From: Rhodospirillaceae bacterium
Lineage (GTDB): Bacteria; Pseudomonadota; Alphaproteobacteria; GCA-2731375
Length of the DNA: 64,000 nt
Reading direction: 5' to 3'
NCBI GenBank assembly: GCA_018660265.1
Contig: JABJKS010000045.1
Span: 62,001-126,000 of the forward strand
The notes under the pieces were generated by a model. The model had not been told where the DNA came from. It was given only the letters and a program-made list of their open reading frames with translations, and did no database searches. Positions 1-64,000 of the stretch are shown piece by piece; position 1 is the stretch's first letter; the number at the start of each line of letters is the position of its first letter. The position numbers and the translations under genes are program-made.

Positions 1-1120
1 CAAATCATTCTATCCATCGGTGCCATGCTGGTGGTCGCCCACGTCTTTGATTACAACATTGAAACCGCCATCGTCATGGGTTTCGTCGTGGCTTTGTCAT
101 CCACTGCGGTGGCCATCAAGCTGTTGGAGGATATTGGCGAATTACGCACCGCCATCGGGCGTACGGCAATCGGCGTGTTGATCGCCCAGGATCTGGCCAT
201 CGTGCCCATGTTGCTGATCGTCGATGGTTTGGCGGGCGGTGGTGGAATTCCCGTCATGGGCTATGTAAAGGTGTTTGCCGCCGTGGCCTTGCTGGCAGTC
301 ATGATCGCGGTTCTGACCCGGCGCTCCCGCATCGGGGTGCCGTTTGCGCGGACCCTGCATGGCAATGTGGAATTGGCGGCGATCACCGCCCTGGCCTATT
401 GTTTTGGGGCGGCCTTGGTCTCGGCACTGTTGGGTTTGTCGCCCGCATACGGCGCTTTTCTGGCAGGATTATGGATTGGCAACTCCACCGCGCGGGCACC
501 TTTGCTGGCCGCGGCCCGGCCTATTCAAGGCGTCTTGTTGATGGTCTTTTTTGTCTCCATCGGCTTGTTGCTGGACCTGAGTTTCATCTGGGAGCATCTG
601 GCAGAAGTATTGAGCATTTTGCTGGTGGTCACGGTATTCAAAACAGTCATGAACGTGGCTGTCCTGCGCCTGTTGCGGGAGCCCTGGCCCCGGGCCTGGA
701 TCGTTGGGGTTTCGGTGGGCCAGATTGGGGAGTTTTCCTTTGTCCTGGTCGCAGCTGGTGTTAGTGCCGGGCTGATCCTGGATACGGGCGGCCGCATTGC
801 CGTATCCGTTATCGCCCTTAGCTTGATGCTTTCGCCTCTGTGGTGGATTTTTACGCGCCGCCTGGAACGTCTTGTGGGCAGTAATGTGCAAACCCTGCGG
901 GGATACTTGCGCAGTCTGTTTGCGCCTGAATCCAGGGCGGTGGCGACCATGTCGCAATATTCCGTCGGATTTTCCATTGGTATGGGGCGCATGGGGCAGC
1001 GGGGCTATCAGGCGGCCAAGGATATGTTGGACAAGGAAGCGGGCAGCGGCGACGACGACAACCCGGACAATAACGATGCCCGCTTTGAAGATGATGAAGA
1101 ACCTCAGGGTGACGGCCCAA

Positions 1121-2915
<1,795 letters not shown>

Positions 2916-2917
2916 GG

Positions 2918-3942
2918 TCAGTCGCCACCCAGACCATGGCGCAACACCTTCTTGATGACTGTCGGCAGGGCCAGAGTGCCCAGGTCGGGGGGGGGTGCCA
3001 GATTTCGGATGCTTCCGCCGGTCTGCTGCCCAGCCCCGTCCAAACCTCCAGCTCCAGGCGAAAATGGGTGAAGACGTGAACCACGCTACCGGGCAGGGCG
3101 CGCCATTCAGTTGCCAGGGGCGCGTTATCGGTGATTTCTGCCTTGGACCAGGTTGTCTCCCGCCAATCCGTGGACGGCACCTCCATCATGCCGCCCAGCA
3201 GGCCACGTTCGGGGCGGCGGCGCAATAACAGGTGCCCGTCATCATTGAACAGGCAAAAGGCCACGCCGTACCGGGTGGGACGTGCGGTTTTCGGCTGCCG
3301 GCGGGGCAGGTCGCCGCGCCCGTGGCCCAGGCAATTCTTTGCCACGGGGCAACGGTCACACAGCGGGGCGCGGGGTAGGCAAATGGTGGCACCCAGATCC
3401 ATCAGAGCCTGGGCATGATCGCCCGCGCGGCGGGTTGGTGTGATCTCCTCTGCCAGGCGGCGCAGTTCAGGCTTCACCATGGGTAATGGGTCTTCCACCG
3501 CGAACAGGCGGGAGACGACCCGTTCGATATTGCCATCCACGGGGCTCGCCTTACGGCCAAAGGCAATGGCTGCGACGGCGGCGGCGGTATAGGGCCCTAT
3601 GCCGGGCAGGGCGCGCAGGCCGTCTTCAGTATCGGGAAAGACGCCATTGTATTCTATCGCGACCACCTGGGCGCATTTGTGCAAATTGCGCGCCCTGGCG
3701 TAGTAACCCAGGCCCTGCCAGGCGTGTAGTACTTGATCCAGGTCGGCTGCCGCCAGGTCCTGCACCGACGGCCAGCGGGTCAGAAAATGGTGGTAATAGG
3801 GTATCACCGTTTTCACCACGGTCTGTTGCAGCATGATTTCCGACAGCCAGACATGGTAAGGTGCCGCCAATTGCCCCGGTGCTGCCCGCCAGGGTAATTT
3901 GCGGTGCTGTTTGTCGTACCAGGACAGTAGTTTTCTTCCCAA
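2918..3942 (-). CDS. mutY: A/G-specific adenine glycosylase MutY, frameshifted near 3-prime end
   Basis: Removes adenine mispaired with 8-oxoguanine. The HhH region (LPGIGPYTAAAV), the catalytic Asp context VDGN and the iron-sulfur cluster motif C-x6-C-x2-C-x5-C (CLPRAPLCDRCPVAKNC) are present, then a NUDIX-like C-terminal domain. At a run of nine G (2987-2995, C on the coding strand) the frame slips. As written, reading continues as nonsense antisense to ccrM down to 2596. Adding one C (or removing two) restores PPDLGTLALPTVIKKVL and a stop at 2918-2920, the normal MutY end. The start is TTG 3942, the only canonical start before an in-frame stop at about 3970. A sequencing error or a phase-variable tract are both possible. 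Confidence 0.85.
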
Positions 3943-4039
3943 TTTTGATTTTGGTTTGGTAATTTGGCTTCACCGAATTTTTATCACATTTGACCCAACT
4001 GAAAGATGACGTGCCGGCCTTCCTGGCGCAAGATAGGGC

Positions 4040-4540
4040 ATGAACGAACGCCGCTATAAAAATCATCCTGTTGCCGCCGGCTCTGTCCTGCGCCGGGCCA
4101 CGTCGGCTGCCCTGCGCAAACGTGGCTTTGCCGAAGGCGATGTGATCAGCCGCTGGGGTGATATCGTTGGTCCGGAACTGGCTGCGGTGACCGCACCTGA
4201 AAAGCTGCAACAGCGTCGCGGCGATGTGGCGGGTGCTGTCCTGCATGTGCGGGTCGGGGGTGCGGCGGCGGTGGAATTGCAACACATGGCACCGATGGTG
4301 ATCGAACGCATCAACGGTTTCTACGGCTATCGTGCCGTGGACCGGTTGAAATTGATCCAGGCACCGTTGCCGAAACCGGAAAAGCGCCGGCAGGTGACAT
4401 CAAGGCCGCTTACAAGGGCCGAATCGGATGCTCTGTCGGAAGATACAGCCGGCACCAAAAGCCCCCATTTGCGCCAAGCCCTGGAACGATTGGGTGCCTC
4501 CGTCCTTGGCCATCAGGATACTGCGGCAGAGGAAGACTGA
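4040..4540 (+). CDS. DUF721 (DciA-like) protein
   Basis: A 166-residue basic protein of the DUF721 family, whose best-known member DciA helps load the replicative helicase in bacteria lacking DnaC/DnaI. The DUF721 core is residues ~15-100: a helix with LRRATSAALRKRGF, then WGDIVGPELA, then a strand-rich stretch ending VIERINGFYGYRAVDRL (the KH-like fold). The C-terminal ~50 residues are low in recognisable structure. It is divergent from mutY and upstream of dsbA and smc, a common alphaproteobacterial order. The helicase-loader role here is inferred from the family. Confidence 0.8.
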   Translation: MNERRYKNHPVAAGSVLRRATSAALRKRGFAEGDVISRWGDIVGPELAAVTAPEKLQQRRGDVAGAVLHVRVGGAAAVELQHMAPMVIERINGFYGYRAVDRLKLIQAPLPKPEKRRQVTSRPLTRAESDALSEDTAGTKSPHLRQALERLGASVLGHQDTAAEED

Positions 4541-4548
4541 AACCATCG

Positions 4549-4584
4549 CATTGGGGCCTTGATCGTCATCAAATTGCCCCAATG
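4549..4584. promoter_or_regulatory. nested palindrome containing a consensus FNR-type box
   Basis: Outer arms CATTGGGGC (4549-4557) and GCCCCAATG (4576-4584) enclose TTGAT-CGTC-ATCAA (4559-4572), which matches the FNR/Anr/FixK consensus TTGAT-N4-ATCAA at every fixed position. It lies 8 nt after the DUF721 stop and about 110 nt before dsbA. Because it can also fold into an extended hairpin followed by TGTCTTGTCT, it may equally be a weak terminator. The sequence alone does not decide. Confidence 0.45.
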
Positions 4585-4678
4585 TCTTGTCTAAATGGCC
4601 CCAGAGACTTGTCGAAGGCTTGTGAGTCCGGATAGGCAAGCTTATAATCAACACCACATATTGTGGGTAGGAGAATTT

Positions 4679-5302
4679 ATGACCCAAGTTAAAGTGTTTT
4701 TGTCGGCTCTCGTGGTCGCTGCCGTTACTTTGGTGTTTGCAGCGCCAACGCCTGCATTAGCGGCTGGGGCGAAAGAAGCGGCCTATGCGGAGGGCGATAT
4801 GGTCATTGGTGCAAAGGATGCCGCCGTGACCATTATCGAATATGCCTCGATGACCTGTCCCCATTGCGCCAACTTTCATCTCGGCACGTTCAAGGAGCTG
4901 AAGGCCAAGTATATTGATACGGGCAAGGTGCGTATGATTTTTCGTGAATTCCCCTTCGATTCCATGGCCCTGCATGCCTCAATGCTGGCCCGCTGTGCCG
5001 GCGAGGACCGTTATTTCGGGATGTTGAACGTATTGTTCAAAAGCCAGATGAAATGGGCCAAGGCGCAGGATCCTGCTGAAGGCCTGGGCAAAGTCGCCCG
5101 TCTGGCCGGGTTCTCCCAGGCCAAGTTCAAGGCCTGCATGACGAACCAAACTCTGGCGGACATGATCATCAAAAGCCGGATGGATGGCTCGAAAGAATAC
5201 AATGTCGACTCAACACCCAGCTTTATCGTCAACGGGGAAAAAACATCCGGCAATATGACCATTGAAAAGTGGGATGAACTACTGGCGGGCATCATTCGAT
5301 AA
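4679..5302 (+). CDS. DsbA-family periplasmic thiol:disulfide oxidoreductase
   Basis: A 207-residue exported thioredoxin-fold protein (COG1651 type) that oxidises or isomerises cysteines in periplasmic proteins. A signal peptide spans residues 1-28 (hydrophobic core FLSALVVAAVTLVF, cleavage after ALA). The active site CPHC is at 60-63 in the context YASMTCPHCANFH. The conserved cis-Pro fits STPSFIVNG near the C-terminus, and the helical insert is present. ATG 4679 is preceded by TAGGAG at the right distance. It lies between DUF721 and smc. A GAGTC CcrM site (4624-4628) and the FNR-like dyad lie upstream. Client proteins are not indicated. Confidence 0.9.
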   Translation: MTQVKVFLSALVVAAVTLVFAAPTPALAAGAKEAAYAEGDMVIGAKDAAVTIIEYASMTCPHCANFHLGTFKELKAKYIDTGKVRMIFREFPFDSMALHASMLARCAGEDRYFGMLNVLFKSQMKWAKAQDPAEGLGKVARLAGFSQAKFKACMTNQTLADMIIKSRMDGSKEYNVDSTPSFIVNGEKTSGNMTIEKWDELLAGIIR

Positions 5303-5363
5303 GTAATGTTTGAACCGCTCGCTTGCGTTCGAATATGAGTAACAATATTGGGGGCACGACCTA

Positions 5364-8300
5364 GTGCATTTTACGAAACTGCGTCTTAGCGGCTTTAAAT
5401 CCTTTGTCGATTCGGTGGAATTGAACATCGAACCGGGTCTGACCGGCGTTGTCGGTCCCAATGGCTGCGGTAAATCCAACCTGGTGGAGGCCTTGCGCTG
5501 GGTGATGGGGGAAAATTCGGCCAAACGCATGCGCGGCGGTGCCATGGATGACGTCATTTTCAATGGTTCGCAAAGTCGCAGCAGCCGCAATCTCGCCGAA
5601 GTTTCCCTGGTGATTGATAACAAGGACCGCACCGCGCCTGCCGGCCTGAACGATTCGGAAGAACTGGAAGTCACCCGCGCGATTGAGCGGGAGCGTGGCT
5701 CCGCCTACCGGGTCAACGGCAATGAAATGCGGGCCCGGGATGTGCAATTGCTGTTCGCTGACGCGGCATCGGGGGCCCATTCCCCATCATTGGTCGGCCA
5801 GGGCCGGATCAGCGAAATCATTAATTCCAAGCCTGCGAACCGCCGGGCCTTGCTGGAAGAAGCCGCTGGGATCACTGGTCTGCATTCCCGCCGTCACGAG
5901 GCGGAACTGCGCCTGCGGGCAGCGGAAAATAACCTCGAACGTCTGGACGATGTGATGCAGGCGTTGGAGGCGCAACTGCAAAGTATGAAGCGCCAGGCCC
6001 GCCAGGCCAAACGCTTCCGCAAGGTGGGGGAGCAAATCCGCCATTTTGACGGTATTCAGCTACATCTTTTATTCCAGCGGGCGGAAAGCCAGTTGGCCGC
6101 TGCAGGGGAGGAGCTGTCTCAGGCCAACGGCCAAGTGGCCCGTCTGACCCAGGAAGCCACCCAGGCCACAACCATGCATACGGATGCCGCCAACGCTTTG
6201 CCTGATTTGCGCACGGCTGAGGCAGTGGCGGCGGCGGTCCTGCACCGTCTGGCCGTGGCCCGTGATGGTTTGGACCAGGAAGAACAACGGATCACGCAAG
6301 CTTCATCGCAATTGTCGGCCCGCTTGCAGCAAATTGAAATCGACCAACGGCGTGAAGGCGGCCTGGGCGAAGAGGCCTCCGTCACCATTGCCCGTCTGGG
6401 CGAAGAGGGCGAACAGCTGCGCGAACAGCAGGAGGGCGAGGCGGATGCGGGGGCCGAGGCCGAGGCGCGCGTCAATGCCGCAGCCGGCGTATTGGCGAAT
6501 AGTGAAAGTACTCTGCAATCTTTGACCGATCAGGTGGCCGAGGGCGCGGCCCAGGCGGAAGCCTTGCGCCAGACGCTGGCAGGTGCCGAACAACGTTTTG
6601 CCCGATTGTCACAGCGCCGGGCGGAAGCCAAGGCGGCGCACGAGCGGTTGACGGTGGAAGCCCAGGGCGATGATCAATTGCAGGAAGCCAATGAGCATCT
6701 GGCACAAACGGAGGCGGCGTCTGAGGGAGCCGTTGCCTGGTTGGAGGAGGGTGAAGCCGCCCATGCCGCCTGCGAAGAACGCGTCAGCGTGAATCGTGAG
6801 GCCAGCCAGCAGTACGAGGCCCAGGATGCCCAGTTGGCTGCCGAAGAAAAGGCTTTGGCTGAATTGCTGCGCAAGCAGGATGCCGACCTTTGGCCCGCGG
6901 TCATTGATGCGGTGTCCGTGGAACCTGGCTATGAAACCGCCCTGGGTGCTGCCCTGGGTGATGATCTGAACGTGCCCACGGATGAGGCCGCGCCCGTCCA
7001 TTGGCAAACCCTTGATCCCAGGGGCGATGCGGCGGAACTGCCCAGCGGTGCCACGCCTTTGTCCCGCTATGTGAAGGCACCTGCGGCATTGGCCCGGCGT
7101 TTGTCCCAGGTCGGTGTCTGCGATGATGCGGACGCGCCCCGGTTGGTCAAGGAGCTGGCCTATGGTCAACGTCTGGTCTCAACCTCCGGCGCTTTGTGGC
7201 GATGGGATGGTTTTACGGTAACGGCGGGTGCAGAGACTGCGGCGGCAGTGCGTTTGGCCCAGGGCAATCGTCTGGCGGAGTTGAGCCGCTTCCGCGAGGA
7301 GCTTGCCCCCGGACTGGAGAAGGCCCGCGATGCGTTGATGGCGGCGCGGGATGAGTTGGAACAAGCTGCCCGTGGTCGCGCCACTGCGCGTGAGGCTGCC
7401 CGGCTGGGGCGGGAGGTCTTGGACCGGGCCCGCAATGCCCAGGCCAAGGCAGAGCGTGAAGCGGCCCAGCGGTCCGCTCGATTGGCCACTGTGGTCGAAA
7501 GCCTGGATCAGATCGAGGCTGATCTGGAAGAAAGCAAAGCGGCGGCTGAAGAGCCCCGGGCCTTGTTAGAGGCGCTGCCACCGCTTGATGATTTGCGGCA
7601 AAAGCTGGATGCCTTGCGGGGGCAGGTTTCAAGCCAGCGGACGGATCTGGTAGAGGCCCGCAGCCAACATGACCGGTTGCTGCGCGAGGTGAAAGTCCGG
7701 GCGGAGCGTTTGTCAGCCATTGCCGGGGAGCAAGAAGGCTGGCGACGCCGGGCGACGGGTGCCGAGGCGCAGATCGCGGCCTTGGCGGAGCGGGCCGAGG
7801 CCGGGCGCGAGGAGTTGGAGGAGCTGCAACGCAAACCGGCCGAAATTGCCGGTCAGCGGCAGCAGCTGCTGGGCCAGATTGAGCAGGCCGAGGGAACCCG
7901 AAACAAGGCGGCGGAAGATTTGACAAGGGCGGAAAGCCAGGTCAGCGAACTGGCAGCCGGGCAACGCCGCGCAGAAAGTGCCTTAGCCACGGCCCGGGAA
8001 GAGCGGGTACGCTGCCAGGCGGGCGTGGAACAATGCGAGGAACGCCGCATGGAGATTTCCCGCCGTATTCAGGAAACCCTGGAATGCGCGCCGGAGGCCG
8101 CCCTTGCTACAGTGGGGATAGAACCCGACATGGCCCTGCCCGCCCTGGATGAAGCAGAACGCAAGTTGGAGCGTTTGAAGCGGGAGCGGGACAACATGGG
8201 TGCCGTCAACCTGCGCGCAGAGCAGGAAGCGGTGGAGCTGGAAGAACAGCTGGAAGGTATGACGACGGAGCGGGCCGACCTGGAAGGTGCCATCTCCAGA

Positions 8301-8822
8301 TTGCGCCAAGGTATCTACAGCCTGAATAAGGAAGCCCGGGAGCGTTTGTTGGAGGCGTTCAAGACCGTCGACGGTCATTTCCAGGATCTGTTCGTGCGTC
8401 TGTTCGGCGGCGGCACAGCACACCTTAGTTTGACGGAATCGGATGATCCCCTGGATGCGGGCCTGGAAATCATGGCCTCGCCCCCTGGCAAGCGGCTGCA
8501 AAATTTGTCCCTGTTATCAGGCGGTGAGCAGACCTTGACGGCCCTGGCATTATTGTTTGCCGTCTTCATGACCAATCCGGCCCCCGTTTGCGTGCTGGAT
8601 GAGGTCGATGCCCCCCTGGATGACGCTAATGTGGAGCGGTTTACCAATTTGGTGGGTGAAATCGCCCGCATCACCGGCACACGGTTTTTGGTTATCACCC
8701 ATCATCCCTACACCATGGCCCGTATGGACAGATTGTTCGGCGTCACGATGTCGGAACGTGGTGTCTCGCAATTGGTCTCGGTCGATCTGGCCCGTGCGGA
8801 ACGCATCCGGGCCACCGGTTAA
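5364..8822 (+). CDS. smc: chromosome segregation ATPase SMC
   Basis: Condensin-like ATPase that compacts and separates chromosomes together with ScpA/ScpB. At 1152 residues the length is normal. Walker A GPNGCGKSN is at 31-39; long coiled coils (~170-490 and ~650-1000) are rich in Glu, Gln, Ala and Arg; a hinge starting around LWPAVIDAVSVEPGYE (~residue 510) separates them. The ABC signature LLSGGEQTLTALAL is near 1050 and Walker B VCVLDEVDAPLDD near 1075, followed by the conserved His switch region (ITHHP). The start is GTG 5364 after a G-rich stretch. The dsbA-smc neighbourhood is typical of the class. Confidence 0.97.
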   Translation: MHFTKLRLSGFKSFVDSVELNIEPGLTGVVGPNGCGKSNLVEALRWVMGENSAKRMRGGAMDDVIFNGSQSRSSRNLAEVSLVIDNKDRTAPAGLNDSEELEVTRAIERERGSAYRVNGNEMRARDVQLLFADAASGAHSPSLVGQGRISEIINSKPANRRALLEEAAGITGLHSRRHEAELRLRAAENNLERLDDVMQALEAQLQSMKRQARQAKRFRKVGEQIRHFDGIQLHLLFQRAESQLAAAGEELSQANGQVARLTQEATQATTMHTDAANALPDLRTAEAVAAAVLHRLAVARDGLDQEEQRITQASSQLSARLQQIEIDQRREGGLGEEASVTIARLGEEGEQLREQQEGEADAGAEAEARVNAAAGVLANSESTLQSLTDQVAEGAAQAEALRQTLAGAEQRFARLSQRRAEAKAAHERLTVEAQGDDQLQEANEHLAQTEAASEGAVAWLEEGEAAHAACEERVSVNREASQQYEAQDAQLAAEEKALAELLRKQDADLWPAVIDAVSVEPGYETALGAALGDDLNVPTDEAAPVHWQTLDPRGDAAELPSGATPLSRYVKAPAALARRLSQVGVCDDADAPRLVKELAYGQRLVSTSGALWRWDGFTVTAGAETAAAVRLAQGNRLAELSRFREELAPGLEKARDALMAARDELEQAARGRATAREAARLGREVLDRARNAQAKAEREAAQRSARLATVVESLDQIEADLEESKAAAEEPRALLEALPPLDDLRQKLDALRGQVSSQRTDLVEARSQHDRLLREVKVRAERLSAIAGEQEGWRRRATGAEAQIAALAERAEAGREELEELQRKPAEIAGQRQQLLGQIEQAEGTRNKAAEDLTRAESQVSELAAGQRRAESALATAREERVRCQAGVEQCEERRMEISRRIQETLECAPEAALATVGIEPDMALPALDEAERKLERLKRERDNMGAVNLRAEQEAVELEEQLEGMTTERADLEGAISRLRQGIYSLNKEARERLLEAFKTVDGHFQDLFVRLFGGGTAHLSLTESDDPLDAGLEIMASPPGKRLQNLSLLSGGEQTLTALALLFAVFMTNPAPVCVLDEVDAPLDDANVERFTNLVGEIARITGTRFLVITHHPYTMARMDRLFGVTMSERGVSQLVSVDLARAERIRATG

Positions 8823-8832
8823 AGTCTTGCCC

Positions 8833-8904
8833 CCATTGTCGCCGCCATTGTCGCTGCCATTGTCACTGCCGGTGTCGGTGCCAGCATCACTGCCAGCGTA
8901 GTGG
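8833..8904. repeat. degenerate 12 bp tandem repeat, 6 units, after smc
   Basis: Six consecutive 12 bp units of type CCATTGTCGCTG begin at 8833, 8845, 8857, 8869, 8881 and 8893, diverging progressively along the array. It starts 10 bp after the smc stop and does not belong to any recognised gene. The rest of the 331 bp spacer to atpI holds an AT-rich stretch (8905-8950) and a promoter-like pair. Confidence 0.75.
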
Positions 8905-8968
8905 GCAATATTGTCGCATATAAGAATTGTATAGGAAAATCATATAGTTAAGTGGTAGGCATTGGCCC

Positions 8969-8997
8969 TTGACAGTTACCGGGTCAATTCGTATCGT
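8969..8997 (+). promoter_or_regulatory. sigma-70-like promoter for the F0 ATP synthase operon
   Basis: A perfect -35 TTGACA (8969-8974), 17 bp spacer and -10 TATCGT (8992-8997, 4 of 6) lie about 155 bp before atpI, downstream of an AT-rich segment. It is the best promoter match in the smc-atpI spacer. Confidence 0.4.
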
Positions 8998-9153
8998 GCG
9001 CCCGCTTCCGGCCAGTCGTGGCCGGGTGCTTGTAATGCCGGGGCCGGAACGCAGATATTCGAAATTTGCGGTTCAGCATTGGCAAAAGCCGTCGGAACAG
9101 CAACCGGCATCTGGCTGATCGAGTACCCATCTACGGCGCAGCTTTAGGCCAAC

Positions 9154-9564
9154 ATGTCCGACCCGCAACATCCCCACTCTGTGGAAACATCTGCGCAAGG
9201 TTCTTCCCAAGGTGCGTCACTGGATGAACTGGGTGGCCGGATATCCAAGGCCCGCCATGGTGCGGGGTTGGATAAATCGGCAGAGGAATTGGGCGAGTTG
9301 GAGCGGGGGGCAGGTGCCGATCTGAGCGCGGCATGGCGAATTTCTATTGAAATCGTCGTCGCTCTTGTGGTTTGTACCGCTATCGGCTGGGCCCTGGATT
9401 ATTGGTTCGGGACCAAACCTTGGTTGATGCTGCTGTTTCTGTTTCTTGGCGGTGCGGCGGGGATCAACAATGCGGTGCGAACCGCGCTACGAATGGACGC
9501 CCAGGCGGCCGAGGTTATGCAGCGTAAAGCGCAAACCAAGGCGTCTACGGCTAAGAAAGAGTAA
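9154..9564 (+). CDS. atpI: F0F1 ATP synthase assembly protein AtpI
   Basis: A 136-residue small membrane protein that assists assembly of the c-ring and is not a stoichiometric subunit. Residues ~1-60 are hydrophilic. Two membrane helices follow (ISIEIVVALVVCTAIGWALDYWF and PWLMLLFLFLGGAAGINN, ~62-107), then a basic tail. The GWALDYWFGTKPW loop is typical of alphaproteobacterial AtpI. It is the first gene of atpI-B-E-F'-F, with atpB starting 12 nt after its stop. The start is ATG 9154. Confidence 0.9.
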   Translation: MSDPQHPHSVETSAQGSSQGASLDELGGRISKARHGAGLDKSAEELGELERGAGADLSAAWRISIEIVVALVVCTAIGWALDYWFGTKPWLMLLFLFLGGAAGINNAVRTALRMDAQAAEVMQRKAQTKASTAKKE

Positions 9565-9575
9565 GGGAGAACGGC

Positions 9576-10325
9576 GTGAGCGCTGATCGCCATATTGATC
9601 ATAGTAGCCCGATGCATCAGTTCGTCATTGGACGGCTGAATGACTGGCAGCTGGGTGGCCTGGATATTTCCTTTTCCAAGGCGGCAGCTTTCATGTTCGG
9701 TGCTGTTATCGTTGCCACCCTGTTCCTGGTCCTGACCACATCCAAGCGGTCCATGGTGCCGGGGCGCTGGCAGTCCGTGTCCGAACTCTGGTACGAATTC
9801 ATCGCCGATATGATCAAAGAAACCATTGGCAGCGACGGGCGGAAATACTTCCCCTTCGTGTTCTCTCTGTTCAGCTTTATCGTCATGTGTAACCTGTTGG
9901 GTATGCTGCCCTATGCCTACACAGTGACGTCCCACATCGCAGTGACCATTACGTTGGCCCTGTCAGTGTTCATTTTGACCACATTCATCGGCATTACCCG
10001 CCACGGCACACACTTCCTGTCGTTCTTCGTACCCAAGGGCGTGCCCCTGGTGATGCTGTTCCTCGTCGTGCCGATTGAGGTTCTGTCCTATTTCATGCGG
10101 CCGATCAGCCATTCGGTGCGTTTATTTGCCAATATGACCGCTGGCCACACCATGTTGAAGGTGTTTGGCGCGTTTGTTGTGCAGATGGGCGTCTTTGGCG
10201 TATTGCCCTTCGCCCTGATCGTTGCCTTGACCGGCCTGGAAGTTGCCATCGCCGTGTTGCAGGCCTACGTCTTCACAATTCTGACCTGTCTCTATCTCAA
10301 CGACGCCATTCATTTGGAGCACTAA
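9576..10325 (+). CDS. atpB: ATP synthase F0 subunit a
   Basis: The 249-residue membrane subunit that forms the two proton half-channels against the c-ring. Several strongly hydrophobic helices are evident. The essential arginine sits in the conserved helix SHSVRLFANMTAGHTMLKV, and the final helix reads EVAIAVLQAYVFTILTCLYLNDAIHLEH. GTG 9576 is preceded by AAGGGAGA. It lies between atpI and atpE, the usual alphaproteobacterial F0 order with F1 genes elsewhere. Confidence 0.97.
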   Translation: MSADRHIDHSSPMHQFVIGRLNDWQLGGLDISFSKAAAFMFGAVIVATLFLVLTTSKRSMVPGRWQSVSELWYEFIADMIKETIGSDGRKYFPFVFSLFSFIVMCNLLGMLPYAYTVTSHIAVTITLALSVFILTTFIGITRHGTHFLSFFVPKGVPLVMLFLVVPIEVLSYFMRPISHSVRLFANMTAGHTMLKVFGAFVVQMGVFGVLPFALIVALTGLEVAIAVLQAYVFTILTCLYLNDAIHLEH

Positions 10326-10413
10326 TCTAGACCATTGATCTAGGGCCAAGTTCGATATATTACCCAACTCAAACCACTATTTTCAATCAACTGAAACACG
10401 AAGGAATTTTATC

Positions 10414-10641
10414 ATGGATCCAGCTGCTGCAAAGCTGATTGGTGCCGGTCTTGCTGCCATCGCCATGGGCGGTGCCGGTATCGGTATTGGCCTGATTTTC
10501 GCCAGCTACGTTGGTGGTGCCATGCGCAACCCAGGTGCGGCCCAGGCCGTCTTTGGCCGGGTTATTCTCGGCTTTGCTCTGACCGAGGCCATCGCCCTGT
10601 TCGCGCTGGTTGTCGCCCTTATCATCCTGTTCGTCTTCTAA
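10414..10641 (+). CDS. atpE: ATP synthase F0 subunit c
   Basis: The 75-residue proteolipid of the rotating ring. It is a two-helix hairpin: a Gly/Ala-rich first helix, the polar loop RNP (38-40) that contacts F1, and a second helix carrying the proton-binding Glu58 in [10 protein letters not shown]. The start is ATG 10414 after GAAGGAATT. Two stem-loops directly follow the gene (10647-10708), likely to boost relative expression because several c copies are needed per complex. Confidence 0.97.
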
Positions 10642-10646
10642 TCCTG

Positions 10647-10672
10647 CGCTGGGCCCAAGCCTGGGCCCAGCG
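10647..10672 (+). promoter_or_regulatory. intercistronic stem-loop after atpE (11 bp stem)
   Basis: CGCTGGGCCCA (10647-10657), loop AGCC, TGGGCCCAGCG (10662-10672): a perfect GC-rich 11 bp stem beginning 6 nt after the atpE stop. No T-run follows (ATGATTAA), so it is better read as an mRNA stabiliser or processing site within the operon than as a full terminator. Confidence 0.6.
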
Positions 10673-10680
10673 ATGATTAA

Positions 10681-10708
10681 CTACACCGTCCAATTTCGGG
10701 CGGTGTAG
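10681..10708 (+). promoter_or_regulatory. second intercistronic stem-loop before atpF'
   Basis: CTACACCG (10681-10688) and CGGTGTAG (10701-10708) pair perfectly across a 12 nt loop, ending 26 nt before the b' subunit start. With the preceding hairpin it makes a double structure unique to this junction of the F0 operon. Confidence 0.5.
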
Positions 10709-10734
10709 CTGGATGCTAGGAACGGAGCGAGACT

Positions 10735-11235
10735 ATGCCTCAATTTTGGATGGAGGATTTCGCGCCACAAATGGTGTGGCTCGTGATCTCCTTTATCGCG
10801 CTTTATCTGTTGATGGCTCGTGTGGCACTGCCGCGCGTGGCCAACGTCCTGGAAACCCGGCACGGCAGAATTGCCGATGACCTGGACCAGGCTGCCCAGC
10901 TAAAGGCGCAAGCTGAAACCGTGATCAGCGAATATGAAGCGGCGTTGGTGAAAGCCCGCACCGAGGCCCAGGCGACCATCGCCCAGGCCGGCATTGAAGC
11001 TGCCGGTGTGGCGGAAAAGCGTAACGCGGAAGTTGCTAATGTTTTGGCGACGGAGGCTGCCGCTGCGGCAGATCGGATCGCGACGGCCAAGAACGATGCC
11101 TTGGCTGAAATGCGTGGTGTGGCCGCCGAATTGGCGAAAGCTGCGGCCGAGCGTTTGATCGGTGCCGAGGTGCCGCAATCAGATGTGGACGCAGCCGTTG
11201 ACGGTGCCATGACCAATAGTGGGGGGGGCAGCTAG
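10735..11235 (+). CDS. atpF': ATP synthase F0 subunit b-prime
   Basis: A 166-residue peripheral-stalk subunit. One N-terminal membrane helix (MVWLVISFIALYLLMARVALP, ~13-33) is followed by a long Ala/Glu/Lys-rich coiled coil to ~150. The RVANVLETRHGRIADDLDQA block is characteristic of the b' paralogue of photosynthetic and alphaproteobacterial F0. ATG 10735 is preceded by GGAACGGAG. The stop TAG is directly abutted by the ATG of the second b subunit, implying translational coupling and heterodimer assembly. Confidence 0.93.
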   Translation: MPQFWMEDFAPQMVWLVISFIALYLLMARVALPRVANVLETRHGRIADDLDQAAQLKAQAETVISEYEAALVKARTEAQATIAQAGIEAAGVAEKRNAEVANVLATEAAAAADRIATAKNDALAEMRGVAAELAKAAAERLIGAEVPQSDVDAAVDGAMTNSGGGS

Positions 11236-11715
11236 ATGGACGCGACATTTTGGGTTGGTGCCGCCTTTTTACTGTTCATAGGCATTCTGTTCTATTTCAA
11301 GGTTCCGGCCATGTTGACCGGCGCCCTGGATAAGCGCTCTAAAAAAATTGCCGATGACCTGGATCAGGCCCGGCAATTGCGGGAAGAGGCGCAGGCCCTG
11401 CTGGCCAATTACGAACGCAAGCAGCGCGATGCCCTGTCCGAGGCGGAGGAAATTATCGCCCACGCCCGGGAAGAAGCATTGCGTGAAGCCGCTATCGCCG
11501 CCAAAAAGCTGGACGAGACCATCGCCCGGCGGCAGCAGTCGGCTTTGGATAAAATCGCCATGGCCGAGGCTCAGGCGGAAAAAGAAGTCCGCGATGCAGC
11601 CGTGGAAATCGCCGTCAACGCGGCAACTTCCGTGGTTGCCCAGCACGTCTCCGGTGATCGCGCGGATGCCCTGATCGCAACTGCGACAGCAGATCTGGGC
11701 CGTCATCTGAACTAA
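11236..11715 (+). CDS. atpF: ATP synthase F0 subunit b
   Basis: A 159-residue second stalk subunit pairing with b-prime. One N-terminal helix (FWVGAAFLLFIGILFYF, ~5-21) is followed by KVPAMLTGALDKRSKKIADDLDQA and a charged coiled coil. The ATG follows the previous stop with no gap. It is the last gene of the F0 operon; a terminator hairpin lies 46 nt downstream. Confidence 0.95.
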   Translation: MDATFWVGAAFLLFIGILFYFKVPAMLTGALDKRSKKIADDLDQARQLREEAQALLANYERKQRDALSEAEEIIAHAREEALREAAIAAKKLDETIARRQQSALDKIAMAEAQAEKEVRDAAVEIAVNAATSVVAQHVSGDRADALIATATADLGRHLN

Positions 11716-11761
11716 CTTTCAGAAGCGTCAAACGGAATTAGACTATCAAAGAATATGAATT

Positions 11762-11783
11762 GGGCCGCAATAGCGGCCCTTTT
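11762..11783 (+). terminator. rho-independent terminator of the F0 operon
   Basis: GGGCCGC (11762-11768), loop AATA, GCGGCCC (11773-11779), then TTTT. The short GC-only stem and T-tract follow atpF by 46 nt, the classic intrinsic-terminator layout. Confidence 0.85.
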
Positions 11784-11896
11784 CATGTCTATGGATATGT
11801 CTGGACGCATTTCAAGTCGGCATCTTTATGCCTACCTTTCATCTTTGTCGGCGGACCTCATATTGATGCCCTTCAGTATAGCCTCGTGAATTTGGT

Positions 11897-13486
11897 CTAA
11901 GGATCTTCAGTTCCCGAATCTTGCCCAGCTTTCGGCGGTCGAAACTTATCAAGCGCTTCTGCAACCGGGGGCGAGAGTTTGAGAGTTTTTCCGTCAACAC
12001 GAGCCATTCCATTGGAATAGGAATATGGGTCGGTCGGGTCTGTTGGACGAGGAATCTCCAGCGATTTCAGGCTGGCCGGCACCAGCTCTTTGGCAAGTCG
12101 TTCAGTGAGACGTTGTCGCGATGGCGTATTGTTGCCGAACGCCTTCAGCATTTCGTACGACAGGATACTCCCTCTCGCCGTCGGCTTAATAACAGAAACG
12201 CTGAAGACGTATCGTGCGGTGCCCAGGTATAGATTGTCGGAGGTAACACCGACATACATTACGGGCTTTTTGTTTGATCCATATTGTCCGATGTGCCGCA
12301 TAAATAGGTCTAACAAACGATCAGCGTAATATTGCCCTGTACTTGCATCAAGACCCTTCTCGAACGCAGAAATTATATACTCTGACCGCGCGTCATTGGG
12401 AAATGATGAACGTAGTTGCGTCATGAACCGTTCCGTTGACTGGCCGCCGAAATCGATGATCTCATTATTAACGATTAGGAACGGTCGATCTGGCTTGCCA
12501 GGCTCCCATTCTATGGGCAGCCGCCTTAATTTGGTCGGAACCCCGGTTATGCGTTCATAGATTTTCGCTGCGTCTGCCAAAAGATCGAGATCGATTGGAC
12601 CCAGAGGGATTAAGATAAGCTGCAATCCACTGGCATCTTTGTCGAGATACGGAATTGTGTCGATGGCCATAGGGGGTGAGCCAAGGAATGCAGCTGCTTT
12701 AGTGTGTAGATCAAAGTCCTCTGCATGTTTCAAAATCACTTCAGCACTCGTGCGTGCTGTACCTGGATCTTCTGCATTCTGCATCAGAGCAAGGTGGCCC
12801 TCAAAATCAAAGGGCGTAGTCGCGACCAAGCGTTGCAATACCGACACCGCGTCGCTTTTCTTTTCGGAATCCAGCAATGCGAGAGCATAGCTACGAATGC
12901 TGTCAGTCCATAGTCCCATCATGACGTTGCCACCAGCCAGGGCTTGTTCGTATCGATTTCGATTGGCGAAAGCCCTGGCTTGTTGGAACTTTTTATTGAA
13001 CCTCAATATTGCTTCCCGGTCTTTGGCGTACGCTGCTGCGGTAATCTCATAAATGAAAATATGGACCGAGGAAGGCATTCGAAAAACAAACATAGTCGAA
13101 ACCGTCTCGGCTCTAAATATGGTGGCACGAGCGTCACGATTGTCCATGTCTTCGAAGGTCAGTTTTACGATATCCGGTTGTTGATTGACTACGGCGAGAA
13201 TGTTGCCGAAAACATTGATACAATTTGATCTGCGGCACTGAACACGGTCAATTTCCAATGTGGCAGAATGGTCTTTTGCTTGATAGCGGTAGAAATCGCC
13301 TGTTTCTTTGAGTACGTGGTTCAGATATGGTAGCGGTTGACCGTTATCGACGAGTAGAGGCGCGTAGTATTCCGGTAAAGATGGAGGCTTCTCTGAGCTT
13401 TCTGCTGATGCGGCTGTCGCCAGCTGAAGCCCGACGAATGCGACCCCAAACAGGCAACCGATGCAGAGTTGCCTGAGCGTATTCAT
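11897..13486 (-). CDS. secreted protein with degenerate archaemetzincin-like C-terminal domain
   Basis: A 529-residue exported protein. Signal peptide at 1-28 (TAASAES cut region). Residues ~30-165 are unassigned, ~165-270 TPR-like helices, ~288-529 resemble archaemetzincins (peptidase family M54): LILIPLGPIDLDLLA (289-303), STGQYYADRLLDLF (382-395), YVGVTSDNLYLGTARYVFS (411-429) and YSYSNGMARVD (488-498) parallel family blocks. Where the family has HExxHxxGxxH, this protein reads KELVPASLK (466-474), and there is no His or Cys after residue 398, so it cannot hold the usual zinc site. I infer a pseudoenzyme. Its base composition looks more AT-rich than its neighbours, suggesting transfer. AGAGGA precedes the ATG; a TATAAT (minus strand, 13516-13521) lies upstream. 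The M54 link is from memory of motifs. Confidence 0.6.
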   Translation of the reverse strand: MNTLRQLCIGCLFGVAFVGLQLATAASAESSEKPPSLPEYYAPLLVDNGQPLPYLNHVLKETGDFYRYQAKDHSATLEIDRVQCRRSNCINVFGNILAVVNQQPDIVKLTFEDMDNRDARATIFRAETVSTMFVFRMPSSVHIFIYEITAAAYAKDREAILRFNKKFQQARAFANRNRYEQALAGGNVMMGLWTDSIRSYALALLDSEKKSDAVSVLQRLVATTPFDFEGHLALMQNAEDPGTARTSAEVILKHAEDFDLHTKAAAFLGSPPMAIDTIPYLDKDASGLQLILIPLGPIDLDLLADAAKIYERITGVPTKLRRLPIEWEPGKPDRPFLIVNNEIIDFGGQSTERFMTQLRSSFPNDARSEYIISAFEKGLDASTGQYYADRLLDLFMRHIGQYGSNKKPVMYVGVTSDNLYLGTARYVFSVSVIKPTARGSILSYEMLKAFGNNTPSRQRLTERLAKELVPASLKSLEIPRPTDPTDPYSYSNGMARVDGKTLKLSPPVAEALDKFRPPKAGQDSGTEDP

Positions 13487-13653
13487 TGGCGTCCTCTTTG
13501 ATGTTACAAGCTTGAATTATAGTATAGTCTGAAAATACTACCTTTTTGCGTGTGTGTCGTATAGGGCAAAACAGGTTCAACCAAATTCAACGGTCCAAGC
13601 AATTCCTTGATCCATTGATCCGCACAAAGGCTTGGCAGTTGTCCAAACAGCTT

Positions 13654-15393
13654 TCAGCTTGGTGCTTTAACGCGAACCCTCTGCCGTCGTCGCTGTTTGG
13701 GGGCTGCTGCTCTGACCTCCCGGTGGGGGAGGCTTCGGGCGTCGGGAACCAGGTACACTTTCATTGTTTCTGCCCGTCCACGCACCGTAACCTCGCGGGC
13801 TTCGAATGCGCCCAAATCGGCGGCAGCGCATTCTGCCACATAATCTGAAACGATTGCCTGGACCGTGAATTCCTTGGTCATGGCTTCCAGCCGTGACGCG
13901 GTATTGACCGTATCGCCAATGGCGGTCACTGAGGTCGCGGCCCCATAGCCCATTTCACCAACGATTGTCGCACCGGCATGGACGCCAATGCCCATGCGCA
14001 GGGGTTCATCGAGGTCATGGCGTAACTGGTGGTTCAGATGCTCCAGGGCCTCTGCCATGGCCGCCGCTGCTGCCAGGGCCTGGCGGCAACCGGTTTCGAG
14101 ATCGCTTTCAACACCGAACAGGGCCATCACGCCATCGCCAATGAACTTGTCCAGATGCCCGCCTGCGCTCTCCACCGCCTGGCCCATGCCACGGAAATAC
14201 TGGTTCAGGGCAAACACCACGTCATAGGGCAGCTTGCTTTCAGAAAACTTGGTGAAGGCGCGCAAATCTGCAAACAGCACCGCGATCTCCCGTTCACTCC
14301 CTTGCAGATAATTCGGCCGGGTCTCGCCACTTTGCAGGCTGACGTTGGGTGGCAGCAAGGGCATCACAGTCACATCGGCTGTTGGACGCAGCTGGCAGGC
14401 CAGGCGGACGCTGTCCGGTGCACCGACCCGGGCCAGAACCTTCAATTCATCGCCATTCGCGGGCGGCAGGTCGGCCAGACCGGCGGCAATACGCACCCGG
14501 CAGGTGGAACAGCGTCCGTGCCCGCCGCAAACGGAAGCATGGGCAATGCCGGCCAGGCGCGAGGCATCCAGGACGCTCAATCCCGGTTCCACTGCGACCT
14601 CATGGCCATCCGGGTAGGCAATGGTAATGCGGTGGCCCCGCCGGGCCAAAAGACTCCGCAGCCAGCGGCCCAACAGCAAAAGGGCGACAATGACCAGGGT
14701 CGATAGCACTACGTAATCCGTGGTATCATAGACAAAGGCCAGCAGATCATCCATGTTGTCGCCGATTTTGAACGAGGCCATGGCTTCGTTTAGCCAGGCC
14801 TTGTCCTGGGCCCAAATGGCCACCTGCTTGCCGACGCCGGTAAAGCCGGTCAGGGCCAGGCCGGGCAAAAGCAGTGCCAGGGCCAACAGCCAGGGACGGG
14901 CGGCACCGTACCAGGGGCGTAAGCGCAGCCAGTGGTGCATGCCGATACAGCCATGCCCCCAAACCACCAGGACCGAGATGGCGAGGACCCAGCCGAACTG
15001 CGGCAGGAAAACCCAAACACTGAGAATTTCAAAGAGATAGCTGCCGTGGATGCCGAAGAATTCATGCCCGCCCCTGGTTGCCAATATATGGGCCGGCAGT
15101 AGGAAGGGGATGGCCAGGGCCAGGAAAATCTGTAAACCCTCGGCTCGTGACATGCGCAACGTACGCCGCTGCCATAGGGCGACAAGGGACATGATGATGT
15201 GTATGCCGCCCGCGCCATAAAGTAGGATGGTGGCGGGCCAATTCCGCCAGACCGCCAGGAACACCTCCGCCCCGGCCTCCATGGCGGCCAGGGAAATATT
15301 GCCCAGGGCATGGTTGATGAAATGGGTGGCGACAAATGCAAACAGCACCAGCCCGCTGCCCAGGCGAAGTTTACGTGCCCAGTCTGATCCCAT
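13654..15393 (-). CDS. class III adenylate/guanylate cyclase with membrane anchor and 2Fe-2S domain
   Basis: A 579-residue three-part signalling enzyme. Residues ~10-245 form about six membrane helices with several His (24, 28, 65, 102, 148, 153, 154) that could bind haem, like a succinate-dehydrogenase-type anchor. Residues ~255-345 are a plant-type ferredoxin domain with Cys 289, 295, 298 (C-x5-C-x2-C) and 333. Residues ~368-560 are a class III cyclase with metal Asp376 (LFADLRAF) and Asp420 (FIGDGVMALFG). This suggests cyclic nucleotide synthesis tuned by membrane redox state or quinones, as proposed for the haem-anchored CyaC of Sinorhizobium. The C-terminus is very basic (KQRRRQRVRVK). 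It starts 6 nt after the polA stop and is probably co-transcribed. ATP versus GTP specificity was not determined. Confidence 0.88.
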   Translation of the reverse strand: MGSDWARKLRLGSGLVLFAFVATHFINHALGNISLAAMEAGAEVFLAVWRNWPATILLYGAGGIHIIMSLVALWQRRTLRMSRAEGLQIFLALAIPFLLPAHILATRGGHEFFGIHGSYLFEILSVWVFLPQFGWVLAISVLVVWGHGCIGMHHWLRLRPWYGAARPWLLALALLLPGLALTGFTGVGKQVAIWAQDKAWLNEAMASFKIGDNMDDLLAFVYDTTDYVVLSTLVIVALLLLGRWLRSLLARRGHRITIAYPDGHEVAVEPGLSVLDASRLAGIAHASVCGGHGRCSTCRVRIAAGLADLPPANGDELKVLARVGAPDSVRLACQLRPTADVTVMPLLPPNVSLQSGETRPNYLQGSEREIAVLFADLRAFTKFSESKLPYDVVFALNQYFRGMGQAVESAGGHLDKFIGDGVMALFGVESDLETGCRQALAAAAAMAEALEHLNHQLRHDLDEPLRMGIGVHAGATIVGEMGYGAATSVTAIGDTVNTASRLEAMTKEFTVQAIVSDYVAECAAADLGAFEAREVTVRGRAETMKVYLVPDARSLPHREVRAAAPKQRRRQRVRVKAPS

Positions 15394-15399
15394 GATTTG

Positions 15400-18195
15400 T
15401 TAGTGCGCCTCGGCCCAGTTATCGCCAACGCCTGCATCGACAATTAGGGGCACGGACAGATGGGCCGCACCCTCCATGACACCCTTGACGACTTCGATGG
15501 TCTTGTCGATTTCGGCGTCGGGGACTTCAAAGATCAATTCATCATGGACTTGCAACAGCATGGTTGCATCTAACTGAGCCTTGTCCAGGGCACCAGGCAC
15601 GGCGACCATGGCCCGGCGGATCACATCAGCGGCTGAACCCTGGATCGGCGCGTTGATGGCGGCCCGTTCGTGGAAGCCGCGCCGGGCCTGGTTTTTGTCA
15701 TTGATGCCGGGCATATGTACCCGGCGACCATGGATCGTCTCGACATAGCCCAGTTCCCGGCAGCTTGCCTTGGTGCTTTCCATGTAATCCCGAATACCGG
15801 GGTAGCGTTCAAAATAGGCGTTGATATAGTCTTGTGCTTCGCCCCGTGCGATGCCCAGGTTATTGGCCAGGCCAAATGCGGAAATGCCATAGATGATACC
15901 AAAATTGATGGCCTTAGCCCTCCGGCGGATCATCGGGTCCATATCCTCGATAGGTAGATCAAACACTTGCGCGGCGGTCATGGCGTGAATATCCAGGCCG
16001 TCGTGAAAGGCCTGACGCAACGCCTTGATGTCCGCCACATGGGCCAGGATGCGCAGCTCTATCTGAGAATAATCCGCGCTTAACAGCTTATGTCCCGGGG
16101 CGGCGATAAAAGCCTTGCGGATGCGCCGGCCCTCTTCCGTGCGCACGGGAATATTCTGCAGGTTCGGATCGGTGGAGGCCAGTCGTCCCGTCGATGTCGC
16201 CGCCATGGCGTACGAGGTATGCACCCGCCCCGTAACATCATTGATTTGGTTTTGCAGCGAGTCTGTATAGGTGCTTTTCAATTTGGCCAATTGACGATAT
16301 TCCAGAACCCGGACCGCCAGGTCGTGTCCCTGTGCGGCCAGGCCTTCCAACACTTCTGCCCCGGTGGCATAGGCACCGGTTTTGGTTTTCTTGCCGCCGG
16401 GGATGGACATTTTCTCAAACAGGATTTCGCCCAGTTGTTTCGGTGAATTGACGTTGAATTTTTCCCCGGCCAGCTCGTGTATCTGACCTTCCAACACGAC
16501 GATTCGGGCTGCGAAGTCGGCTGATAGACGGGCCAGTTCTGCCCGGTCCAGCAAGATCCCCGCTTGTTCCATGTCGACGAGAACCGGGGCCAGGGGCCGC
16601 TCCAACGTCTCGTAAACCGTATGTTTGCGCGTCACCTGCAATTGCGGCTTCAGGTATTGATACAGGCGCAAGGTCAGGTCCGCGTCCTCTGCCGCGTATT
16701 CCGTGGCTTTGTCCAAGGGCACCTGATCAAAGGTGATCTGAGATTTGCCGCTGCCCGCCACTGCCTTGAATGGGATCGGTTCAATATCCAGGTGCAGTTT
16801 GGACAGGGCATCCATGCCATGGCCGTGCAAGCCGCCCTCGGTCGCGTAGGACAACAACATGGTGTCGTCAAAGGGGGTGATCTCGACGTCATAGCGGCGC
16901 AGGACCAACATGTCGTATTTCAGGTTTTGCCCCACCTTCAGGACCGATGGGTCCGCAAGCAGGGGGCGGAGCAGATCCAGGGCTTCCGCCAGGGGGATTT
17001 GATCCGGCGCTGTGGCGGCGTCACCACCCAGGTCCAACTCACCCGCCGGCACCGGGCCTTTATGGCCCAGGGGGATATAACAGGCCTGTCCCGGCGTGAC
17101 GGACAGGGAAACGCCCACCAAATCCGCCACCATGGCATCCAATGAAGTGGTTTCCGTATCCACCGCCACAACGCCGACTTTCCGGGCCAACGCGACCCAG
17201 GGTTCAAGTTCTGCCAGGGTTTGGATGCACTGGTATTCAAGCTCCGGTGCCGCCTCGGACGCCGCCGCTGTCTCGGGCGCAGCCGGTAGGCTGCCGCCCA
17301 GACGTTGGGCGATGCGCCCTGCCAGGCGTTCCAGTCCCATTTCCGCCATGAAGCCCAATAAAACTTCGGCTTCCGGTTCCCGCAGGCCTAGATCGTCCAG
17401 GGATGTTTCCAGAGGCACGTCGTCTTTCAGCGTGACCAGTTCCCGACTGACCCGGGCCAGGTCCGCATGATCAATCAAACTTTGCCGGCGCTTGGGCTGT
17501 TTAATTTCCTCCGCCCGCGCCAAGACGCCATCCAGATCGCCGTACTCGTTAATCAATAATGCGGCCGTCTTAATGCCGATGCCAGGTACGCCGGGCACAT
17601 TGTCCGTGGCATCACCGCACAGCGCCTGGACGTCAATAACCCGGTTGGGGCCAACGCCAAATTTCTCCTGCACCTGATCAGGACCGATCAGGCGTTGTTT
17701 CATGGGGTCATGCATGACCACGCCGTCACCAACCAGTTGCATCAGATCTTTGTCGGAACTGACGATGGTAACGGCCATGCCGGCTTCTCGTGCCAGGCGG
17801 GCATAGGTGGCGATGATGTCATCCGCTTCGAACCCCGGCATTTCGATGGTTGCAAGGTTGAAAGCTTCACTGGCCCGTTTGACCAGGGGGAATTGCGGCA
17901 CCAAATCTTCTGGTGCCGGCGGTCGATGGGCTTTGTATTCGGGATAGATATCATTGCGAAATGTTTTGCGCGCGGCGTCAAATATCACGGCGAAATAATC
18001 TACCTCGCCATCGTCACGGACATCATCCACCAGTTTCGACAGCATATTGCAAAAGCCCGATACCGCCCCGATGGGCAGACCATCGCTTTTCCGGGTCAGC
18101 GGTGGCAGGGCATGATAGGCGCGGAAGATATAGGCGGACCCATCGACCAGATACAAGTGGCCGCGGGCATTACGTTCGTTGGAAATGTCATTCAT
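15400..18195 (-). CDS. polA: DNA polymerase I
   Basis: A 931-residue repair and Okazaki-fragment polymerase with all three domains. The 5-3 exonuclease/flap domain (~1-300) opens with LYLVDGSAYIFRAYHAL and includes SSDKDLMQLV and GIGIKTA. The 3-5 exonuclease retains the DxE metal site (VAVDTETTSL, ~residue 358), so proofreading is expected. The family A polymerase domain holds SADYSQIELRILAH, RRRAKAINFGIIYG and the catalytic LLQVHDELIFEVP. I chose ATG 18195 (MNDISNERN) because the upstream extension to 18246 looks non-coding. A plus-strand sRNA candidate lies in its upstream spacer. Confidence 0.97.
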   Translation of the reverse strand: MNDISNERNARGHLYLVDGSAYIFRAYHALPPLTRKSDGLPIGAVSGFCNMLSKLVDDVRDDGEVDYFAVIFDAARKTFRNDIYPEYKAHRPPAPEDLVPQFPLVKRASEAFNLATIEMPGFEADDIIATYARLAREAGMAVTIVSSDKDLMQLVGDGVVMHDPMKQRLIGPDQVQEKFGVGPNRVIDVQALCGDATDNVPGVPGIGIKTAALLINEYGDLDGVLARAEEIKQPKRRQSLIDHADLARVSRELVTLKDDVPLETSLDDLGLREPEAEVLLGFMAEMGLERLAGRIAQRLGGSLPAAPETAAASEAAPELEYQCIQTLAELEPWVALARKVGVVAVDTETTSLDAMVADLVGVSLSVTPGQACYIPLGHKGPVPAGELDLGGDAATAPDQIPLAEALDLLRPLLADPSVLKVGQNLKYDMLVLRRYDVEITPFDDTMLLSYATEGGLHGHGMDALSKLHLDIEPIPFKAVAGSGKSQITFDQVPLDKATEYAAEDADLTLRLYQYLKPQLQVTRKHTVYETLERPLAPVLVDMEQAGILLDRAELARLSADFAARIVVLEGQIHELAGEKFNVNSPKQLGEILFEKMSIPGGKKTKTGAYATGAEVLEGLAAQGHDLAVRVLEYRQLAKLKSTYTDSLQNQINDVTGRVHTSYAMAATSTGRLASTDPNLQNIPVRTEEGRRIRKAFIAAPGHKLLSADYSQIELRILAHVADIKALRQAFHDGLDIHAMTAAQVFDLPIEDMDPMIRRRAKAINFGIIYGISAFGLANNLGIARGEAQDYINAYFERYPGIRDYMESTKASCRELGYVETIHGRRVHMPGINDKNQARRGFHERAAINAPIQGSAADVIRRAMVAVPGALDKAQLDATMLLQVHDELIFEVPDAEIDKTIEVVKGVMEGAAHLSVPLIVDAGVGDNWAEAH

Positions 18196-18267
18196 GGTGC
18201 CACTATGCCACGACCGGGCCCAAGGTGGAATGATCACGATTAGCAAATTTTTGCCGGCTGGAGATGA

Positions 18268-18284
18268 CCTAATTTCACATTAGG
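18268..18284. promoter_or_regulatory. inverted repeat upstream of polA
   Basis: CCTAAT-TTCAC-ATTAGG (6 bp arms, 5 nt centre) sits 73 bp before the polA ATG in an AT-rich stretch. It could be an operator or part of the polA leader; no regulator is recognisable. Confidence 0.3.
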
Positions 18285-18421
18285 CAAATTGCATGGCAAA
18301 AATGTAATGATTATGCGAGTTTATGAGATCAAAAAATCATAAAAAAATTACAAAGTAACTTACTATTAATAATTACTCTTTAGTGTGGCTGTCAGTTCAA
18401 TGTGTATCACACGAACAAACA

Positions 18422-18529
18422 AGCACCGGTCACTTCCGTCCAATCCGGTGCTGCTGGGCCGGATCCCCTCCTCCTCCGGCGCAGCCTATGACGGGGCGCT
18501 GCGGCAAAAGTCGCAGCGCCCCTTTTTTT
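18422..18529 (+). ncRNA. candidate trans-acting small RNA with anti-Shine-Dalgarno loop
   Basis: In the 373 bp spacer between two minus-strand genes, the plus strand folds into three successive hairpins. SL1 is AGCACCGG/CCGGTGCT (18422-18429 with 18445-18452). SL2 is GCCGGA/TCCGGC (18458-18463 with 18475-18480), exposing the loop TCCCCTCCTCC, complementary to a Shine-Dalgarno sequence. SL3 is an 11 bp terminator with seven T. The intrinsic terminator points away from both neighbouring genes, so it must end some plus-strand transcript, and no protein frame is present. C/U-rich loops of this kind occur in alphaproteobacterial sRNAs such as the CCUCCUCCC-motif and alpha-r14 families. The 5-prime end and promoter are not located. 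Confidence 0.55.
18493..18529 (+). terminator. strong rho-independent terminator of the sRNA candidate
   Basis: GGGGCGCTGCG (18493-18503) pairs with CGCAGCGCCCC (18512-18522) over an 8 nt loop and is followed by seven T (18523-18529). On the minus strand the flank is not T-rich, so it works only for plus-strand transcription. Confidence 0.85.
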
Positions 18530-18568
18530 GGATAGGGCTGTTTTGGCCCACATGACCTGAGGCCCGTT

Positions 18569-19324
18569 TTAGGCAAACTCAAGAACCATCCCATCATAGG
18601 CCGGCACGACGCCTGCGGGCAGTTCACGACACAGAGTTTGATAATCCATGTCCCAGGTCATATGAGTTAAAACCGCCATTTTTGGCCGCAACCGTTCAAT
18701 CCATTCAAGGGTTTGGGCCAGGTGCGTATGGGTCGGGTGGGGCTTTGGGCGCAGGGCATCGACGATCCATAGATCCAGGTCCTGCAACAGCTCGAACGAT
18801 GCATCGGGCAGGCCGCTTAAGTCCGTGGAATAGGCCATGTCGCCAAAGCGAAAACCAAGGGTTTGCATGGCACCGTGCATTTGCAGGAACGGCACGATAT
18901 CAATGTCTCCCAGGGTGAACGGCCCATCAATCGTATGCGGTGTGGCGATCGCCGGGTAATTCTTGGCCTCGGCAAAAATATAACCAAATCGCTGTTGCAG
19001 GCTTTTCATTGTAAAGCTATCGCCATAAATCGGCATGCGGGCACCCTGCAACAAGGTAAAGCCCCGCAAATCATCGATACCGTTTACGTGATCCGCATGG
19101 TCGTGGGTGTAAAGGGCCGCATCCAGGTGATCCAACGCCAGGTCCAGGCATTGCTCCCGCATATCCGGGCTCGTATCCACGATCAGGGTCGTGGTATCGC
19201 TTTGCACCAGGATGGAAGAGCGACGGCGGCGGTTCTTTGGCTCCGTCGGGTCGCAAACCCCCCAGACATTACCAATGCGCGGCACCCCGCCCGACGTACC
19301 ACAGCCCAGGACAGTTGCCCGCAT
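18569..19324 (-). CDS. MBL-fold metal-dependent hydrolase (PhnP-like)
   Basis: A 251-residue metallo-beta-lactamase-fold phosphodiesterase-like enzyme. The signature THDHADHVNGID (~residues 74-85) supplies the metal ligands, with further His/Asp in FLQMHG, STDLSG and THMTWDMD. The N-terminal VLGCGTSGGVPRIG and the NRRRRSSILV strand match the PhnP/COG1235 branch, whose characterised members hydrolyse cyclic or phosphodiester substrates. ATG 19324 shares one base with the tatD stop (TGATG), so it is the coupled last gene of dacC-holB-metG-tatD-MBL. The substrate is unknown. Confidence 0.88.
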   Translation of the reverse strand: MRATVLGCGTSGGVPRIGNVWGVCDPTEPKNRRRRSSILVQSDTTTLIVDTSPDMREQCLDLALDHLDAALYTHDHADHVNGIDDLRGFTLLQGARMPIYGDSFTMKSLQQRFGYIFAEAKNYPAIATPHTIDGPFTLGDIDIVPFLQMHGAMQTLGFRFGDMAYSTDLSGLPDASFELLQDLDLWIVDALRPKPHPTHTHLAQTLEWIERLRPKMAVLTHMTWDMDYQTLCRELPAGVVPAYDGMVLEFA

Positions 19325-20112
19325 CAAGATGCCCCCTGTGCCTTGGCGAACAGGCGAAAAAAGTTAGCCGTCGTCAGGTCGGCCATCTCGTTGGCTGTCA
19401 TGCCGCGCATTTCAGCCAGCTTGGCCGCCGTATTTGCGACGAATGCGGGCTCATTGTCTTTGCCGCGATGGGGCACGGGTGCCAGATAAGGCGCGTCCGT
19501 CTCCACCAACAGACGATCCAGGGGTGTTTCAGCTGCCACCGCGCGAACCTCGTCTGCGTTCTTGAAGGTCAGAATGCCGCTGAAGGAAATATAAAAATCC
19601 AAGGCCAGGGCGGCGCGGGCCAGTTCCGGGCCGGAGGAAAAACAATGCAAGACGCCCGGGAATGCACCCTTGGCGGCTTCGTCCTGTAAAATTTCGATCA
19701 TTTCAGCATCGGCGGCACGGCTATGGACGATCAGAGGCAGGCCGGTCTGCCGGGCGGCGGCGATATGGCGGCGAAATAAAGTGGCCTGGATATCACGGGG
19801 GCTTTGGTCATAGTGGAAATCCAAGCCGGTTTCGCCAATGCCCACAACCTTGTCGTGGCCTGCCAGATCAACCAGTTGTTCTGTGCTTAGATCCGGTTCC
19901 TGCTCCGCATCATGGGGGTGCAGGCCAACTGAACAATAAACATTGTCGTAGCTTTCTGCGATGGCCAGGATTGTGGGGAAGCGTTCGACGCGCGTACAAA
20001 TCGTCACCATCGTGCCGATGCCCGCCTCTGCCGCGCGTGCCATGACGCCGTCCATGTCTTCCTGAAGCGAGGGAAAATCCAGATGGCAATGGCTATCGAC
20101 CAGTACGCTCAA
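19324..20112 (-). CDS. tatD: TatD-family metal-dependent deoxyribonuclease
   Basis: A 262-residue TIM-barrel hydrolase of the TatD/YcfH family with 3-5 DNase activity in characterised members. Metal-binding motifs: DSHCHLDF at 7-14, GETGLDFH (~92), VHSR (~128), HCFSS (~155) and ETDAPYLAP (~203). The start is TTG 20112, which overlaps the metG stop (TTGA), implying coupled translation; no better start is visible. The metG-tatD-MBL order is standard in the class. Confidence 0.93.
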   Translation of the reverse strand: MSVLVDSHCHLDFPSLQEDMDGVMARAAEAGIGTMVTICTRVERFPTILAIAESYDNVYCSVGLHPHDAEQEPDLSTEQLVDLAGHDKVVGIGETGLDFHYDQSPRDIQATLFRRHIAAARQTGLPLIVHSRAADAEMIEILQDEAAKGAFPGVLHCFSSGPELARAALALDFYISFSGILTFKNADEVRAVAAETPLDRLLVETDAPYLAPVPHRGKDNEPAFVANTAAKLAEMRGMTANEMADLTTANFFRLFAKAQGAS

Positions 20113-21692
20113 GCGCCCGCTCCCGCTTCTTCGTCATCTTCCTCAGGCCCGCTATAACGCGGAAAAACCCCCTTTGGTTTGGGCAGGGCTGTCCCCGGTC
20201 GCAACATGCCGTCCTCGTCCAGGGCGGCGAAACTACGCTGATCATCGGGTACCGCCAATTGATCCAGCATTCTGCCTGCCGCCTCGGGCACCACCGGTTG
20301 GGCCAGTATGGCGAGATGGAGGATCACCTCCGCCAGAACGTACAGCACGGTGGCCATGCGTTCGGGGTCGGTTTTTTTCAGGGCCCAAGGTGCCTGGGCA
20401 TCGACGTACCGGTTGGCCTCTCCCACCACCTCCCACAACATAATCAGGGCTTGATGGATGGATTGCAGAGCAAAGGCGCCGCGTATATTGGCCAACAGCT
20501 CCCGCGCCGGGACCAGCAAGGCGCTGTCGTCCACGGTCAACATGCCGGGGCTTGGCACCGCGCCGTCGCAGTTTTTGTTGATCATGGACAGCACACGTTG
20601 CGCCAGATTACCAAAATCATTAGCCAGGTCGCTGTTCATGCGATTGACCATGGCCGTGTGGGAAAAATTGCCATCGTTGCCGAAGGGTAATTCACGCATC
20701 ATGAAATAACGCGCCTGATCAAGACCATAGCGGTCGACAATTTCCTGTGGCGGGATGAAATTGCCTAAGGATTTTGACATCTTTTGCCCTTCCACGGTCC
20801 ACCAGCCATGGGCGAAGATCCGCTTTGGCGGGGCCAGACCGGCGGACATCAAAAAGGCCGGCCAATAGACCGCGTGAAAACGCAGGATATCCTTGCCCAC
20901 CATGTGCACATCCGCGGGCCAGTATGTCTTGAAGCTTTCAGCCTCGGTATCGGGATAGCCGACAGCAGTCAGATAATTGGTCAAGGCATCCACCCAGACA
21001 TACATAATATGGGCGTCATCGCCTGGTACAGGCACGCCCCATTTGAACGAAGTGCGGGAGATGGAGAGATCCCGCAGGCCGCTTTTGACGAAACTTAAAA
21101 CCTCGTTGCGCCGGCTTTGGGGCAGAATGCGGTTCGGGTCTTCTTCGTAATAGGCCAGCAAGCGGTCCTGCCACTGGGACAGGCGGAAGAAATAGCTCGG
21201 CTCCTCCACCCACTCGACCGGGGCGCCGAAGGGGGATAGTTTTTCCCCGTTCGCGCCGTCCTGCAACTCATCCTCGGCGTAGTAGGCTTCATCCCGGACG
21301 GAATACCAACCCGCATAGCTGTCCAGATAGATGTCACCACTGTCTACCATGGCCTGCCAGATCGCCTGGCAGGCAACCGTGTGCCGATCTTCGGTCGTGC
21401 GGATGAAACCATCATTGGTGAAATTCAGCATCGGCGTGAGGTCACGGAAGTTCTGGCTGACACGGTCGCAAAAGGCCAAAGGTTCAATGCCTGCATCCAG
21501 GGCGGATTTTTCCACCTTCTGGCCATGTTCGTCGGTGCCGGTCATGAACATCACATCGCGGCCGTCCAGGCGCATGAAGCGCGAGATGACATCGCAGGCC
21601 AACGTGGTGTAGGCATGGCCGATATGCGGTTTATCGTTGACGTAATAAATCGGCGTCGTGATGTAAAAAGCTTCGGCCTCGGCCATCGCCAT
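20109..21692 (-). CDS. metG: methionyl-tRNA synthetase
   Basis: A 527-residue class I synthetase charging tRNA-Met. The catalytic HIGH signature is HIGHAY (~22) and KMSKS is KMSKSLGNF (~308). The connective region where zinc-type enzymes carry a Cys knuckle has no Cys here, and there is no C-terminal tRNA-binding (EMAP-like) domain, so it is the short zinc-free form. ATG 21692; a second ATG at 21686 is possible. Cotranscribed with holB upstream and tatD downstream. Confidence 0.96.
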   Translation of the reverse strand: MAMAEAEAFYITTPIYYVNDKPHIGHAYTTLACDVISRFMRLDGRDVMFMTGTDEHGQKVEKSALDAGIEPLAFCDRVSQNFRDLTPMLNFTNDGFIRTTEDRHTVACQAIWQAMVDSGDIYLDSYAGWYSVRDEAYYAEDELQDGANGEKLSPFGAPVEWVEEPSYFFRLSQWQDRLLAYYEEDPNRILPQSRRNEVLSFVKSGLRDLSISRTSFKWGVPVPGDDAHIMYVWVDALTNYLTAVGYPDTEAESFKTYWPADVHMVGKDILRFHAVYWPAFLMSAGLAPPKRIFAHGWWTVEGQKMSKSLGNFIPPQEIVDRYGLDQARYFMMRELPFGNDGNFSHTAMVNRMNSDLANDFGNLAQRVLSMINKNCDGAVPSPGMLTVDDSALLVPARELLANIRGAFALQSIHQALIMLWEVVGEANRYVDAQAPWALKKTDPERMATVLYVLAEVILHLAILAQPVVPEAAGRMLDQLAVPDDQRSFAALDEDGMLRPGTALPKPKGVFPRYSGPEEDDEEAGAGA

Positions 21693-21723
21693 ATTCCTAA
21701 CCTAAAAATTCGTACTTAAAGAT

Positions 21724-22818
21724 CTAGTTGCGTGCGGTGCTTTCCAGCGCCATGAAGGCGTTCAGCACCACTTGCTTTCGTTCCAGGTTCACCCGGTCGG
21801 CCCGCATGGCCAATCCGCCGATCTTTTCCCATAGCTCGACCCAGCGATCAAGGCCCACGGAGCTGGTCAATCGTGCCGCCAGGGCAACTTCACCGTCCAC
21901 CGCTTCACTCATCTGTTCCAACCCGGCCCCGCCCCGGGTCAGGCGTGACAGCCATAGGCGCAACAAATCGATCCAAACGCCATAGGCTGCCTCTCCATTG
22001 GCGCGGTTCAGGCGGTCGCCCAGGGCATGTACCGCCGTGTAATCCAGCTGCGGCAAATCGCGGACCAGATCCAGCAATTCACTATAGGCTTTCAGACCAC
22101 CCTCCGCCGCCATGGCCATGGCGCGTCCCGGGCTGCCCTCCGCCAGGCGGACCAATCCAAGACGTTCCGCTACCGCTAGTTCGGGCAATTGTTCTTCTAA
22201 TACCGTCATGGCATCAGCTTCACCCAAAGGGCGAAGCACCAATTGGCGACAGCGGGAGCGGATGGTCGGCAGCAATCGGCCCGCGCTATGGCTGACCAGG
22301 ATCAGCAGGCTGTTTTCAGGCGGCTCCTCCAACAGCTTCAAGAGTGCGTTTGCCGCATTGGGGTTCATTTCTTCCGCCCCATCGACAATGGCGATGCGCC
22401 AACCGCCCTCACCGGAAGTCATGGAGAAAAACCGGCCAAGTTCGCGGATCTGATCGACGACAATATCGCCGCGCATTTTCTTTGTTTTGGGGTTTTCCGT
22501 GCGCTCAATCAGCTGTAGGTCGCCGTGGCCACCGGCCAGAATGCGACGGAACAATTTAGTCTCGGGTGCCATATACAGGCTGGTTGGACCGCCGAACATA
22601 TCCCCCCCGCCACTGCCTTCGGATAGTTGGTGGCGCGCCATACGATAGGCCAGGGTCATTTTCCCGATACCACGCGGCCCCGATAACAACCAGGCATGGG
22701 GCATCCGATGGGCTGCCGCTGTATCCAGAAAAGCCTGTTCCCCTGCCTCATGGCCGATCAGCGATGCCGTGGCGATAGGGCCGGTCGGATCTTCCGTTTC
22801 TGCCGACCCGGCCGCCAT
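21724..22818 (-). CDS. holB: DNA polymerase III subunit delta-prime
   Basis: A 364-residue clamp-loader subunit. AAA+ features: LIGHEAGEQAFLDTA near the start, a P-loop-like LLSGPRGIGKMTLAYR (~45-60), VDGAEEMNPNAANALLKLLEEPP as the Walker B/SRC-like region, and LVSHSAGRLLPTIRSRCR as sensor 1. ATG 22818 shares one base with the dacC stop (TAATG). In most alphaproteobacteria tmk (thymidylate kinase) sits between dacC and holB; it is missing here. Confidence 0.92.
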   Translation of the reverse strand: MAAGSAETEDPTGPIATASLIGHEAGEQAFLDTAAAHRMPHAWLLSGPRGIGKMTLAYRMARHQLSEGSGGGDMFGGPTSLYMAPETKLFRRILAGGHGDLQLIERTENPKTKKMRGDIVVDQIRELGRFFSMTSGEGGWRIAIVDGAEEMNPNAANALLKLLEEPPENSLLILVSHSAGRLLPTIRSRCRQLVLRPLGEADAMTVLEEQLPELAVAERLGLVRLAEGSPGRAMAMAAEGGLKAYSELLDLVRDLPQLDYTAVHALGDRLNRANGEAAYGVWIDLLRLWLSRLTRGGAGLEQMSEAVDGEVALAARLTSSVGLDRWVELWEKIGGLAMRADRVNLERKQVVLNAFMALESTARN

Positions 22819-23978
22819 TATTTGGCGATGCCGCCGAACAGCAAATGTTCCAGGGCTGCACCCAGGCGGCCAAAAAAGCCCTTTCGGGCGATCTCAACAC
22901 CGGCGATTAAGGGCCGTTCAATGGTTGTCATATTAGGCGCTTCAATGCGCAGGGTGGCGACCGCCTGACCCTTGGCGATGGGGGCGGGCAGGGGCCCTTG
23001 ATAGTTGACGCTGACCTTCATGGCGCGCCGGGCCTTGCGGGGTATGATGATATCCAAAGGCTCTTCCAGCACCAGGGGCACCATGCCTGCATCACCAAGC
23101 CAGACGGAGGCATCGGCAACTTCTTCACCGGCCTTGAACAAGGCGTAGTTTCCGAATTCGCGAAAGCCCCAGGTCAACAGGCGCTGGGATTCCTTGCTCC
23201 GATGATTAACACTGCTCAAGCCATTGACCACCAGATCCAGACGCCGGCCATTGCGCTCCGCCGAGGCGACCAGGCCATAACCGGCCGCTTCCGTATGGCC
23301 GGTTTTCAGGCCATCGGCACCGATATTCTTATAGAGCAGGGGATTGCGATTGCCCTGGCGGATCTTTGAAAAGGTAAAACTACGCTCTGCAAAGATCGAA
23401 TAATATTGTGGAAATTTGTCGATCAGGTTGCGCGCCAATATGGACAGATCCTTGGCGGTTGTTACATGTTCGGGGTGGGGCCAGCCGGAGGCGTTGACGA
23501 AATGGCTGTCCAGCATCCCCAAACCCCGTGCCGTTTCGTTCATCATCATGGCGAAGGAGGCTTCATCGCCGCCGAGGCCTTCAGCAACCACGATACAGGC
23601 ATCGTTGCCGGACTGGATGATGATGCCCCGGATCAGGTCGGCAATGCTAACATCGGTGTTGACCCGGACAAACATTTTGGAGCCGCCCATCTTCCAGGCC
23701 TTCTTCGATACCGGAAAGGTATCTTCCATCTTTAACCCGCCCGAAGCCAGACGATCGAACAGCATATAAAGGGTCATCAGCTTGGACATGGATGACGGCG
23801 GCATGAGCTGTTCCGGATTCTTGGAAAACAGCACGGTCCCGGTGGCATGATCCAACAAGATCGCCTGCTTGGCGGCGGTTTCGATTAAACCACTACCCGC
23901 GGCTTTAGCCGGTAGATTGGGCAGATTGAATATGACGACCGCCGCCAGCAGCAGTAATCGTGAAGCAAAGACCTTCAT
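22818..23978 (-). CDS. dacC: D-alanyl-D-alanine carboxypeptidase (PBP5/6 type)
   Basis: A 386-residue low-molecular-mass penicillin-binding protein that trims peptidoglycan pentapeptides in the periplasm. Signal peptide ~1-27 (FASRLLLLAAVVIFNLP, cut near AKA). The catalytic serine motif SxxK lies in PPSSMSKLMT (~65), SxN in IIQSGNDAC (~125), KTG in DGLKTGHTEAAG (~223). A C-terminal PBP5-like beta domain and an amphipathic end (GRLGAALEHLLFGG) suit membrane attachment. I chose ATG 23978 because GTAGGGGGA precedes it and the signal peptide begins there. Confidence 0.93.
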   Translation of the reverse strand: MKVFASRLLLLAAVVIFNLPNLPAKAAGSGLIETAAKQAILLDHATGTVLFSKNPEQLMPPSSMSKLMTLYMLFDRLASGGLKMEDTFPVSKKAWKMGGSKMFVRVNTDVSIADLIRGIIIQSGNDACIVVAEGLGGDEASFAMMMNETARGLGMLDSHFVNASGWPHPEHVTTAKDLSILARNLIDKFPQYYSIFAERSFTFSKIRQGNRNPLLYKNIGADGLKTGHTEAAGYGLVASAERNGRRLDLVVNGLSSVNHRSKESQRLLTWGFREFGNYALFKAGEEVADASVWLGDAGMVPLVLEEPLDIIIPRKARRAMKVSVNYQGPLPAPIAKGQAVATLRIEAPNMTTIERPLIAGVEIARKGFFGRLGAALEHLLFGGIAK

Positions 23979-24125
23979 GCAGTTTGTCCCCCTACCGCGA
24001 ACCTGACCAAACACTACGCATTGTCATCGACGGGTGGAGCCCGGCAACGACGCTGAATCAATTCCTAGTGATGAAATATAGCGAATTTGTGGCAGGCGTG
24101 GGTCATAGAATAATCTTTTTTCAGA

Positions 24126-25658
24126 CTAATTTTCGTCCCCGGCGGCCAATTCATCGCGAAGGGTGAATTTTTCCACCTTGCCCATGGCATTGCGCGGCAG
24201 GGCGTCCATGAAAATTACCCCACGGGGATGTTTGAAATGGGCCAGGCGGCCCTCGAACAAGGCCAGAATATCTGCGGCTGAAATTTCACTGCCGGGCTGG
24301 CGGACGACACAGGCGACGGGGATTTCGCCCCAGCGTTGATCGGGTCTGCCGATTACCGTCGCCTCTGCCAGGTCCGGGCAGTCGGCCAGGATATTCTCCA
24401 GTTCCGCCGGATAGATGTTCTCACCGCCTGAAATCACCACGTCCTTCTTGCGTTCATCCACATAAAAATAGCCGTCTTCGTCCCTATGGCCGATGTCGCC
24501 CGTGTGAAACCAGCCGCCTGCATAGGCTTCCCTGGTGCCGGCCTCGTTCCGCCAATATTCCCGGAACAGGTTCCGCCCCCGCAAGACGATCTCGCCCGCT
24601 TCACCGCGCGGAACCTCCATGCCGCTATCATCAACGATCCGGGCGCGGGTATGCAGGGCCGGCAGACCACAAGACCCCATCTTTGACCAGGCCTTGGCAA
24701 TGGGCAGCATGATGGCAACGGGTGCGCTTTCGGTCAGGCCGTAAATCTGTGTTGCCGGAATATCCCGGTCCAGGAAAGCCTGTAATATGGCTGCCGGTAC
24801 GGCGGAGGAGCCTAGGCCGACAAAGCGCAGATTGGATAAATCCGTATCGGCCCAGTCCGGATGGGCGGTCAGGGCGATGGCCATGGCCGGTACGGTCAGG
24901 AACACTGTCGGGCCGCCGCTGTTGCCACGACTATTCAGGGCGGCAAGGGTTGCCGCGGGATCAAAGCGGGCTTGAATGGTGATGCTGGCACCTGCGTGGA
25001 TGCCCGGCGTGGTGTGGATATTCATGCCACCCACATGGAACATGGGCAGCACTGTCAGGACATGGTCCTGGGCCGTGATATCCTGGGCTGCAATTGCGTT
25101 GACGGCATTGTGGAACAGGGCGTCCTGGGTCAACACAGTGCCCTTGGGCCGCCCCGTGGTGCCGGAGGTATAGACGATGGTCACCGGATCATCCATCGCC
25201 CCGCCATCAGCATCCCGCCCCGATGCGGCCAACAGGGCATCATAGGATCGCCAATCTTCGCCATTCGCCGTGCCATAGGCGACAGTGGCGAGGCCCGGCA
25301 ATTCGCCGCGAATGCTGTCCATATGAGCGAAAAAATCAGCCTCAACCAACACGGCCTTCGGATCGCAGTTCTGCAGGATCCAGGCGTGTTCAGGCGGTGC
25401 CAGCCGCCAATTCAACGGCACCAGGATCGCACCTATTTTGGCACAGGCGAACAGCAACTCCAGCAATTCCGGGCTGTTATAGCCCAGGTGAGCCACCCGA
25501 TCACCTTTACCCACAGCCAGTTGATCCTGCAACATGGCCGCCAGATTGCCGACCCTGGCTTCCATCTGGCGATAGCTGATGGCCCGGCCTTCGAAATGTA
25601 CGGCGGTTTTCTCGCCATGCCAGTTCGCCCAATGGCTGATCCAGTGGGAGATGTTCAT
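24126..25658 (-). CDS. acyl-CoA synthetase (class I AMP-forming ligase)
   Basis: A 510-residue ANL-superfamily enzyme that activates a carboxylic acid with ATP and CoA. The P-loop YTSGTTGRPKG is near residue 163, the core motif YGLTESAPV near 305, the hinge GWFHTGDIGHRDEDGY near 400, and the A10 lysine region PRNAMGKVEKF near 492. The acid substrate cannot be assigned. It is the last gene of a four-gene minus-strand set, 19 nt after the acyl-CoA dehydrogenase, so it probably acts on a product of that pathway. Start ATG 25658. Confidence 0.9.
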   Translation of the reverse strand: MNISHWISHWANWHGEKTAVHFEGRAISYRQMEARVGNLAAMLQDQLAVGKGDRVAHLGYNSPELLELLFACAKIGAILVPLNWRLAPPEHAWILQNCDPKAVLVEADFFAHMDSIRGELPGLATVAYGTANGEDWRSYDALLAASGRDADGGAMDDPVTIVYTSGTTGRPKGTVLTQDALFHNAVNAIAAQDITAQDHVLTVLPMFHVGGMNIHTTPGIHAGASITIQARFDPAATLAALNSRGNSGGPTVFLTVPAMAIALTAHPDWADTDLSNLRFVGLGSSAVPAAILQAFLDRDIPATQIYGLTESAPVAIMLPIAKAWSKMGSCGLPALHTRARIVDDSGMEVPRGEAGEIVLRGRNLFREYWRNEAGTREAYAGGWFHTGDIGHRDEDGYFYVDERKKDVVISGGENIYPAELENILADCPDLAEATVIGRPDQRWGEIPVACVVRQPGSEISAADILALFEGRLAHFKHPRGVIFMDALPRNAMGKVEKFTLRDELAAGDEN

Positions 25659-25676
25659 CGGCTTCTAGCGTTCACT

Positions 25677-26879
25677 TTACCGTTCTCCAGGTTCGAACAG
25701 GCTTTCCCGACCCAGGCGTTCCATGCAGATTTCCGGTGTCCAGGGCAGCATGAGGGAGCCGCAGCGGCTGTCGCGATATAACTGCTCCAACCGCAGGGTG
25801 CGGAAAATGGCCCGCCCGCCGCAAGTGCGCAGAGCCAGACGGCAGATGTCGTTGGCGAACTCCATCACCGTAAATTGCGCCGCATAGGCCCGCAGGCGGA
25901 CATCCTTATCTGGGTTCACGCCGGCTTCGCCAATGGCGGTTTGGAACAGGGCGCGGGCTTGCTCCAGCTTGATACGCATTTCCGCCACGGCCATTTGTTT
26001 GGCCGGACTGTGACGGGCACTGCCCGCCGGCGGGCCACCCTCTATCTCACCGCGCAGATACTGACAGGTGAAATCGAAAGCAGCCTGGGCAATGCCCATA
26101 TAGGTAGGACACAAGGTCATGAACATATGCGGCCAGTTCAGGGCGGCTTGGTAATATTTGCCCCGGGGCATCATTTGGTGTTCGTCGGGGACAAAGACAT
26201 CGATCAATTCCAGATTGTTCGACGATGTCGCCCGCATACCCAGAACATCCCATTCGCCGCTGATGTTAAAGCCTTCAGCCTTGCCGTTCACCGCCAGATA
26301 AATGGTGTCCTTGACGTCGCCGTCGCTGTCTTCCTTGGCCTCGGTGCACAACACGCCGTAATAATCCGCGGCACCGGCCAGGGATGCGAAATGTTTGCGC
26401 CCATTGACCAGCCAGCCGCCATCCACCTTGCGGGCTGTGGTGCCAAAGGGTGCCCGTCCGGCAGCCGCGGCGCTGTTGGGTTCGGAAAATGGTTGCGCGA
26501 ACAGCGCGCCGTCCTCGATCACCATACGATAAATGCCCGTGCGACACTTTTCGTGGGCCTCGCGCTGGGCATCGGTCATTTCCAGGTCGTCAGCCATCTG
26601 CGATGACCACATCATGGTGGCGCAATGCATATTGAAGGTCAGGGCCGTGGCCCCGCACCAACGGCCCAGCTCGGCAGATATCTCCATATACCGGGTGTAG
26701 TCCACGCCCATGCCGCCATAACGCGTGGGGATCACCAGGCCCAAAAAGCCTGCTTCACGCAGATCGGCATAATTCTCGGTGGGAAAGCGCCCCTCCCGAT
26801 CATAGGCGGCCGCGCGCGGCAGGAATTTTTCCCGGCCAAGTTTCTCCGCCGTGGCCAATAGTTCCGCTTGTGTCGCCAT
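25677..26879 (-). CDS. acyl-CoA dehydrogenase family flavoprotein
   Basis: A 400-residue FAD enzyme that introduces an alpha-beta double bond into an acyl-CoA. N-terminal helical domain to ~120 (GFLGLVIPTRYGGMGVDY), middle beta domain ~125-235 (FSEPNSAAAAG, GGWLVNGRKHFASLAG, DVLGMRATSSNN), C-terminal helical domain with the CGGRAIFRTLRLEQLYRDSRCG block (~360-381). The catalytic base is not obvious, so acyl chain type is open. It starts 2 nt after the alpha/beta hydrolase gene's stop in the same operon. Confidence 0.9.
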   Translation of the reverse strand: MATQAELLATAEKLGREKFLPRAAAYDREGRFPTENYADLREAGFLGLVIPTRYGGMGVDYTRYMEISAELGRWCGATALTFNMHCATMMWSSQMADDLEMTDAQREAHEKCRTGIYRMVIEDGALFAQPFSEPNSAAAAGRAPFGTTARKVDGGWLVNGRKHFASLAGAADYYGVLCTEAKEDSDGDVKDTIYLAVNGKAEGFNISGEWDVLGMRATSSNNLELIDVFVPDEHQMMPRGKYYQAALNWPHMFMTLCPTYMGIAQAAFDFTCQYLRGEIEGGPPAGSARHSPAKQMAVAEMRIKLEQARALFQTAIGEAGVNPDKDVRLRAYAAQFTVMEFANDICRLALRTCGGRAIFRTLRLEQLYRDSRCGSLMLPWTPEICMERLGRESLFEPGER

Positions 26880-26881
26880 GT

Positions 26882-27670
26882 CTACGCCACCTCGTTCAAA
26901 AAGCTGCGGACCGCTTTGTTGAAGTTTTCCGGATCTTCCAGATTAGCCAGATGCCCCACGCCCGAAAGGCAGTGATAGCGGCAATCAGGTATATTGCCCG
27001 CCATTTTTTCCATCATGCCTGCCGGTGCTGCTTCATCCATATCAGCTGCCAGGGCCAGGGTCGGGCAATCAATGTTTTCCAAATTGTCCCGGCGATTGAA
27101 TGTCACCAGGCAATGCAGGGCGGCGCGATAGGTCTCTGCCGACAGTTCGGACATGGACGCCATGGCGGCTACTACGGCCTCCGCTGGTGGGTTGTCCGCC
27201 ATCATGTTGGGCACCAATTCAGCGGCGAAATCCGCCGGGCTTAGGCCCTTATCAAGGGGGGCCAGGCGCTGCCCCAGAAAACCATCGCGCCATTTGCCGG
27301 GCTTCCCGAATGCGGGCGAGGTGCTGGACAGGACCAGGGCGGCGGTCCGACCGGGATGCCGGGCAACGAATTCCTGAGCCACCATGCCGCCCATGGAATG
27401 ACCCACGATCACCGCCCTGGGCGCATCCAGATGATCCAATAATCCGGCGACCGCATCCGCCAGGGCGGGAAAGGTCATTTCGTCCAATTGAGCACTTTGT
27501 CCATAGCCGGGCATATCCCACGATACCGCGCGCCAACGATCCGCAAAGGCGGGCAGCTGTTGGTTAAAGGATCGATTGTCGCCACCAATGCCGTGCAGGA
27601 ACAACAACACATCGCCGGCACTCCCATCTTCGTCTGGACCCTGGCTTTGAATAAACGGGATATTGCTCAT
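26882..27670 (-). CDS. alpha/beta hydrolase (PcaD/NicD-like)
   Basis: A 262-residue alpha/beta-fold hydrolase. Oxyanion HGIGG at 26-30; nucleophile Ser92 in VGHSMGG; acid in ALAADMDE (~210); His in SGVGHLANLED (~241). Similar to 3-oxoadipate enol-lactonases and to the N-formylmaleamate deformylase NicD. The neighbouring NicX-like gene, overlapping it by 4 nt, favours a ring-cleavage product as substrate, but this is inference from context. Confidence 0.85.
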   Translation of the reverse strand: MSNIPFIQSQGPDEDGSAGDVLLFLHGIGGDNRSFNQQLPAFADRWRAVSWDMPGYGQSAQLDEMTFPALADAVAGLLDHLDAPRAVIVGHSMGGMVAQEFVARHPGRTAALVLSSTSPAFGKPGKWRDGFLGQRLAPLDKGLSPADFAAELVPNMMADNPPAEAVVAAMASMSELSAETYRAALHCLVTFNRRDNLENIDCPTLALAADMDEAAPAGMMEKMAGNIPDCRYHCLSGVGHLANLEDPENFNKAVRSFLNEVA

Positions 27671-28713
27671 GCCAATTCTCCTTGCAAAACGCCGCTTTTG
27701 ACCACGGCCTGGCCATCCAACTCCACCGTACAGTTGCGGATGGGCAGGTCGAAATGGCCCAATGTCTGCCGTCCCGCGACCTCATTCGCGCCGGTGGAAT
27801 AGACCACATTGCCGGCGAAGGCGCGCAATTCCGTGCCGTTGAAATCCCGCTTGTCATACATGGCCATGGAATCCCAGCGGGCCCCTTGGTTCATACCCCA
27901 GCCGATGTGGGACGTGGCATAGGCGTCCCTATCATTCCAGGCCGCGAAATAGCTGCGCATCAGCTCCGCATCCACACCCTCGCCTTCGATGGCGGCGACA
28001 TAATCATCCTCAATCCGCAAGGTAATAGGTGCATCCAGATAGCGTTTAAAGGTCAGGTTGACATCACCCCGGTCCAATACCAGGGTTCCATTGACCGTGC
28101 CGGAATTGGGAAAGCACAGGCACAGCCCGCCCGGCCAATGGGACATGATGCCGGGCCGGGTGACCCAGCCCCAACCACCCCCCGCCACGGCGCCCGCCAA
28201 ATCCACGGACAGATCGGAACCTGCAGCAGAGGTTATTTTCATGGCCTTGGCCCCGCGCAACATCTTCATGCCGATCTTGACTTTGCCCTCCAGGGCATCA
28301 TCGGGGGCCAGACGTTCCAGCGCCTCCGGATGCTCGTTCGAGACCATCAGCACACGGGCCCCGCCTTTGAGGATTTCCGGCAACTCAGGCGCATGCAATA
28401 GGCCCTCAACCGTGCAATCGATAACCAGCCCGGCGCTGGCCAACGCGCCGACCACAGGGCGGATATTCTGGATCACATCCGAGGCACCGGTGGACCGTAC
28501 CGGCACGGGGGCAGATTGTGCCGGCGTCGGGATCACGATGTGGAAAGCCTGTGCGCCCAATTGATGCAGGGCCAGTTCCGCCAGTTGCACATTGATGGGC
28601 CGGGATTGGCTTTCCGAGAGAATCGCCACCACTTCGCCCGGTTCCACCTTGCATTTGGCAAAGACCCGCGCGAAACAGTTGATCCATTTGCCTTCAATAC
28701 GTTCCTGTAGCAT
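27667..28713 (-). CDS. NicX-like (M29-fold) extradiol dioxygenase candidate
   Basis: A 348-residue protein of the aminopeptidase T-like group that includes 2,5-dihydroxypyridine 5,6-dioxygenase (NicX). In NicX the iron ligands are two His and one Asp in an HxD pair; here His269 (SHIGWG) and His320/Asp322 (GHFDLPI) stand at closely matching positions. The length matches NicX (~350). It is the first gene of a four-gene operon with an alpha/beta hydrolase (NicD-like), acyl-CoA dehydrogenase and CoA ligase; other nic genes (nicC, nicF, nicE) are absent, so the substrate may not be dihydroxypyridine. An M29 aminopeptidase is the alternative reading. Confidence 0.6.
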   Translation of the reverse strand: MLQERIEGKWINCFARVFAKCKVEPGEVVAILSESQSRPINVQLAELALHQLGAQAFHIVIPTPAQSAPVPVRSTGASDVIQNIRPVVGALASAGLVIDCTVEGLLHAPELPEILKGGARVLMVSNEHPEALERLAPDDALEGKVKIGMKMLRGAKAMKITSAAGSDLSVDLAGAVAGGGWGWVTRPGIMSHWPGGLCLCFPNSGTVNGTLVLDRGDVNLTFKRYLDAPITLRIEDDYVAAIEGEGVDAELMRSYFAAWNDRDAYATSHIGWGMNQGARWDSMAMYDKRDFNGTELRAFAGNVVYSTGANEVAGRQTLGHFDLPIRNCTVELDGQAVVKSGVLQGELA

Positions 28714-28780
28714 GCCGCCTCACTGACTTTGTTTCGTCGCAATGTTAGTGCAATATCGTGTCAGGGAGGAAGGATAAAGC

Positions 28781-29710
28781 ATGACCTTGATATTCGAACA
28801 TGACATCTGTCTGGAACATGATATGGGCCCGGGTCATCCGGAGCGTCCGGACCGTTTGCGTGCCATCCAATTGGCCTTGGCGGAGCCGGAATTCGCATCT
28901 CTGGAACGAAGAGAGGCACCGCTTGCTGACTGGTCACAGGTCGCCTTGGTGCACCCCCAGTCCTATATTGATCAGGTCATCGCCACCGCGCCTGCGACGG
29001 GCCGGGTACAGCTGGACCCGGACACGGCCATGAACCCGTCAACGTTGGAAGCCGCTCAACGTGCCGTCGGTGCGGCCTGTGCCGCTGTGGATGCGGTCAT
29101 GGGCGGGGACGCCAAGACCGCCTTTTGCGCCGTGCGCCCGCCGGGCCATCATGCGGAGCCGGAACGATCCATGGGGTTTTGCATATTCAATTCCGTGGCC
29201 ATTGCAGCCCAACATGCCCGTGCCGCCCATGGTTTAAGCCGTGTCGCCGTGGTGGATTTCGATGTGCACCACGGCAACGGCACCCAGGCAGCGTTCTGGG
29301 ATGACGCGGATTTGTTTTACGGCTCTACCCATCAGATGCCGTTATATCCCGGCACCGGTGCGGCATCTGAGACAGGCGCAGGGAATATTCATAATTTCCC
29401 CTTGCCCCCAGGTGCCGCCGGCCTGGCCTTTCGCGATGCCTGTAGCGATGGTCTGCTGCCTGCCCTGGAGGCTTTTCAGCCGGAATTATTGTTGCTGTCT
29501 GCCGGTTTCGATGCGCACGAGAACGATCCCTTGGCGCAATTGCGTTTGGAGACATCTGACTATGTCTGGATTAGTGAAGAATTATTGGCTTTGGCGGGCC
29601 GACACTGCCAAGGCCGACTGGTTTCCTCGTTGGAAGGCGGCTATGATCTAGGCGCGTTGGCAGCAGCAACTGCGGCGCATGTTAGGGCCCTGATGACCAT
29701 GGGGTCTTAA
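28781..29710 (+). CDS. histone deacetylase-family amidohydrolase
   Basis: A 309-residue arginase-fold zinc deacetylase of the HDAC/AcuC/acetylpolyamine amidohydrolase superfamily. The active-site RPPGHHAE (~123-130) gives the tandem His; zinc ligands fit DFDVHHGNGT (~163) and SAGFDAHENDP (~240). It begins EHDICLEHDMGPGHPERPDR, typical of the class. ATG 28781 follows a strong AGGGAGGAAGGAT. It is divergent from the NicX-like operon by 67 nt and upstream of xseB-ispA-dxs, a common alphaproteobacterial arrangement. The substrate is unknown; a second family member is at 53467. Confidence 0.9.
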   Translation: MTLIFEHDICLEHDMGPGHPERPDRLRAIQLALAEPEFASLERREAPLADWSQVALVHPQSYIDQVIATAPATGRVQLDPDTAMNPSTLEAAQRAVGAACAAVDAVMGGDAKTAFCAVRPPGHHAEPERSMGFCIFNSVAIAAQHARAAHGLSRVAVVDFDVHHGNGTQAAFWDDADLFYGSTHQMPLYPGTGAASETGAGNIHNFPLPPGAAGLAFRDACSDGLLPALEAFQPELLLLSAGFDAHENDPLAQLRLETSDYVWISEELLALAGRHCQGRLVSSLEGGYDLGALAAATAAHVRALMTMGS

Positions 29711-29745
29711 TGACGGCGTCATAATTGTTGCAGGGGATGAGGTGA

Positions 29746-30036
29746 ATGGCAAAACAAGCAGATAACAAAGCGATCCCCGATGATGTATCTGATGATGTAC
29801 CAGATGATATCGTTGCCATGAGTTTTGAAGCCGCGATGACGGAGCTGGAAACCATTGTGCAGAATTTGGAAGGCGGGCAGGTTGATCTTGATGCTTCCAT
29901 CGCGCTGTACAGTCGGGGCGCTTTGTTAAAGCGGCATTGCGAGGCGAAATTGAATGCAGCCAGCGAACAAGTGGAAAAGATCGTCGCCGATGGCAATGGG
30001 CAGGCCCAGAAAACAGAGCCTGCGGATATTCAATAG
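29746..30036 (+). CDS. xseB: exodeoxyribonuclease VII small subunit
   Basis: A 96-residue subunit of the single-strand-specific exonuclease VII. The family core FEAAMTELETIVQNLEGGQVDLDASIALYSRGALLK-type helix pair occupies ~27-75. The N-terminus carries three 4-residue repeats (DDVS, DDVP, DDIV) encoded by three 12 bp units (29779-29814), absent from the usual family N-terminus. Start ATG 29746 after GGGGATGAGG. Confidence 0.93.
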   Translation: MAKQADNKAIPDDVSDDVPDDIVAMSFEAAMTELETIVQNLEGGQVDLDASIALYSRGALLKRHCEAKLNAASEQVEKIVADGNGQAQKTEPADIQ

Positions 30037-30087
30037 GGTCCCAAAACGGCCTTCTTCCAAAGATATAGATTTAGATGAATAAATTTG

Positions 30088-30975
30088 ATGATTGATTTCG
30101 AAACCAGATTGGCGACGGTTGTCGAGGCTGTTGATCGGGAGCTGGAGAGCCTGCTGCCCGGTAGCGAGGTATTGGAACAGCACCTGTTTGATGCCATGCG
30201 TTATGCGGTGCTGGGCGGGGGCAAGCGTTTGCGGCCTTTCCTGGTCATCTCCAGCGGACAGATATTTGACCTGGAACCTGGCGAATGTATCCGTGTCGCG
30301 GCGGCGGTGGAATTGGTTCATGCTTACAGCCTGGTGCATGACGATCTGCCTTGCATGGATGATGATAATTTGCGCCGGGGCCGGCCAACGGTGCATGTGA
30401 AATATGACGAGGCGACGGCTGTATTGACCGGCGATGCCCTGTTGACCCTGGCGTTTGAGGTCTTGGCGGATCGTAAAACGTCCCCTGACCCTGAAGTCCG
30501 CATGGATTTGGTGGCCGGTCTGTCCCGGGCGGCGGGTGGTCACGGCATGGTTGGCGGCCAGGTCCTCGACCTTTGGGCAGAGGAGCATAAGCTGGATGAG
30601 GCGGGTACGGTCCGCATGCAACGGCTGAAAACCGGCGAAATGATCGCGTTTTCCGGCGAAGCAGGCGCCATTCTGGCCCGGGCCCGACCGCAACAGCGCC
30701 TGGCCTTGCGTATGTTTGCCCATGATCTGGGCCTGGCCTTTCAGATCACCGACGATCTGCTGGATGTTGAGGGTAATGCCAGTGATGTAGGTAAGGCCAC
30801 GGGTAAGGATGCCGCCGCGGGCAAGTCCACCATCATTTCCATGTTAGGGGTTGAAGGCGCACGGGATCGGGCTATTCTGCTCTCTCGTCAGGCGGCGACG
30901 CATTTGGATCATTTTGGTGAAAAAGCTAATGCTTTGCGGGCCTTGTGTGAATTCGTTATAAGTCGGAGCAATTGA
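30088..30975 (+). CDS. ispA: polyprenyl (farnesyl/geranyl-type) diphosphate synthase
   Basis: A 295-residue trans-prenyltransferase condensing IPP with allylic diphosphates. First Asp-rich motif DDLPCMDDD (~88), second DDLLDVEG (~222), GGKRLRPFL near residue 46. The two residues between the Asp pairs of the first motif (LPCM spacing) fit a type II farnesyl diphosphate synthase. ATG 30088; the preceding TTG would add one residue. It lies between xseB and dxs, so it provides isoprenoid chains from the DXP pathway. Confidence 0.93.
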
Positions 30976-30997
30976 TACTATTAACGCTATTGAGTTC

Positions 30998-32953
30998 ATG
31001 TTGGGGACCGAAGTGTCGGATAGCAAGACACCATTGTTGGATACCATAAACAGCCCGGCGGATACCCGTGGGCTGTCCCTGGCACAGTTGCGTCAACTGG
31101 CCGATGAATTGCGTTTGGAGACGATCGATGCGGTGGCCCAGACAGGCGGTCACCTCGGGGCCGGCCTGGGCGTTGTTGAGCTGACGGTGGCCTTGCATCA
31201 TGTCTTTGATACCCCCGATGACGTGCTGATCTGGGACGTGGGCCATCAGGCCTATCCCCATAAGATCCTGACCGGGCGCCGTGATCGTATCCGTACTTTG
31301 CGTCAGGCCGGTGGTTTGTCCGGCTTCACCAAGCGTACGGAAAGCCGCTATGATCCGTTCGGCACGGCGCATTCTTCAACGTCGATCTCCGCCGGTCTGG
31401 GTTTTGCCGTGGCCCGGGATCTCGACGGCCGGGATAACAATGTCGTGGCAGTGATCGGCGATGGCGCTATGAGCGCGGGCATGGCGTTTGAGGCCATGAA
31501 CAATGCGGGCTCCTTAAATACCCGCATGATTGTGATCCTGAACGATAACGACATGTCCATCGCACCCCCGGTGGGTGCCATGAGCGCCTATCTCTCCCGT
31601 CTGTTATCCTCGCGGCCCTATCGCGGCCTGCGCCATTTCGCCAAACAGCTGGCGGCGAAGATGCCCGAACCGCTGGAGCGTACGGCCCGGCGGGCAGAGG
31701 AATATGCCCGTGGTCTGATCACCGGCGGCACCTTGTTTGAGGAGCTGGGTTTTTTCTATGTCGGGCCCATTGATGGCCATAACCTGGAACATCTGCTGCC
31801 CGTGCTGGAAAATGTGCGTGAAGCCCGGCGTACCAATCCGATCCTGGTGCATGTAGTGACGCAAAAGGGCAAGGGCTATGCCCCGGCGGAGGAAGCTGCG
31901 GATAAATTCCATGGCGTCTCCCGTTTCGATGTGGTGACCGGGGCGCAGGCCAAGGGCAAGGCGAACGCACCCAGCTATACGAATGTCTTTTCCGACCAGC
32001 TGGTGCGCGAAGGGGAGCGGGATGACAAAATTGTCGCCGTTACCGCCGCCATGCCATCGGGCACGGGCCTGGCCGAATTTCAGCAACGCTTTCCCAAACG
32101 TTGTTTCGATGTGGGTATAGCGGAACAACATGGGGTCACGTTTGCAGCCGGGTTGGCGGCGGATGGCTATCGGCCGTTTGCCGCGATCTATTCAACATTT
32201 TTACAGCGCGCCTACGATCAAGTGGTCCACGATGTGGCCATTCAATGCCTGCCCGTACGCTTTGCCATTGACCGGGCCGGCCTGGTCGGTGCCGATGGGC
32301 CGACGCATGCGGGCGCATTTGACATAACCTATCTGACTAGCTTACCAAACTTTGTCGTGATGGCCGCCGCCGACGAGGCTGAGTTGACCCGCATGGTGGC
32401 GACGGCCGCCCGTATCGATGACCGGCCATCTGCCTTCCGTTATCCCCGTGGTGAGGGCGAGGGGGTGGAGATCATCTTGCCTGCCGAACCATTGGAAATC
32501 GGCAAAGGCCGCATCGTCCGTGAAGGCAACACTGTCGCTATTCTGTCCTTCGGCACCCGCCTGGGAGAAAGCCTAAAAGCGGCGGAGGAGCTGTTCGCCA
32601 AGGGCTATTCCACCACCGTGGCCGACGCCCGTTTTTGCAAGCCGTTGGATGAAGACTTGGTGTGCGATCTGGCCCGCAATCACGATGTTCTGATCACCAT
32701 TGAAGAAGGTGCCATCGGCGGTTTCGCGGCCCATGTTCTGCAATGTCTGGAACGCCATGAATTGTTGGATAATGGCCTGAAGGTTCGCACCATGATGCTG
32801 CCGGACAGCTTTATCGATCATGGCACACCCGGCGATATGTATGCCGCCGCAGCCCTGAATGCCCCGGACATTGTTGCCAAGGCGCTGTCGGCATTGTCTG
32901 CCATGGCTTCCACCAGCCCGGCGAAAGAAGTTGAGGCGCCAAAGCTGGCTTAA
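30998..32953 (+). CDS. dxs: 1-deoxy-D-xylulose-5-phosphate synthase
   Basis: A 651-residue thiamine diphosphate enzyme condensing pyruvate and glyceraldehyde 3-phosphate, the entry step of the MEP isoprenoid pathway. ThDP/Mg motif [18 protein letters not shown] (~150), [15 protein letters not shown] (~81), [16 protein letters not shown] (~370) and [15 protein letters not shown] (~425). Start ATG 30998; GTG 31013 is a possible alternative. Downstream tlyA begins 7 nt after the stop. Confidence 0.97.
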
Positions 32954-32960
32954 GTGGACA

Positions 32961-33716
32961 ATGGCGTCCAAAGCAAAATCAAAAATGCGCCTTGATCTGC
33001 TGTTGGTGGAACGGGGTTTAGCGGAAAGCCGTATCAAGGCCCAGGCATTGATCATGGCCGGTAAAGTTCATGGCGGAAACCGCCGCCTGGACAAGGCCGG
33101 TCAGGAACTGCCCTTGGATGCGGAATTGACCGTGCAGGTCAAGGACCACCCCTGGGTCTCCCGCGGCGGGGTCAAGCTGGCGCATGGTTTGAAAGAATTT
33201 CAGATTGATCCGACAGGCCTGATTTGTCTCGATGTGGGCGTTTCCACGGGTGGTTTCACGGATGTTTTGCTGCAGGCCGGGGCCTCAAGGGTCTATGCGG
33301 TTGATGTGGGTCATGGGCAGTTGGCCTGGTCCCTGCGCAACGATGACCGGGTTGTGGTGTTGGAACGTACCAATGCGCGTTATCTGACGGCTGTTGAAAT
33401 ACCCGATGCCATCGATCTGATTGTCTGTGATGCCTCCTTTATCGGTCTGCGAACTATATTGCCTGGCCCCATGGCCCTGGCAGCACCTGGTGCGCGCATG
33501 ATCGCTTTGATTAAGCCGCAGTTCGAGGTGGGGTCGGATCAAGTGGGCGAGGGCGGCGTGGTCCGCGACCCTGCCTTGCATGACGAAGTTCGGGCGGAGA
33601 TTTCAGCCTGGTTGGATCAACAGCCGGGCTGGTCCGTTATGGGCACCGGGACCTCTCCCATCAAGGGACCACAGGGCAATGTGGAATTCCTGCTGGCCGG
33701 CTGCCGGGAAGCATAA
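32961..33716 (+). CDS. tlyA: TlyA-family rRNA methyltransferase
   Basis: A 251-residue protein with an N-terminal S4 RNA-binding domain (~10-70: MRLDLLLVERGLAESR, KAQALIMAGKV) and a FtsJ-like methyltransferase domain (SRGGVKLAHGL, CLDVGVSTGGFTDVLL as the SAM loop, CDASFIG). TlyA enzymes 2-O-methylate ribosomal RNA; the hemolysin name is historical. ATG 32961 lies 7 nt after dxs, as in many alphaproteobacteria. Confidence 0.93.
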   Translation: MASKAKSKMRLDLLLVERGLAESRIKAQALIMAGKVHGGNRRLDKAGQELPLDAELTVQVKDHPWVSRGGVKLAHGLKEFQIDPTGLICLDVGVSTGGFTDVLLQAGASRVYAVDVGHGQLAWSLRNDDRVVVLERTNARYLTAVEIPDAIDLIVCDASFIGLRTILPGPMALAAPGARMIALIKPQFEVGSDQVGEGGVVRDPALHDEVRAEISAWLDQQPGWSVMGTGTSPIKGPQGNVEFLLAGCREA

Positions 33717-33726
33717 GGGTAATTAT

Positions 33727-34986
33727 ATGGTAGAGCTGAATATCGAAAATCTCGGTGCCCGTGGTGACGGCATTGCCCATGACGACGATGGGGTTATCTA
33801 TGTTCCCTACGCCGTGCCGGGTGACCGGGTGGCGGCCACAATCAAAGGCCGCCGTGGCGATGCCCGTGTGGCGCAGCTGGATACTGTTTTGGTGGCCGGC
33901 GCTGATCGGGTCGCAGCACCGTGCCCGCATTTCACCATCTGTGGTGGCTGTGCCATGCAACACGTTCAGGCCGGCCCCTATCAGCGTTGGAAGCTCGATA
34001 TCCTGCTTCAGGCCCTCGGACACCGGGATCTTGAGACGGATACTGTAGAAAATTTCGTCACTGTACCGCCGGCCTCCCGCCGCCGGGCGCGTTTCGCCGC
34101 ACGCCATACGGGCGGCAAAGTATTGCTGGGTTTCAATGAACCGGGCAGCCACAAAATCGTCAATCTGGAAAGCTGCTCTATCCTTCGCCCTGCCATTGTT
34201 GACGTGTTGCCCGAACTTCGCGCCGCATTGCGCGATCTGTTAAAGTCCGGCGACAAGGCGGACGTACAGATCACGGAAACTGAAAACGGACTGGATGTAT
34301 GGCTGGTCGCGAAACTTCGCCACAACGCCCAAGTCGATATGCGCCTGGCGGATTTTGCCCAGACGGCTGATTTGGCGCGCCTGTCCACAGGACTGCGGCC
34401 CGAGGTCGTCATGGTGCGGCGGACCCCGAAGGTGACGTTGTCAGGCGTCGCGGTCACGCCGCCGCCGGATGGTTTTTTGCAGGCCAGCAAGGCCGGTGAA
34501 CAGGCCTTGGTCAAGCTGGTGCAACAAGGCGTCGGCGATGCGCGCACGGTTGCTGACCTTTACGCTGGTGTCGGCACCTTCAGCTTTGCCATGGGCGGTA
34601 TTTCGAGTGGGCGGGTGGATGTGATGGCGGTGGAGGGCGTCGAGGAACAGACCGCAGCCTTGATCGCCGGACGCAACGCAGCCCGCCGCAACGGTATAGA
34701 TATTCAGGTCCGTGATTTGGAGCGCCGGCCCTTGTCAGTTGAAGAACTGGCGGCATACCAGGCCGTGGTTTTTGATCCCCCCCGCGCCGGTGCTGCCCGG
34801 CAGGTTGAATTGCTGGCTGCAGCCGAGGTGGCAACGGTGGTGGCCGTATCGTGCAATCCGGCCACCTTCGCCCGCGATGCCCTGATGTTAGTGGAGGGCG
34901 GCTATCGTATGCTGTCCGTAACTCCGGTGGATCAATTTCCCTGGAGCCGCCATCTCGAACTGGTGGCTTGTTTCCAACGTCGATAG
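33727..34986 (+). CDS. RNA (uracil-C5-) methyltransferase, RumA/TrmA family
   Basis: A 419-residue SAM-dependent m5U methyltransferase. N-terminal TRAM-like domain (LNIENLGARGDGIAHDDDG), an iron-sulfur Cys set C-x5-C-x2-C (CPHFTICGGC, ~61-70) with a later Cys in LESCSIL, SAM-binding LYAGVGTFSF (~278), and catalytic region VSCNPATFARD (~374). The Cys cluster suggests RlmD/RumA rather than TrmA. ATG 33727 follows tlyA by 10 nt. The exact rRNA position is not deducible. Confidence 0.9.
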   Translation: MVELNIENLGARGDGIAHDDDGVIYVPYAVPGDRVAATIKGRRGDARVAQLDTVLVAGADRVAAPCPHFTICGGCAMQHVQAGPYQRWKLDILLQALGHRDLETDTVENFVTVPPASRRRARFAARHTGGKVLLGFNEPGSHKIVNLESCSILRPAIVDVLPELRAALRDLLKSGDKADVQITETENGLDVWLVAKLRHNAQVDMRLADFAQTADLARLSTGLRPEVVMVRRTPKVTLSGVAVTPPPDGFLQASKAGEQALVKLVQQGVGDARTVADLYAGVGTFSFAMGGISSGRVDVMAVEGVEEQTAALIAGRNAARRNGIDIQVRDLERRPLSVEELAAYQAVVFDPPRAGAARQVELLAAAEVATVVAVSCNPATFARDALMLVEGGYRMLSVTPVDQFPWSRHLELVACFQRR

Positions 34987-35003
34987 ACCGCTAAACTCCG
35001 CCG

Positions 35004-35333
35004 ATGGTTCTGCTGAATTTTATCCGCCGCGCCCTCGGTTTAGATCGCCGACAACATGTCCGTTATCGCCGCCCCCCTTTGTACGTCAAAATTCATGACA
35101 AAAGAGTGCGCGCGTTGGATTGGTCCCTTGGTGGTTGTTTGTTGCCGCCGCAAGAGGCGCCCATGCGGGTCGGCGATACCTTTGAATGCTATATCAGTGG
35201 TATTGGCTTGGGCAATTCGGGCGATTGCCTGGCAGAGGTGGTGCGCATTACCAAGAATGGCGAGATCGGGTTGCGTTGGCTGGAATTAGATTCCCACGTA
35301 TTTCGGACGCTCGCCGGTCGGAATATGAAATAG
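35004..35333 (+). CDS. small PilZ-domain protein
   Basis: A 109-residue single-domain PilZ candidate. The N-terminal RRQHVRYR arginine motif (RxxxR, ~15-22) and the DWSLGGCLL motif (standing in for D/NxSxxG, ~40) are those that bind cyclic di-GMP. It may therefore act as a c-di-GMP effector. It sits between the RNA methyltransferase (17 nt gap) and a dienelactone hydrolase (22 nt gap). The output partner is unknown. Confidence 0.8.
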   Translation: MVLLNFIRRALGLDRRQHVRYRRPPLYVKIHDKRVRALDWSLGGCLLPPQEAPMRVGDTFECYISGIGLGNSGDCLAEVVRITKNGEIGLRWLELDSHVFRTLAGRNMK

Positions 35334-35355
35334 CGACGAATAGGAGAAACAGAAA

Positions 35356-36021
35356 ATGGGTGCGATGATTGAGTTTTCCAGGCCGGATGGCGGTCGCACT
35401 AAAGGTTATTTGGCCACGGCGGGTGAAAATTCTGGCCGCCCGTCCTTGATTGTTATTCAGGAATGGTGGGGCCTGAATGATCAAATTTGCGGCGTGGCGG
35501 ATCGTTTCGCCCGGGCCGGTTACAATGCCCTTGCACCTGATCTGTATGAAGGTCGCGTAACCCAGGAGCCCGATGAGGCCAACCATATGATGAGCGGCCT
35601 GGATTTTGCCGGTGCCACGGTTCAGGATATTCGCGGTGCGGCGCAACATCTGCAAGGGATTGGCGGCCCGGTGGGGGTTATGGGCTTTTGCATGGGCGGG
35701 GCGCTGACCATAGCCGCTGCCGTCCATGTGCCGGAAGTTTCCCTGGGCGTTTGCTTCTATGGTATCCCGCCGCAGGAAGTGGCCGACCCGGCCAAGATCG
35801 CAATCCCCATGCAATGCCATTTCGCCAATCAGGATGATTGGTGCACCCCAGCGGCAGTTGACGCGTTGGAGGCTGCGACGTCCACTGCCGGTGTGAATGC
35901 CGAGATCATTCGCTACGACGCAGCGCATGGCTTTTTTAACGAGACTGCCGCGATTTATGATCCGGCCTGTGCCAACCAGGCTTGGTCGAGCATGAGTGAA
36001 TTCCTGACGGCGAATTTTTAG
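35356..36021 (+). CDS. dienelactone hydrolase family protein
   Basis: A 221-residue alpha/beta hydrolase with the Cys-Asp-His triad of the DLH family: nucleophile in VMGFCMGGALT (~116), Asp in HFANQDDWC (~160) and His in YDAAHGFFN (~195). Family members open dienelactones or hydrolyse related esters. ATG 35356 follows AGGAGAAAC. The stop overlaps the convergent thioesterase stop by 4 nt. Confidence 0.9.
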   Translation: MGAMIEFSRPDGGRTKGYLATAGENSGRPSLIVIQEWWGLNDQICGVADRFARAGYNALAPDLYEGRVTQEPDEANHMMSGLDFAGATVQDIRGAAQHLQGIGGPVGVMGFCMGGALTIAAAVHVPEVSLGVCFYGIPPQEVADPAKIAIPMQCHFANQDDWCTPAAVDALEAATSTAGVNAEIIRYDAAHGFFNETAAIYDPACANQAWSSMSEFLTANF

Positions 36022-36446
36022 ACTTTAGGCCCTGCGGCGAGGCTTTGCCGTACGGCGTCGGGAATCGGTGCGGTATCAGTGCCCTGCAGAAAGACCATGA
36101 CGGAATGTGCTGTCGCGATACAGCGGTCGTCCTTGAATATACCCGCGCCCAAGGTTACGGATTTGCCGCCCAGCTTTAACAGGCAGGTACCAATGCGGAC
36201 CTGACCGGGGGGGTGTGCCTCAGCCCGGAAGTCAATGTTTACGTTGGCGATGACCCAGCGTTCACCTGGCCCGCGTTGGTCCATAGCCGTACGCAGGCGC
36301 GCCACGCGTCCGCTTTCCACATAGCCGGCAATGGCGGTGTTGTTGATATGTCCGCCCATGTCCGTATCGGCGATACGGATATTCTCAACGGCCCAGAACT
36401 CAAAACTGTCAGGGTCGGTCAGATCAATTTCGGCGTCTTCGCTCAT
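36018..36446 (-). CDS. acyl-CoA thioesterase (4HBT hotdog fold)
   Basis: A 142-residue hotdog-fold thioesterase. The active-site loop IADTDMGGHINNTAIAGYVESG (written in two halves: IADTDMGGHIN and NTAIAGYVESG) carries the catalytic Asp and His-Asn context of 4-hydroxybenzoyl-CoA thioesterase-like enzymes. Its start ATG overlaps the stop of the small upstream membrane-protein gene by 4 nt (ATGA), so they are coupled. Substrate chain is unknown. Confidence 0.85.
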   Translation of the reverse strand: MSEDAEIDLTDPDSFEFWAVENIRIADTDMGGHINNTAIAGYVESGRVARLRTAMDQRGPGERWVIANVNIDFRAEAHPPGQVRIGTCLLKLGGKSVTLGAGIFKDDRCIATAHSVMVFLQGTDTAPIPDAVRQSLAAGPKV

Positions 36447-36631
36447 GTTCCGCGATCCCCATTCCGATCCCCATTCCGATCACGGTACCAGGCGTATGCC
36501 ATGATCAGAGCGGCAGCAACGATAATGCCCAGACCGGCAAAGGCAGGGGGCAGGGTGTCCGTGAACAGGAACAGGCCGCCGGCCCCGATCAATAACAAGG
36601 CGGCGATGCCGTGCAATTGCTGTCGTGTCAT
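36443..36631 (-). CDS. small two-helix membrane protein
   Basis: A 62-residue hypothetical protein with two membrane helices (GIAALLLIGAGGLFLF and FAGLGIIVAAALIMAYAW) and a polar C-terminus DRNGDRNGDRGT produced by three 12 bp DNA units (36449-36484). It lies between aroC (9 nt before it on the minus strand) and the thioesterase, with which it overlaps. No function recognised. Confidence 0.65.
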   Translation of the reverse strand: MTRQQLHGIAALLLIGAGGLFLFTDTLPPAFAGLGIIVAAALIMAYAWYRDRNGDRNGDRGT

Positions 36632-36640
36632 AGCACTTGC

Positions 36641-37711
36641 CTAACTGATTTGCGCTCTATGGCGCAGCATGTGATCGGCCAGGACACAGGCCATCATCGC
36701 CTCGCCCACCGGTACGGCGCGAATGCCCACACAAGGATCATGCCGGCCTTTGGTAACGACGTCCCTAGCGGCACCGCTTTTATCGATGCTGCGCCGCGGT
36801 GTCAGGATCGAAGACGTCGGCTTGACGGCAAAGCGGACCACAACGTCCTGCCCGGACGAGATGCCACCCAGCACCCCGCCGTTGTTATTGGCCGTAAAGC
36901 CGGGGCCGTCGTTGCCCGGCAGCATTTCATCTGCGGCATCCTCACCCCGCATCCGTGCGGCGGCGAAACCGGCCCCTATCTCCACACCCTTGACCGCGTT
37001 GATGCTCATCATGGCGGCGGCCAGATCCGTGTCCAACTTGCCATAGACCGGCGCGCCCCAGCCCGCCGGAACGCCCGAGGCATGTACCTCCACCACGGCG
37101 CCTACCGATGACCCTGCCTTGCGGATTTCATCAAGATAATCTTCCCAGATCGACGCCATGGCCCCGTCCGGGCAGTTGAAAGCATTCGTACCGACAGCGT
37201 TCCAGTCCCAGTTTTTGTCCGCGACACTATGTTCGCCAACCTGTCGCAGGGCCCCGCGGATAACAATATCCGGCCCCAGGACCTTGCGTGCGACGGCACC
37301 GGCAGCCACCCGGCAGGCGGTTTCCCGGGCCGAGGCGCGGCCACCGCCACGGGGATCGCGAATGCCATACTTGCTTTGATAGGCATAGTCCGCATGGCCG
37401 GGACGATAGGTATTGGTGATCTCGCTGTAGTCTTTGGAGCGTTGGTCGATATTTTCGATCATCAGGCTGATGGGCGTGCCCGTCGTCTGCCCCTCGAAAA
37501 CGCCGGACAGAATTCGAACCTGATCGGTTTCCTGGCGCTGGGTGACAAAACGCGACGTGCCGGGGCGGCGTCGGTCCAGCCATGGCTGAATATCTGCCGC
37601 GCACAGATCCAGCAGGGGCGGTGTGCCATCAATGACGCAGCCGATGGCCGGTCCATGGCTTTCGCCCCAGGTTGTTACCCGAAACATATGGCCAAAGCTG
37701 TTATGAGACAT
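36641..37711 (-). CDS. aroC: chorismate synthase
   Basis: A 356-residue FMN-dependent enzyme that converts EPSP to chorismate, the last shikimate step. Family signatures: [20 protein letters not shown] near the N-terminus (GESHG), [20 protein letters not shown] (~127-146) and [18 protein letters not shown]-type block near 245. Normal length. It is transcribed toward the thioesterase pair. Upstream is a repeat-rich 143 bp spacer to fabI. Confidence 0.97.
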
Positions 37712-37753
37712 GGTCTGCTCTATTCCATCTTCGATGTCATTCGAAATGCCGCG

Positions 37754-37835
37754 CCACCCGCTCCCCCTTCCCGACCAGCCATTAATGGTACCCTGTAGGT
37801 GCGACCTGCGCCCTGGGGGAAGGGGGAGCGGGTGG
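37754..37835. repeat. palindromic element with 19 bp perfect arms between aroC and fabI
   Basis: CCACCCGCTCCCCCTTCCC (37754-37772) and its exact reverse complement (37817-37835) flank a 44 nt interior that itself contains the palindrome CCATTAATGG (37779-37788) and AGGT-GCG-ACCT. It lies 42 nt before aroC on the minus strand and 19 nt after fabI, so it will form in any fabI-aroC read-through RNA. It resembles a dispersed extragenic palindrome; no coding content. Confidence 0.7.
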
Positions 37836-37842
37836 TTTAGAA

Positions 37843-37863
37843 ACCGTCTAGTTTCTAGACGGT
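37843..37863 (-). terminator. hairpin at the fabI stop codon
   Basis: ACCGTCTAG (37843-37851) and CTAGACGGT (37855-37863) form a 9 bp stem with a 3 nt loop; the fabI TAG (37857-37855) lies inside it. On the minus strand it is followed by TTTCTAAACC, a weak T-tract, so terminator activity is possible but modest. Confidence 0.45.
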
Positions 37864-38664
37864 CGAAATATCGGGCGCGTCCACGGCTTTCATGCCGACC
37901 ACGTTGTAGCCGCAGTCCACATGGTGGGTCTCCCCCGTGACGGCGCTGCCCAAATCGCTTAACAGATACATGGCCGCGCCGCCGACTTCATCAATGCCAA
38001 CATTGCGGCGCATGGGTGAATTGTATTCGTTCCATTTCAGGATATAGCGGAAGTCCCCGATGCCCGATGCGGCCAGGGTCTTGATGGGACCGGCGGAAAT
38101 GGAATTGACGCGAATATTGCTTGGCCCCAGATCCGCAGCCAGATAACGCACGCTGGCCTCCAACGCTGCCTTGGCCACGCCCATGACGTTGTAATGGGGC
38201 ATCACCCGTTCTGCGCCATAGTAGGTCAGTGTGACGATGGAGCCGCCGTTTGGCATCAATTTTTCCGCCCGCTGACAAAGCGTCGTGAAGGAATAGCAGG
38301 AGATATCGACGGAACGGGCGAAATTACCCGCCGTGGTATCCACATAGCGGCCCTTCAATTCGTCCTTGTCCGCATAGGCGATGGCATGGACCATGAAATC
38401 CAGACCGCCCCATTTTTCCGTGATCTGTTCGAACACAGCATCCATGGAGGCATCGTCGGTGACATCGCAAGGCATAACCATTTCGGAGTCCACGGATGCG
38501 GCCAAGGGGCGCACGCGCTTCTCCAACGCCTCGCCCTGAAAGGTGAAGGCCAGCTCCGCGCCCTGTTCGGCGGCAGCCTTCGCCACACCCCATGCGATAG
38601 AGCGGTCGTTCGCCACACCCATGATCAGACCACGCTTGCCCGCCAGTAAATTTGCCCCAGACAT
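37855..38664 (-). CDS. fabI: enoyl-[acyl-carrier-protein] reductase (NADH)
   Basis: A 269-residue SDR-fold enzyme completing each fatty acid elongation cycle. N-terminal [13 protein letters not shown] cofactor loop and catalytic Tyr148/Tyr158/Lys165 in the FabI spacing (Y-x6-K), within [23 protein letters not shown] 38664 ([16 protein letters not shown]) is the usual start; TTG 38697 would add 11 unlike residues. Divergent from the LeuA-like gene across 115 bp with no distinctive site seen. Triclosan-type inhibitors target this family. Confidence 0.96.
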
Positions 38665-38779
38665 CCTATCGCCCCGCTGAAACTGCCGTGTTTCCAATTG
38701 CTTGCCCTATTCTACACCAAGGCAGGGGCATGGCTGTAAAAAACTTCCTTTGCCGGGCCGATCCGCATACGATTACGGC

Positions 38780-39721
38780 ATGGAAAACAGCACAATTCGT
38801 ATTTACGACACCTCCCTGCGGGACGGCCTGCGCAATTCCGGCATTGCGATTGGTCTGGATGATAAAGTGCGCTTCCTGCAACAACTTGAGGCCCTTGGGG
38901 TCAGTGATGTTGAGGTCGGCTTTGGCGGTCCCAGCCAGGTTGAGACCATGGAACGCCTGGCTGAGGCGGTGGAGCAACCGGTGTTGTATGGATTGTCCCG
39001 GGTCAATCGGCGCGACGTGGACCGGGTTATCACCTCATTGGCGCGGGCCAACCACCGCGGCATCAATATTTTCAGCCCCACATCGGAAGAATTCCTCGGC
39101 CATGGGAAGACAACCGCTGGTGAGGCCCTGGAAGCCTCGGTCAAGGCCATCCGTCATGCCAGGGATCAGTTGGGGGATCCTATGGGGGATCAGATCGGGG
39201 ACGGTGCCGGGAAGGTGGTGTTTTCCGCTCAGGACGCCACCAAGTCAGAGCTCGCCTATTTGATCGAAATTATCGCCGCGGTGATTGAGGCCGGTGCCGA
39301 TGTGATCTCGTTAGCGGATACGAGAAGTCTGGCAATGCCCAGGGAATTCGGCGACCTATGCGCGGCATTGCGGGCAAAGGTGCCTGGCGGGCAGGATGTG
39401 TTGTGGAGTGTACATTGCCATAATGGTCTTGGCCTGGCGGTGGCAAATTGTGCTGCCGGGATTGAAAATGGCGTGCGTCAGGTCGAATGCACCGTCAACG
39501 GCATTGGTGAAATCGGCAGCAATACAACAGGCAGCAATACCACCATGCAGGCGGTGGTAGAGCTATTGCAACGACGGGCTGATGCTTTTCCAGGGCTCAA
39601 TACAGCTATAAAATATGGGGTAATTCCGGATACGGAACATATGCTGAGGGATATTTCCCAAAGGACGGATGAGGCCTCCTCCGGCACGATCGAACTGCTG
39701 CAGCGTGACGCGCCGAAATAG
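38780..39721 (+). CDS. DRE-TIM metallolyase (HMG-CoA lyase/LeuA-like catalytic domain)
   Basis: A 313-residue TIM-barrel aldolase of the pyruvate carboxyltransferase family, lacking the C-terminal regulatory domain of 2-isopropylmalate synthase. The first motif reads YDTSLRDGLRNSG rather than DTTLRDGEQ. VHCHNGLGLAVAN holds the metal His pair, followed by VNGIGEIGSN. Two slippage-like duplications occur: LGDP-MGDQ-IGDG (39170-39217, 12 bp units) and NTTGSNTT (15 bp duplication, ~39520-39550) next to the conserved GxGE loop. The reaction partner is unknown; LeuA-like condensation or HMG-CoA-lyase-like cleavage are both possible. Confidence 0.75.
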   Translation: MENSTIRIYDTSLRDGLRNSGIAIGLDDKVRFLQQLEALGVSDVEVGFGGPSQVETMERLAEAVEQPVLYGLSRVNRRDVDRVITSLARANHRGINIFSPTSEEFLGHGKTTAGEALEASVKAIRHARDQLGDPMGDQIGDGAGKVVFSAQDATKSELAYLIEIIAAVIEAGADVISLADTRSLAMPREFGDLCAALRAKVPGGQDVLWSVHCHNGLGLAVANCAAGIENGVRQVECTVNGIGEIGSNTTGSNTTMQAVVELLQRRADAFPGLNTAIKYGVIPDTEHMLRDISQRTDEASSGTIELLQRDAPK

Positions 39722-39729
39722 GTACGCCC

Positions 39730-39831
39730 AGAGCATGTTTCGTTTAAACATGCTCAAATTTTCAAAGAAAAGAGCAATTGAACCAATCACTTGGATTGCA
39801 ATGGCGCATCCTACTGATTGAAAAATGCTCT
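39730..39831. repeat. 102 bp palindromic element with AGAGCATKTTT ends
   Basis: Left end AGAGCATGTTT and right end AAAAATGCTCT are inverted with one mismatch. The left half also forms a 10 bp hairpin GAGCATGTTT/AAACATGCTC (39731-39740 with 39746-39755) and can terminate the LeuA-like gene. The right end supplies two of three bases of the dnaJ-like gene's TAG. It looks like a small dispersed, non-coding alphaproteobacterial palindromic repeat. Confidence 0.5.
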
Positions 39832-40801
39832 ATTCGTTCTCGGTCGTCGTGCTGTCCTGATCCTGGTTCGCCTCGTCGTCATTTTCAATCTGGCTTTGGG
39901 CCCAGGTTTCCAAAAGGGCGGTTAGTTCCGGGTCGGGGGGATCGGGTAGTGTGACCTGTAGGTGGACATATTGGTTGCCCCCGGTTTCGGCCTTGGGCGG
40001 CTTGATGCCCTTGCCCTTCAAACGCAGGGTTTTGCCGCTGTTGGTGCCTTTCGGGATTTTCATAGTTACGGGGCCATCAATGGTTGGCACTTCGATCTTA
40101 CCGCCCAGCACGGCACTGGCCAGATCCAGGGGCATATCCAGGTGAATGTCCATGCCTTCGCGCCGAAACTGCTTGTGTTTGCGCACACTGACTTCCACCA
40201 GTGCATCGCCGGCACCGGCAGGGCCGGGATCACCCTGACCACGCAGGCGAATTTGTTTGCCGTCTTCAATCCCGGCGGGGATGCGAACGTCAAGCATTCT
40301 GCTGTCAGGCAGGGTTATACGGCGTGTTGCACCTTTGGTGGCGTCAAGGAAATCGACGGTGATTTTATAAGACCTGTCGGGGCCCTTTTGCTGTCTGGCC
40401 CGGCCTCCATAGGCTCCACCGCCGCCGTTACCACCGCGCATGTTGGAGAAGAATTCGCCAAAAACATCTTCGGCATTGAAGCCGCCGCCGCCAAAGCCGC
40501 CGCCCGGTCCACCCGGTCCACCCGGGCCACCCGCTCCGCCGCGTCCGCCGGCATATTCATAGCGATACCGCGCCTTTTCCTGGCCATCGGCATCGATTTC
40601 ACCGCCATCGAACCGTTTGCGCTGGGCTGCATCGCCGACCAGGGAATAGGCGGCTGAAACCTCCTTGAAACGCTCGGCGACAACCGAATCGTCTGGATTC
40701 AGATCCGGGTGCAGCTCTTTCGCCAGGCGATGATAGGCCTTCTTGATCTCGCCGTCGCTTGCCGTAGCCGGTACGCCCAAGACAGAGTAAGGATCACGCA
40801 T
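39830..40801 (-). CDS. DnaJ-family co-chaperone (CbpA/DnaJ-like, no zinc finger)
   Basis: A 323-residue Hsp40 of the type II class. J domain 1-70 with the HPD motif in KELHPDLNPDD, then a Gly/Pro-rich linker (GGPGGPGGPGGG, GGNGGGG) and two C-terminal substrate-binding beta domains (YKITVDFLDATKGATRRI, GKTLRLKGKGI). No Cys-rich zinc region, so it is CbpA-like rather than DnaJ. The acidic, Asn/Gln-rich tail ends DSTTTENE. ATG 40801; GTG 40807 is an alternative. Confidence 0.92.
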   Translation of the reverse strand: MRDPYSVLGVPATASDGEIKKAYHRLAKELHPDLNPDDSVVAERFKEVSAAYSLVGDAAQRKRFDGGEIDADGQEKARYRYEYAGGRGGAGGPGGPGGPGGGFGGGGFNAEDVFGEFFSNMRGGNGGGGAYGGRARQQKGPDRSYKITVDFLDATKGATRRITLPDSRMLDVRIPAGIEDGKQIRLRGQGDPGPAGAGDALVEVSVRKHKQFRREGMDIHLDMPLDLASAVLGGKIEVPTIDGPVTMKIPKGTNSGKTLRLKGKGIKPPKAETGGNQYVHLQVTLPDPPDPELTALLETWAQSQIENDDEANQDQDSTTTENE

Positions 40802-40972
40802 TATCACTCATTCCCAAACAAAATTTCGAATTCAGATCTTTTCAGACCTGCATATAGCGCGTCAATCGGCGCGCTCCTACATTAATATGGTAACGATAGA
40901 GAATGGTTAACAGGCTTAATCGAAAAATATGGTGCAAAAATGTCACATATTTTCCATATCAGGCCTCTACGG

Positions 40973-42271
40973 TCATTCTGAGTTGTCCAAACGCACATCT
41001 TCGATCAGTTTTTGCGCTGCGTCCCGTTCGTCGTCCGTCATGGAATTGCGCAGGCTTTCCTTTCGGGTAATAGCGCCGGGGTGTTGTCGTTTTGCCGCCT
41101 GGGTCAGCCAGAAATATCCCCACGGCCGATTGGCTTCAACGAAGCCTGTATGAAGGTACAGCTTGCCCAACTGAAACTGCGCCTCTGCATTGCCATTCTC
41201 GGCCAGGGGCAGCCAGCGGTCCCGGGCGATGCCGTAATTGGCTGTGTGCAAAGCGACCAGACCGGCGGTTAAATTGCGTTGGGTCACTTCTGCCGAATGT
41301 CCCGCCAGGGTGACGTCATGATCCCGGCTTAGATCGGAATCCTGAGCGTTCTCAAAGAAAGACAATATTGTGTCCAGGGAGATCGTGGCTTCAGCATCGG
41401 GTTTTGTATTGGCGATTTCCTCGACTTTGCCTGCAGCCTGATCCGTGGACTGGTTGACGGGTTGTTTTGCCGCGACAACCGGTGCCTTTTTATCCACGGC
41501 TGCGGGCGGTGGCTGAACTGCTGGAGCAACTTTGGCCGGTTCCGGTTTTGCCGCTGCAGGTTGGACGATGGGGCTCGTGGGCGTCTTTGCCGGTTTCCCG
41601 GCTTGTTGACTGGCCGGTGGACTAGCCAGTGGACTAGACGGTGAACTAGACGGTGGTCTGGATGATGGACTGGGTGGGCCCGCGGGGCCCGAGATGGCCG
41701 GTACCAGCCTTGCCAAGGCGCGGATGGCCGGTTCGTATCCCGCTTTTGTTGCCAGGTATAACCAGCCCGCCGCCTTTGCCTCCGATCGCTCCACCCCTTC
41801 GCCGCGAAGATACAATAATGCCAGATTATATTGCGCCAGGGCGTGGCCGTTGGTGGCGGCAGATGTGAACCAGAATGCGGCTTCTTTGGCGTCTTGGGCG
41901 ACGCCTTGGCCACGTAGATACATGGCTGCCAGGTTCGCCTGGGCCCGCGCCAGACCGCTATCTGCGGCCAATCGGTACCAGCTGGCAGCTTGCACGAAAT
42001 CCTGCGAGACGCCCAGGCCCATGCGGTAAAGATGGGCCAGGTTACGTTGGGCGGCGGGATCACCCCGATGGGCCCAGGGTAACCAAATATCATGCGCTGC
42101 GGTATACTCCCCGCTGTCATAGGCCTTGACGCCAGCATCAAAGGGTTGGGACGGCGTTTCCGTTGGCGCTACCGTGGTCGGGTCCTGCGCCTGCGCCATG
42201 GCAGGCGGAACGGCCAAAAATTGGCATAACGCAATGCCCAAGGTGCTGGACACAACCAGCGCCCGGCCCAA
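40973..42271 (-). CDS. exported Sel1-repeat protein, 5-prime end altered by repeat insertion
   Basis: Secretory protein with a signal peptide (ALVVSSTLGIALCQFLAVPP, cut at AMA), three to four Sel1/TPR-like repeats (AAQRNLAHLYRMGLGVSQ, AQANLAAMYLRGQGVAQD, AQYNLALLYLRGEGVER), a Pro/Ser-rich linker built on five 12 bp units (41615-41674), a low-complexity Ala/Pro/Lys stretch and a final Sel1 repeat with FWLTQAAKR. Sel1 proteins usually scaffold protein partners. Upstream of the signal peptide lies a 274 bp MITE-like element, and no ATG remains; I use TTG 42271 (GTG 42253 alternative). A read-through frame reaching 42628 would translate the repeat itself. Confidence 0.65.
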   Translation of the reverse strand: MGRALVVSSTLGIALCQFLAVPPAMAQAQDPTTVAPTETPSQPFDAGVKAYDSGEYTAAHDIWLPWAHRGDPAAQRNLAHLYRMGLGVSQDFVQAASWYRLAADSGLARAQANLAAMYLRGQGVAQDAKEAAFWFTSAATNGHALAQYNLALLYLRGEGVERSEAKAAGWLYLATKAGYEPAIRALARLVPAISGPAGPPSPSSRPPSSSPSSPLASPPASQQAGKPAKTPTSPIVQPAAAKPEPAKVAPAVQPPPAAVDKKAPVVAAKQPVNQSTDQAAGKVEEIANTKPDAEATISLDTILSFFENAQDSDLSRDHDVTLAGHSAEVTQRNLTAGLVALHTANYGIARDRWLPLAENGNAEAQFQLGKLYLHTGFVEANRPWGYFWLTQAAKRQHPGAITRKESLRNSMTDDERDAAQKLIEDVRLDNSE

Positions 42272-42315
42272 ATCGGCGAAATTACCGGAAAACTGGCCAG
42301 CCCAAATGCCGGACC

Positions 42316-42589
42316 CTAGAGCGCTTCCGAGATATTTTGACCCATTTGACCGCCCACCAAGGCCCCGTGGGTAGGCGCGGTTCGCTGGGCGATGCGGCAC
42401 ATCTTCCAAGAACCGCCCCAGGTTCCGGGCCGCCACGGGGCCTTGGTGGGCGGCCTTCGGTGGCGACCCTAAGCCATTCGGATATGTTGCGCCGCTTGCC
42501 CGATGAACCACATCGCGCTGCGCGACGCGCCGACCCGAATGACTTATGGACGCCATCAAATGGGTCAAAATATCTCGGAAGCGCTCTAG
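42316..42589. mobile_element. 274 bp MITE-like palindromic element, 34 bp terminal inverted repeats
   Basis: CTAGAGCGCTTCCGAGATAT is the first 20 nt; the 34 bp arms (42316-42349 and 42556-42589) are exact inverse copies. A second exact 21 bp inverted pair (42350-42370 and 42433-42453) adjoins the left arm. No transposase frame. It sits exactly between the stop of the glycine-zipper gene, whose TAG lies in the right end, and the Sel1 gene's start region. The ends CTAG could be part of the target or duplicated. Non-autonomous MITE is an inference; a copy count would settle it. Confidence 0.75.
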
Positions 42590-43062
42590 CCGTTGACGAT
42601 TTTCCAACTGCCATCCGCCTGACGACAAGCCGTGCCATAGGCCGTCTCTGTCCGGCCATCCACCGTTATAGTCTGTTCATACTCCCGGCAGTATTGGCCG
42701 GCGGCATTTTGATAGGATGGCTGCGGTGTTACGGTGCCGGAATTACCGCTGTCCGGATTGCGCCAACTGACCGCACTGCCTGATGGTGTAGCTTCCAAGG
42801 ACCGTTGTGTGGTTTGCTGCATGGCAATTCGGTCGGCATTGTCCAATGACTTGCCTATTTCGCTGCCCGCATAGGCACCCAATAAGGAGCCCGCGGCCAC
42901 GGCCACCAATTGACCACGGCCTTTGCCGACCTGGCTGCCAACGACGGCACCGCCGACGGCACCTAACAATGTGCCCAGGGTCTGTTTTTGGCCACCCTGC
43001 TGACAGGCGACGAGGGTTAGCGATATGAGGCCAATTGCCAAATAACGTGCGCTGCGTATCAT
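42586..43062 (-). CDS. glycine-zipper lipoprotein (17 kDa surface antigen-like)
   Basis: A 158-residue predicted lipoprotein. Signal with lipobox LTLVAC (Cys ~21), a glycine-zipper 2TM segment (GTLLGAVGGAVVGSQVG, AVAAGSLLGAYAGSEIG) and the family-typical C-terminal YCREYEQTITVDGRTETAYGT/ACRQADGSWKIV. Homologues are outer-membrane associated. Start ATG 43062 after GGATAAG; ATG 43074 possible. Its TAG stop falls within the adjacent palindromic element. Divergent from the cation transporter gene. Confidence 0.8.
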   Translation of the reverse strand: MIRSARYLAIGLISLTLVACQQGGQKQTLGTLLGAVGGAVVGSQVGKGRGQLVAVAAGSLLGAYAGSEIGKSLDNADRIAMQQTTQRSLEATPSGSAVSWRNPDSGNSGTVTPQPSYQNAAGQYCREYEQTITVDGRTETAYGTACRQADGSWKIVNG

Positions 43063-43218
43063 TTTCTTATCCATTCGATGGCGATTTTGCGGCCATAGGC
43101 CAAAAAAGACGACTTTGCGACACCACGCCACATGAAGTTGGAGCATAGATAGCATATATATAGGACGAACATATCAGAGCACTAGCGTAGAATCCTTAAT
43201 TTGATGAATACAATTTAG

Positions 43219-44187
43219 ATGAATATGGCCGGAGGCCCCGTGAACAGCCAAAATCAAGCTTTGGAGCGCCCACTTGCTTCGGCTGGCCCGACGAACAGCC
43301 AAAATGCGCGGCTATTGCGTTTTGCGACCTATGCTGCGGTGTCGGTGGCGGGGTTGTTGATCGTGGCCAAGTTGGCCGCTTGGTTTTTGACCGATTCCGT
43401 CTCTATTTTGAGTTCCCTGATGGATTCGGTTCTGGATGTGGGTGCCTCTCTGGTCAATATGTACGCTGTTGCCCACGCCCTGACGCCGGCTGATCGGGAA
43501 CATCGTTTTGGTCATGGCAAGGCCGAGGCTCTGGCCGGTCTGGCGCAATCGGCGTTTATTTCCGGGTCTGCGTTATTTCTTTTGGCCGAAGCGGTGCAGC
43601 GCCTGATAGAACCGCGCGCCATTACCCGGGATGAAATTGGCATCACGGTCATGGTGCTGTCCCTGGTATTGACCATCGCCCTGGTGCTGTTCCAGCGTCA
43701 TGTGGTGAAGAAAACCAATTCCGTGGCCATTGCCGCCGACTCGGTCCATTACCGTGGTGATATCGCTGCCAATCTTGGGGTTATTTTGGCCTTGGTCCTG
43801 GCAGGACGTTTTGGCTGGATCTATGCCGATGCGGTCGTCGCCCTGATCGTCGCAGCCTATATTCTGGTAGGAGCCTGGGGCATTATTCGTAGTGCCCTGG
43901 ACCAGCTGATGGATAGGGAACTGCCAGAGGACCAGCGCCTGCGCATTCAACAGATTGCCATGGCCCATGATCAGGTGGTCAACGTCCATGACATGCGAAC
44001 CCGGTCTTCGGGCGTCCAAAGCTTTATCCAGCTGCATATGGAACTGGATGGTGATCTGACTTTGTTGCAATCGCACGAGATCGCCGATCAGGTGGAGGCC
44101 GCGATCCTGGACGTCTTTCCCGACGCCGAAGTGATTATCCACCAGGATCCGGCCGGGTTGGAAGAATGGCACCCGGACCTTCCATAG
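43219..44187 (+). CDS. cation diffusion facilitator (FieF-like)
   Basis: A 322-residue CDF transporter exporting divalent metals (Zn, Fe or Mn) against protons. After a polar N-terminus, about six helices; metal-site Asp in SSLMDSVLDVG (~68) and HRFGHGKAEALAGL (~94); the second site fits ADSVHYRGD (~179). The C-terminal cytoplasmic ferredoxin-like domain ends VIIHQDPAGLEEWHP. The upstream 156 bp spacer is AT-rich (contains GAATC). Metal specificity is not decided. Confidence 0.93.
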   Translation: MNMAGGPVNSQNQALERPLASAGPTNSQNARLLRFATYAAVSVAGLLIVAKLAAWFLTDSVSILSSLMDSVLDVGASLVNMYAVAHALTPADREHRFGHGKAEALAGLAQSAFISGSALFLLAEAVQRLIEPRAITRDEIGITVMVLSLVLTIALVLFQRHVVKKTNSVAIAADSVHYRGDIAANLGVILALVLAGRFGWIYADAVVALIVAAYILVGAWGIIRSALDQLMDRELPEDQRLRIQQIAMAHDQVVNVHDMRTRSSGVQSFIQLHMELDGDLTLLQSHEIADQVEAAILDVFPDAEVIIHQDPAGLEEWHPDLP

Positions 44188-44198
44188 AAACTCCCATA

Positions 44199-45728
44199 AT
44201 GGGGCAAGAGGCGGTCATCGACTTTCTCAAGCGCCCGGAGAGCTATGGGCTGGGAAGCTCCGAGATGGTGCATTGCGTCGAAACCCACGGTGCCATGATA
44301 TTTCTGGCCGGCGATCATGCCTACAAGATGAAACGCCAGGTGTTGTTGCCGTATCTGGATTTCTCAACTTTGGAAAAACGCCGTCTGGTTTGTGAAAATG
44401 AAATTCGGCTGAACCGGCGCACGGCACCGAATTTGTATCTGGGCACTGTCGTCGTGCTGCGGGATAGAAGCGGTGCGTTCCGTATCGGTGCCAGCGCGGA
44501 TGGTGACGAGATTGTTGAGTGGTTGGTCAAAATGCGCCGCTTTCCAGATGATGCATTGTTGAGCCGGGTGGTTGCAGCCGGTGCCCTGTCGCCGCAGATC
44601 GTTCATGCCCTGGCCGATACCATTGCCGCTTTTCATGCTCAGGCGGCGGTATCCAGCGCCTGGGGCGGTGCTGATGAACTGGCGCGTATAGCCCGTGGCG
44701 ATGCAAAGAATATCGCCCGCTATGTCCCGGATTTGTTCGCGGCGGGGCGGGCCCAAGGTCTGGCCGATGGGATGTTAGGCGCAGTTGAGGCGCAGCGGAC
44801 TTTGTTGGAAGAGCGCCGCAACAATGGTTTCGTGCGGCACGGCCATGGTGATTTGCATCTTGCCAATATCTATCTCGATGCTGGACAGCCAAGACTGTTC
44901 GATGCCATCGAATTCGATGATCGTCTGGCCCAGAACGATGTGCTTTATGATCTGGCCTTTCTGTTGATGGATCTGTGGCATCGTGACTTGCGGGGTGAGG
45001 CGAACCGGGTTTTTAACCGCTATCTATTGCGTACCGGTGATCTGGGCGGCCTTGCGGCGTTGCCGCTGTTCCTGTCACTACGGGCGGGCATTCGGACCCA
45101 CGTAGCCGCGACCATGGCCGCCGGTCAAAACAATGACCCTCAATTGCGCAAGGAAGCGGCGCAATACATGGATCTGGCCATTTCGGTTCTGGAAACACCG
45201 CCCCCTGCACTGGTTGCGGTCGGTGGGTATTCCGGTTCCGGGAAATCCTATCTGGCGGCGGCACTGGCACCGTTGCTGGGCGCTGTTCCAGGTGCCGTAC
45301 ATTTGCGCAGTGATGAATTGCGCAAGGTCATGATGGGCCAGGACCCTGAAACACCATTGGGGCCAGCGGCCTACAAAAGCAAGGTCAGCGCGAAAGTATA
45401 CGCTGAATTGCGCCAGCGCGCAGAACGGGCATTGCTGTCCGGCCACAGCGTGATCGCCGATGCCGTACACAATCATGCAAAGTCGCGGGCCGACCTGGCC
45501 GCGCTGGCGACGCGGTGCAAGGTACCCTTCATTGGCATTTGGCTGGATGCGGACCAGGCGTTGATGGCCCGGCGGATCGCAGACCGCCACGGCGATGCAT
45601 CAGATGCCGATGCTGCGGTGATGGCGCGTCAGATTGCGTCGGGTGCCGGTGCGATAGAATGGCATTGCATCGATGCCGCCCGGCCCCTGGACGAAAAGCT
45701 GGCCCAGATCCTGGCGTTGATAGTCTAA
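44199..45728 (+). CDS. bifunctional phosphotransferase-like/AAA kinase protein
   Basis: A 509-residue fusion of an N-terminal aminoglycoside-phosphotransferase-like kinase fold (~1-310; HGHGDLHLANIYLD and EFDDRLAQNDVLYDLAFLLMD as the catalytic and metal loops) with a C-terminal P-loop AAA_33 kinase domain (GGYSGSGKSYLAAALA, ~residue 335). Such COG2187/COG0645 fusions are common but functionally unassigned. ATG 44199 leaves 11 nt after the FieF stop; ATG 44166 would overlap it. Confidence 0.75.
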   Translation: MGQEAVIDFLKRPESYGLGSSEMVHCVETHGAMIFLAGDHAYKMKRQVLLPYLDFSTLEKRRLVCENEIRLNRRTAPNLYLGTVVVLRDRSGAFRIGASADGDEIVEWLVKMRRFPDDALLSRVVAAGALSPQIVHALADTIAAFHAQAAVSSAWGGADELARIARGDAKNIARYVPDLFAAGRAQGLADGMLGAVEAQRTLLEERRNNGFVRHGHGDLHLANIYLDAGQPRLFDAIEFDDRLAQNDVLYDLAFLLMDLWHRDLRGEANRVFNRYLLRTGDLGGLAALPLFLSLRAGIRTHVAATMAAGQNNDPQLRKEAAQYMDLAISVLETPPPALVAVGGYSGSGKSYLAAALAPLLGAVPGAVHLRSDELRKVMMGQDPETPLGPAAYKSKVSAKVYAELRQRAERALLSGHSVIADAVHNHAKSRADLAALATRCKVPFIGIWLDADQALMARRIADRHGDASDADAAVMARQIASGAGAIEWHCIDAARPLDEKLAQILALIV

Positions 45729-45750
45729 ACGACGACCTTCAAGACATCAG

Positions 45751-45768
45751 AATTGACCCGTTTCAATT
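45751..45768. promoter_or_regulatory. FNR/FixK-type dyad upstream of the nap operon
   Basis: AATTGA-CCCGTT-TCAATT is a perfect 6 bp-arm inverted repeat, reading TTGAC-CCGT-TTCAA as an FNR/Crp-family box (two inner-position differences from TTGAT-N4-ATCAA). It lies about 126 bp before napE, in a spacer with no other recognisable feature. Anaerobic or nitrogen-oxide control of nap is inferred. Confidence 0.6.
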
Positions 45769-45893
45769 GCGCATACCTGCGGCACTTTGCCCCAAGGATG
45801 CGACATTGTGGCCACTTGATTGGTCCGCGCTGCGGCTTAATTTATCAGCCAGGGCAGCCGGTAACAATTTGCTTTTAGGGAAATGGGGCAAGC

Positions 45894-46058
45894 ATGGACA
45901 CGCGGGAAGACGATCTGACAGGTAAGACAAACGAGTTGAAGGGCTTTCTGTTTTTGACGGTCTTTCTGGCCCCGGTCGTATCTGTTGCTTTGGTCGGCGG
46001 CTATGGCTTGGCAATTTGGATATATCAAATCCTCTCTGGCCCCCCCAGCGGCCTATAG
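45894..46058 (+). CDS. napE: NapE membrane subunit of periplasmic nitrate reductase system
   Basis: A 54-residue single-helix protein. Residues ~17-48 match NapE: FLFLTVFLAPVVSVALVGGY then GLAIWIYQ, ending LSGPPSGL. Polar N-terminus MDTREDDLTGK. Function unknown but always encoded with nap genes. ATG 45894 after AAATGGGGCAAGC. It is first in napE-D-A-B-C, 38 nt before napD. Confidence 0.88.
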   Translation: MDTREDDLTGKTNELKGFLFLTVFLAPVVSVALVGGYGLAIWIYQILSGPPSGL

Positions 46059-46096
46059 AGCCCAGGATTTTCAACACAATCAGGAGAGACGCGATC

Positions 46097-46426
46097 GTGA
46101 AAGAGCAAGACAAGTTTGCGCATAAGACATCTCGCCCATCCCGCAGGGACTTCTTTTCGGCTCGATTTACCCCACCTGAGGGGACCCAAAACAGTGGCCA
46201 TATCGCCTCGCTGATGGTTCAGGCCCGACCGGAATTCATGGCAAATGTCACGATGATACTAAATGCTTTTCCCGGCGTCGAAGTCCACGGCAGCAATGAC
46301 CGGGGCCGCATGGTTGTTTCGGTTGAGGCCGTCAGCGACGGCCACCTGATGGAAACCATTACCAATATTGAAGCTACAGACAACGTCATCGCGGCGTCGC
46401 TGGTTTATCACCAGATCGAGGACTGA
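46097..46426 (+). CDS. napD: NapD chaperone with SRRDFF N-terminal extension
   Basis: A 109-residue cytoplasmic chaperone binding the twin-arginine signal of NapA before export. The NapD ferredoxin-fold domain begins at ~35 ([17 protein letters not shown]) and ends at SLVYHQIED. About 34 extra residues precede it and contain SRRDFF (15-20), similar to the N-termini of NapF or NapA itself. GTG 46097 is set by CAGGAGAGAC 10 nt upstream. It is 4 nt before napA. Confidence 0.85.
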
Positions 46427-46430
46427 TCCC

Positions 46431-48947
46431 ATGGACATACAGAAACCAAAAACAGGTCTATCACGGCGCGATTACATTAAGGCCAATGCCGTTGCCATTG
46501 CCTCCGCAGCCTCGGGCGTGGCGGTGCCGGCGGCCGCTGCAAACCTGGTCACGGACAAATCAGAAACCCAGATGACATGGTCAAAGGCCCCCTGCCGTTT
46601 TTGCGGCACCGGCTGCTCGGTCATGGTGGGTACCAAGGATGGCCGCGTTGTTGCCACCCATGGCGATACAAAGTCAGAGGTCAATCGTGGACTGAATTGC
46701 GTTAAGGGCTATTTCCTGTCGAAAATCATGTACGGCAAGGATCGGCTGACCGCGCCCATGTTGCGCATGACCAATGGCAAGTACAGCAAGAACGGCGATT
46801 TCACCCCCATTACCTGGGATCAGGCGTTCGACATCATGGCCGAAAAATTCAAGGACGCGATCAAGAAAAAGGGTCCGACGTCTGTGGGTATGTTCGGATC
46901 CGGGCAATGGACGGTCTGGGAAGGCTATGCCGCCTCGAAGTTGATGAAGGCGGGCTTCCGATCCAACAATATCGATCCCAACGCACGCCACTGCATGGCC
47001 TCGGCCGTTGGCGGCTTTATGCGGACCTTTGGTATCGACGAGCCCATGGGCTGCTATGACGATATGGAACACGCGGACGCCTTTGTTTTGTGGGGTTCCA
47101 ATATGGCGGAGATGCACCCCATTTTGTGGACCCGGGTGACGGATCGTCGGTTAAGCAATCCCCATGTCAGGGTGGCGGTACTGTCGACCTTTGAACATCG
47201 TTGCTTTGACCTGGCCGACAACGGCATGGTTTTCACGCCGCAGACCGATATGGTGATCCTCAACTTTATCGCCAATTATATTATCGAATCCGGCAAGGTG
47301 AACTATGACTTCGTGAAGAAGCATACGAACTTCCGCCTGGGCAATACGGATATCGGCTATGGCCTGCGACCGGAACATCCATTGCAGATGAAGGCCAAGA
47401 ACGCAAAAAAGGCCGGTGGCTCGAAGCCAATGACGTTCGAGGAATATGCCGCCTTCGTAAAACCCTATACCTTGGAATACGCCGCCAAGATGTCCGGTGT
47501 GCCGGCTGAAAAGTTGGAGGATCTGGCCAAGATGTATGCGGACCCGGGCACCAAAGTCACCTCGTTCTGGACCATGGGGGTCAACCAACATACCCGCGGT
47601 GTGTGGACCAATAACCTGATCTATAATATCCATCTTTTAACTGGCAAGATCTCGGAACCCGGCAATAGCCCATTTTCATTGACCGGACAGCCGTCGGCCT
47701 GTGGTACGGCGCGGGAAGTGGGCACCTTTGCCCACCGTCTACCTGCCGACATGGTGGTGAAGAACCCCAAGCATCGGGCCCTGGCGGAAAAGATCTGGAA
47801 GTTGCCCAGCGGCACCATTCCAGGCAAGCCCGGCTATCATGCCGTGTTGCAGAACCGTATGCTCAAAGACGGCAAGCTCAATGCCTATTGGGTGCAGGTA
47901 AATAACAACGTTCAGGCGTCAGCCAACTTGAACGAGGAAACCTTGCCCGGCTATCGCAATCCGGACAATTTCATCGTTGTCTCCGATGCCTATCCGACCG
48001 TGACCGCACAGGCTGCAGACCTTGTCCTGCCCACTGCCATGTGGGTGGAAAAGGAAGGTGCCTATGGCAATGCGGAACGCCGCACCCAGTTCTGGTATCA
48101 ATTGATCGATGCGCCAGGTGAAAGCAAATCCGATCTGTGGCAATTGGTGGAATTCTCCAAACGCTTCACCACGGACGAAGTCTGGCCCAAGGACCTGCTG
48201 GACCAGAACCCGGAATACAAAGGCAAAACCCTGTACGAGGTGTTGTACAAAAACGGCCAGGTTGATCGCTATCCGTTGAGCGAGATCTCACCCGACTATG
48301 AAAATGACGAGGCCAAGGATTTCGGATTTTACATCCAAAAGGGCCTGTTTGAGGAATATGCCGAATTTGGCCGGGGCCATGCCCACGATCTGGCCCCGTT
48401 CGATACGTATCATGCCGAACGGGGCCTGCGTTGGCCCGTCATCGATGGCAAGGAGACAAAGTGGCGGTTCCGTGAAGGTTCCGACCCTTACGTCAAGGCA
48501 GGCACGGATTTTCAGTTCTATGGCAAGAAGGATGGCAAGGCCATCATCTTTGGCCTGCCGTACGAGCCACCGGCGGAAAGCCCGGATGAAGAATATGATC
48601 TGTGGCTGTCCACGGGGCGGGTGCTGGAACATTGGCATTCCGGTTCCATGACCCAACGGGTACCGGAATTGTACAAGGCCTTTCCCGATGCCGTGGTTTT
48701 CATGCATCCCGATGATGCCAAATCACGGGGCTTAAAGCGGGGTACGGAGGTCCGGATCATCTCCCGTCGTGGCGAGATTAGAACCAGGGTAGAGACCCGT
48801 GGCCGCAATCGCCCGCCCGTTGGCCTGGTATTTGTTCCCTGGTTCGATGCCTCGCAACTGATCAACAAAGTCACACTTGATGCGACGGACCCCCTTTCCA
48901 AACAGACGGATTTTAAAAAATGCGCCATCAAAATTCTTCCCGTTTAG
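46431..48947 (+). CDS. napA: periplasmic nitrate reductase catalytic subunit
   Basis: An 838-residue Mo-bisMGD enzyme reducing nitrate to nitrite in the periplasm. Tat signal SRRDYIKA (11-18) with a following hydrophobic stretch to AAA; 4Fe-4S Cys 55, 58, 62 and 90 (C-x2-C-x3-C-x27-C); the Mo-ligand Cys188 in [14 protein letters not shown]-terminal molydopterin-binding domain with [18 protein letters not shown] 46431 ([10 protein letters not shown]) starts the Tat peptide. Electrons arrive via NapB and NapC. Confidence 0.98.
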
Positions 48948-49471
48948 AGCGCGCTCGCCCTGCTATGAGAGGTCTGGCTGCATTCACCGGTATTCTGGCC
49001 CTTGTCGTCGTTGCGGTCACTGTCTCGGCCGTTTCGATCGCCGGGCCCAGGTCCGGCACGGTTGAGACAACCGAAGCCGATGCCTTGGCGACCCTGCGCG
49101 GCAGTGCCATCAATATGGAGCAGACCTCCCCCAGGATGGGCAAAGAGGTTAACACGGACCTGCGCCCGGTCCGTAATTACCCAGAGCAACCACCCACCAT
49201 TCCCCATAAGACCCGGGGCTACAAAATCAACCTAAAGGTCAACAAATGCCTCAGCTGTCACAGCCGCCGGGCGGTGGAGCAGTCCCAGGCACCCATGGTC
49301 AGCGTGACCCATTTTATGGATCGTGATGGTCAGGTATTGGCCTCTGTCACGCCGCGCCGGTATTTTTGCAGCCAATGTCATGTGCCGCAGTTGGATGCGA
49401 AACCCTTGGTGGCGAACGATTTCGTTGATGCGGACACTGTCATCCAAGTCATCCGTGCAAAAGGAAACTAG
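48920..49471 (+). CDS. napB: dihaem cytochrome c NapB
   Basis: A 183-residue periplasmic electron-transfer subunit of nitrate reductase. N-terminal signal/anchor ([22 protein letters not shown], ~18-40) and two haem c sites CLSCH (110-114) and CSQCH (150-154), with additional His ligands (HKTRG, VTHFM). ATG 48920 overlaps napA by 28 nt; ATG 48965 (MRGLAAFTG) is the alternative. napC starts 3 nt after its stop. Confidence 0.95.
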
Positions 49472-49474
49472 GCC

Positions 49475-50071
49475 GTGAGTATCATTGCGCGATCCATGGC
49501 GTTGTTGGGATTGCTCAGCCGTCCCAGCCGCCATTACAGCCTGGCGTTCCTGACCTTTGGCGGGTTTATTGCCGGGATCATATTCTGGGGCGCTTTCAAT
49601 ACCGCGTTGGAGGTGACCAACACCGAGGCGTTCTGCATCTCGTGTCATGAAATGCGCAATAACGTCTACGAGGAACTGCGCGAAACCGTACATTACTCCA
49701 ACCGCTCCGGCGTACGTGCCACCTGTCCCGATTGTCATGTGCCCCACGAATGGACTGACAAGATCGCGCGCAAGATGGCCGCCACGAAAGAGGTTTGGGG
49801 CAAGGTCTTCGGGACCATTAGTACACGGGAGAAATTTCAGGATAAGCGTCTGGAACTCGCCATGCATGAATGGGCGAGATTTAAAGCAAACGATTCTCTG
49901 GAGTGCCGGAACTGCCATGAATATGTCTATATGGATATCACGGCGCAAAGCCCCCGGGCAGCGGACCATCATGAACGTCTGCTGAAGAATGGCGAGAAGA
50001 CCTGTATCGACTGTCACAAGGGTATCGCCCATGAATTGCCCGATATGTCGAACGTGAAGGGCTGGAAATAG
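49475..50071 (+). CDS. napC: tetrahaem quinol dehydrogenase NapC
   Basis: A 198-residue NapC/NirT-family protein. One N-terminal membrane helix ([20 protein letters not shown], ~22-41), then four haem c sites CISCH (54-58), CPDCH (84-88), CRNCH (144-148) and CIDCH (177-181). It oxidises quinol in the membrane and passes electrons to NapB/NapA. GTG 49475, with AAAAGGAAAC upstream. It is the last gene of napEDABC; there is no napF, napG or napH. Confidence 0.97.
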
Positions 50072-50130
50072 GGCTGGAACGAGGCCTTGAATTGGGGCGG
50101 GAACTAGGGCGGGAACTAGGGCGGCCCAGG
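50071..50130. repeat. 12 bp tandem repeat array starting at the napC stop
   Basis: Five 12 bp units (50071-50082, -50094, -50106, -50118, -50130), of which two (50095-50118) are identical copies of GGGCGGGAACTA. The first unit contains the last base of napC's TAG. The spacer to the MFS gene also carries a TTGACA (50140-50145) without a convincing -10 and a 10 bp repeat (50178-50207). Confidence 0.7.
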
Positions 50131-50177
50131 CAGCCCCGCTTGACAGTTGATGGGGCGTTGTAGGACAAGGGTCGCAT

Positions 50178-50207
50178 CTGCAACGTCCTGCAACGTTCTG
50201 CACCACC
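50178..50207. repeat. three 10 bp direct repeats before the MFS gene
   Basis: CTGCAACGTC (50178), CTGCAACGTT (50188) and CTGCACCACC (50198) recur at exactly 10 bp, one helical turn, 35-64 bp before the MFS start. Could be a multi-site operator or simple slippage. Confidence 0.4.
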
Positions 50208-50241
50208 CTGAAATATCGAATAGAGTGCCCAGCCCCGATCC

Positions 50242-51471
50242 ATGTCGCAACGTGAGCCCAGTATAGAAATTAGGTATGGCTGGGTGATCCTGATCGCCTC
50301 GCTTATTATTCATACGATCGGACTTGGTGCCCCCAATATTCTGTTCGTTACCCTGAAACCCATCGCCGAAGATTTAGGCACGGCACGGGCGGTGCCGTCG
50401 TTTGCCTATTCCCTGTTGATGCTGGGCACGGGTATCGGCGGCATTGGCATGGGCTGGTGGTTGGACAAGCGCGGGGTGATGCAGCCGGTCCTGTTTGGTG
50501 CCGTGATGATTGCTTTGGGGTCTTTCCTTGCCGCCCAGTCCGAGGGGAAGTGGAGCCTGTATCTGGCCAATGGTGTTCTCATCGGCCTGTTGGGCAAGGC
50601 CGCCATGATCGCGCCCCTGGTGGCCAACGCGACCCGCTGGTTTGACCGTCACCGGGGCCTGGCTGTGTCCATTATCGCATCCGGTCAGGGCGTGGCGGGC
50701 GTGATCTGGCCGCCCGTCGTGCGCTACATAAATGATGGCGGCGGCTGGCGGGAAGTTTATCAGTACTACGGTATTTTCGTCTTGTTCACGATGATCCCGT
50801 TAGCCTTTTTGCTTCGCCCAAAGCCTCCCGTAGTCGTCGTCGGCGCGGTAGAACCGGGAATTACTCAGACGGAACAGGTATTAGGATTATCTCCCCGGGC
50901 CGTGCAAGTGGCTATGTGGTTCGCTGTCGTGGGCTGTTGTATGGCGATGGCCATGCCCACCGTGCATTTGTTCAGCTACGCCACGGATCTTGGCTTTGCC
51001 GCTGCGCGGGCGGCTGAAGTGTTGTCTCTGTTGTTTGGCGCGGCATTTTTCTCCCGCATCGCTTTTGGCATGCTGGCGGACCGGATCGGCGGTGTGCGCA
51101 CATTGTTGATCGGCTCCTGCTGCCAGGCGACCATGTTGTTGGTGTTTTCCCAGGTGGACACGTTGACTGGCCTGTACGTTGCGGCCTTTATGTTCGGACT
51201 GGGGTTTTCGGGCATCATGCCATGCTATGCCCTGATGATCCGTTTGTACTTCCCCGTTGGCGAGGCCGGTTGGCGCATTGCCGGGCAATATCTATTCGCC
51301 TCGGCAGGTATGGCCGCGGGCGGTTTGATGGGCGGGGCGATCTACGATTTGACGGGCAGTTATACCAATGCCTTTTTGGCGGGGTTCTCCTTTAACCTTA
51401 TGAATCTGGCCATTGTTGCCTTCCTTTATACCCGGCAACGCCGTATCAGCCTGCAAGGTGCTGTTGCTTAG
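50242..51471 (+). CDS. major facilitator superfamily transporter (OFA/monocarboxylate-like)
   Basis: A 409-residue transporter with 12 predicted helices. First helix WVILIASLIIHTIGLGAPNI; the A-motif-like loop GMGWWLDKRGVMQP lies between TM2 and TM3; second-half loop GMLADRIGGVRTLLIG. Resembles oxalate/formate-antiporter-family and monocarboxylate carriers. It follows napC but the spacer holds two repeat arrays, so operon membership is uncertain. Substrate unknown; not clearly NarK. Confidence 0.85.
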   Translation: MSQREPSIEIRYGWVILIASLIIHTIGLGAPNILFVTLKPIAEDLGTARAVPSFAYSLLMLGTGIGGIGMGWWLDKRGVMQPVLFGAVMIALGSFLAAQSEGKWSLYLANGVLIGLLGKAAMIAPLVANATRWFDRHRGLAVSIIASGQGVAGVIWPPVVRYINDGGGWREVYQYYGIFVLFTMIPLAFLLRPKPPVVVVGAVEPGITQTEQVLGLSPRAVQVAMWFAVVGCCMAMAMPTVHLFSYATDLGFAAARAAEVLSLLFGAAFFSRIAFGMLADRIGGVRTLLIGSCCQATMLLVFSQVDTLTGLYVAAFMFGLGFSGIMPCYALMIRLYFPVGEAGWRIAGQYLFASAGMAAGGLMGGAIYDLTGSYTNAFLAGFSFNLMNLAIVAFLYTRQRRISLQGAVA

Positions 51472-51527
51472 GTCATATCTTGGTTGGTTTGCACCAATTT
51501 CGGGACCATTCGCCGCAGCGAGACTGT

Positions 51528-51556
51528 ATTGTCAGGACGGACAATCAATCTAATAT
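51528..51556 (+). promoter_or_regulatory. promoter-like pair with overlapping dyad before the Usp gene
   Basis: TTGTCA (51529-51534), 16 bp, TAATAT (51551-51556). ATTGTC-AGGACG-GACAAT (51528-51545), an 18 bp dyad, overlaps the -35, as an operator would. A further palindrome TTGGT-TTGC-ACCAA (51484-51497) lies upstream. Confidence 0.35.
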
Positions 51557-51588
51557 ATTAAGTGGTGATGAATGGAGGAGATTTGGTC

Positions 51589-52434
51589 ATGACCTACAAG
51601 CGTATCATGGTACCCCTGAACGGTTTGGATGATCCCAGGCACGCGCTTGCCATAGCCTTTGATCTGGGGCGGCGCTTCGAAGGCGAAGTCGTCGGCATGC
51701 ATGCCGAAGTCGATACCGCATCATCCCTGCCCTATATGGGAGAAAGCATGTCAGGTGCTTTGGTTGAGACGATGATTGCCAATATGGATAACGCGACCGG
51801 CCAGCGCCGGAACATCGCCAAGGCTGCTTTTGAGGCGGCCCAACAGGCAGCCGGCAGCGAAGGAAAAGCCGGAATGGGAAGTTTCGTTGTCTACCAGGGC
51901 CAGGAAGATGATCTGCTGGCCTGGCACGGTCGTCTTGCCGATCTCGTCGTCGTGGGCCGACCGGAAGATGCCTCCGCGTTGAATGAAAGCCCCACCATAC
52001 ATGCTGCGATCATGGAAACCGGCCGTCCCGTCCTTGTCGCTCCGCCAGGGGAGACAAAAACCCTGGGGCGCAACATCATGATCGCCTGGAACGGCTCCCC
52101 CCAGGCCGTGCGTGCCATCGCCGCCGCCTTGCCGTTGTTGCAGGAGGCCGAGGCGATCACCCTGTTGTCCATCGAAGAAGGCGGGATAGACGGCCCGCCC
52201 GCCGCCGAGGCAGTAGACTATCTGGCAGCCCATGGCTGCCAGGCCCAGGCTGTAGCTCTGTCAAAAGGCCATGGCACGGTTGGTGATACCTTGTTGCTTG
52301 CAGCCCATAATGAAGGCGCTGATTTAATGGTGATGGGGGCCTATACCCACAACCGCATCCGCCAGTTCATTTTTGGCGGCGCAACATTAGAGGCCTTATT
52401 GGACGCCACCATCCCGGTCCTCATGGCTCATTAG
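51589..52434 (+). CDS. tandem universal stress protein (UspA x2)
   Basis: A 281-residue protein of two UspA domains (~1-145 and ~160-281). It opens YKRIMVPLNGLDDPRHALAIAFDLG; the second domain begins NIMIAWNGSPQAVRAIAAALPLL and ends with the nucleotide-binding-like GAYTHNRIRQFIFGGATLEAL. Usp proteins bind ATP or act in stress and anaerobic survival. ATG 51589 is fixed by GGAGGAG (51574-51580). Directly downstream of the nap/MFS block. Confidence 0.9.
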   Translation: MTYKRIMVPLNGLDDPRHALAIAFDLGRRFEGEVVGMHAEVDTASSLPYMGESMSGALVETMIANMDNATGQRRNIAKAAFEAAQQAAGSEGKAGMGSFVVYQGQEDDLLAWHGRLADLVVVGRPEDASALNESPTIHAAIMETGRPVLVAPPGETKTLGRNIMIAWNGSPQAVRAIAAALPLLQEAEAITLLSIEEGGIDGPPAAEAVDYLAAHGCQAQAVALSKGHGTVGDTLLLAAHNEGADLMVMGAYTHNRIRQFIFGGATLEALLDATIPVLMAH

Positions 52435-52619
52435 GGTCGTTTCCGGCTTACGCCGGATCGTTGGACGAGGCGGCTTGGGTCCGTGCCCCGCATATAAAGG
52501 GCATCCTTGGTGCGTTCCGCGCGGACCATGTCGAAATGGGTCAAAAATGCCTCCATTTCGTCCAGATCCGGTGACCGCAGTCGCCCGTAAGCAAGTTCCC
52601 GCACTTTGACGATGGCCAT
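52431..52619 (-). pseudogene. truncated VOC/glyoxalase-like gene remnant
   Basis: A 62-residue frame whose first ~48 residues (MAIVKVRELAYGRLRSPDLD, then MEAFLTHFDMVRAERTKDALYMRGTDP) match the opening beta-alpha-beta unit of a VOC (vicinal oxygen chelate) dioxygenase-like protein. It then diverges (SRLVQRSGVSRKRP) and stops, with the rest of the gene missing: the adjoining DNA is the intact 3-prime end of the Usp gene, which it overlaps by 4 nt. I read this as a deletion remnant. Function lost or unknown. Confidence 0.6.
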
Positions 52620-52714
52620 AATATTACACTCACCATTTGACCAAAAAGCTTATAGCAATATAGGCGAATTGGTAGTCCTGGTATTATTCGCCAAAGGTGT
52701 TAGATAATGAGGCT

Positions 52715-53467
52715 ATGAATGAAACATCAGCGAACAGCCGCCGCACCCTGGTTCTGACCGGGGCCAGCCGGGGTATTGGCCATGCCACGGTCAAGCGATT
52801 TTCATCGGCGGGATGGCGGGTCATAACCTGTTCCCGCCACCCCTTTCCCGAAGATTGCCCGTGGGAGGCAGGGCCGGAAGATCATTTGCAGGTCGATCTG
52901 GCAGACCCGGCGGATATTGAGGCTGGCATTGCTGAATTGAAAAATCGCCTGGGTGGTGGCCCATTGCATGCGCTGGTTAACAATGCGGGTATTTCACCGA
53001 AAGCAGGCGATGGCAGCCGCCTATCCAGCCTGACAACGGATATGGATACCTGGCGTCAGGTGACGCAGGTAAATTTTTACGCACCCATCATATTGGCCCG
53101 GGGTCTGCTGGATGAATTACGGCTGGCCAAGGGCTCTGTGGTCAATGTCACTTCCATCGCAGGCAGCCGGGTGCATATGTTCGCTGGTACCGCCTATGCC
53201 ACTTCGAAAGCGGCCCTGGCATCCCTGACGCGAGAGATGGCGGCGGATTTCGCACCCCTGGGCGTGCGGGTCAATGCCATTGCGCCGGGGGAGATCAAGA
53301 CAGAGATTTTGTCCCCCGATACGGAGGCGCTGTTGGCACCGACCATTCCCATGCGCCGACTGGGCACACCTGAGGAGGTTGCCAAGACGATCTATTTCCT
53401 GTGTACGGAGCAATCCAGCTATGTGAATGGCGCGGAAATCCACATCAACGGCGGCCAGCACGTCTGA
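52715..53467 (+). CDS. short-chain dehydrogenase/reductase
   Basis: A 250-residue classical SDR. Cofactor motif TGASRGIGHA (~20), NNAG (~90), catalytic Ser in VTSIAG and Tyr/Lys in YATSKAALASL, C-terminal INGGQHV. NADPH or NADH use and substrate are not inferable; related to 3-oxoacyl-ACP reductases. ATG 52715; GTG 52697 would add six residues. The stop shares one base with the next gene's ATG (TGATG), so it is coupled to the downstream HDAC-like gene. Confidence 0.88.
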   Translation: MNETSANSRRTLVLTGASRGIGHATVKRFSSAGWRVITCSRHPFPEDCPWEAGPEDHLQVDLADPADIEAGIAELKNRLGGGPLHALVNNAGISPKAGDGSRLSSLTTDMDTWRQVTQVNFYAPIILARGLLDELRLAKGSVVNVTSIAGSRVHMFAGTAYATSKAALASLTREMAADFAPLGVRVNAIAPGEIKTEILSPDTEALLAPTIPMRRLGTPEEVAKTIYFLCTEQSSYVNGAEIHINGGQHV

Positions 53468-54501
53468 TGCGCCCGATACGTGTTGTCCACAGCCCCGCCC
53501 ACGCTGGCCATGACCCCGAAAGCTTTATCCGGGCCGGTCGTTTCGCGCCCTCTCCCGAATGTCCGGAGCGGGCCCATCGGTTGTTCGCGGCGGTGGAGAA
53601 AGCTGGCTACGAAATAGTACCGCCGCAAGATCACGGCATGGATGCGATAGCCGCCGTGCATCCACCCGACTATCTGGATTTTCTGCAAAATGGCCTGGCC
53701 GAATGGCAGAAGCTGCCCGATGCCGGGCCCAATATAGTACCGAACATGCATCCCGGCCGGCATATGCAGGCGCGGCCCCAGGCGATTGTGGGCAAGGCCG
53801 GTTATTATATGGCTGATACCGGCTGCCCCATCGGGCCGGGAACATGGGGCGCAGTGGCATCTTCCGCCCAGGTTGCACTTACCGCTGCCGACCTGGTTCT
53901 GGGCGGCGATGATGCCGCTTATGCCCTGTGCCGTCCGCCGGGCCATCATGCCTATGGGGACCAGGCGGGTGGTTTTTGCTTCCTCAACAATGTGGCCATT
54001 GCGGCGCAGTATATGCGCGGCAAGACGGACCGGGTGGCGATCCTGGATGTGGATGTACATCACGGCAACGGAACCCAGGGCATATTTTATGACCGCGGCG
54101 ATGTGCTGTTCTGCTCCCTGCATGGTGAACCATCTGTGTTCTACCCCTATTATGCGGGTTATGGCGATGAGCGGGGGACGGGCGCGGGGGAAGGCTTTAA
54201 TCTGAACCTGCCGCAAGCGCCGGGTACGGCTGACGATGCCTATTTGCAGGCTATGGCGACGGCCTTGCAGGCGATCAAGGACTTCGCGCCGGGCTATTTA
54301 CTGGTTTCGTTGGGTCTGGACGCCCAGGAAAATGACCCTTTGGGCATTCTATCCATCACCACGCAAGGCTTCTCTCGTATGGCAGCGGATATCAGCGCTT
54401 TGGGCCTGCCAACCTTGATTGTGCAGGAGGGCGGTTATCTGTGCGACGAGATTGAGGATAATCTGTTGGCGTTCTTGAGCGGTTTTGAGGCCGCTCGTTA
54501 G
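53467..54501 (+). CDS. second histone deacetylase-family (acetylpolyamine amidohydrolase-like) protein
   Basis: A 344-residue arginase-fold zinc hydrolase. RPPGHHAYGDQAGGFCFLNN contains the tandem His; metal ligands fit LDVDVHHGNGTQGIF and SLGLDAQENDP; the C-terminal VQEGGY carries the catalytic Tyr context. The N-terminal extension to ~110 (HAGHDPESFIRAGRFAPSPE) is that of acetylpolyamine amidohydrolases. Coupled to the SDR upstream. Stop TAG is followed at once by AGC, the start of a repeat region. Distinct from the 28781 paralogue. Confidence 0.88.
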   Translation: MRPIRVVHSPAHAGHDPESFIRAGRFAPSPECPERAHRLFAAVEKAGYEIVPPQDHGMDAIAAVHPPDYLDFLQNGLAEWQKLPDAGPNIVPNMHPGRHMQARPQAIVGKAGYYMADTGCPIGPGTWGAVASSAQVALTAADLVLGGDDAAYALCRPPGHHAYGDQAGGFCFLNNVAIAAQYMRGKTDRVAILDVDVHHGNGTQGIFYDRGDVLFCSLHGEPSVFYPYYAGYGDERGTGAGEGFNLNLPQAPGTADDAYLQAMATALQAIKDFAPGYLLVSLGLDAQENDPLGILSITTQGFSRMAADISALGLPTLIVQEGGYLCDEIEDNLLAFLSGFEAAR

Positions 54502-54640
54502 AGCGTCTGTTTGCCCGTCTGGAATGTGGTGTCAACATGGATTGCCGGATCAAGTCCGGCAATGACGGAAATTGAGGAAATAATGGCTGGAAAAAGCCAA
54601 TAATGTCATGCCCACACATGATCCGGGCATCCAGGGCGAT
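54499..54640. repeat. mosaic palindromic repeat region between HDAC-like and HIT genes
   Basis: Contains ATTGCCGGA-TCAAG-TCCGGCAAT (54541-54563, 9 bp stem), TGGCT-GGAAAA-AGCCA (near 54585) and TGCCC-N11-GGGCA (54608-54628). No convincing gene within 54502-54683. These units resemble dispersed extragenic palindromes; the first hairpin could end the HDAC-like transcript. Confidence 0.5.
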
Positions 54641-54683
54641 GCGCTGTGAAGTAGGCTCGCTGCACGTCGCCGACTCATCCGCC

Positions 54684-55052
54684 CTAATCCTGGGCCTTGA
54701 TCATCCGGCCCGCGATGGGGCGACCGCCAAAAATATGCATATGAAAATGCGGCACCTCTTGGTGGGCATCCACGCCATTATTGGCAACCAGGCGATAGCC
54801 GCTTTCGGTGACGCCGGATAATTTCGCGGTTTCCGCCACGGCCTGTATAAATCCGCCCATTTCCTCCACACTGGCGCCGGCGTGAAATTCTTCCAGGTTG
54901 GTGTACGGTCCTTTGGGAATAACCAGCACGTGGACGGGCATCTGCGGGCTGATATCATTGAAGGCCAGGGCGTGGTCGTTTTCGTAGACCTTATTGCAAG
55001 GGATTTCACCGCGCAAAATCCTGGCAAAAATATTGTTCTGGTCATAGGCCAT
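54684..55052 (-). CDS. HIT-family nucleotide hydrolase
   Basis: A 122-residue histidine-triad protein. The HxHxH motif is VPHFHMHIFGG (~101-111), with NIFARILRGEIPCNKVYEND and DISPQMPVHVLVIPK typical of Hint/YcfF-like purine nucleoside phosphoramidases. ATG 55052. It follows hisE on the minus strand as the last gene of the histidine block, a common pairing. Confidence 0.92.
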   Translation of the reverse strand: MAYDQNNIFARILRGEIPCNKVYENDHALAFNDISPQMPVHVLVIPKGPYTNLEEFHAGASVEEMGGFIQAVAETAKLSGVTESGYRLVANNGVDAHQEVPHFHMHIFGGRPIAGRMIKAQD

Positions 55053-55068
55053 GGTGGGATGCGCCTTT

Positions 55069-55431
55069 CTATTTGTTCTTGTCTTTTTTCTGTTTTTTCT
55101 TTTTCACATCACCGGCCCCGATGCGCCGTTTGTACAATACATCATAGACTTCGTCGGGCTTCACGCCTTTGGCGGCCCACAGGACCAACAGGTGGTACAG
55201 CAGATCGGCGCTTTCCTCCAACAGATCCTGGTGGGTTTCGGCCAGGGCGGCGACCACGGTCTCTGTCGCTTCTTCGCCGACCTTCTGGCAGATCTTTGGC
55301 AGACCTTTGGCCATCAGGCGGGCGGTCCATGATTCAGCTGGGTCCGCACCACGGCGTTGTTCGATAACGCCGTACAGCTGATCCAGGATCGCTGCGCCCT
55401 GTTCGGCTTCCGGAATTTCTTGCTCTGACAT
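55069..55431 (-). CDS. hisE: phosphoribosyl-ATP diphosphatase
   Basis: A 120-residue second-step histidine-biosynthesis enzyme (all-alpha NTP-pyrophosphohydrolase). The core has KVGEEATETVVAAL and ESADLLYHLLVLW with the metal-binding EExxE/ExxD acids. The tail KKKKQKKDKNK is unusually basic. ATG 55431. HisI is not fused and not in this window. It is separated from hisF by sixA. Confidence 0.93.
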   Translation of the reverse strand: MSEQEIPEAEQGAAILDQLYGVIEQRRGADPAESWTARLMAKGLPKICQKVGEEATETVVAALAETHQDLLEESADLLYHLLVLWAAKGVKPDEVYDVLYKRRIGAGDVKKKKQKKDKNK

Positions 55432-55468
55432 ATTTACGAACTTTCGTTTAGATGATGATTGGGCCAGA

Positions 55469-55984
55469 TCACTGGGCCAGATCTTTGGGTGTGACAAATA
55501 ATTTCGGTTGGCCGGTCCGCCCACGAACGCCCGGCCATGCTTGATTGAATTGAAATGCGACCAGGGCGGCGGAGGGAAATTCCGAATACAGTCGCCGCAT
55601 TATAGGGCCATCGCTGACATCGGCGTAATACATCGCCGCCTCGTGCAGGCCCGGATTATGGGCGATGATCATGACGTTTTCTGCATCTTCCGGCAGCTCG
55701 CGTATGCGTTTATCCAGACCGGCGGCGGAACATAGGTACAGATCCCGTTCAATCTGGGCCTGGGGTGGATTGGCCAGACAGGCCGCGATCAGGGTCCAGG
55801 TCTGCTGGGTGCGTTGTGCCGCAGAACAAAGGACCAGATCCAGATCGCCGGGAATTTGTGCCAGATAACGCCCTATCAACGTCGCTTCCTCGCTACCGCG
55901 GGCATTCAAGGTGCGGCCAAGGTCACCCTGTTCCGGTGTGCCCGCATTGGCATCCCCATGGCGCAATAGATACAGGGTCGGCAT
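55469..55984 (-). CDS. SixA-like phosphohistidine phosphatase
   Basis: A 171-residue histidine-phosphatase-superfamily protein. Catalytic RHG in LYLLRHGDA (~5-13), second His in IIAHNPGLHEA (~110), and CSAAQRTQQTW. Related to SixA, which dephosphorylates phosphohistidine in phosphorelays. Inserted between hisF (1 nt gap) and hisE in the his operon; a direct role in histidine synthesis is not implied. Confidence 0.88.
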   Translation of the reverse strand: MPTLYLLRHGDANAGTPEQGDLGRTLNARGSEEATLIGRYLAQIPGDLDLVLCSAAQRTQQTWTLIAACLANPPQAQIERDLYLCSAAGLDKRIRELPEDAENVMIIAHNPGLHEAAMYYADVSDGPIMRRLYSEFPSAALVAFQFNQAWPGVRGRTGQPKLFVTPKDLAQ

Positions 55985-55985
55985 C

Positions 55986-56750
55986 CTACCGCCCCAACCT
56001 TACCGGCAGCCCGGCGGCCCGCATGGCCGCCTTCGCCTCAGCAATGGAATATTCACCAAAGTGAAAGATGGAGGCCGCCAGGACAGCATCCGCATGGCCC
56101 TCAACAATACCGTCGACCATATGATCCAGCGTGCCAACGCCACCCGAGGCAATGACGGGTACACTGACCGCATCCGCCACCAATCGGGTTAGTTCAGTGT
56201 CGAAGCCCGATTTGGTGCCGTCCTTATCCATGGAGGTCAACAGGATTTCCCCCGCCCCTAATTCGGTCATCCGCTGGGCCCAGCCGATCACCTCGATGCC
56301 CGTGGGATTGCGTCCGCCGTGGGTGAAGACTTCAAAACCGCCCCCGCCATTCCGTTTGGCATCTATGGCGACAACGATGCATTGGTTGCCGAATTTCAAA
56401 GCCGCCTCGGCCACGAATTCGGGACGGTTCACGGCAGCCGTATTGATAGAAACCTTATCTGCACCCGCGAGGAGCAGCTTGCGCACATCCTCGACCACCC
56501 GAACACCGCCGCCGACCGTTAACGGCATAAAGCATTGTTCCGCCGTCGCGCTGACCACGTCAAAGATGATCTCCCGGTTGTCCGACGATGCGGTGATGTC
56601 CAGGAATGTCAATTCGTCCGCACCGGCCTTGTCATAGACCTTGGCTTGTTCGACTGGGTCGCCCGCATCCACCAAATCGACAAAGTTGACGCCCTTGACC
56701 ACGCGGCCATCTTTAACATCGAGACAGGGAATGACGCGCTTGGTCAGCAT
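55986..56750 (-). CDS. hisF: imidazole glycerol phosphate synthase subunit HisF
   Basis: A 254-residue TIM barrel that cyclises PRFAR with ammonia from HisH to give IGP and AICAR. Catalytic Asp in [14 protein letters not shown] and in [15 protein letters not shown]; phosphate loops [10 protein letters not shown] and [11 protein letters not shown]. Its ATG overlaps the hisA stop by 1 nt, ensuring coupling. Confidence 0.97.
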
Positions 56751-57493
56751 TATCCTTCGCCCCCTAGCGCTTTCAGGGCAGCGGCGACATCAAAAGCGCC
56801 GTCGTATAAGGCCCGGCCAACGATGACACCTTCGATACCGCCACCTGCAATGTCTGCGGCGGCTGCCTTCAATGCCGTCAGATCATCCAGGTTCGTTACC
56901 CCGCCCGAGGCGATGACCGGTGTGGAGATCGCGTCCGCCAGCTGGGCGGTCGCGGTCACATTGTGCCCCTGCATGGCCCCGTCGCGGTCAATGTCCGTAT
57001 AGATAATTGCGGCCGCACCGGCACCTTCAAAATGGCGGGCCAGATCAATCACCGGAACATCGGATTGTTCGACCCAGCCTTCCACGGCGACACGGCCATC
57101 CCGGCCATCAATGCCGATGGCGATGCGGCCCGGATGGCGGCGGCACATATCGGCCACCAGATCTGGTTGGCGCAAGGCAAATGTGCCGATGATCACCCGG
57201 TTGATCCCCGCCTCCAGCCAGGTGAGCGCCGTATTTTCATCACGAATGCCACCGCCCAGTTGCACGGGAATGGTCAAGGCCTGCAATATGGCAGCCACGG
57301 CGTCGCCATTGACCGGCCGGCCCTCGATAGCGCCATTCAGGTCAACCAGATGCAGCCACTGACAGCCGGCATCCTGAAAGGACCGCGCCTGGGCGGCGGG
57401 GTCATTGTTGAAGACCGTCGCGGCAGCCATCTCGCCGCGCAACAGGCGGACGCAGTCGCCGTCTTTCAAATCAATGGCTGGGTACAGGTTCAT
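56750..57493 (-). CDS. hisA: ProFAR isomerase HisA
   Basis: A 247-residue TIM barrel isomerising ProFAR to PRFAR. Catalytic Asp in [14 protein letters not shown] (N-terminal) and [12 protein letters not shown] (~129-136), phosphate-binding [10 protein letters not shown] and [10 protein letters not shown]. Sits between hisH and hisF, the standard order. Confidence 0.96.
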
Positions 57494-57506
57494 GAGATCG
57501 ACACTC

Positions 57507-58151
57507 TTACGGTGACCAGGACAGGAAGTTAGCGATGAAGCGCAGGCCCACGGCCTGGCTTTTCTCCGGATGGAATTGCGTGCCGGCTATATTGCCTTTG
57601 GCGACGGCGGATACGATGGGGGGTCCATATTCGACCTCCGCCAGCACGCAGCTGTCGTTGCTGGGAACAAAACCATAGGAATGGACGAAATAGACATGGT
57701 CGCCAGGATCAATGCCTGCGAACAGATTGGCCGGGCTTTCCTTGATCCGCAGGGCATTCCAACCCATGTGCGGCACTTTTTTGCGCACATCGCCAGGCTC
57801 GATCGCGCGGACCTCACCGCCGATCCAGCCAAGTCCGGCGTGTTCCCCATGCTCCAACCCGCGATCTGCCAATAGCTGCATGCCAACGCAAATACCCAAA
57901 AACGGCCGGCCCTTTTTGTGGACAAATTCATCCAGGGCATCAACCATGCCGTCAACCGCGCCCAGACCGGCCCGGCAATCGGCAAAAGCCCCGACGCCGG
58001 GCAGGACCACGCGATCCGCGTCGGCGACAATTTCTGCCTTTGATGTGACCGTGACTTCCACAGCCGCCCCATGGTCAGCACCCGCCCGCTCAAACGCCTT
58101 GGCGGCGGAACGAAGATTGCCGGAGCCGTAATCTACAATTGCGATACGCAT
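57507..58151 (-). CDS. hisH: imidazole glycerol phosphate synthase glutaminase subunit HisH
   Basis: A 214-residue class I glutamine amidotransferase supplying NH3 to HisF. Begins IAIVDYGSGNLRSAAKAFE; nucleophile Cys in FLGICVGMQLLAD (~88-100); His/Glu in GTQFHPEKSQ (~190-199). ATG 58151. Between DUF2628 and hisA. Confidence 0.97.
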   Translation of the reverse strand: MRIAIVDYGSGNLRSAAKAFERAGADHGAAVEVTVTSKAEIVADADRVVLPGVGAFADCRAGLGAVDGMVDALDEFVHKKGRPFLGICVGMQLLADRGLEHGEHAGLGWIGGEVRAIEPGDVRKKVPHMGWNALRIKESPANLFAGIDPGDHVYFVHSYGFVPSNDSCVLAEVEYGPPIVSAVAKGNIAGTQFHPEKSQAVGLRFIANFLSWSP

Positions 58152-58159
58152 GCTGCCTC

Positions 58160-58627
58160 TTAGGCCGGATCGAATGGCGTGGCAAAGGGGGTTAGACGGC
58201 TGGTGGGTAGGGGCGTAAATTTCTGCGCCGAAGGTTCGGCCCGCCGGTTCGATTGATCCTGCCAGCGTCCACGAAAGAAAATCTCTTCCGCCCGATGGAT
58301 GTTATTGGCCGCGACGACCGTGACCAGTTCATAGCCCTGTGCCCCTAGCCGCCAGCGCCGCCAGTCATTGGCCTGGGCAGCGACGTAAAGGGATAGCACC
58401 ACTGACAGCAACATGGTCGTGATTGTGTCCAGGCCGAGGATAAGGGTCGCGCCCGAAAGAATTGCCGTCACGGCCAAGTAGGCCAGCAAACCCCAGACCT
58501 GCTTGCGATAGATCAACCACAACAACGGCACAAAAAGGGCCGGCCAGCAAAAGCCTTCCTTGACGAAGACCACATCAGGATCCAAAGCATCACTGTCGGG
58601 TCTGTGGTGCACCGTATAGAGGCGCAT
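58160..58627 (-). CDS. DUF2628 membrane protein
   Basis: A 155-residue protein of the DUF2628 family. Residues ~25-85 carry about three hydrophobic helices (FCWPALFVPLLWLIYRKQVWG, LLAYLAVTAILSGATLILGL, TTMLLSVVLSLYVAAQAND), with RRWRLGAQGYELV following. It is embedded in the his operon between hisB and hisH, as in several Rhodospirillales. Function unknown. Confidence 0.8.
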   Translation of the reverse strand: MRLYTVHHRPDSDALDPDVVFVKEGFCWPALFVPLLWLIYRKQVWGLLAYLAVTAILSGATLILGLDTITTMLLSVVLSLYVAAQANDWRRWRLGAQGYELVTVVAANNIHRAEEIFFRGRWQDQSNRRAEPSAQKFTPLPTSRLTPFATPFDPA

Positions 58628-58645
58628 AGGCTGCTACCCCTCTTC

Positions 58646-59245
58646 CTATAGACTGCCGCCCAGGACACCCTTGGTGGAGGGCACCGCGTCGGCCCGGCGA
58701 GGGTCTATTTCCACCGCCTGACGCAGACTGCGGGCCAGGGCCTTGAAACAGCTTTCGATCATGTGATGGTTATTCTGGCCATACAGCACCTCAACATGCA
58801 GGGTGATCCCGGCGGCCTGTGACAGCGCCTGGAACCATTCCCGGAACAGCTCCGTATCCATGTCACCCAGCTTGGGCCGGTTGAAATCCACCTTCCAGAT
58901 CAAATAGGGCCTGTCGGACAGGTCCAGCGCCACCCGGGTCAGGGTTTCATCCATGGGCACCACGGCATTGCCATAACGGACGATTCCCGTACGTGGGCCC
59001 AGGGCCTCGCGGATCGCCTCACCAATGGCCAGGCCGGTATCTTCCGTGGTGTGATGGCCGTCGATGTGCAAATCGCCCTTGGCCCGGACCGTCAAATCGA
59101 TCAGGCTGTGGCGGGACAATTGTTCCAGCATATGGTCCAGAAAACCAAGGCCCGTCTGCACGTCATAGCTGCCCGTACCGTCCAGATCCACCGCGACGGT
59201 GATCTGCGTTTCCTTGGTGTTGCGTTCCACATTGGCCTTACGCAT
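58646..59245 (-). CDS. hisB: imidazoleglycerol-phosphate dehydratase
   Basis: A 199-residue monofunctional IGPD (dehydration to imidazole acetol phosphate) without the phosphatase domain fused in enterobacteria. Metal-binding HHTTED ([12 protein letters not shown], ~64) and [13 protein letters not shown] (~168), plus [13 protein letters not shown]. First gene of the his operon, divergent from hslVU across a 232 bp spacer with an 11 bp tandem array. Confidence 0.96.
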
Positions 59246-59268
59246 GGCCTGATACTCCTCGACTGCGA

Positions 59269-59323
59269 CGGGATTGCGACGGGATCGATGCGGGATCGAG
59301 ACGGGCCCGAGATGGGATTGTGG
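59269..59323. repeat. 11 bp tandem array in the hisB-hslV divergent spacer
   Basis: Five imperfect 11 bp units (59269, 59280, 59291, 59302, 59313) of the type CGGGATCGAGA. It starts 24 bp from the hisB ATG, so it lies where a his promoter would be. The remainder of the 59246-59477 spacer shows no other clear element. Confidence 0.65.
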
Positions 59324-59477
59324 CCCCCAGCGATCTATCTATCCATTACTTGAGGGCGGTATAGCAGTCCGGCGCAGTATTCGCCAGTGCCGGTTCCCTG
59401 GATTTGGATTTGTTAGACTTGTATCAATCGCCTTTTCACCATACATCAAAGGCTGGCTGACAAAGGATTTAGAGCAC

Positions 59478-60047
59478 GTGGATCATTCAAACGACAAAAC
59501 CTGGTACGGCACCACCATATTATGCGTCCGTAAGGGCGACACCGTCGTCATGGCAGGCGATGGCCAGGTCAGCCTGGGACAGACCGTGATTAAAGCCAAT
59601 GCGCGCAAAGTGCGCCGTCTGGGCACGGGGGGCAAGATTGTCGCCGGTTTCGCCGGTGCCACGGCGGATGCCTTTACTTTGTTTGAGCGTCTGGAAGGCA
59701 AGCTGGAACAGCATCCCGGCAACCTGACCCGGGCGGCGGTCGAAATGGCCAAGGACTGGCGCACGGATCGTTATTTGCGCCGGTTGGAGGCGATGATGGC
59801 CGTCTCGGACGTTGATACGTCTTTGGTGTTGACCGGCACCGGCGATGTGCTGGAACCCGAAGATGGCCTGATCGGCATCGGTTCGGGAGGGTCCTATGCA
59901 CTGGCCGCGGCCCGGGCCTTGATTGATCAGGAGAATATGGCGGCTGAAGACATCGCCCGGAAAGCCATGCAGATCGCCGCCGGTATCTGCGTCTACACCA
60001 ATGAAAACGTCACCGTGGAAACATTAAGTCAGCAGGACCCGGCATAA
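59478..60047 (+). CDS. hslV: ATP-dependent protease subunit HslV (ClpQ)
   Basis: A 189-residue N-terminal-nucleophile peptidase. The mature chain begins with catalytic Thr12 ([13 protein letters not shown]) after an 11-residue propeptide. Further motifs: [28 protein letters not shown] and [19 protein letters not shown] 59478; upstream frame to 59274 would translate a repeat-rich spacer. The stop shares one base with the hslU ATG (TAATG). Confidence 0.95.
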
Positions 60048-61360
60048 TGACAGAATTCAGCCCCCGGGAAATTGTTTCCGAACTGGACCGCTATATCGTC
60101 GGCCAGAACGATGCCAAACGCGCCGTGGCCATCGCCCTGCGTAACCGCTGGCGGCGCATGCAGCTGGAAGGCAACATGCGCGAAGAGGTGATGCCGAAGA
60201 ATATCCTGATGATCGGCCCCACGGGCGTCGGCAAGACAGAGATTGCCCGCCGCCTGGCCCGCCTGGCCGGCGCGCCTTTCGTGAAGGTCGAGGCGACGAA
60301 ATTTACCGAAGTCGGCTATGTCGGCCGGGATGTGGAGCAGATAGTCCGCGACCTGGTGGAAATCGCCCTGACCATGATGCGGGACAAACGCCGGGAAACC
60401 GTGCAGGCAAAAGCAGAAATGGCGGCGGAAGAGCGGGTTTTGGACGCGCTTGTAGGCGACACTGCCTCTGAAAGCACGCGGCAGTCCTTTCGCAAAAAAT
60501 TGCGGGAAGGGGAGCTGGCCGAAAAAGAGATAGAGCTGGATCTGGCTGATACGGGTGGTGGCGGTATGCCGACATTTGAGGTGCCGGGCATGCCCGGTGC
60601 GCAGATGGGCATGTTGAACCTGAACGATATGCTGGGCAAGGCCCTGGGCGGGGACCGCACCAAGCGCCGGCGTCTGACGGTGGCGGAAAGCTACGATGTA
60701 TTGGTGGCGGAGGAATCCGATAAACTGTTGGATGAAGAAGCCTTGGTTCGCGATGCCCTGGCGGCGGTGGAAGAAAACGGCATCGTCTTTTTGGATGAGA
60801 TCGATAAAGTCACCGCCCGCTCGGAACGTTCAGGCGGCGATGTTAGCCGCGAAGGCGTGCAGCGGGATCTACTGCCCCTGTTGGAGGGCACGACAGTGTC
60901 CACCAAGTACGGTGCCATAAAGACCGATCATGTGCTGTTCATCGCCTCGGGCGCTTTCCATCTGGCTAAACCGTCGGATCTGTTGCCAGAACTGCAGGGC
61001 CGTCTGCCAATCCGTGTGGAGTTGTCCGCCTTGGGCGCGGATGATTTTAAGCGTATTTTGTTGGAGCCTGAGGCTTCGTTAATCAAGCAGTATGTCGCTT
61101 TGTTGGACACCGAAGGGGTCACCCTTGATTTCACCGACGATGCCATCGATGAAATTGCCGCCGTCGCGGCGGAGGTCAACCAAAATGTGGAAAATATCGG
61201 TGCCCGCCGTCTGCACACAATATTAGAACGTGTTTTGGACGATATCAGCTTTACTGCCACGGACCGGCCCGGCGAAACCGTCACCATCGATGCGGATTTC
61301 GTGCGGGAAAACATGGGCGACCTGGCCAAAAACGCTGATTTGTCGAAGTTTATTCTGTAG
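60047..61360 (+). CDS. hslU: ATP-dependent unfoldase HslU (ClpY)
   Basis: A 437-residue AAA+ unfoldase partnering HslV. Walker [16 protein letters not shown] (~60), Walker B FLDEIDKV (~250), the HslU-specific I domain around 110-240, sensor [13 protein letters not shown], and C-terminal KFIL that inserts into HslV. Translationally coupled to hslV. Confidence 0.97.
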
Positions 61361-61367
61361 ATTTTTG

Positions 61368-61958
61368 TCAGCCGGGATAGTCAATGCTACGTCGGGCAGC
61401 CATGCCGCGGCCGATGCTTTCCATATCCTTTGCTTCCAGGTAACGGCGGGCCAGGGGCAGGACGATGTTGTTTTCCCAGATGATATGGCGGCGTTGGGTA
61501 TTCACAAAACGGGCGACCGAGGTTTCGAACAATTCCCTCTGGCTCACAACCTTGTCCGCCAATAACGCGGCAAAGCCATTGGTGATAATAGGCAGCAGGG
61601 CAAAATCTTCCTCGTGCTCCTGCTGCAAAGTGGTGAGGATGTTTTTGGTGTCGCGATCGCCGCGGCATTGTTGCAACAGCGCGGGGAACAGGCCTTCATC
61701 TTCATCCGTGATATGAAGGCCCAATTCATCACATAAATAGGCCTGGATCACCCGAACATCGGCGGTGGTATCATCAGCCAGGGGCATGGCGAATATGCCA
61801 GCGGTCAGATAACGGTCCATTGTCGCGATAACCTGGCGCAGCCTGTAGTGGTCGGCGAAAATATATTCGATGGGCTCTCGCAAAAGATTTTCCGGAATTG
61901 GCTCCAGAACCAGCGGCTCCCAATCGTCGCCATGGCAATTTTTGAGTTTCTCGCCCAA
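61368..61958 (-). CDS. hemerythrin-like di-iron protein
   Basis: A ~196-residue hemerythrin HHE-fold protein. Candidate iron ligands: His in IFADHYRLRQV, LGLHITDEDEGLFP, QQEHEEDF and RRHIIWENNIVLP. Bacterial relatives bind O2, NO or iron. The preferred start is TTG 61958, set by GAGGAG 8 nt upstream; GTG 61967 would overlap the SD. An FNR-type box lies just upstream (62012-62025). A nitric-oxide or oxygen-sensing role would suit the nap genes but is inference. Confidence 0.8.
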   Translation of the reverse strand: MGEKLKNCHGDDWEPLVLEPIPENLLREPIEYIFADHYRLRQVIATMDRYLTAGIFAMPLADDTTADVRVIQAYLCDELGLHITDEDEGLFPALLQQCRGDRDTKNILTTLQQEHEEDFALLPIITNGFAALLADKVVSQRELFETSVARFVNTQRRHIIWENNIVLPLARRYLEAKDMESIGRGMAARRSIDYPG

Positions 61959-62011
61959 CCCGCTCACTCCTCATTGAGCGGATAGACTACGGGGCTGGGA
62001 GGACCACCGCC

Positions 62012-62025
62012 TTGATGCGCGTCAA
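62012..62025. promoter_or_regulatory. FNR/FixK-type box upstream of hemerythrin gene
   Basis: TTGAT-GCGC-GTCAA (reverse TTGAC-GCGC-ATCAA), one mismatch to TTGAT-N4-ATCAA, centred about 60 bp before the start. It matches the half-sites of the dsbA- and nap-upstream dyads. Confidence 0.5.
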
Positions 62026-62036
62026 TGGGATATTAG

Positions 62037-62075
62037 TCAGCCGACCGGCAGGAGGACATTCTGGTGCATGTTCAT
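62037..62075 (-). CDS. possible 12-residue leader peptide ORF
   Basis: ATG 62075 after AAGGAGAGAACCG is followed by codons for MNMHQNVLLPVG and a TGA at 62037-62039. The Shine-Dalgarno spacing is near ideal, unusual for a chance frame this short. It lies 85 nt after the HAD gene and ends just before the hemerythrin FNR-type box. No known leader peptide matches; it may be incidental. Confidence 0.3.
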   Translation of the reverse strand: MNMHQNVLLPVG

Positions 62076-62160
62076 TCGGTTCTCTCCTTGATGCTTCTGT
62101 CTTGGTAAACATCAGCTTTTCAGAAGTGGATCGAATGAACAACCTCGTGAGAGCTCACAT

Positions 62161-62829
62161 CTAGCCTAACGATATGCCTAATATACCTTCCAGGTCGCTG
62201 ATCGCCTGTGCGGCGGAGAGAACTTTGATGGTGGTCATACCCATGGCCTTGGCTGGTTTCAGATTAACACCCAGGTCATCCATGAAGACGGCTTGGGATG
62301 GTTCCACCGCCAACATTTCGCAGGCAATTTTATAGAATTCCGGTTCCGGTTTGCGGACGCCTACCTTGCTGGATTCGACCACCTGTTCAAATATTTCCAT
62401 CACTTTCGCGATCTCAGCCGCTTTGCCTGCATCCCCTGTCATGGAGGGGCCGTGGCCGGTCTGCATGTTGTTGGTCAGACAGGCGGTCTTGTAATGCTTG
62501 GCAACGATCCCCAGGGCCGTGACCATTTCCGGCTGCAGGCGGCCAGACAACAAGGGCAGGATTTCACTGCCGTTTATGGCGTGACCGGCAGCACGGGATT
62601 CGACCTCAAACAAATCGCCGAACTCCGCCTTGCTGACGTCATTGCGTTCCATTTTGGCCCAGGCGTTGGTGTCAGGATTGGTGGCATTAATGGTACGGAT
62701 GAAATCCTTGGGCAGGCCGCGTTCAGCCTCAAACTTTGTAAAGGCCTCGAACGGCGAAGTGGTGAAGACACCGCCAAAATCCCACAGTACCGCCTTGATA
62801 TCGCTATTCGGGCTATCTTGGTTACGCAT
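62161..62829 (-). CDS. HAD-superfamily hydrolase (subfamily IA)
   Basis: A 222-residue HAD protein. Motif I is LWDFGGVFT, with Gly in place of the second Asp, as in several HAD-IA branches (epoxide-hydrolase-N-domain-like). Motif II TNNMQ, motif III Lys in VGVRKPEPEFY, motif IV FMDDLGVNLKPA. The missing second acid may reduce phosphatase activity. ATG 62829, 13 nt after msrB. Substrate unknown. Confidence 0.87.
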   Translation of the reverse strand: MRNQDSPNSDIKAVLWDFGGVFTTSPFEAFTKFEAERGLPKDFIRTINATNPDTNAWAKMERNDVSKAEFGDLFEVESRAAGHAINGSEILPLLSGRLQPEMVTALGIVAKHYKTACLTNNMQTGHGPSMTGDAGKAAEIAKVMEIFEQVVESSKVGVRKPEPEFYKIACEMLAVEPSQAVFMDDLGVNLKPAKAMGMTTIKVLSAAQAISDLEGILGISLG

Positions 62830-62842
62830 ACTAATTTGATCC

Positions 62843-63241
62843 CTACTTATCTTCGTCGACCAGATTTAACGAGGCCGAATTGAGGCAATAACGCAGTCCC
62901 GTGGGCGCCGGGCCGTCCGGGAACAGATGCCCCAGATGGGCATCGCAACGGGCGCACATAACCTCGGTGCGTTGCATGAACAGGGAATTATCCTCTTCCT
63001 CAATGATATTCTCCGCCGCCAAGGGGGTGTGGAAACTGGGCCAGCCGGTACCGGATTCAAACTTGGTATTTGACGAAAACAGCTCCAACCCGCAGCAGAT
63101 ACAGGCATAGGTGCCAGCATCATGGCAGCTGTTGTAGCCGGGACCGAACGGGCGTTCCGTCCCTTTTTCCCGGGCCACGTGATATTCCTCCGGGCTAAGT
63201 TGCGCCCGCCACTCGGCCTCAGTCTTTTTGATCTTATCCAT
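62843..63241 (-). CDS. msrB: peptide-methionine (R)-S-oxide reductase
   Basis: A 132-residue zinc MsrB repairing oxidised methionine. Two CxxC zinc pairs ([24 protein letters not shown]), [10 protein letters not shown], and catalytic Cys in [12 protein letters not shown] 63241 has AGGGG 9 nt upstream; ATG 63247 and TTG 63265 are alternatives. Likely cotranscribed with the HAD gene. Confidence 0.93.
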
Positions 63242-63276
63242 GCCCATATCCCCTAATGTCCCCAAGTATTCGATGT

Positions 63277-63981
63277 CTATTTGAACCGCTTCAACGCCTT
63301 ATTGATTTGCTTGATCTGATGCTTGATATCCAGAGAGATTTTCGAGGTCAACTCCAAATCCCGATCTTCCAGCACATCGCCGTCGTGGCTTTCCGACCAC
63401 GCTTGTATCACATCATCCCGCTCTAACAGCAATTGTGCGATTTGCGGATGGTACAGCGCCACCATCGCCGTAACCCAACGGTTCACCGCCCAGGACGGAA
63501 ACGTGTGGTCGATAACAAAGCTGTCCAACAGGGCCGTGACGTCTTCGGCCCCATACCAGTGTTCGCCGGTGACCCAGCGGTTGGTGGTGAACAGATGCGT
63601 GGGGTAGCCCTTTGGCTCCATCGCAATGGCAATCAGATGGCAGATGATATCGTCGCCTTCCGGCCATTCCTCCACGCCAACAAAGGGCTTCGTTTCCATA
63701 TGGCCGGGGATGCCTTCGCGGCGAACAAACAGGTGAAAATGGCCGTGTTCGCCGTCTTCGGGGCGGTGGGAATGATAATAATATTGCCCATAGGTCTCGT
63801 GATCATAAACATCACCTTCGGGATAATGATCCCATTCATAAAAGGTGCCGCCGTGTTCAATGACCTGGCCGACTACATTGGCCGAGGTTTTTTCCAATAC
63901 CCGATAGCATTCCAGAACTTCGGCCCCTGCGGCGGCCATTTTTTCCAGCCGTTCCCGGGACAGATTATCGAACAAACTCAT
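63277..63981 (-). CDS. uncharacterised His-rich protein (DUF6969-like)
   Basis: A 234-residue protein of unknown function. The central [19 protein letters not shown] cluster (~70-88) of His and acidic residues suggests metal binding. Trp-rich stretches ([24 protein letters not shown]) and a C-terminal basic helix [14 protein letters not shown] follow. I think it belongs to DUF6969 but cannot verify. It is upstream of msrB in the same orientation; the complete start ATG is at 63981. Confidence 0.6.
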
Positions 63982-64000
63982 GACATGTTTCCTTTTGCGG

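What the first reader, a model, noticed from the sequence alone, without database searches (positions are those of the whole stretch)
18422..18529. Candidate trans-acting sRNA with anti-Shine-Dalgarno loop beside polA
Three hairpins, the second showing TCCCCTCCTCC in its loop, end in a strong intrinsic terminator on the strand opposite both genes. This is the layout of alphaproteobacterial sRNAs that block translation at Shine-Dalgarno sites. I do not recognise its exact family.
Basis: partly seen in the sequence, partly recalled or inferred. Interest (0 to 1): 0.7.

Follow-up and report, generated by a model that had tools for sequence, protein, structure and literature searches.

The report
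Anti-Shine-Dalgarno small RNA beside polA
A real, previously uncatalogued small regulatory RNA gene sits beside the DNA polymerase I gene in a little-known, uncultured lineage of alphaproteobacteria, and probably silences messenger RNAs by covering their ribosome-binding sites, as several known RNAs of this bacterial class do.

Summary
The hairpins, the CCCCUCCUCC loop and the plus-strand terminator fold better than all 200 shuffles (z -5.4). The same element lies beside polA in 10 of 11 genomes of the genus and in one sister genus. Its stems change in compensation (12 of 30 pairs; 0 of 500 shuffles reach this) while the loop stays fixed. It is an RNA gene, not a terminator or reading frame.

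The promoter has a conserved -10 (TANNNT) exactly 26 nt from a GTAA core in 14 of 15 copies and no TTGACA, so it is probably activator-dependent. Loop 1 carries a different conserved motif, UCCGUCC. Four genomes hold a second copy beyond the next gene.

No Rfam family is met: ar14 scores 33.7 against a cut-off of 58.8, and that model also matches cuckoo-like RNA arrays. It works like ar14/CcsR/AbcR RNAs but is not shown to be one. Most likely it is a trans-acting blocker of translation initiation; targets and expression are untested. Moderate interest: a new small RNA family of a known kind.

The parts
18348..18370 (+). Conserved promoter-upstream element gTTACaaaGTAAC..TATTAAT (consensus TTACAAAGTAAYTAnTTGTTAAT); probable activator site overlapping the -35 region
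   Evidence: alignment of 15 copies; palindrome in most polA-side copies including the sister genus G011; the GTAA core is 26 nt from the -10 in 14 copies and 27 in one; copies not beside polA keep the TTATTAAT half. Only one good match in the own genome.
18381..18386 (+). Probable -10 box TAGTGT (family consensus TANNNT)
   Evidence: Conserved position in the alignment; inferred promoter, no TSS data
18393..18529 (+). Inferred full small RNA transcript, about 137 nt (start inferred from the -10, end at the T-run)
   Evidence: start uncertain by several nt
18395..18416 (+). Conserved 5' element GTTC..GAAC (relatives GTTCGATGCGTATCAGGCGAAC), a possible weak 5' hairpin
   Evidence: 94.5% of cells paired, but only one compensatory change (37/500 shuffles); suggestive only
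18422..18452 (+). Stem-loop 1; loop motif UCCGUCC at 18435-18441
   Evidence: 6 of 9 pairs with changes on both sides; loop mostly unpaired
18453..18485 (+). Stem-loop 2 with anti-Shine-Dalgarno loop CCCCUCCUCC at 18465-18474
   Evidence: in G011 the stem is replaced with complementary changes while CCCCUCCUCC is kept
18493..18529 (+). Intrinsic terminator, 13 bp stem, AAAA loop, T7
   Evidence: covariation in 4 of 12 pairs
15403..18192 (-). polA (DNA polymerase I), divergent neighbour
   Evidence: Pfam DNA_pol_A, both exonuclease domains
18569..19327 (-). Beta-lactamase-fold hydrolase, convergent neighbour; absent beside the small RNA in sister genus G011
   Evidence: Pfam Lactamase_B_2; tblastn

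Best explanation
A stand-alone gene on the plus strand makes a small RNA of about 137 nt that acts in trans. Shown here: a conserved, covarying three-stem-loop RNA with an intrinsic terminator, a fixed exposed CCCCUCCUCC loop and a conserved promoter. Inferred: an activator bound to the TTACAAAGTAA..TTAAT element turns on transcription near 18393; the SL2 loop pairs with purine-rich Shine-Dalgarno sequences (GGAGGAGG-like) of several mRNAs, blocks 30S binding and lowers translation, perhaps with mRNA decay; the conserved SL1 loop (UCCGUCC) is a second seed that adds affinity or picks a different target set; the U-tail terminator stabilises the RNA.
For: z -5.4 and 0/200 shuffles. Covariation in 12 of 30 pairs, 30 cells, 0/500 shuffles, slid controls 0-3 pairs. 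Copies in 10 of 11 genus genomes at E 4e-13 or better and in sister genus G011 at 2e-10; G010, G011 and G004b were not in the model, so are independent. Near-invariant CCTCCTCC in SL2 although stems and linkers vary, including whole-stem replacement in G011. Promoter -10 exactly 26 nt from the GTAA core in 14 of 15 copies, 27 in the other. Tandem second copies keep promoter element and RNA. No conserved reading frame. The mechanism rests on analogy with ar14, AbcR and CcsR RNAs (PMC10746234, PMC7143759, PMC3927594).
Against: No expression data. No validated or conserved target: sites with full 10-nt complement before ATG are rare and not shared in the genus. The RNA has been lost in G007. Loop 1 is not an anti-SD sequence. 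Hfq was not looked for.
Confidence: 0.68

Rival explanations
1. It is a diverged true member of the ar14 (NfeR1) family, sharing descent with the rhizobial RNAs.
For: Best Rfam match, full length 1-123, 33.7 bits, E 1.2e-4; paralogue in G005 reaches 41.9 bits.
Against: Below the gathering score 58.8 in every copy. The model scores 36-65 bits on tandem CCUCCUCCC hairpin arrays of the cuckoo/CcsR kind, so a score of 34 does not show descent. Only one of three hairpins has the motif, and the CTTAGAC-N17-CTATAT promoter is absent. R1 finds no intermediates in 386 genomes of the class.
Confidence: 0.15
2. The RNA acts mainly in cis: antisense to the 3' end of the beta-lactamase-fold gene or by affecting divergent polA transcription.
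For: It lies 40 bp from the end of the beta-lactamase-fold gene and about 200 bp upstream of polA.
Against: In G011 the beta-lactamase-fold gene is not the neighbour but the RNA is intact; second copies lie away from polA; a cis-antisense role would not need an exposed invariant anti-SD loop; the transcript runs away from polA.
Confidence: 0.12
3. It is an RNA sponge or protein-binding decoy whose C-rich loops sequester another RNA or an RNA-binding protein rather than mRNA SD sites.
For: Anti-SD-like RNAs can be partners of G/A-rich sponge RNAs, as SisA-D with CrfA in Caulobacter (PMC12559287); two different conserved loops.
Against: No G-rich partner RNA was found or sought; mRNA regulation is the usual main role of such RNAs.
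Confidence: 0.1
4. It is only a terminator or structured spacer, or a short reading frame, with no regulatory RNA.
For: G000 has an open frame of about 52 codons from 18400; a conserved MRIRRT-like start in many copies.
Against: No start codon in G002 or G010, stop after 7 codons in G003, frames shift; terminator polarity opposite to both flanking genes; covariation in stems.
Confidence: 0.04

Closest known systems
ar14 family (RF02344; NfeR1/Smr14C2 of Sinorhizobium meliloti)
   Same: About 120-140 nt, hairpins with variable stems and CCUCCUCC-type loops, intrinsic terminator, conserved promoter-upstream element, multiple copies in some genomes
   Different: Only SL2 has the anti-SD motif, SL1 has UCCGUCC and the terminator has AAAA; below the Rfam cut-off; no CTTAGAC-N17-CTATAT promoter; beside polA; different lineage
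CcsR / cuckoo RNAs (RF02791; Rhodobacter)
   Same: CCUCCUCC in hairpin loops, several copies
   Different: 18.0 bits against 65.3; not downstream of a DUF1127 gene, not a processed tandem array
AbcR1/2 (ar15; suhB/mmgR RF00519 is partly similar)
   Same: Three stem-loops, CU-rich anti-SD motifs in unpaired regions, trans action at ribosome-binding sites
   Different: 13 bits against 41 for RF00519; anti-SD motif in a single hairpin loop
alphaR8 / SisA-D (Caulobacter)
   Same: C-rich anti-SD-like single-stranded core, terminator, several paralogues
   Different: Core UUUCCUCCCU downstream of a weak hairpin rather than in a strong stem-loop; linked to an N-formylglutamate amidohydrolase gene

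Membership tests
ar14 (RF02344) | Score at or above the Rfam gathering score 58.8 | tested here: not met
   33.7 bits; best paralogue 41.9
ar14 (RF02344) | Three hairpins each with CCUCCUCCC in the loop | tested here: not met
   Only SL2 has CCCCUCCUCC; SL1 has UCCGUCC, terminator AAAA
ar14 (RF02344) | Promoter CTTAGAC-N17-CTATAT with conserved upstream stretch | tested here: not met
   A conserved upstream element exists but is TTACAAAGTAA..TTAAT, with a TANNNT -10 and no matching -35
ar14 (RF02344) | Hfq-independent transcript, represses transporter and other mRNAs at the RBS | not testable with these tools
   Needs experiments
CcsR1 (RF02791) | Score at or above 65.3 | tested here: not met
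   18.0 bits
CcsR1 (RF02791) | Co-transcribed downstream of a DUF1127 gene, tandem array | tested here: not met
   Flanked by polA and a beta-lactamase-fold gene, both on the other strand
suhB/mmgR (RF00519), related to AbcR | Score at or above 41 | tested here: not met
   13.0 bits
Anti-SD-loop trans small RNA (functional kind) | Conserved structured RNA with own terminator and exposed conserved CCUCC loop | tested here: met
Anti-SD-loop trans small RNA (functional kind) | Pairing with SD regions represses translation | not testable with these tools
   No reporter or expression data

The most novel reading that the evidence does not exclude
A lineage-specific small RNA family, born or captured beside polA in one alphaproteobacterial family, that evolved the ar14/CcsR anti-SD-loop design independently, couples it with a second, different conserved seed (UCCGUCC) and runs under its own dedicated activator element found nowhere else in the genome.
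Probability: 0.35. Interest if true: 0.5.

Novelty: new member of a known kind. Interest (0 to 1): 0.36.

Why it matters
Anti-SD-loop small RNAs are a common post-transcriptional tool of rhizobia, Rhodobacter and Caulobacter, but families with fast-changing stems are easily missed by covariance models. This adds a family with clear covariation in an uncultured lineage, with copies whose stems have been replaced while loop and promoter stayed, which helps ask whether such RNAs share an origin or arise repeatedly. The finding itself is a solid annotation rather than a surprise.

Tried and rejected
Rfam at gathering threshold over the whole window: nothing. ar14 membership: sub-threshold, and the model is not specific. 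Reading frame: rejected. CTTTAG-N17-GTATCA as promoter: rejected because the spacing between the two elements varies by about 5 nt among copies, whereas GTAA-to-TANNNT is fixed. ChvI as activator: published motifs TTGC-N3-GCAA and GCC-N8-GCC do not match (PMC9731502). Regulon of the upstream element: 6 loose matches (one of them this site) against 3 in the reversed control, no clear enrichment. Targets: GGAGGAGGGG-N3-8-ATG gives 1 site in the own genome and none shared across the genus; GGAGGAGG-N3-9-ATG gives 24 against 5 in control, which reflects SD enrichment; only a few precede long frames (for example an Hsp20-like, a hydantoinase-like and a class III aminotransferase-like protein, guessed from the first residues alone), and simple duplex energies ignore the small RNA's own structure, so no target is claimed. 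Stem-agnostic hairpin scan upstream of polA in 75 loci of the class: only the same lineage gives a convincing hit.

Full report
OBSERVATION. The RNA fold of 18400-18540 has MFE -65.9 kcal/mol against -46.5 +/- 3.6 for dinucleotide shuffles (z -5.39, 0 of 200). Stem-loop 1 is 18422-18452, stem-loop 2 is 18453-18485 with CCCCUCCUCC at 18465-18474, and the terminator stem is 18493-18522 followed by seven T. The terminator scan finds exactly one site, on the plus strand. polA and a beta-lactamase-fold gene flank it, both on the minus strand.

CONSERVATION. A DNA search among relatives found homologues beside polA in the same genus, aligned. A covariance model of SL1-SL2-terminator (R1) finds copies in 10 of 11 genomes of the genus at E 4e-13 or better and one in sister genus G011 at 2.1e-10. 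G010, G011 and a second copy in G004 were not in the training set. G007 keeps only a remnant of the spacer with the RNA body gone, so the RNA is dispensable in nature. Three other genera of the family have no such RNA beside polA. In 386 genomes of the class (275 genera) R1 hits only this genus, and polA loci of other alphaproteobacteria give no significant hit with R1 and none convincing with a stem-agnostic scan for CCUCCUCC hairpins. The class scan used stricter filters and scored few candidates per genome, and covariance models are known to be weak on RNAs with variable stems and fixed loops (PMC3927594), so distant relatives may be missed.

STRUCTURE IS UNDER SELECTION. On 12 copies, 95.5% of cells are paired; 12 of 30 pairs and 30 cells show changes on both sides (shuffled means 6.1 and 10.5; 0 of 500 reach either), and sliding the partners drops this to 0-3 pairs. 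The loop CCTCCTCC is invariant or nearly so. In G011 the SL2 stem is wholly different (GCUAUG-A-CAGG / CCUG-A-CAUGGC) but the loop is still CCCCUCCUCC. This pattern, changing stems around a fixed loop, is that of an RNA whose loop is the active part.

ANATOMY BEYOND THE STATED COORDINATES. Aligning 15 copies shows an upstream element, TTACAAAGTAAYTAnTTGTTAAT, and a TANNNT hexamer placed exactly 26 nt after the start of GTAA in 14 copies (27 in G009a; in three second copies the hexamer begins CA). This is read as an activator site plus -10, with no TTGACA -35. It predicts a start near 18393 and an RNA of about 137 nt. A conserved 5' segment (GTTCGATGCGTATCAGGCGAAC in most) could form a weak hairpin; it is 94.5% paired but has only one compensatory change (37 of 500 shuffles), so this is suggestive. 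The element has no other good match in the own genome. Second copies of the RNA lie about 1.1 kb away, beyond the beta-lactamase-fold gene, in G004, G005, G008 and G009, and keep promoter and RNA; in G011 the beta-lactamase-fold gene is not the neighbour. So promoter and RNA travel as one unit, independent of either flanking gene.

MECHANISM. Best reading: a trans-acting RNA whose SL2 loop pairs with SD sequences and blocks initiation. Shown: RNA structure, loop conservation and exposure, promoter conservation. Inferred: transcription, activator, trans action, targets. Loop 1 has a different conserved motif, UCCGUCC, in most copies, likely a second seed. A coding function is made very unlikely by missing starts, early stops and frame shifts.

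COMPARISON. Rfam has no match over threshold. ar14 is nearest (33.7 bits against 58.8, E 1.2e-4, full length), up to 41.9 in a paralogue. But the ar14 model gives 36-65 bits on tandem CCUCCUCCC hairpin arrays that look like Rhodobacteraceae cuckoo RNAs (identification by sequence pattern, not by name), so the score measures shared design, not descent. Two defining features of ar14 from the literature, the motif in all three hairpins and the CTTAGAC-N17-CTATAT promoter (PMC10746234), are not met. CcsR1 and suhB scores are far below threshold, and CcsR RNAs are co-transcribed with a DUF1127 gene (PMC10253847), not the case here.

HOST. The window lies in a 5.5 Mb draft genome. Its nearest named record is an Alphaproteobacteria MAG, Arabian10_MAG_24 (polA 89% identical, same layout); the name suggests a marine sample. 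No closer taxonomy was established.

VERDICT. A real, conserved, uncatalogued small RNA family of a known functional kind. Interest is moderate: no surprise in mechanism, but good evidence and a possible case of repeated origin of the anti-SD-loop design.

Noticed in passing
window 13654-15393 (-): Protein with an N-terminal hydrophobic, probably multi-helix membrane part, a 2Fe-2S ferredoxin domain (Fer2) and a class III adenylate/guanylate cyclase domain (Pfam); a possible redox-sensing cyclase next to polA.
   Followed up: partly
L006 2718 (+), L008 2758 (-), L010 2705 (+), L052 1501-1610 (-): Second, more diverged copies of the small RNA beyond the beta-lactamase-fold gene in G008, G009, G005 and G004; the window's genome lacks one, its beta-lactamase-fold and TatD genes overlapping.
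   Followed up: yes
L048 / L207 (G007): The polA spacer keeps a remnant of the terminator stem and flanks but the RNA body and promoter are gone: a natural loss.
   Followed up: yes
L150, L152, L153, L157, L168-L173: Tandem arrays of CCUCCUCCC hairpins in other alphaproteobacterial genomes score 36-65 bits with the ar14 model, so RF02344 seems unspecific below its cut-off.
   Followed up: partly
L159, L160, L164: Another ar14-like RNA in one genus (g14), with CCUCCUCC in two hairpin loops and a conserved AT-rich upstream region; not studied.
   Followed up: no
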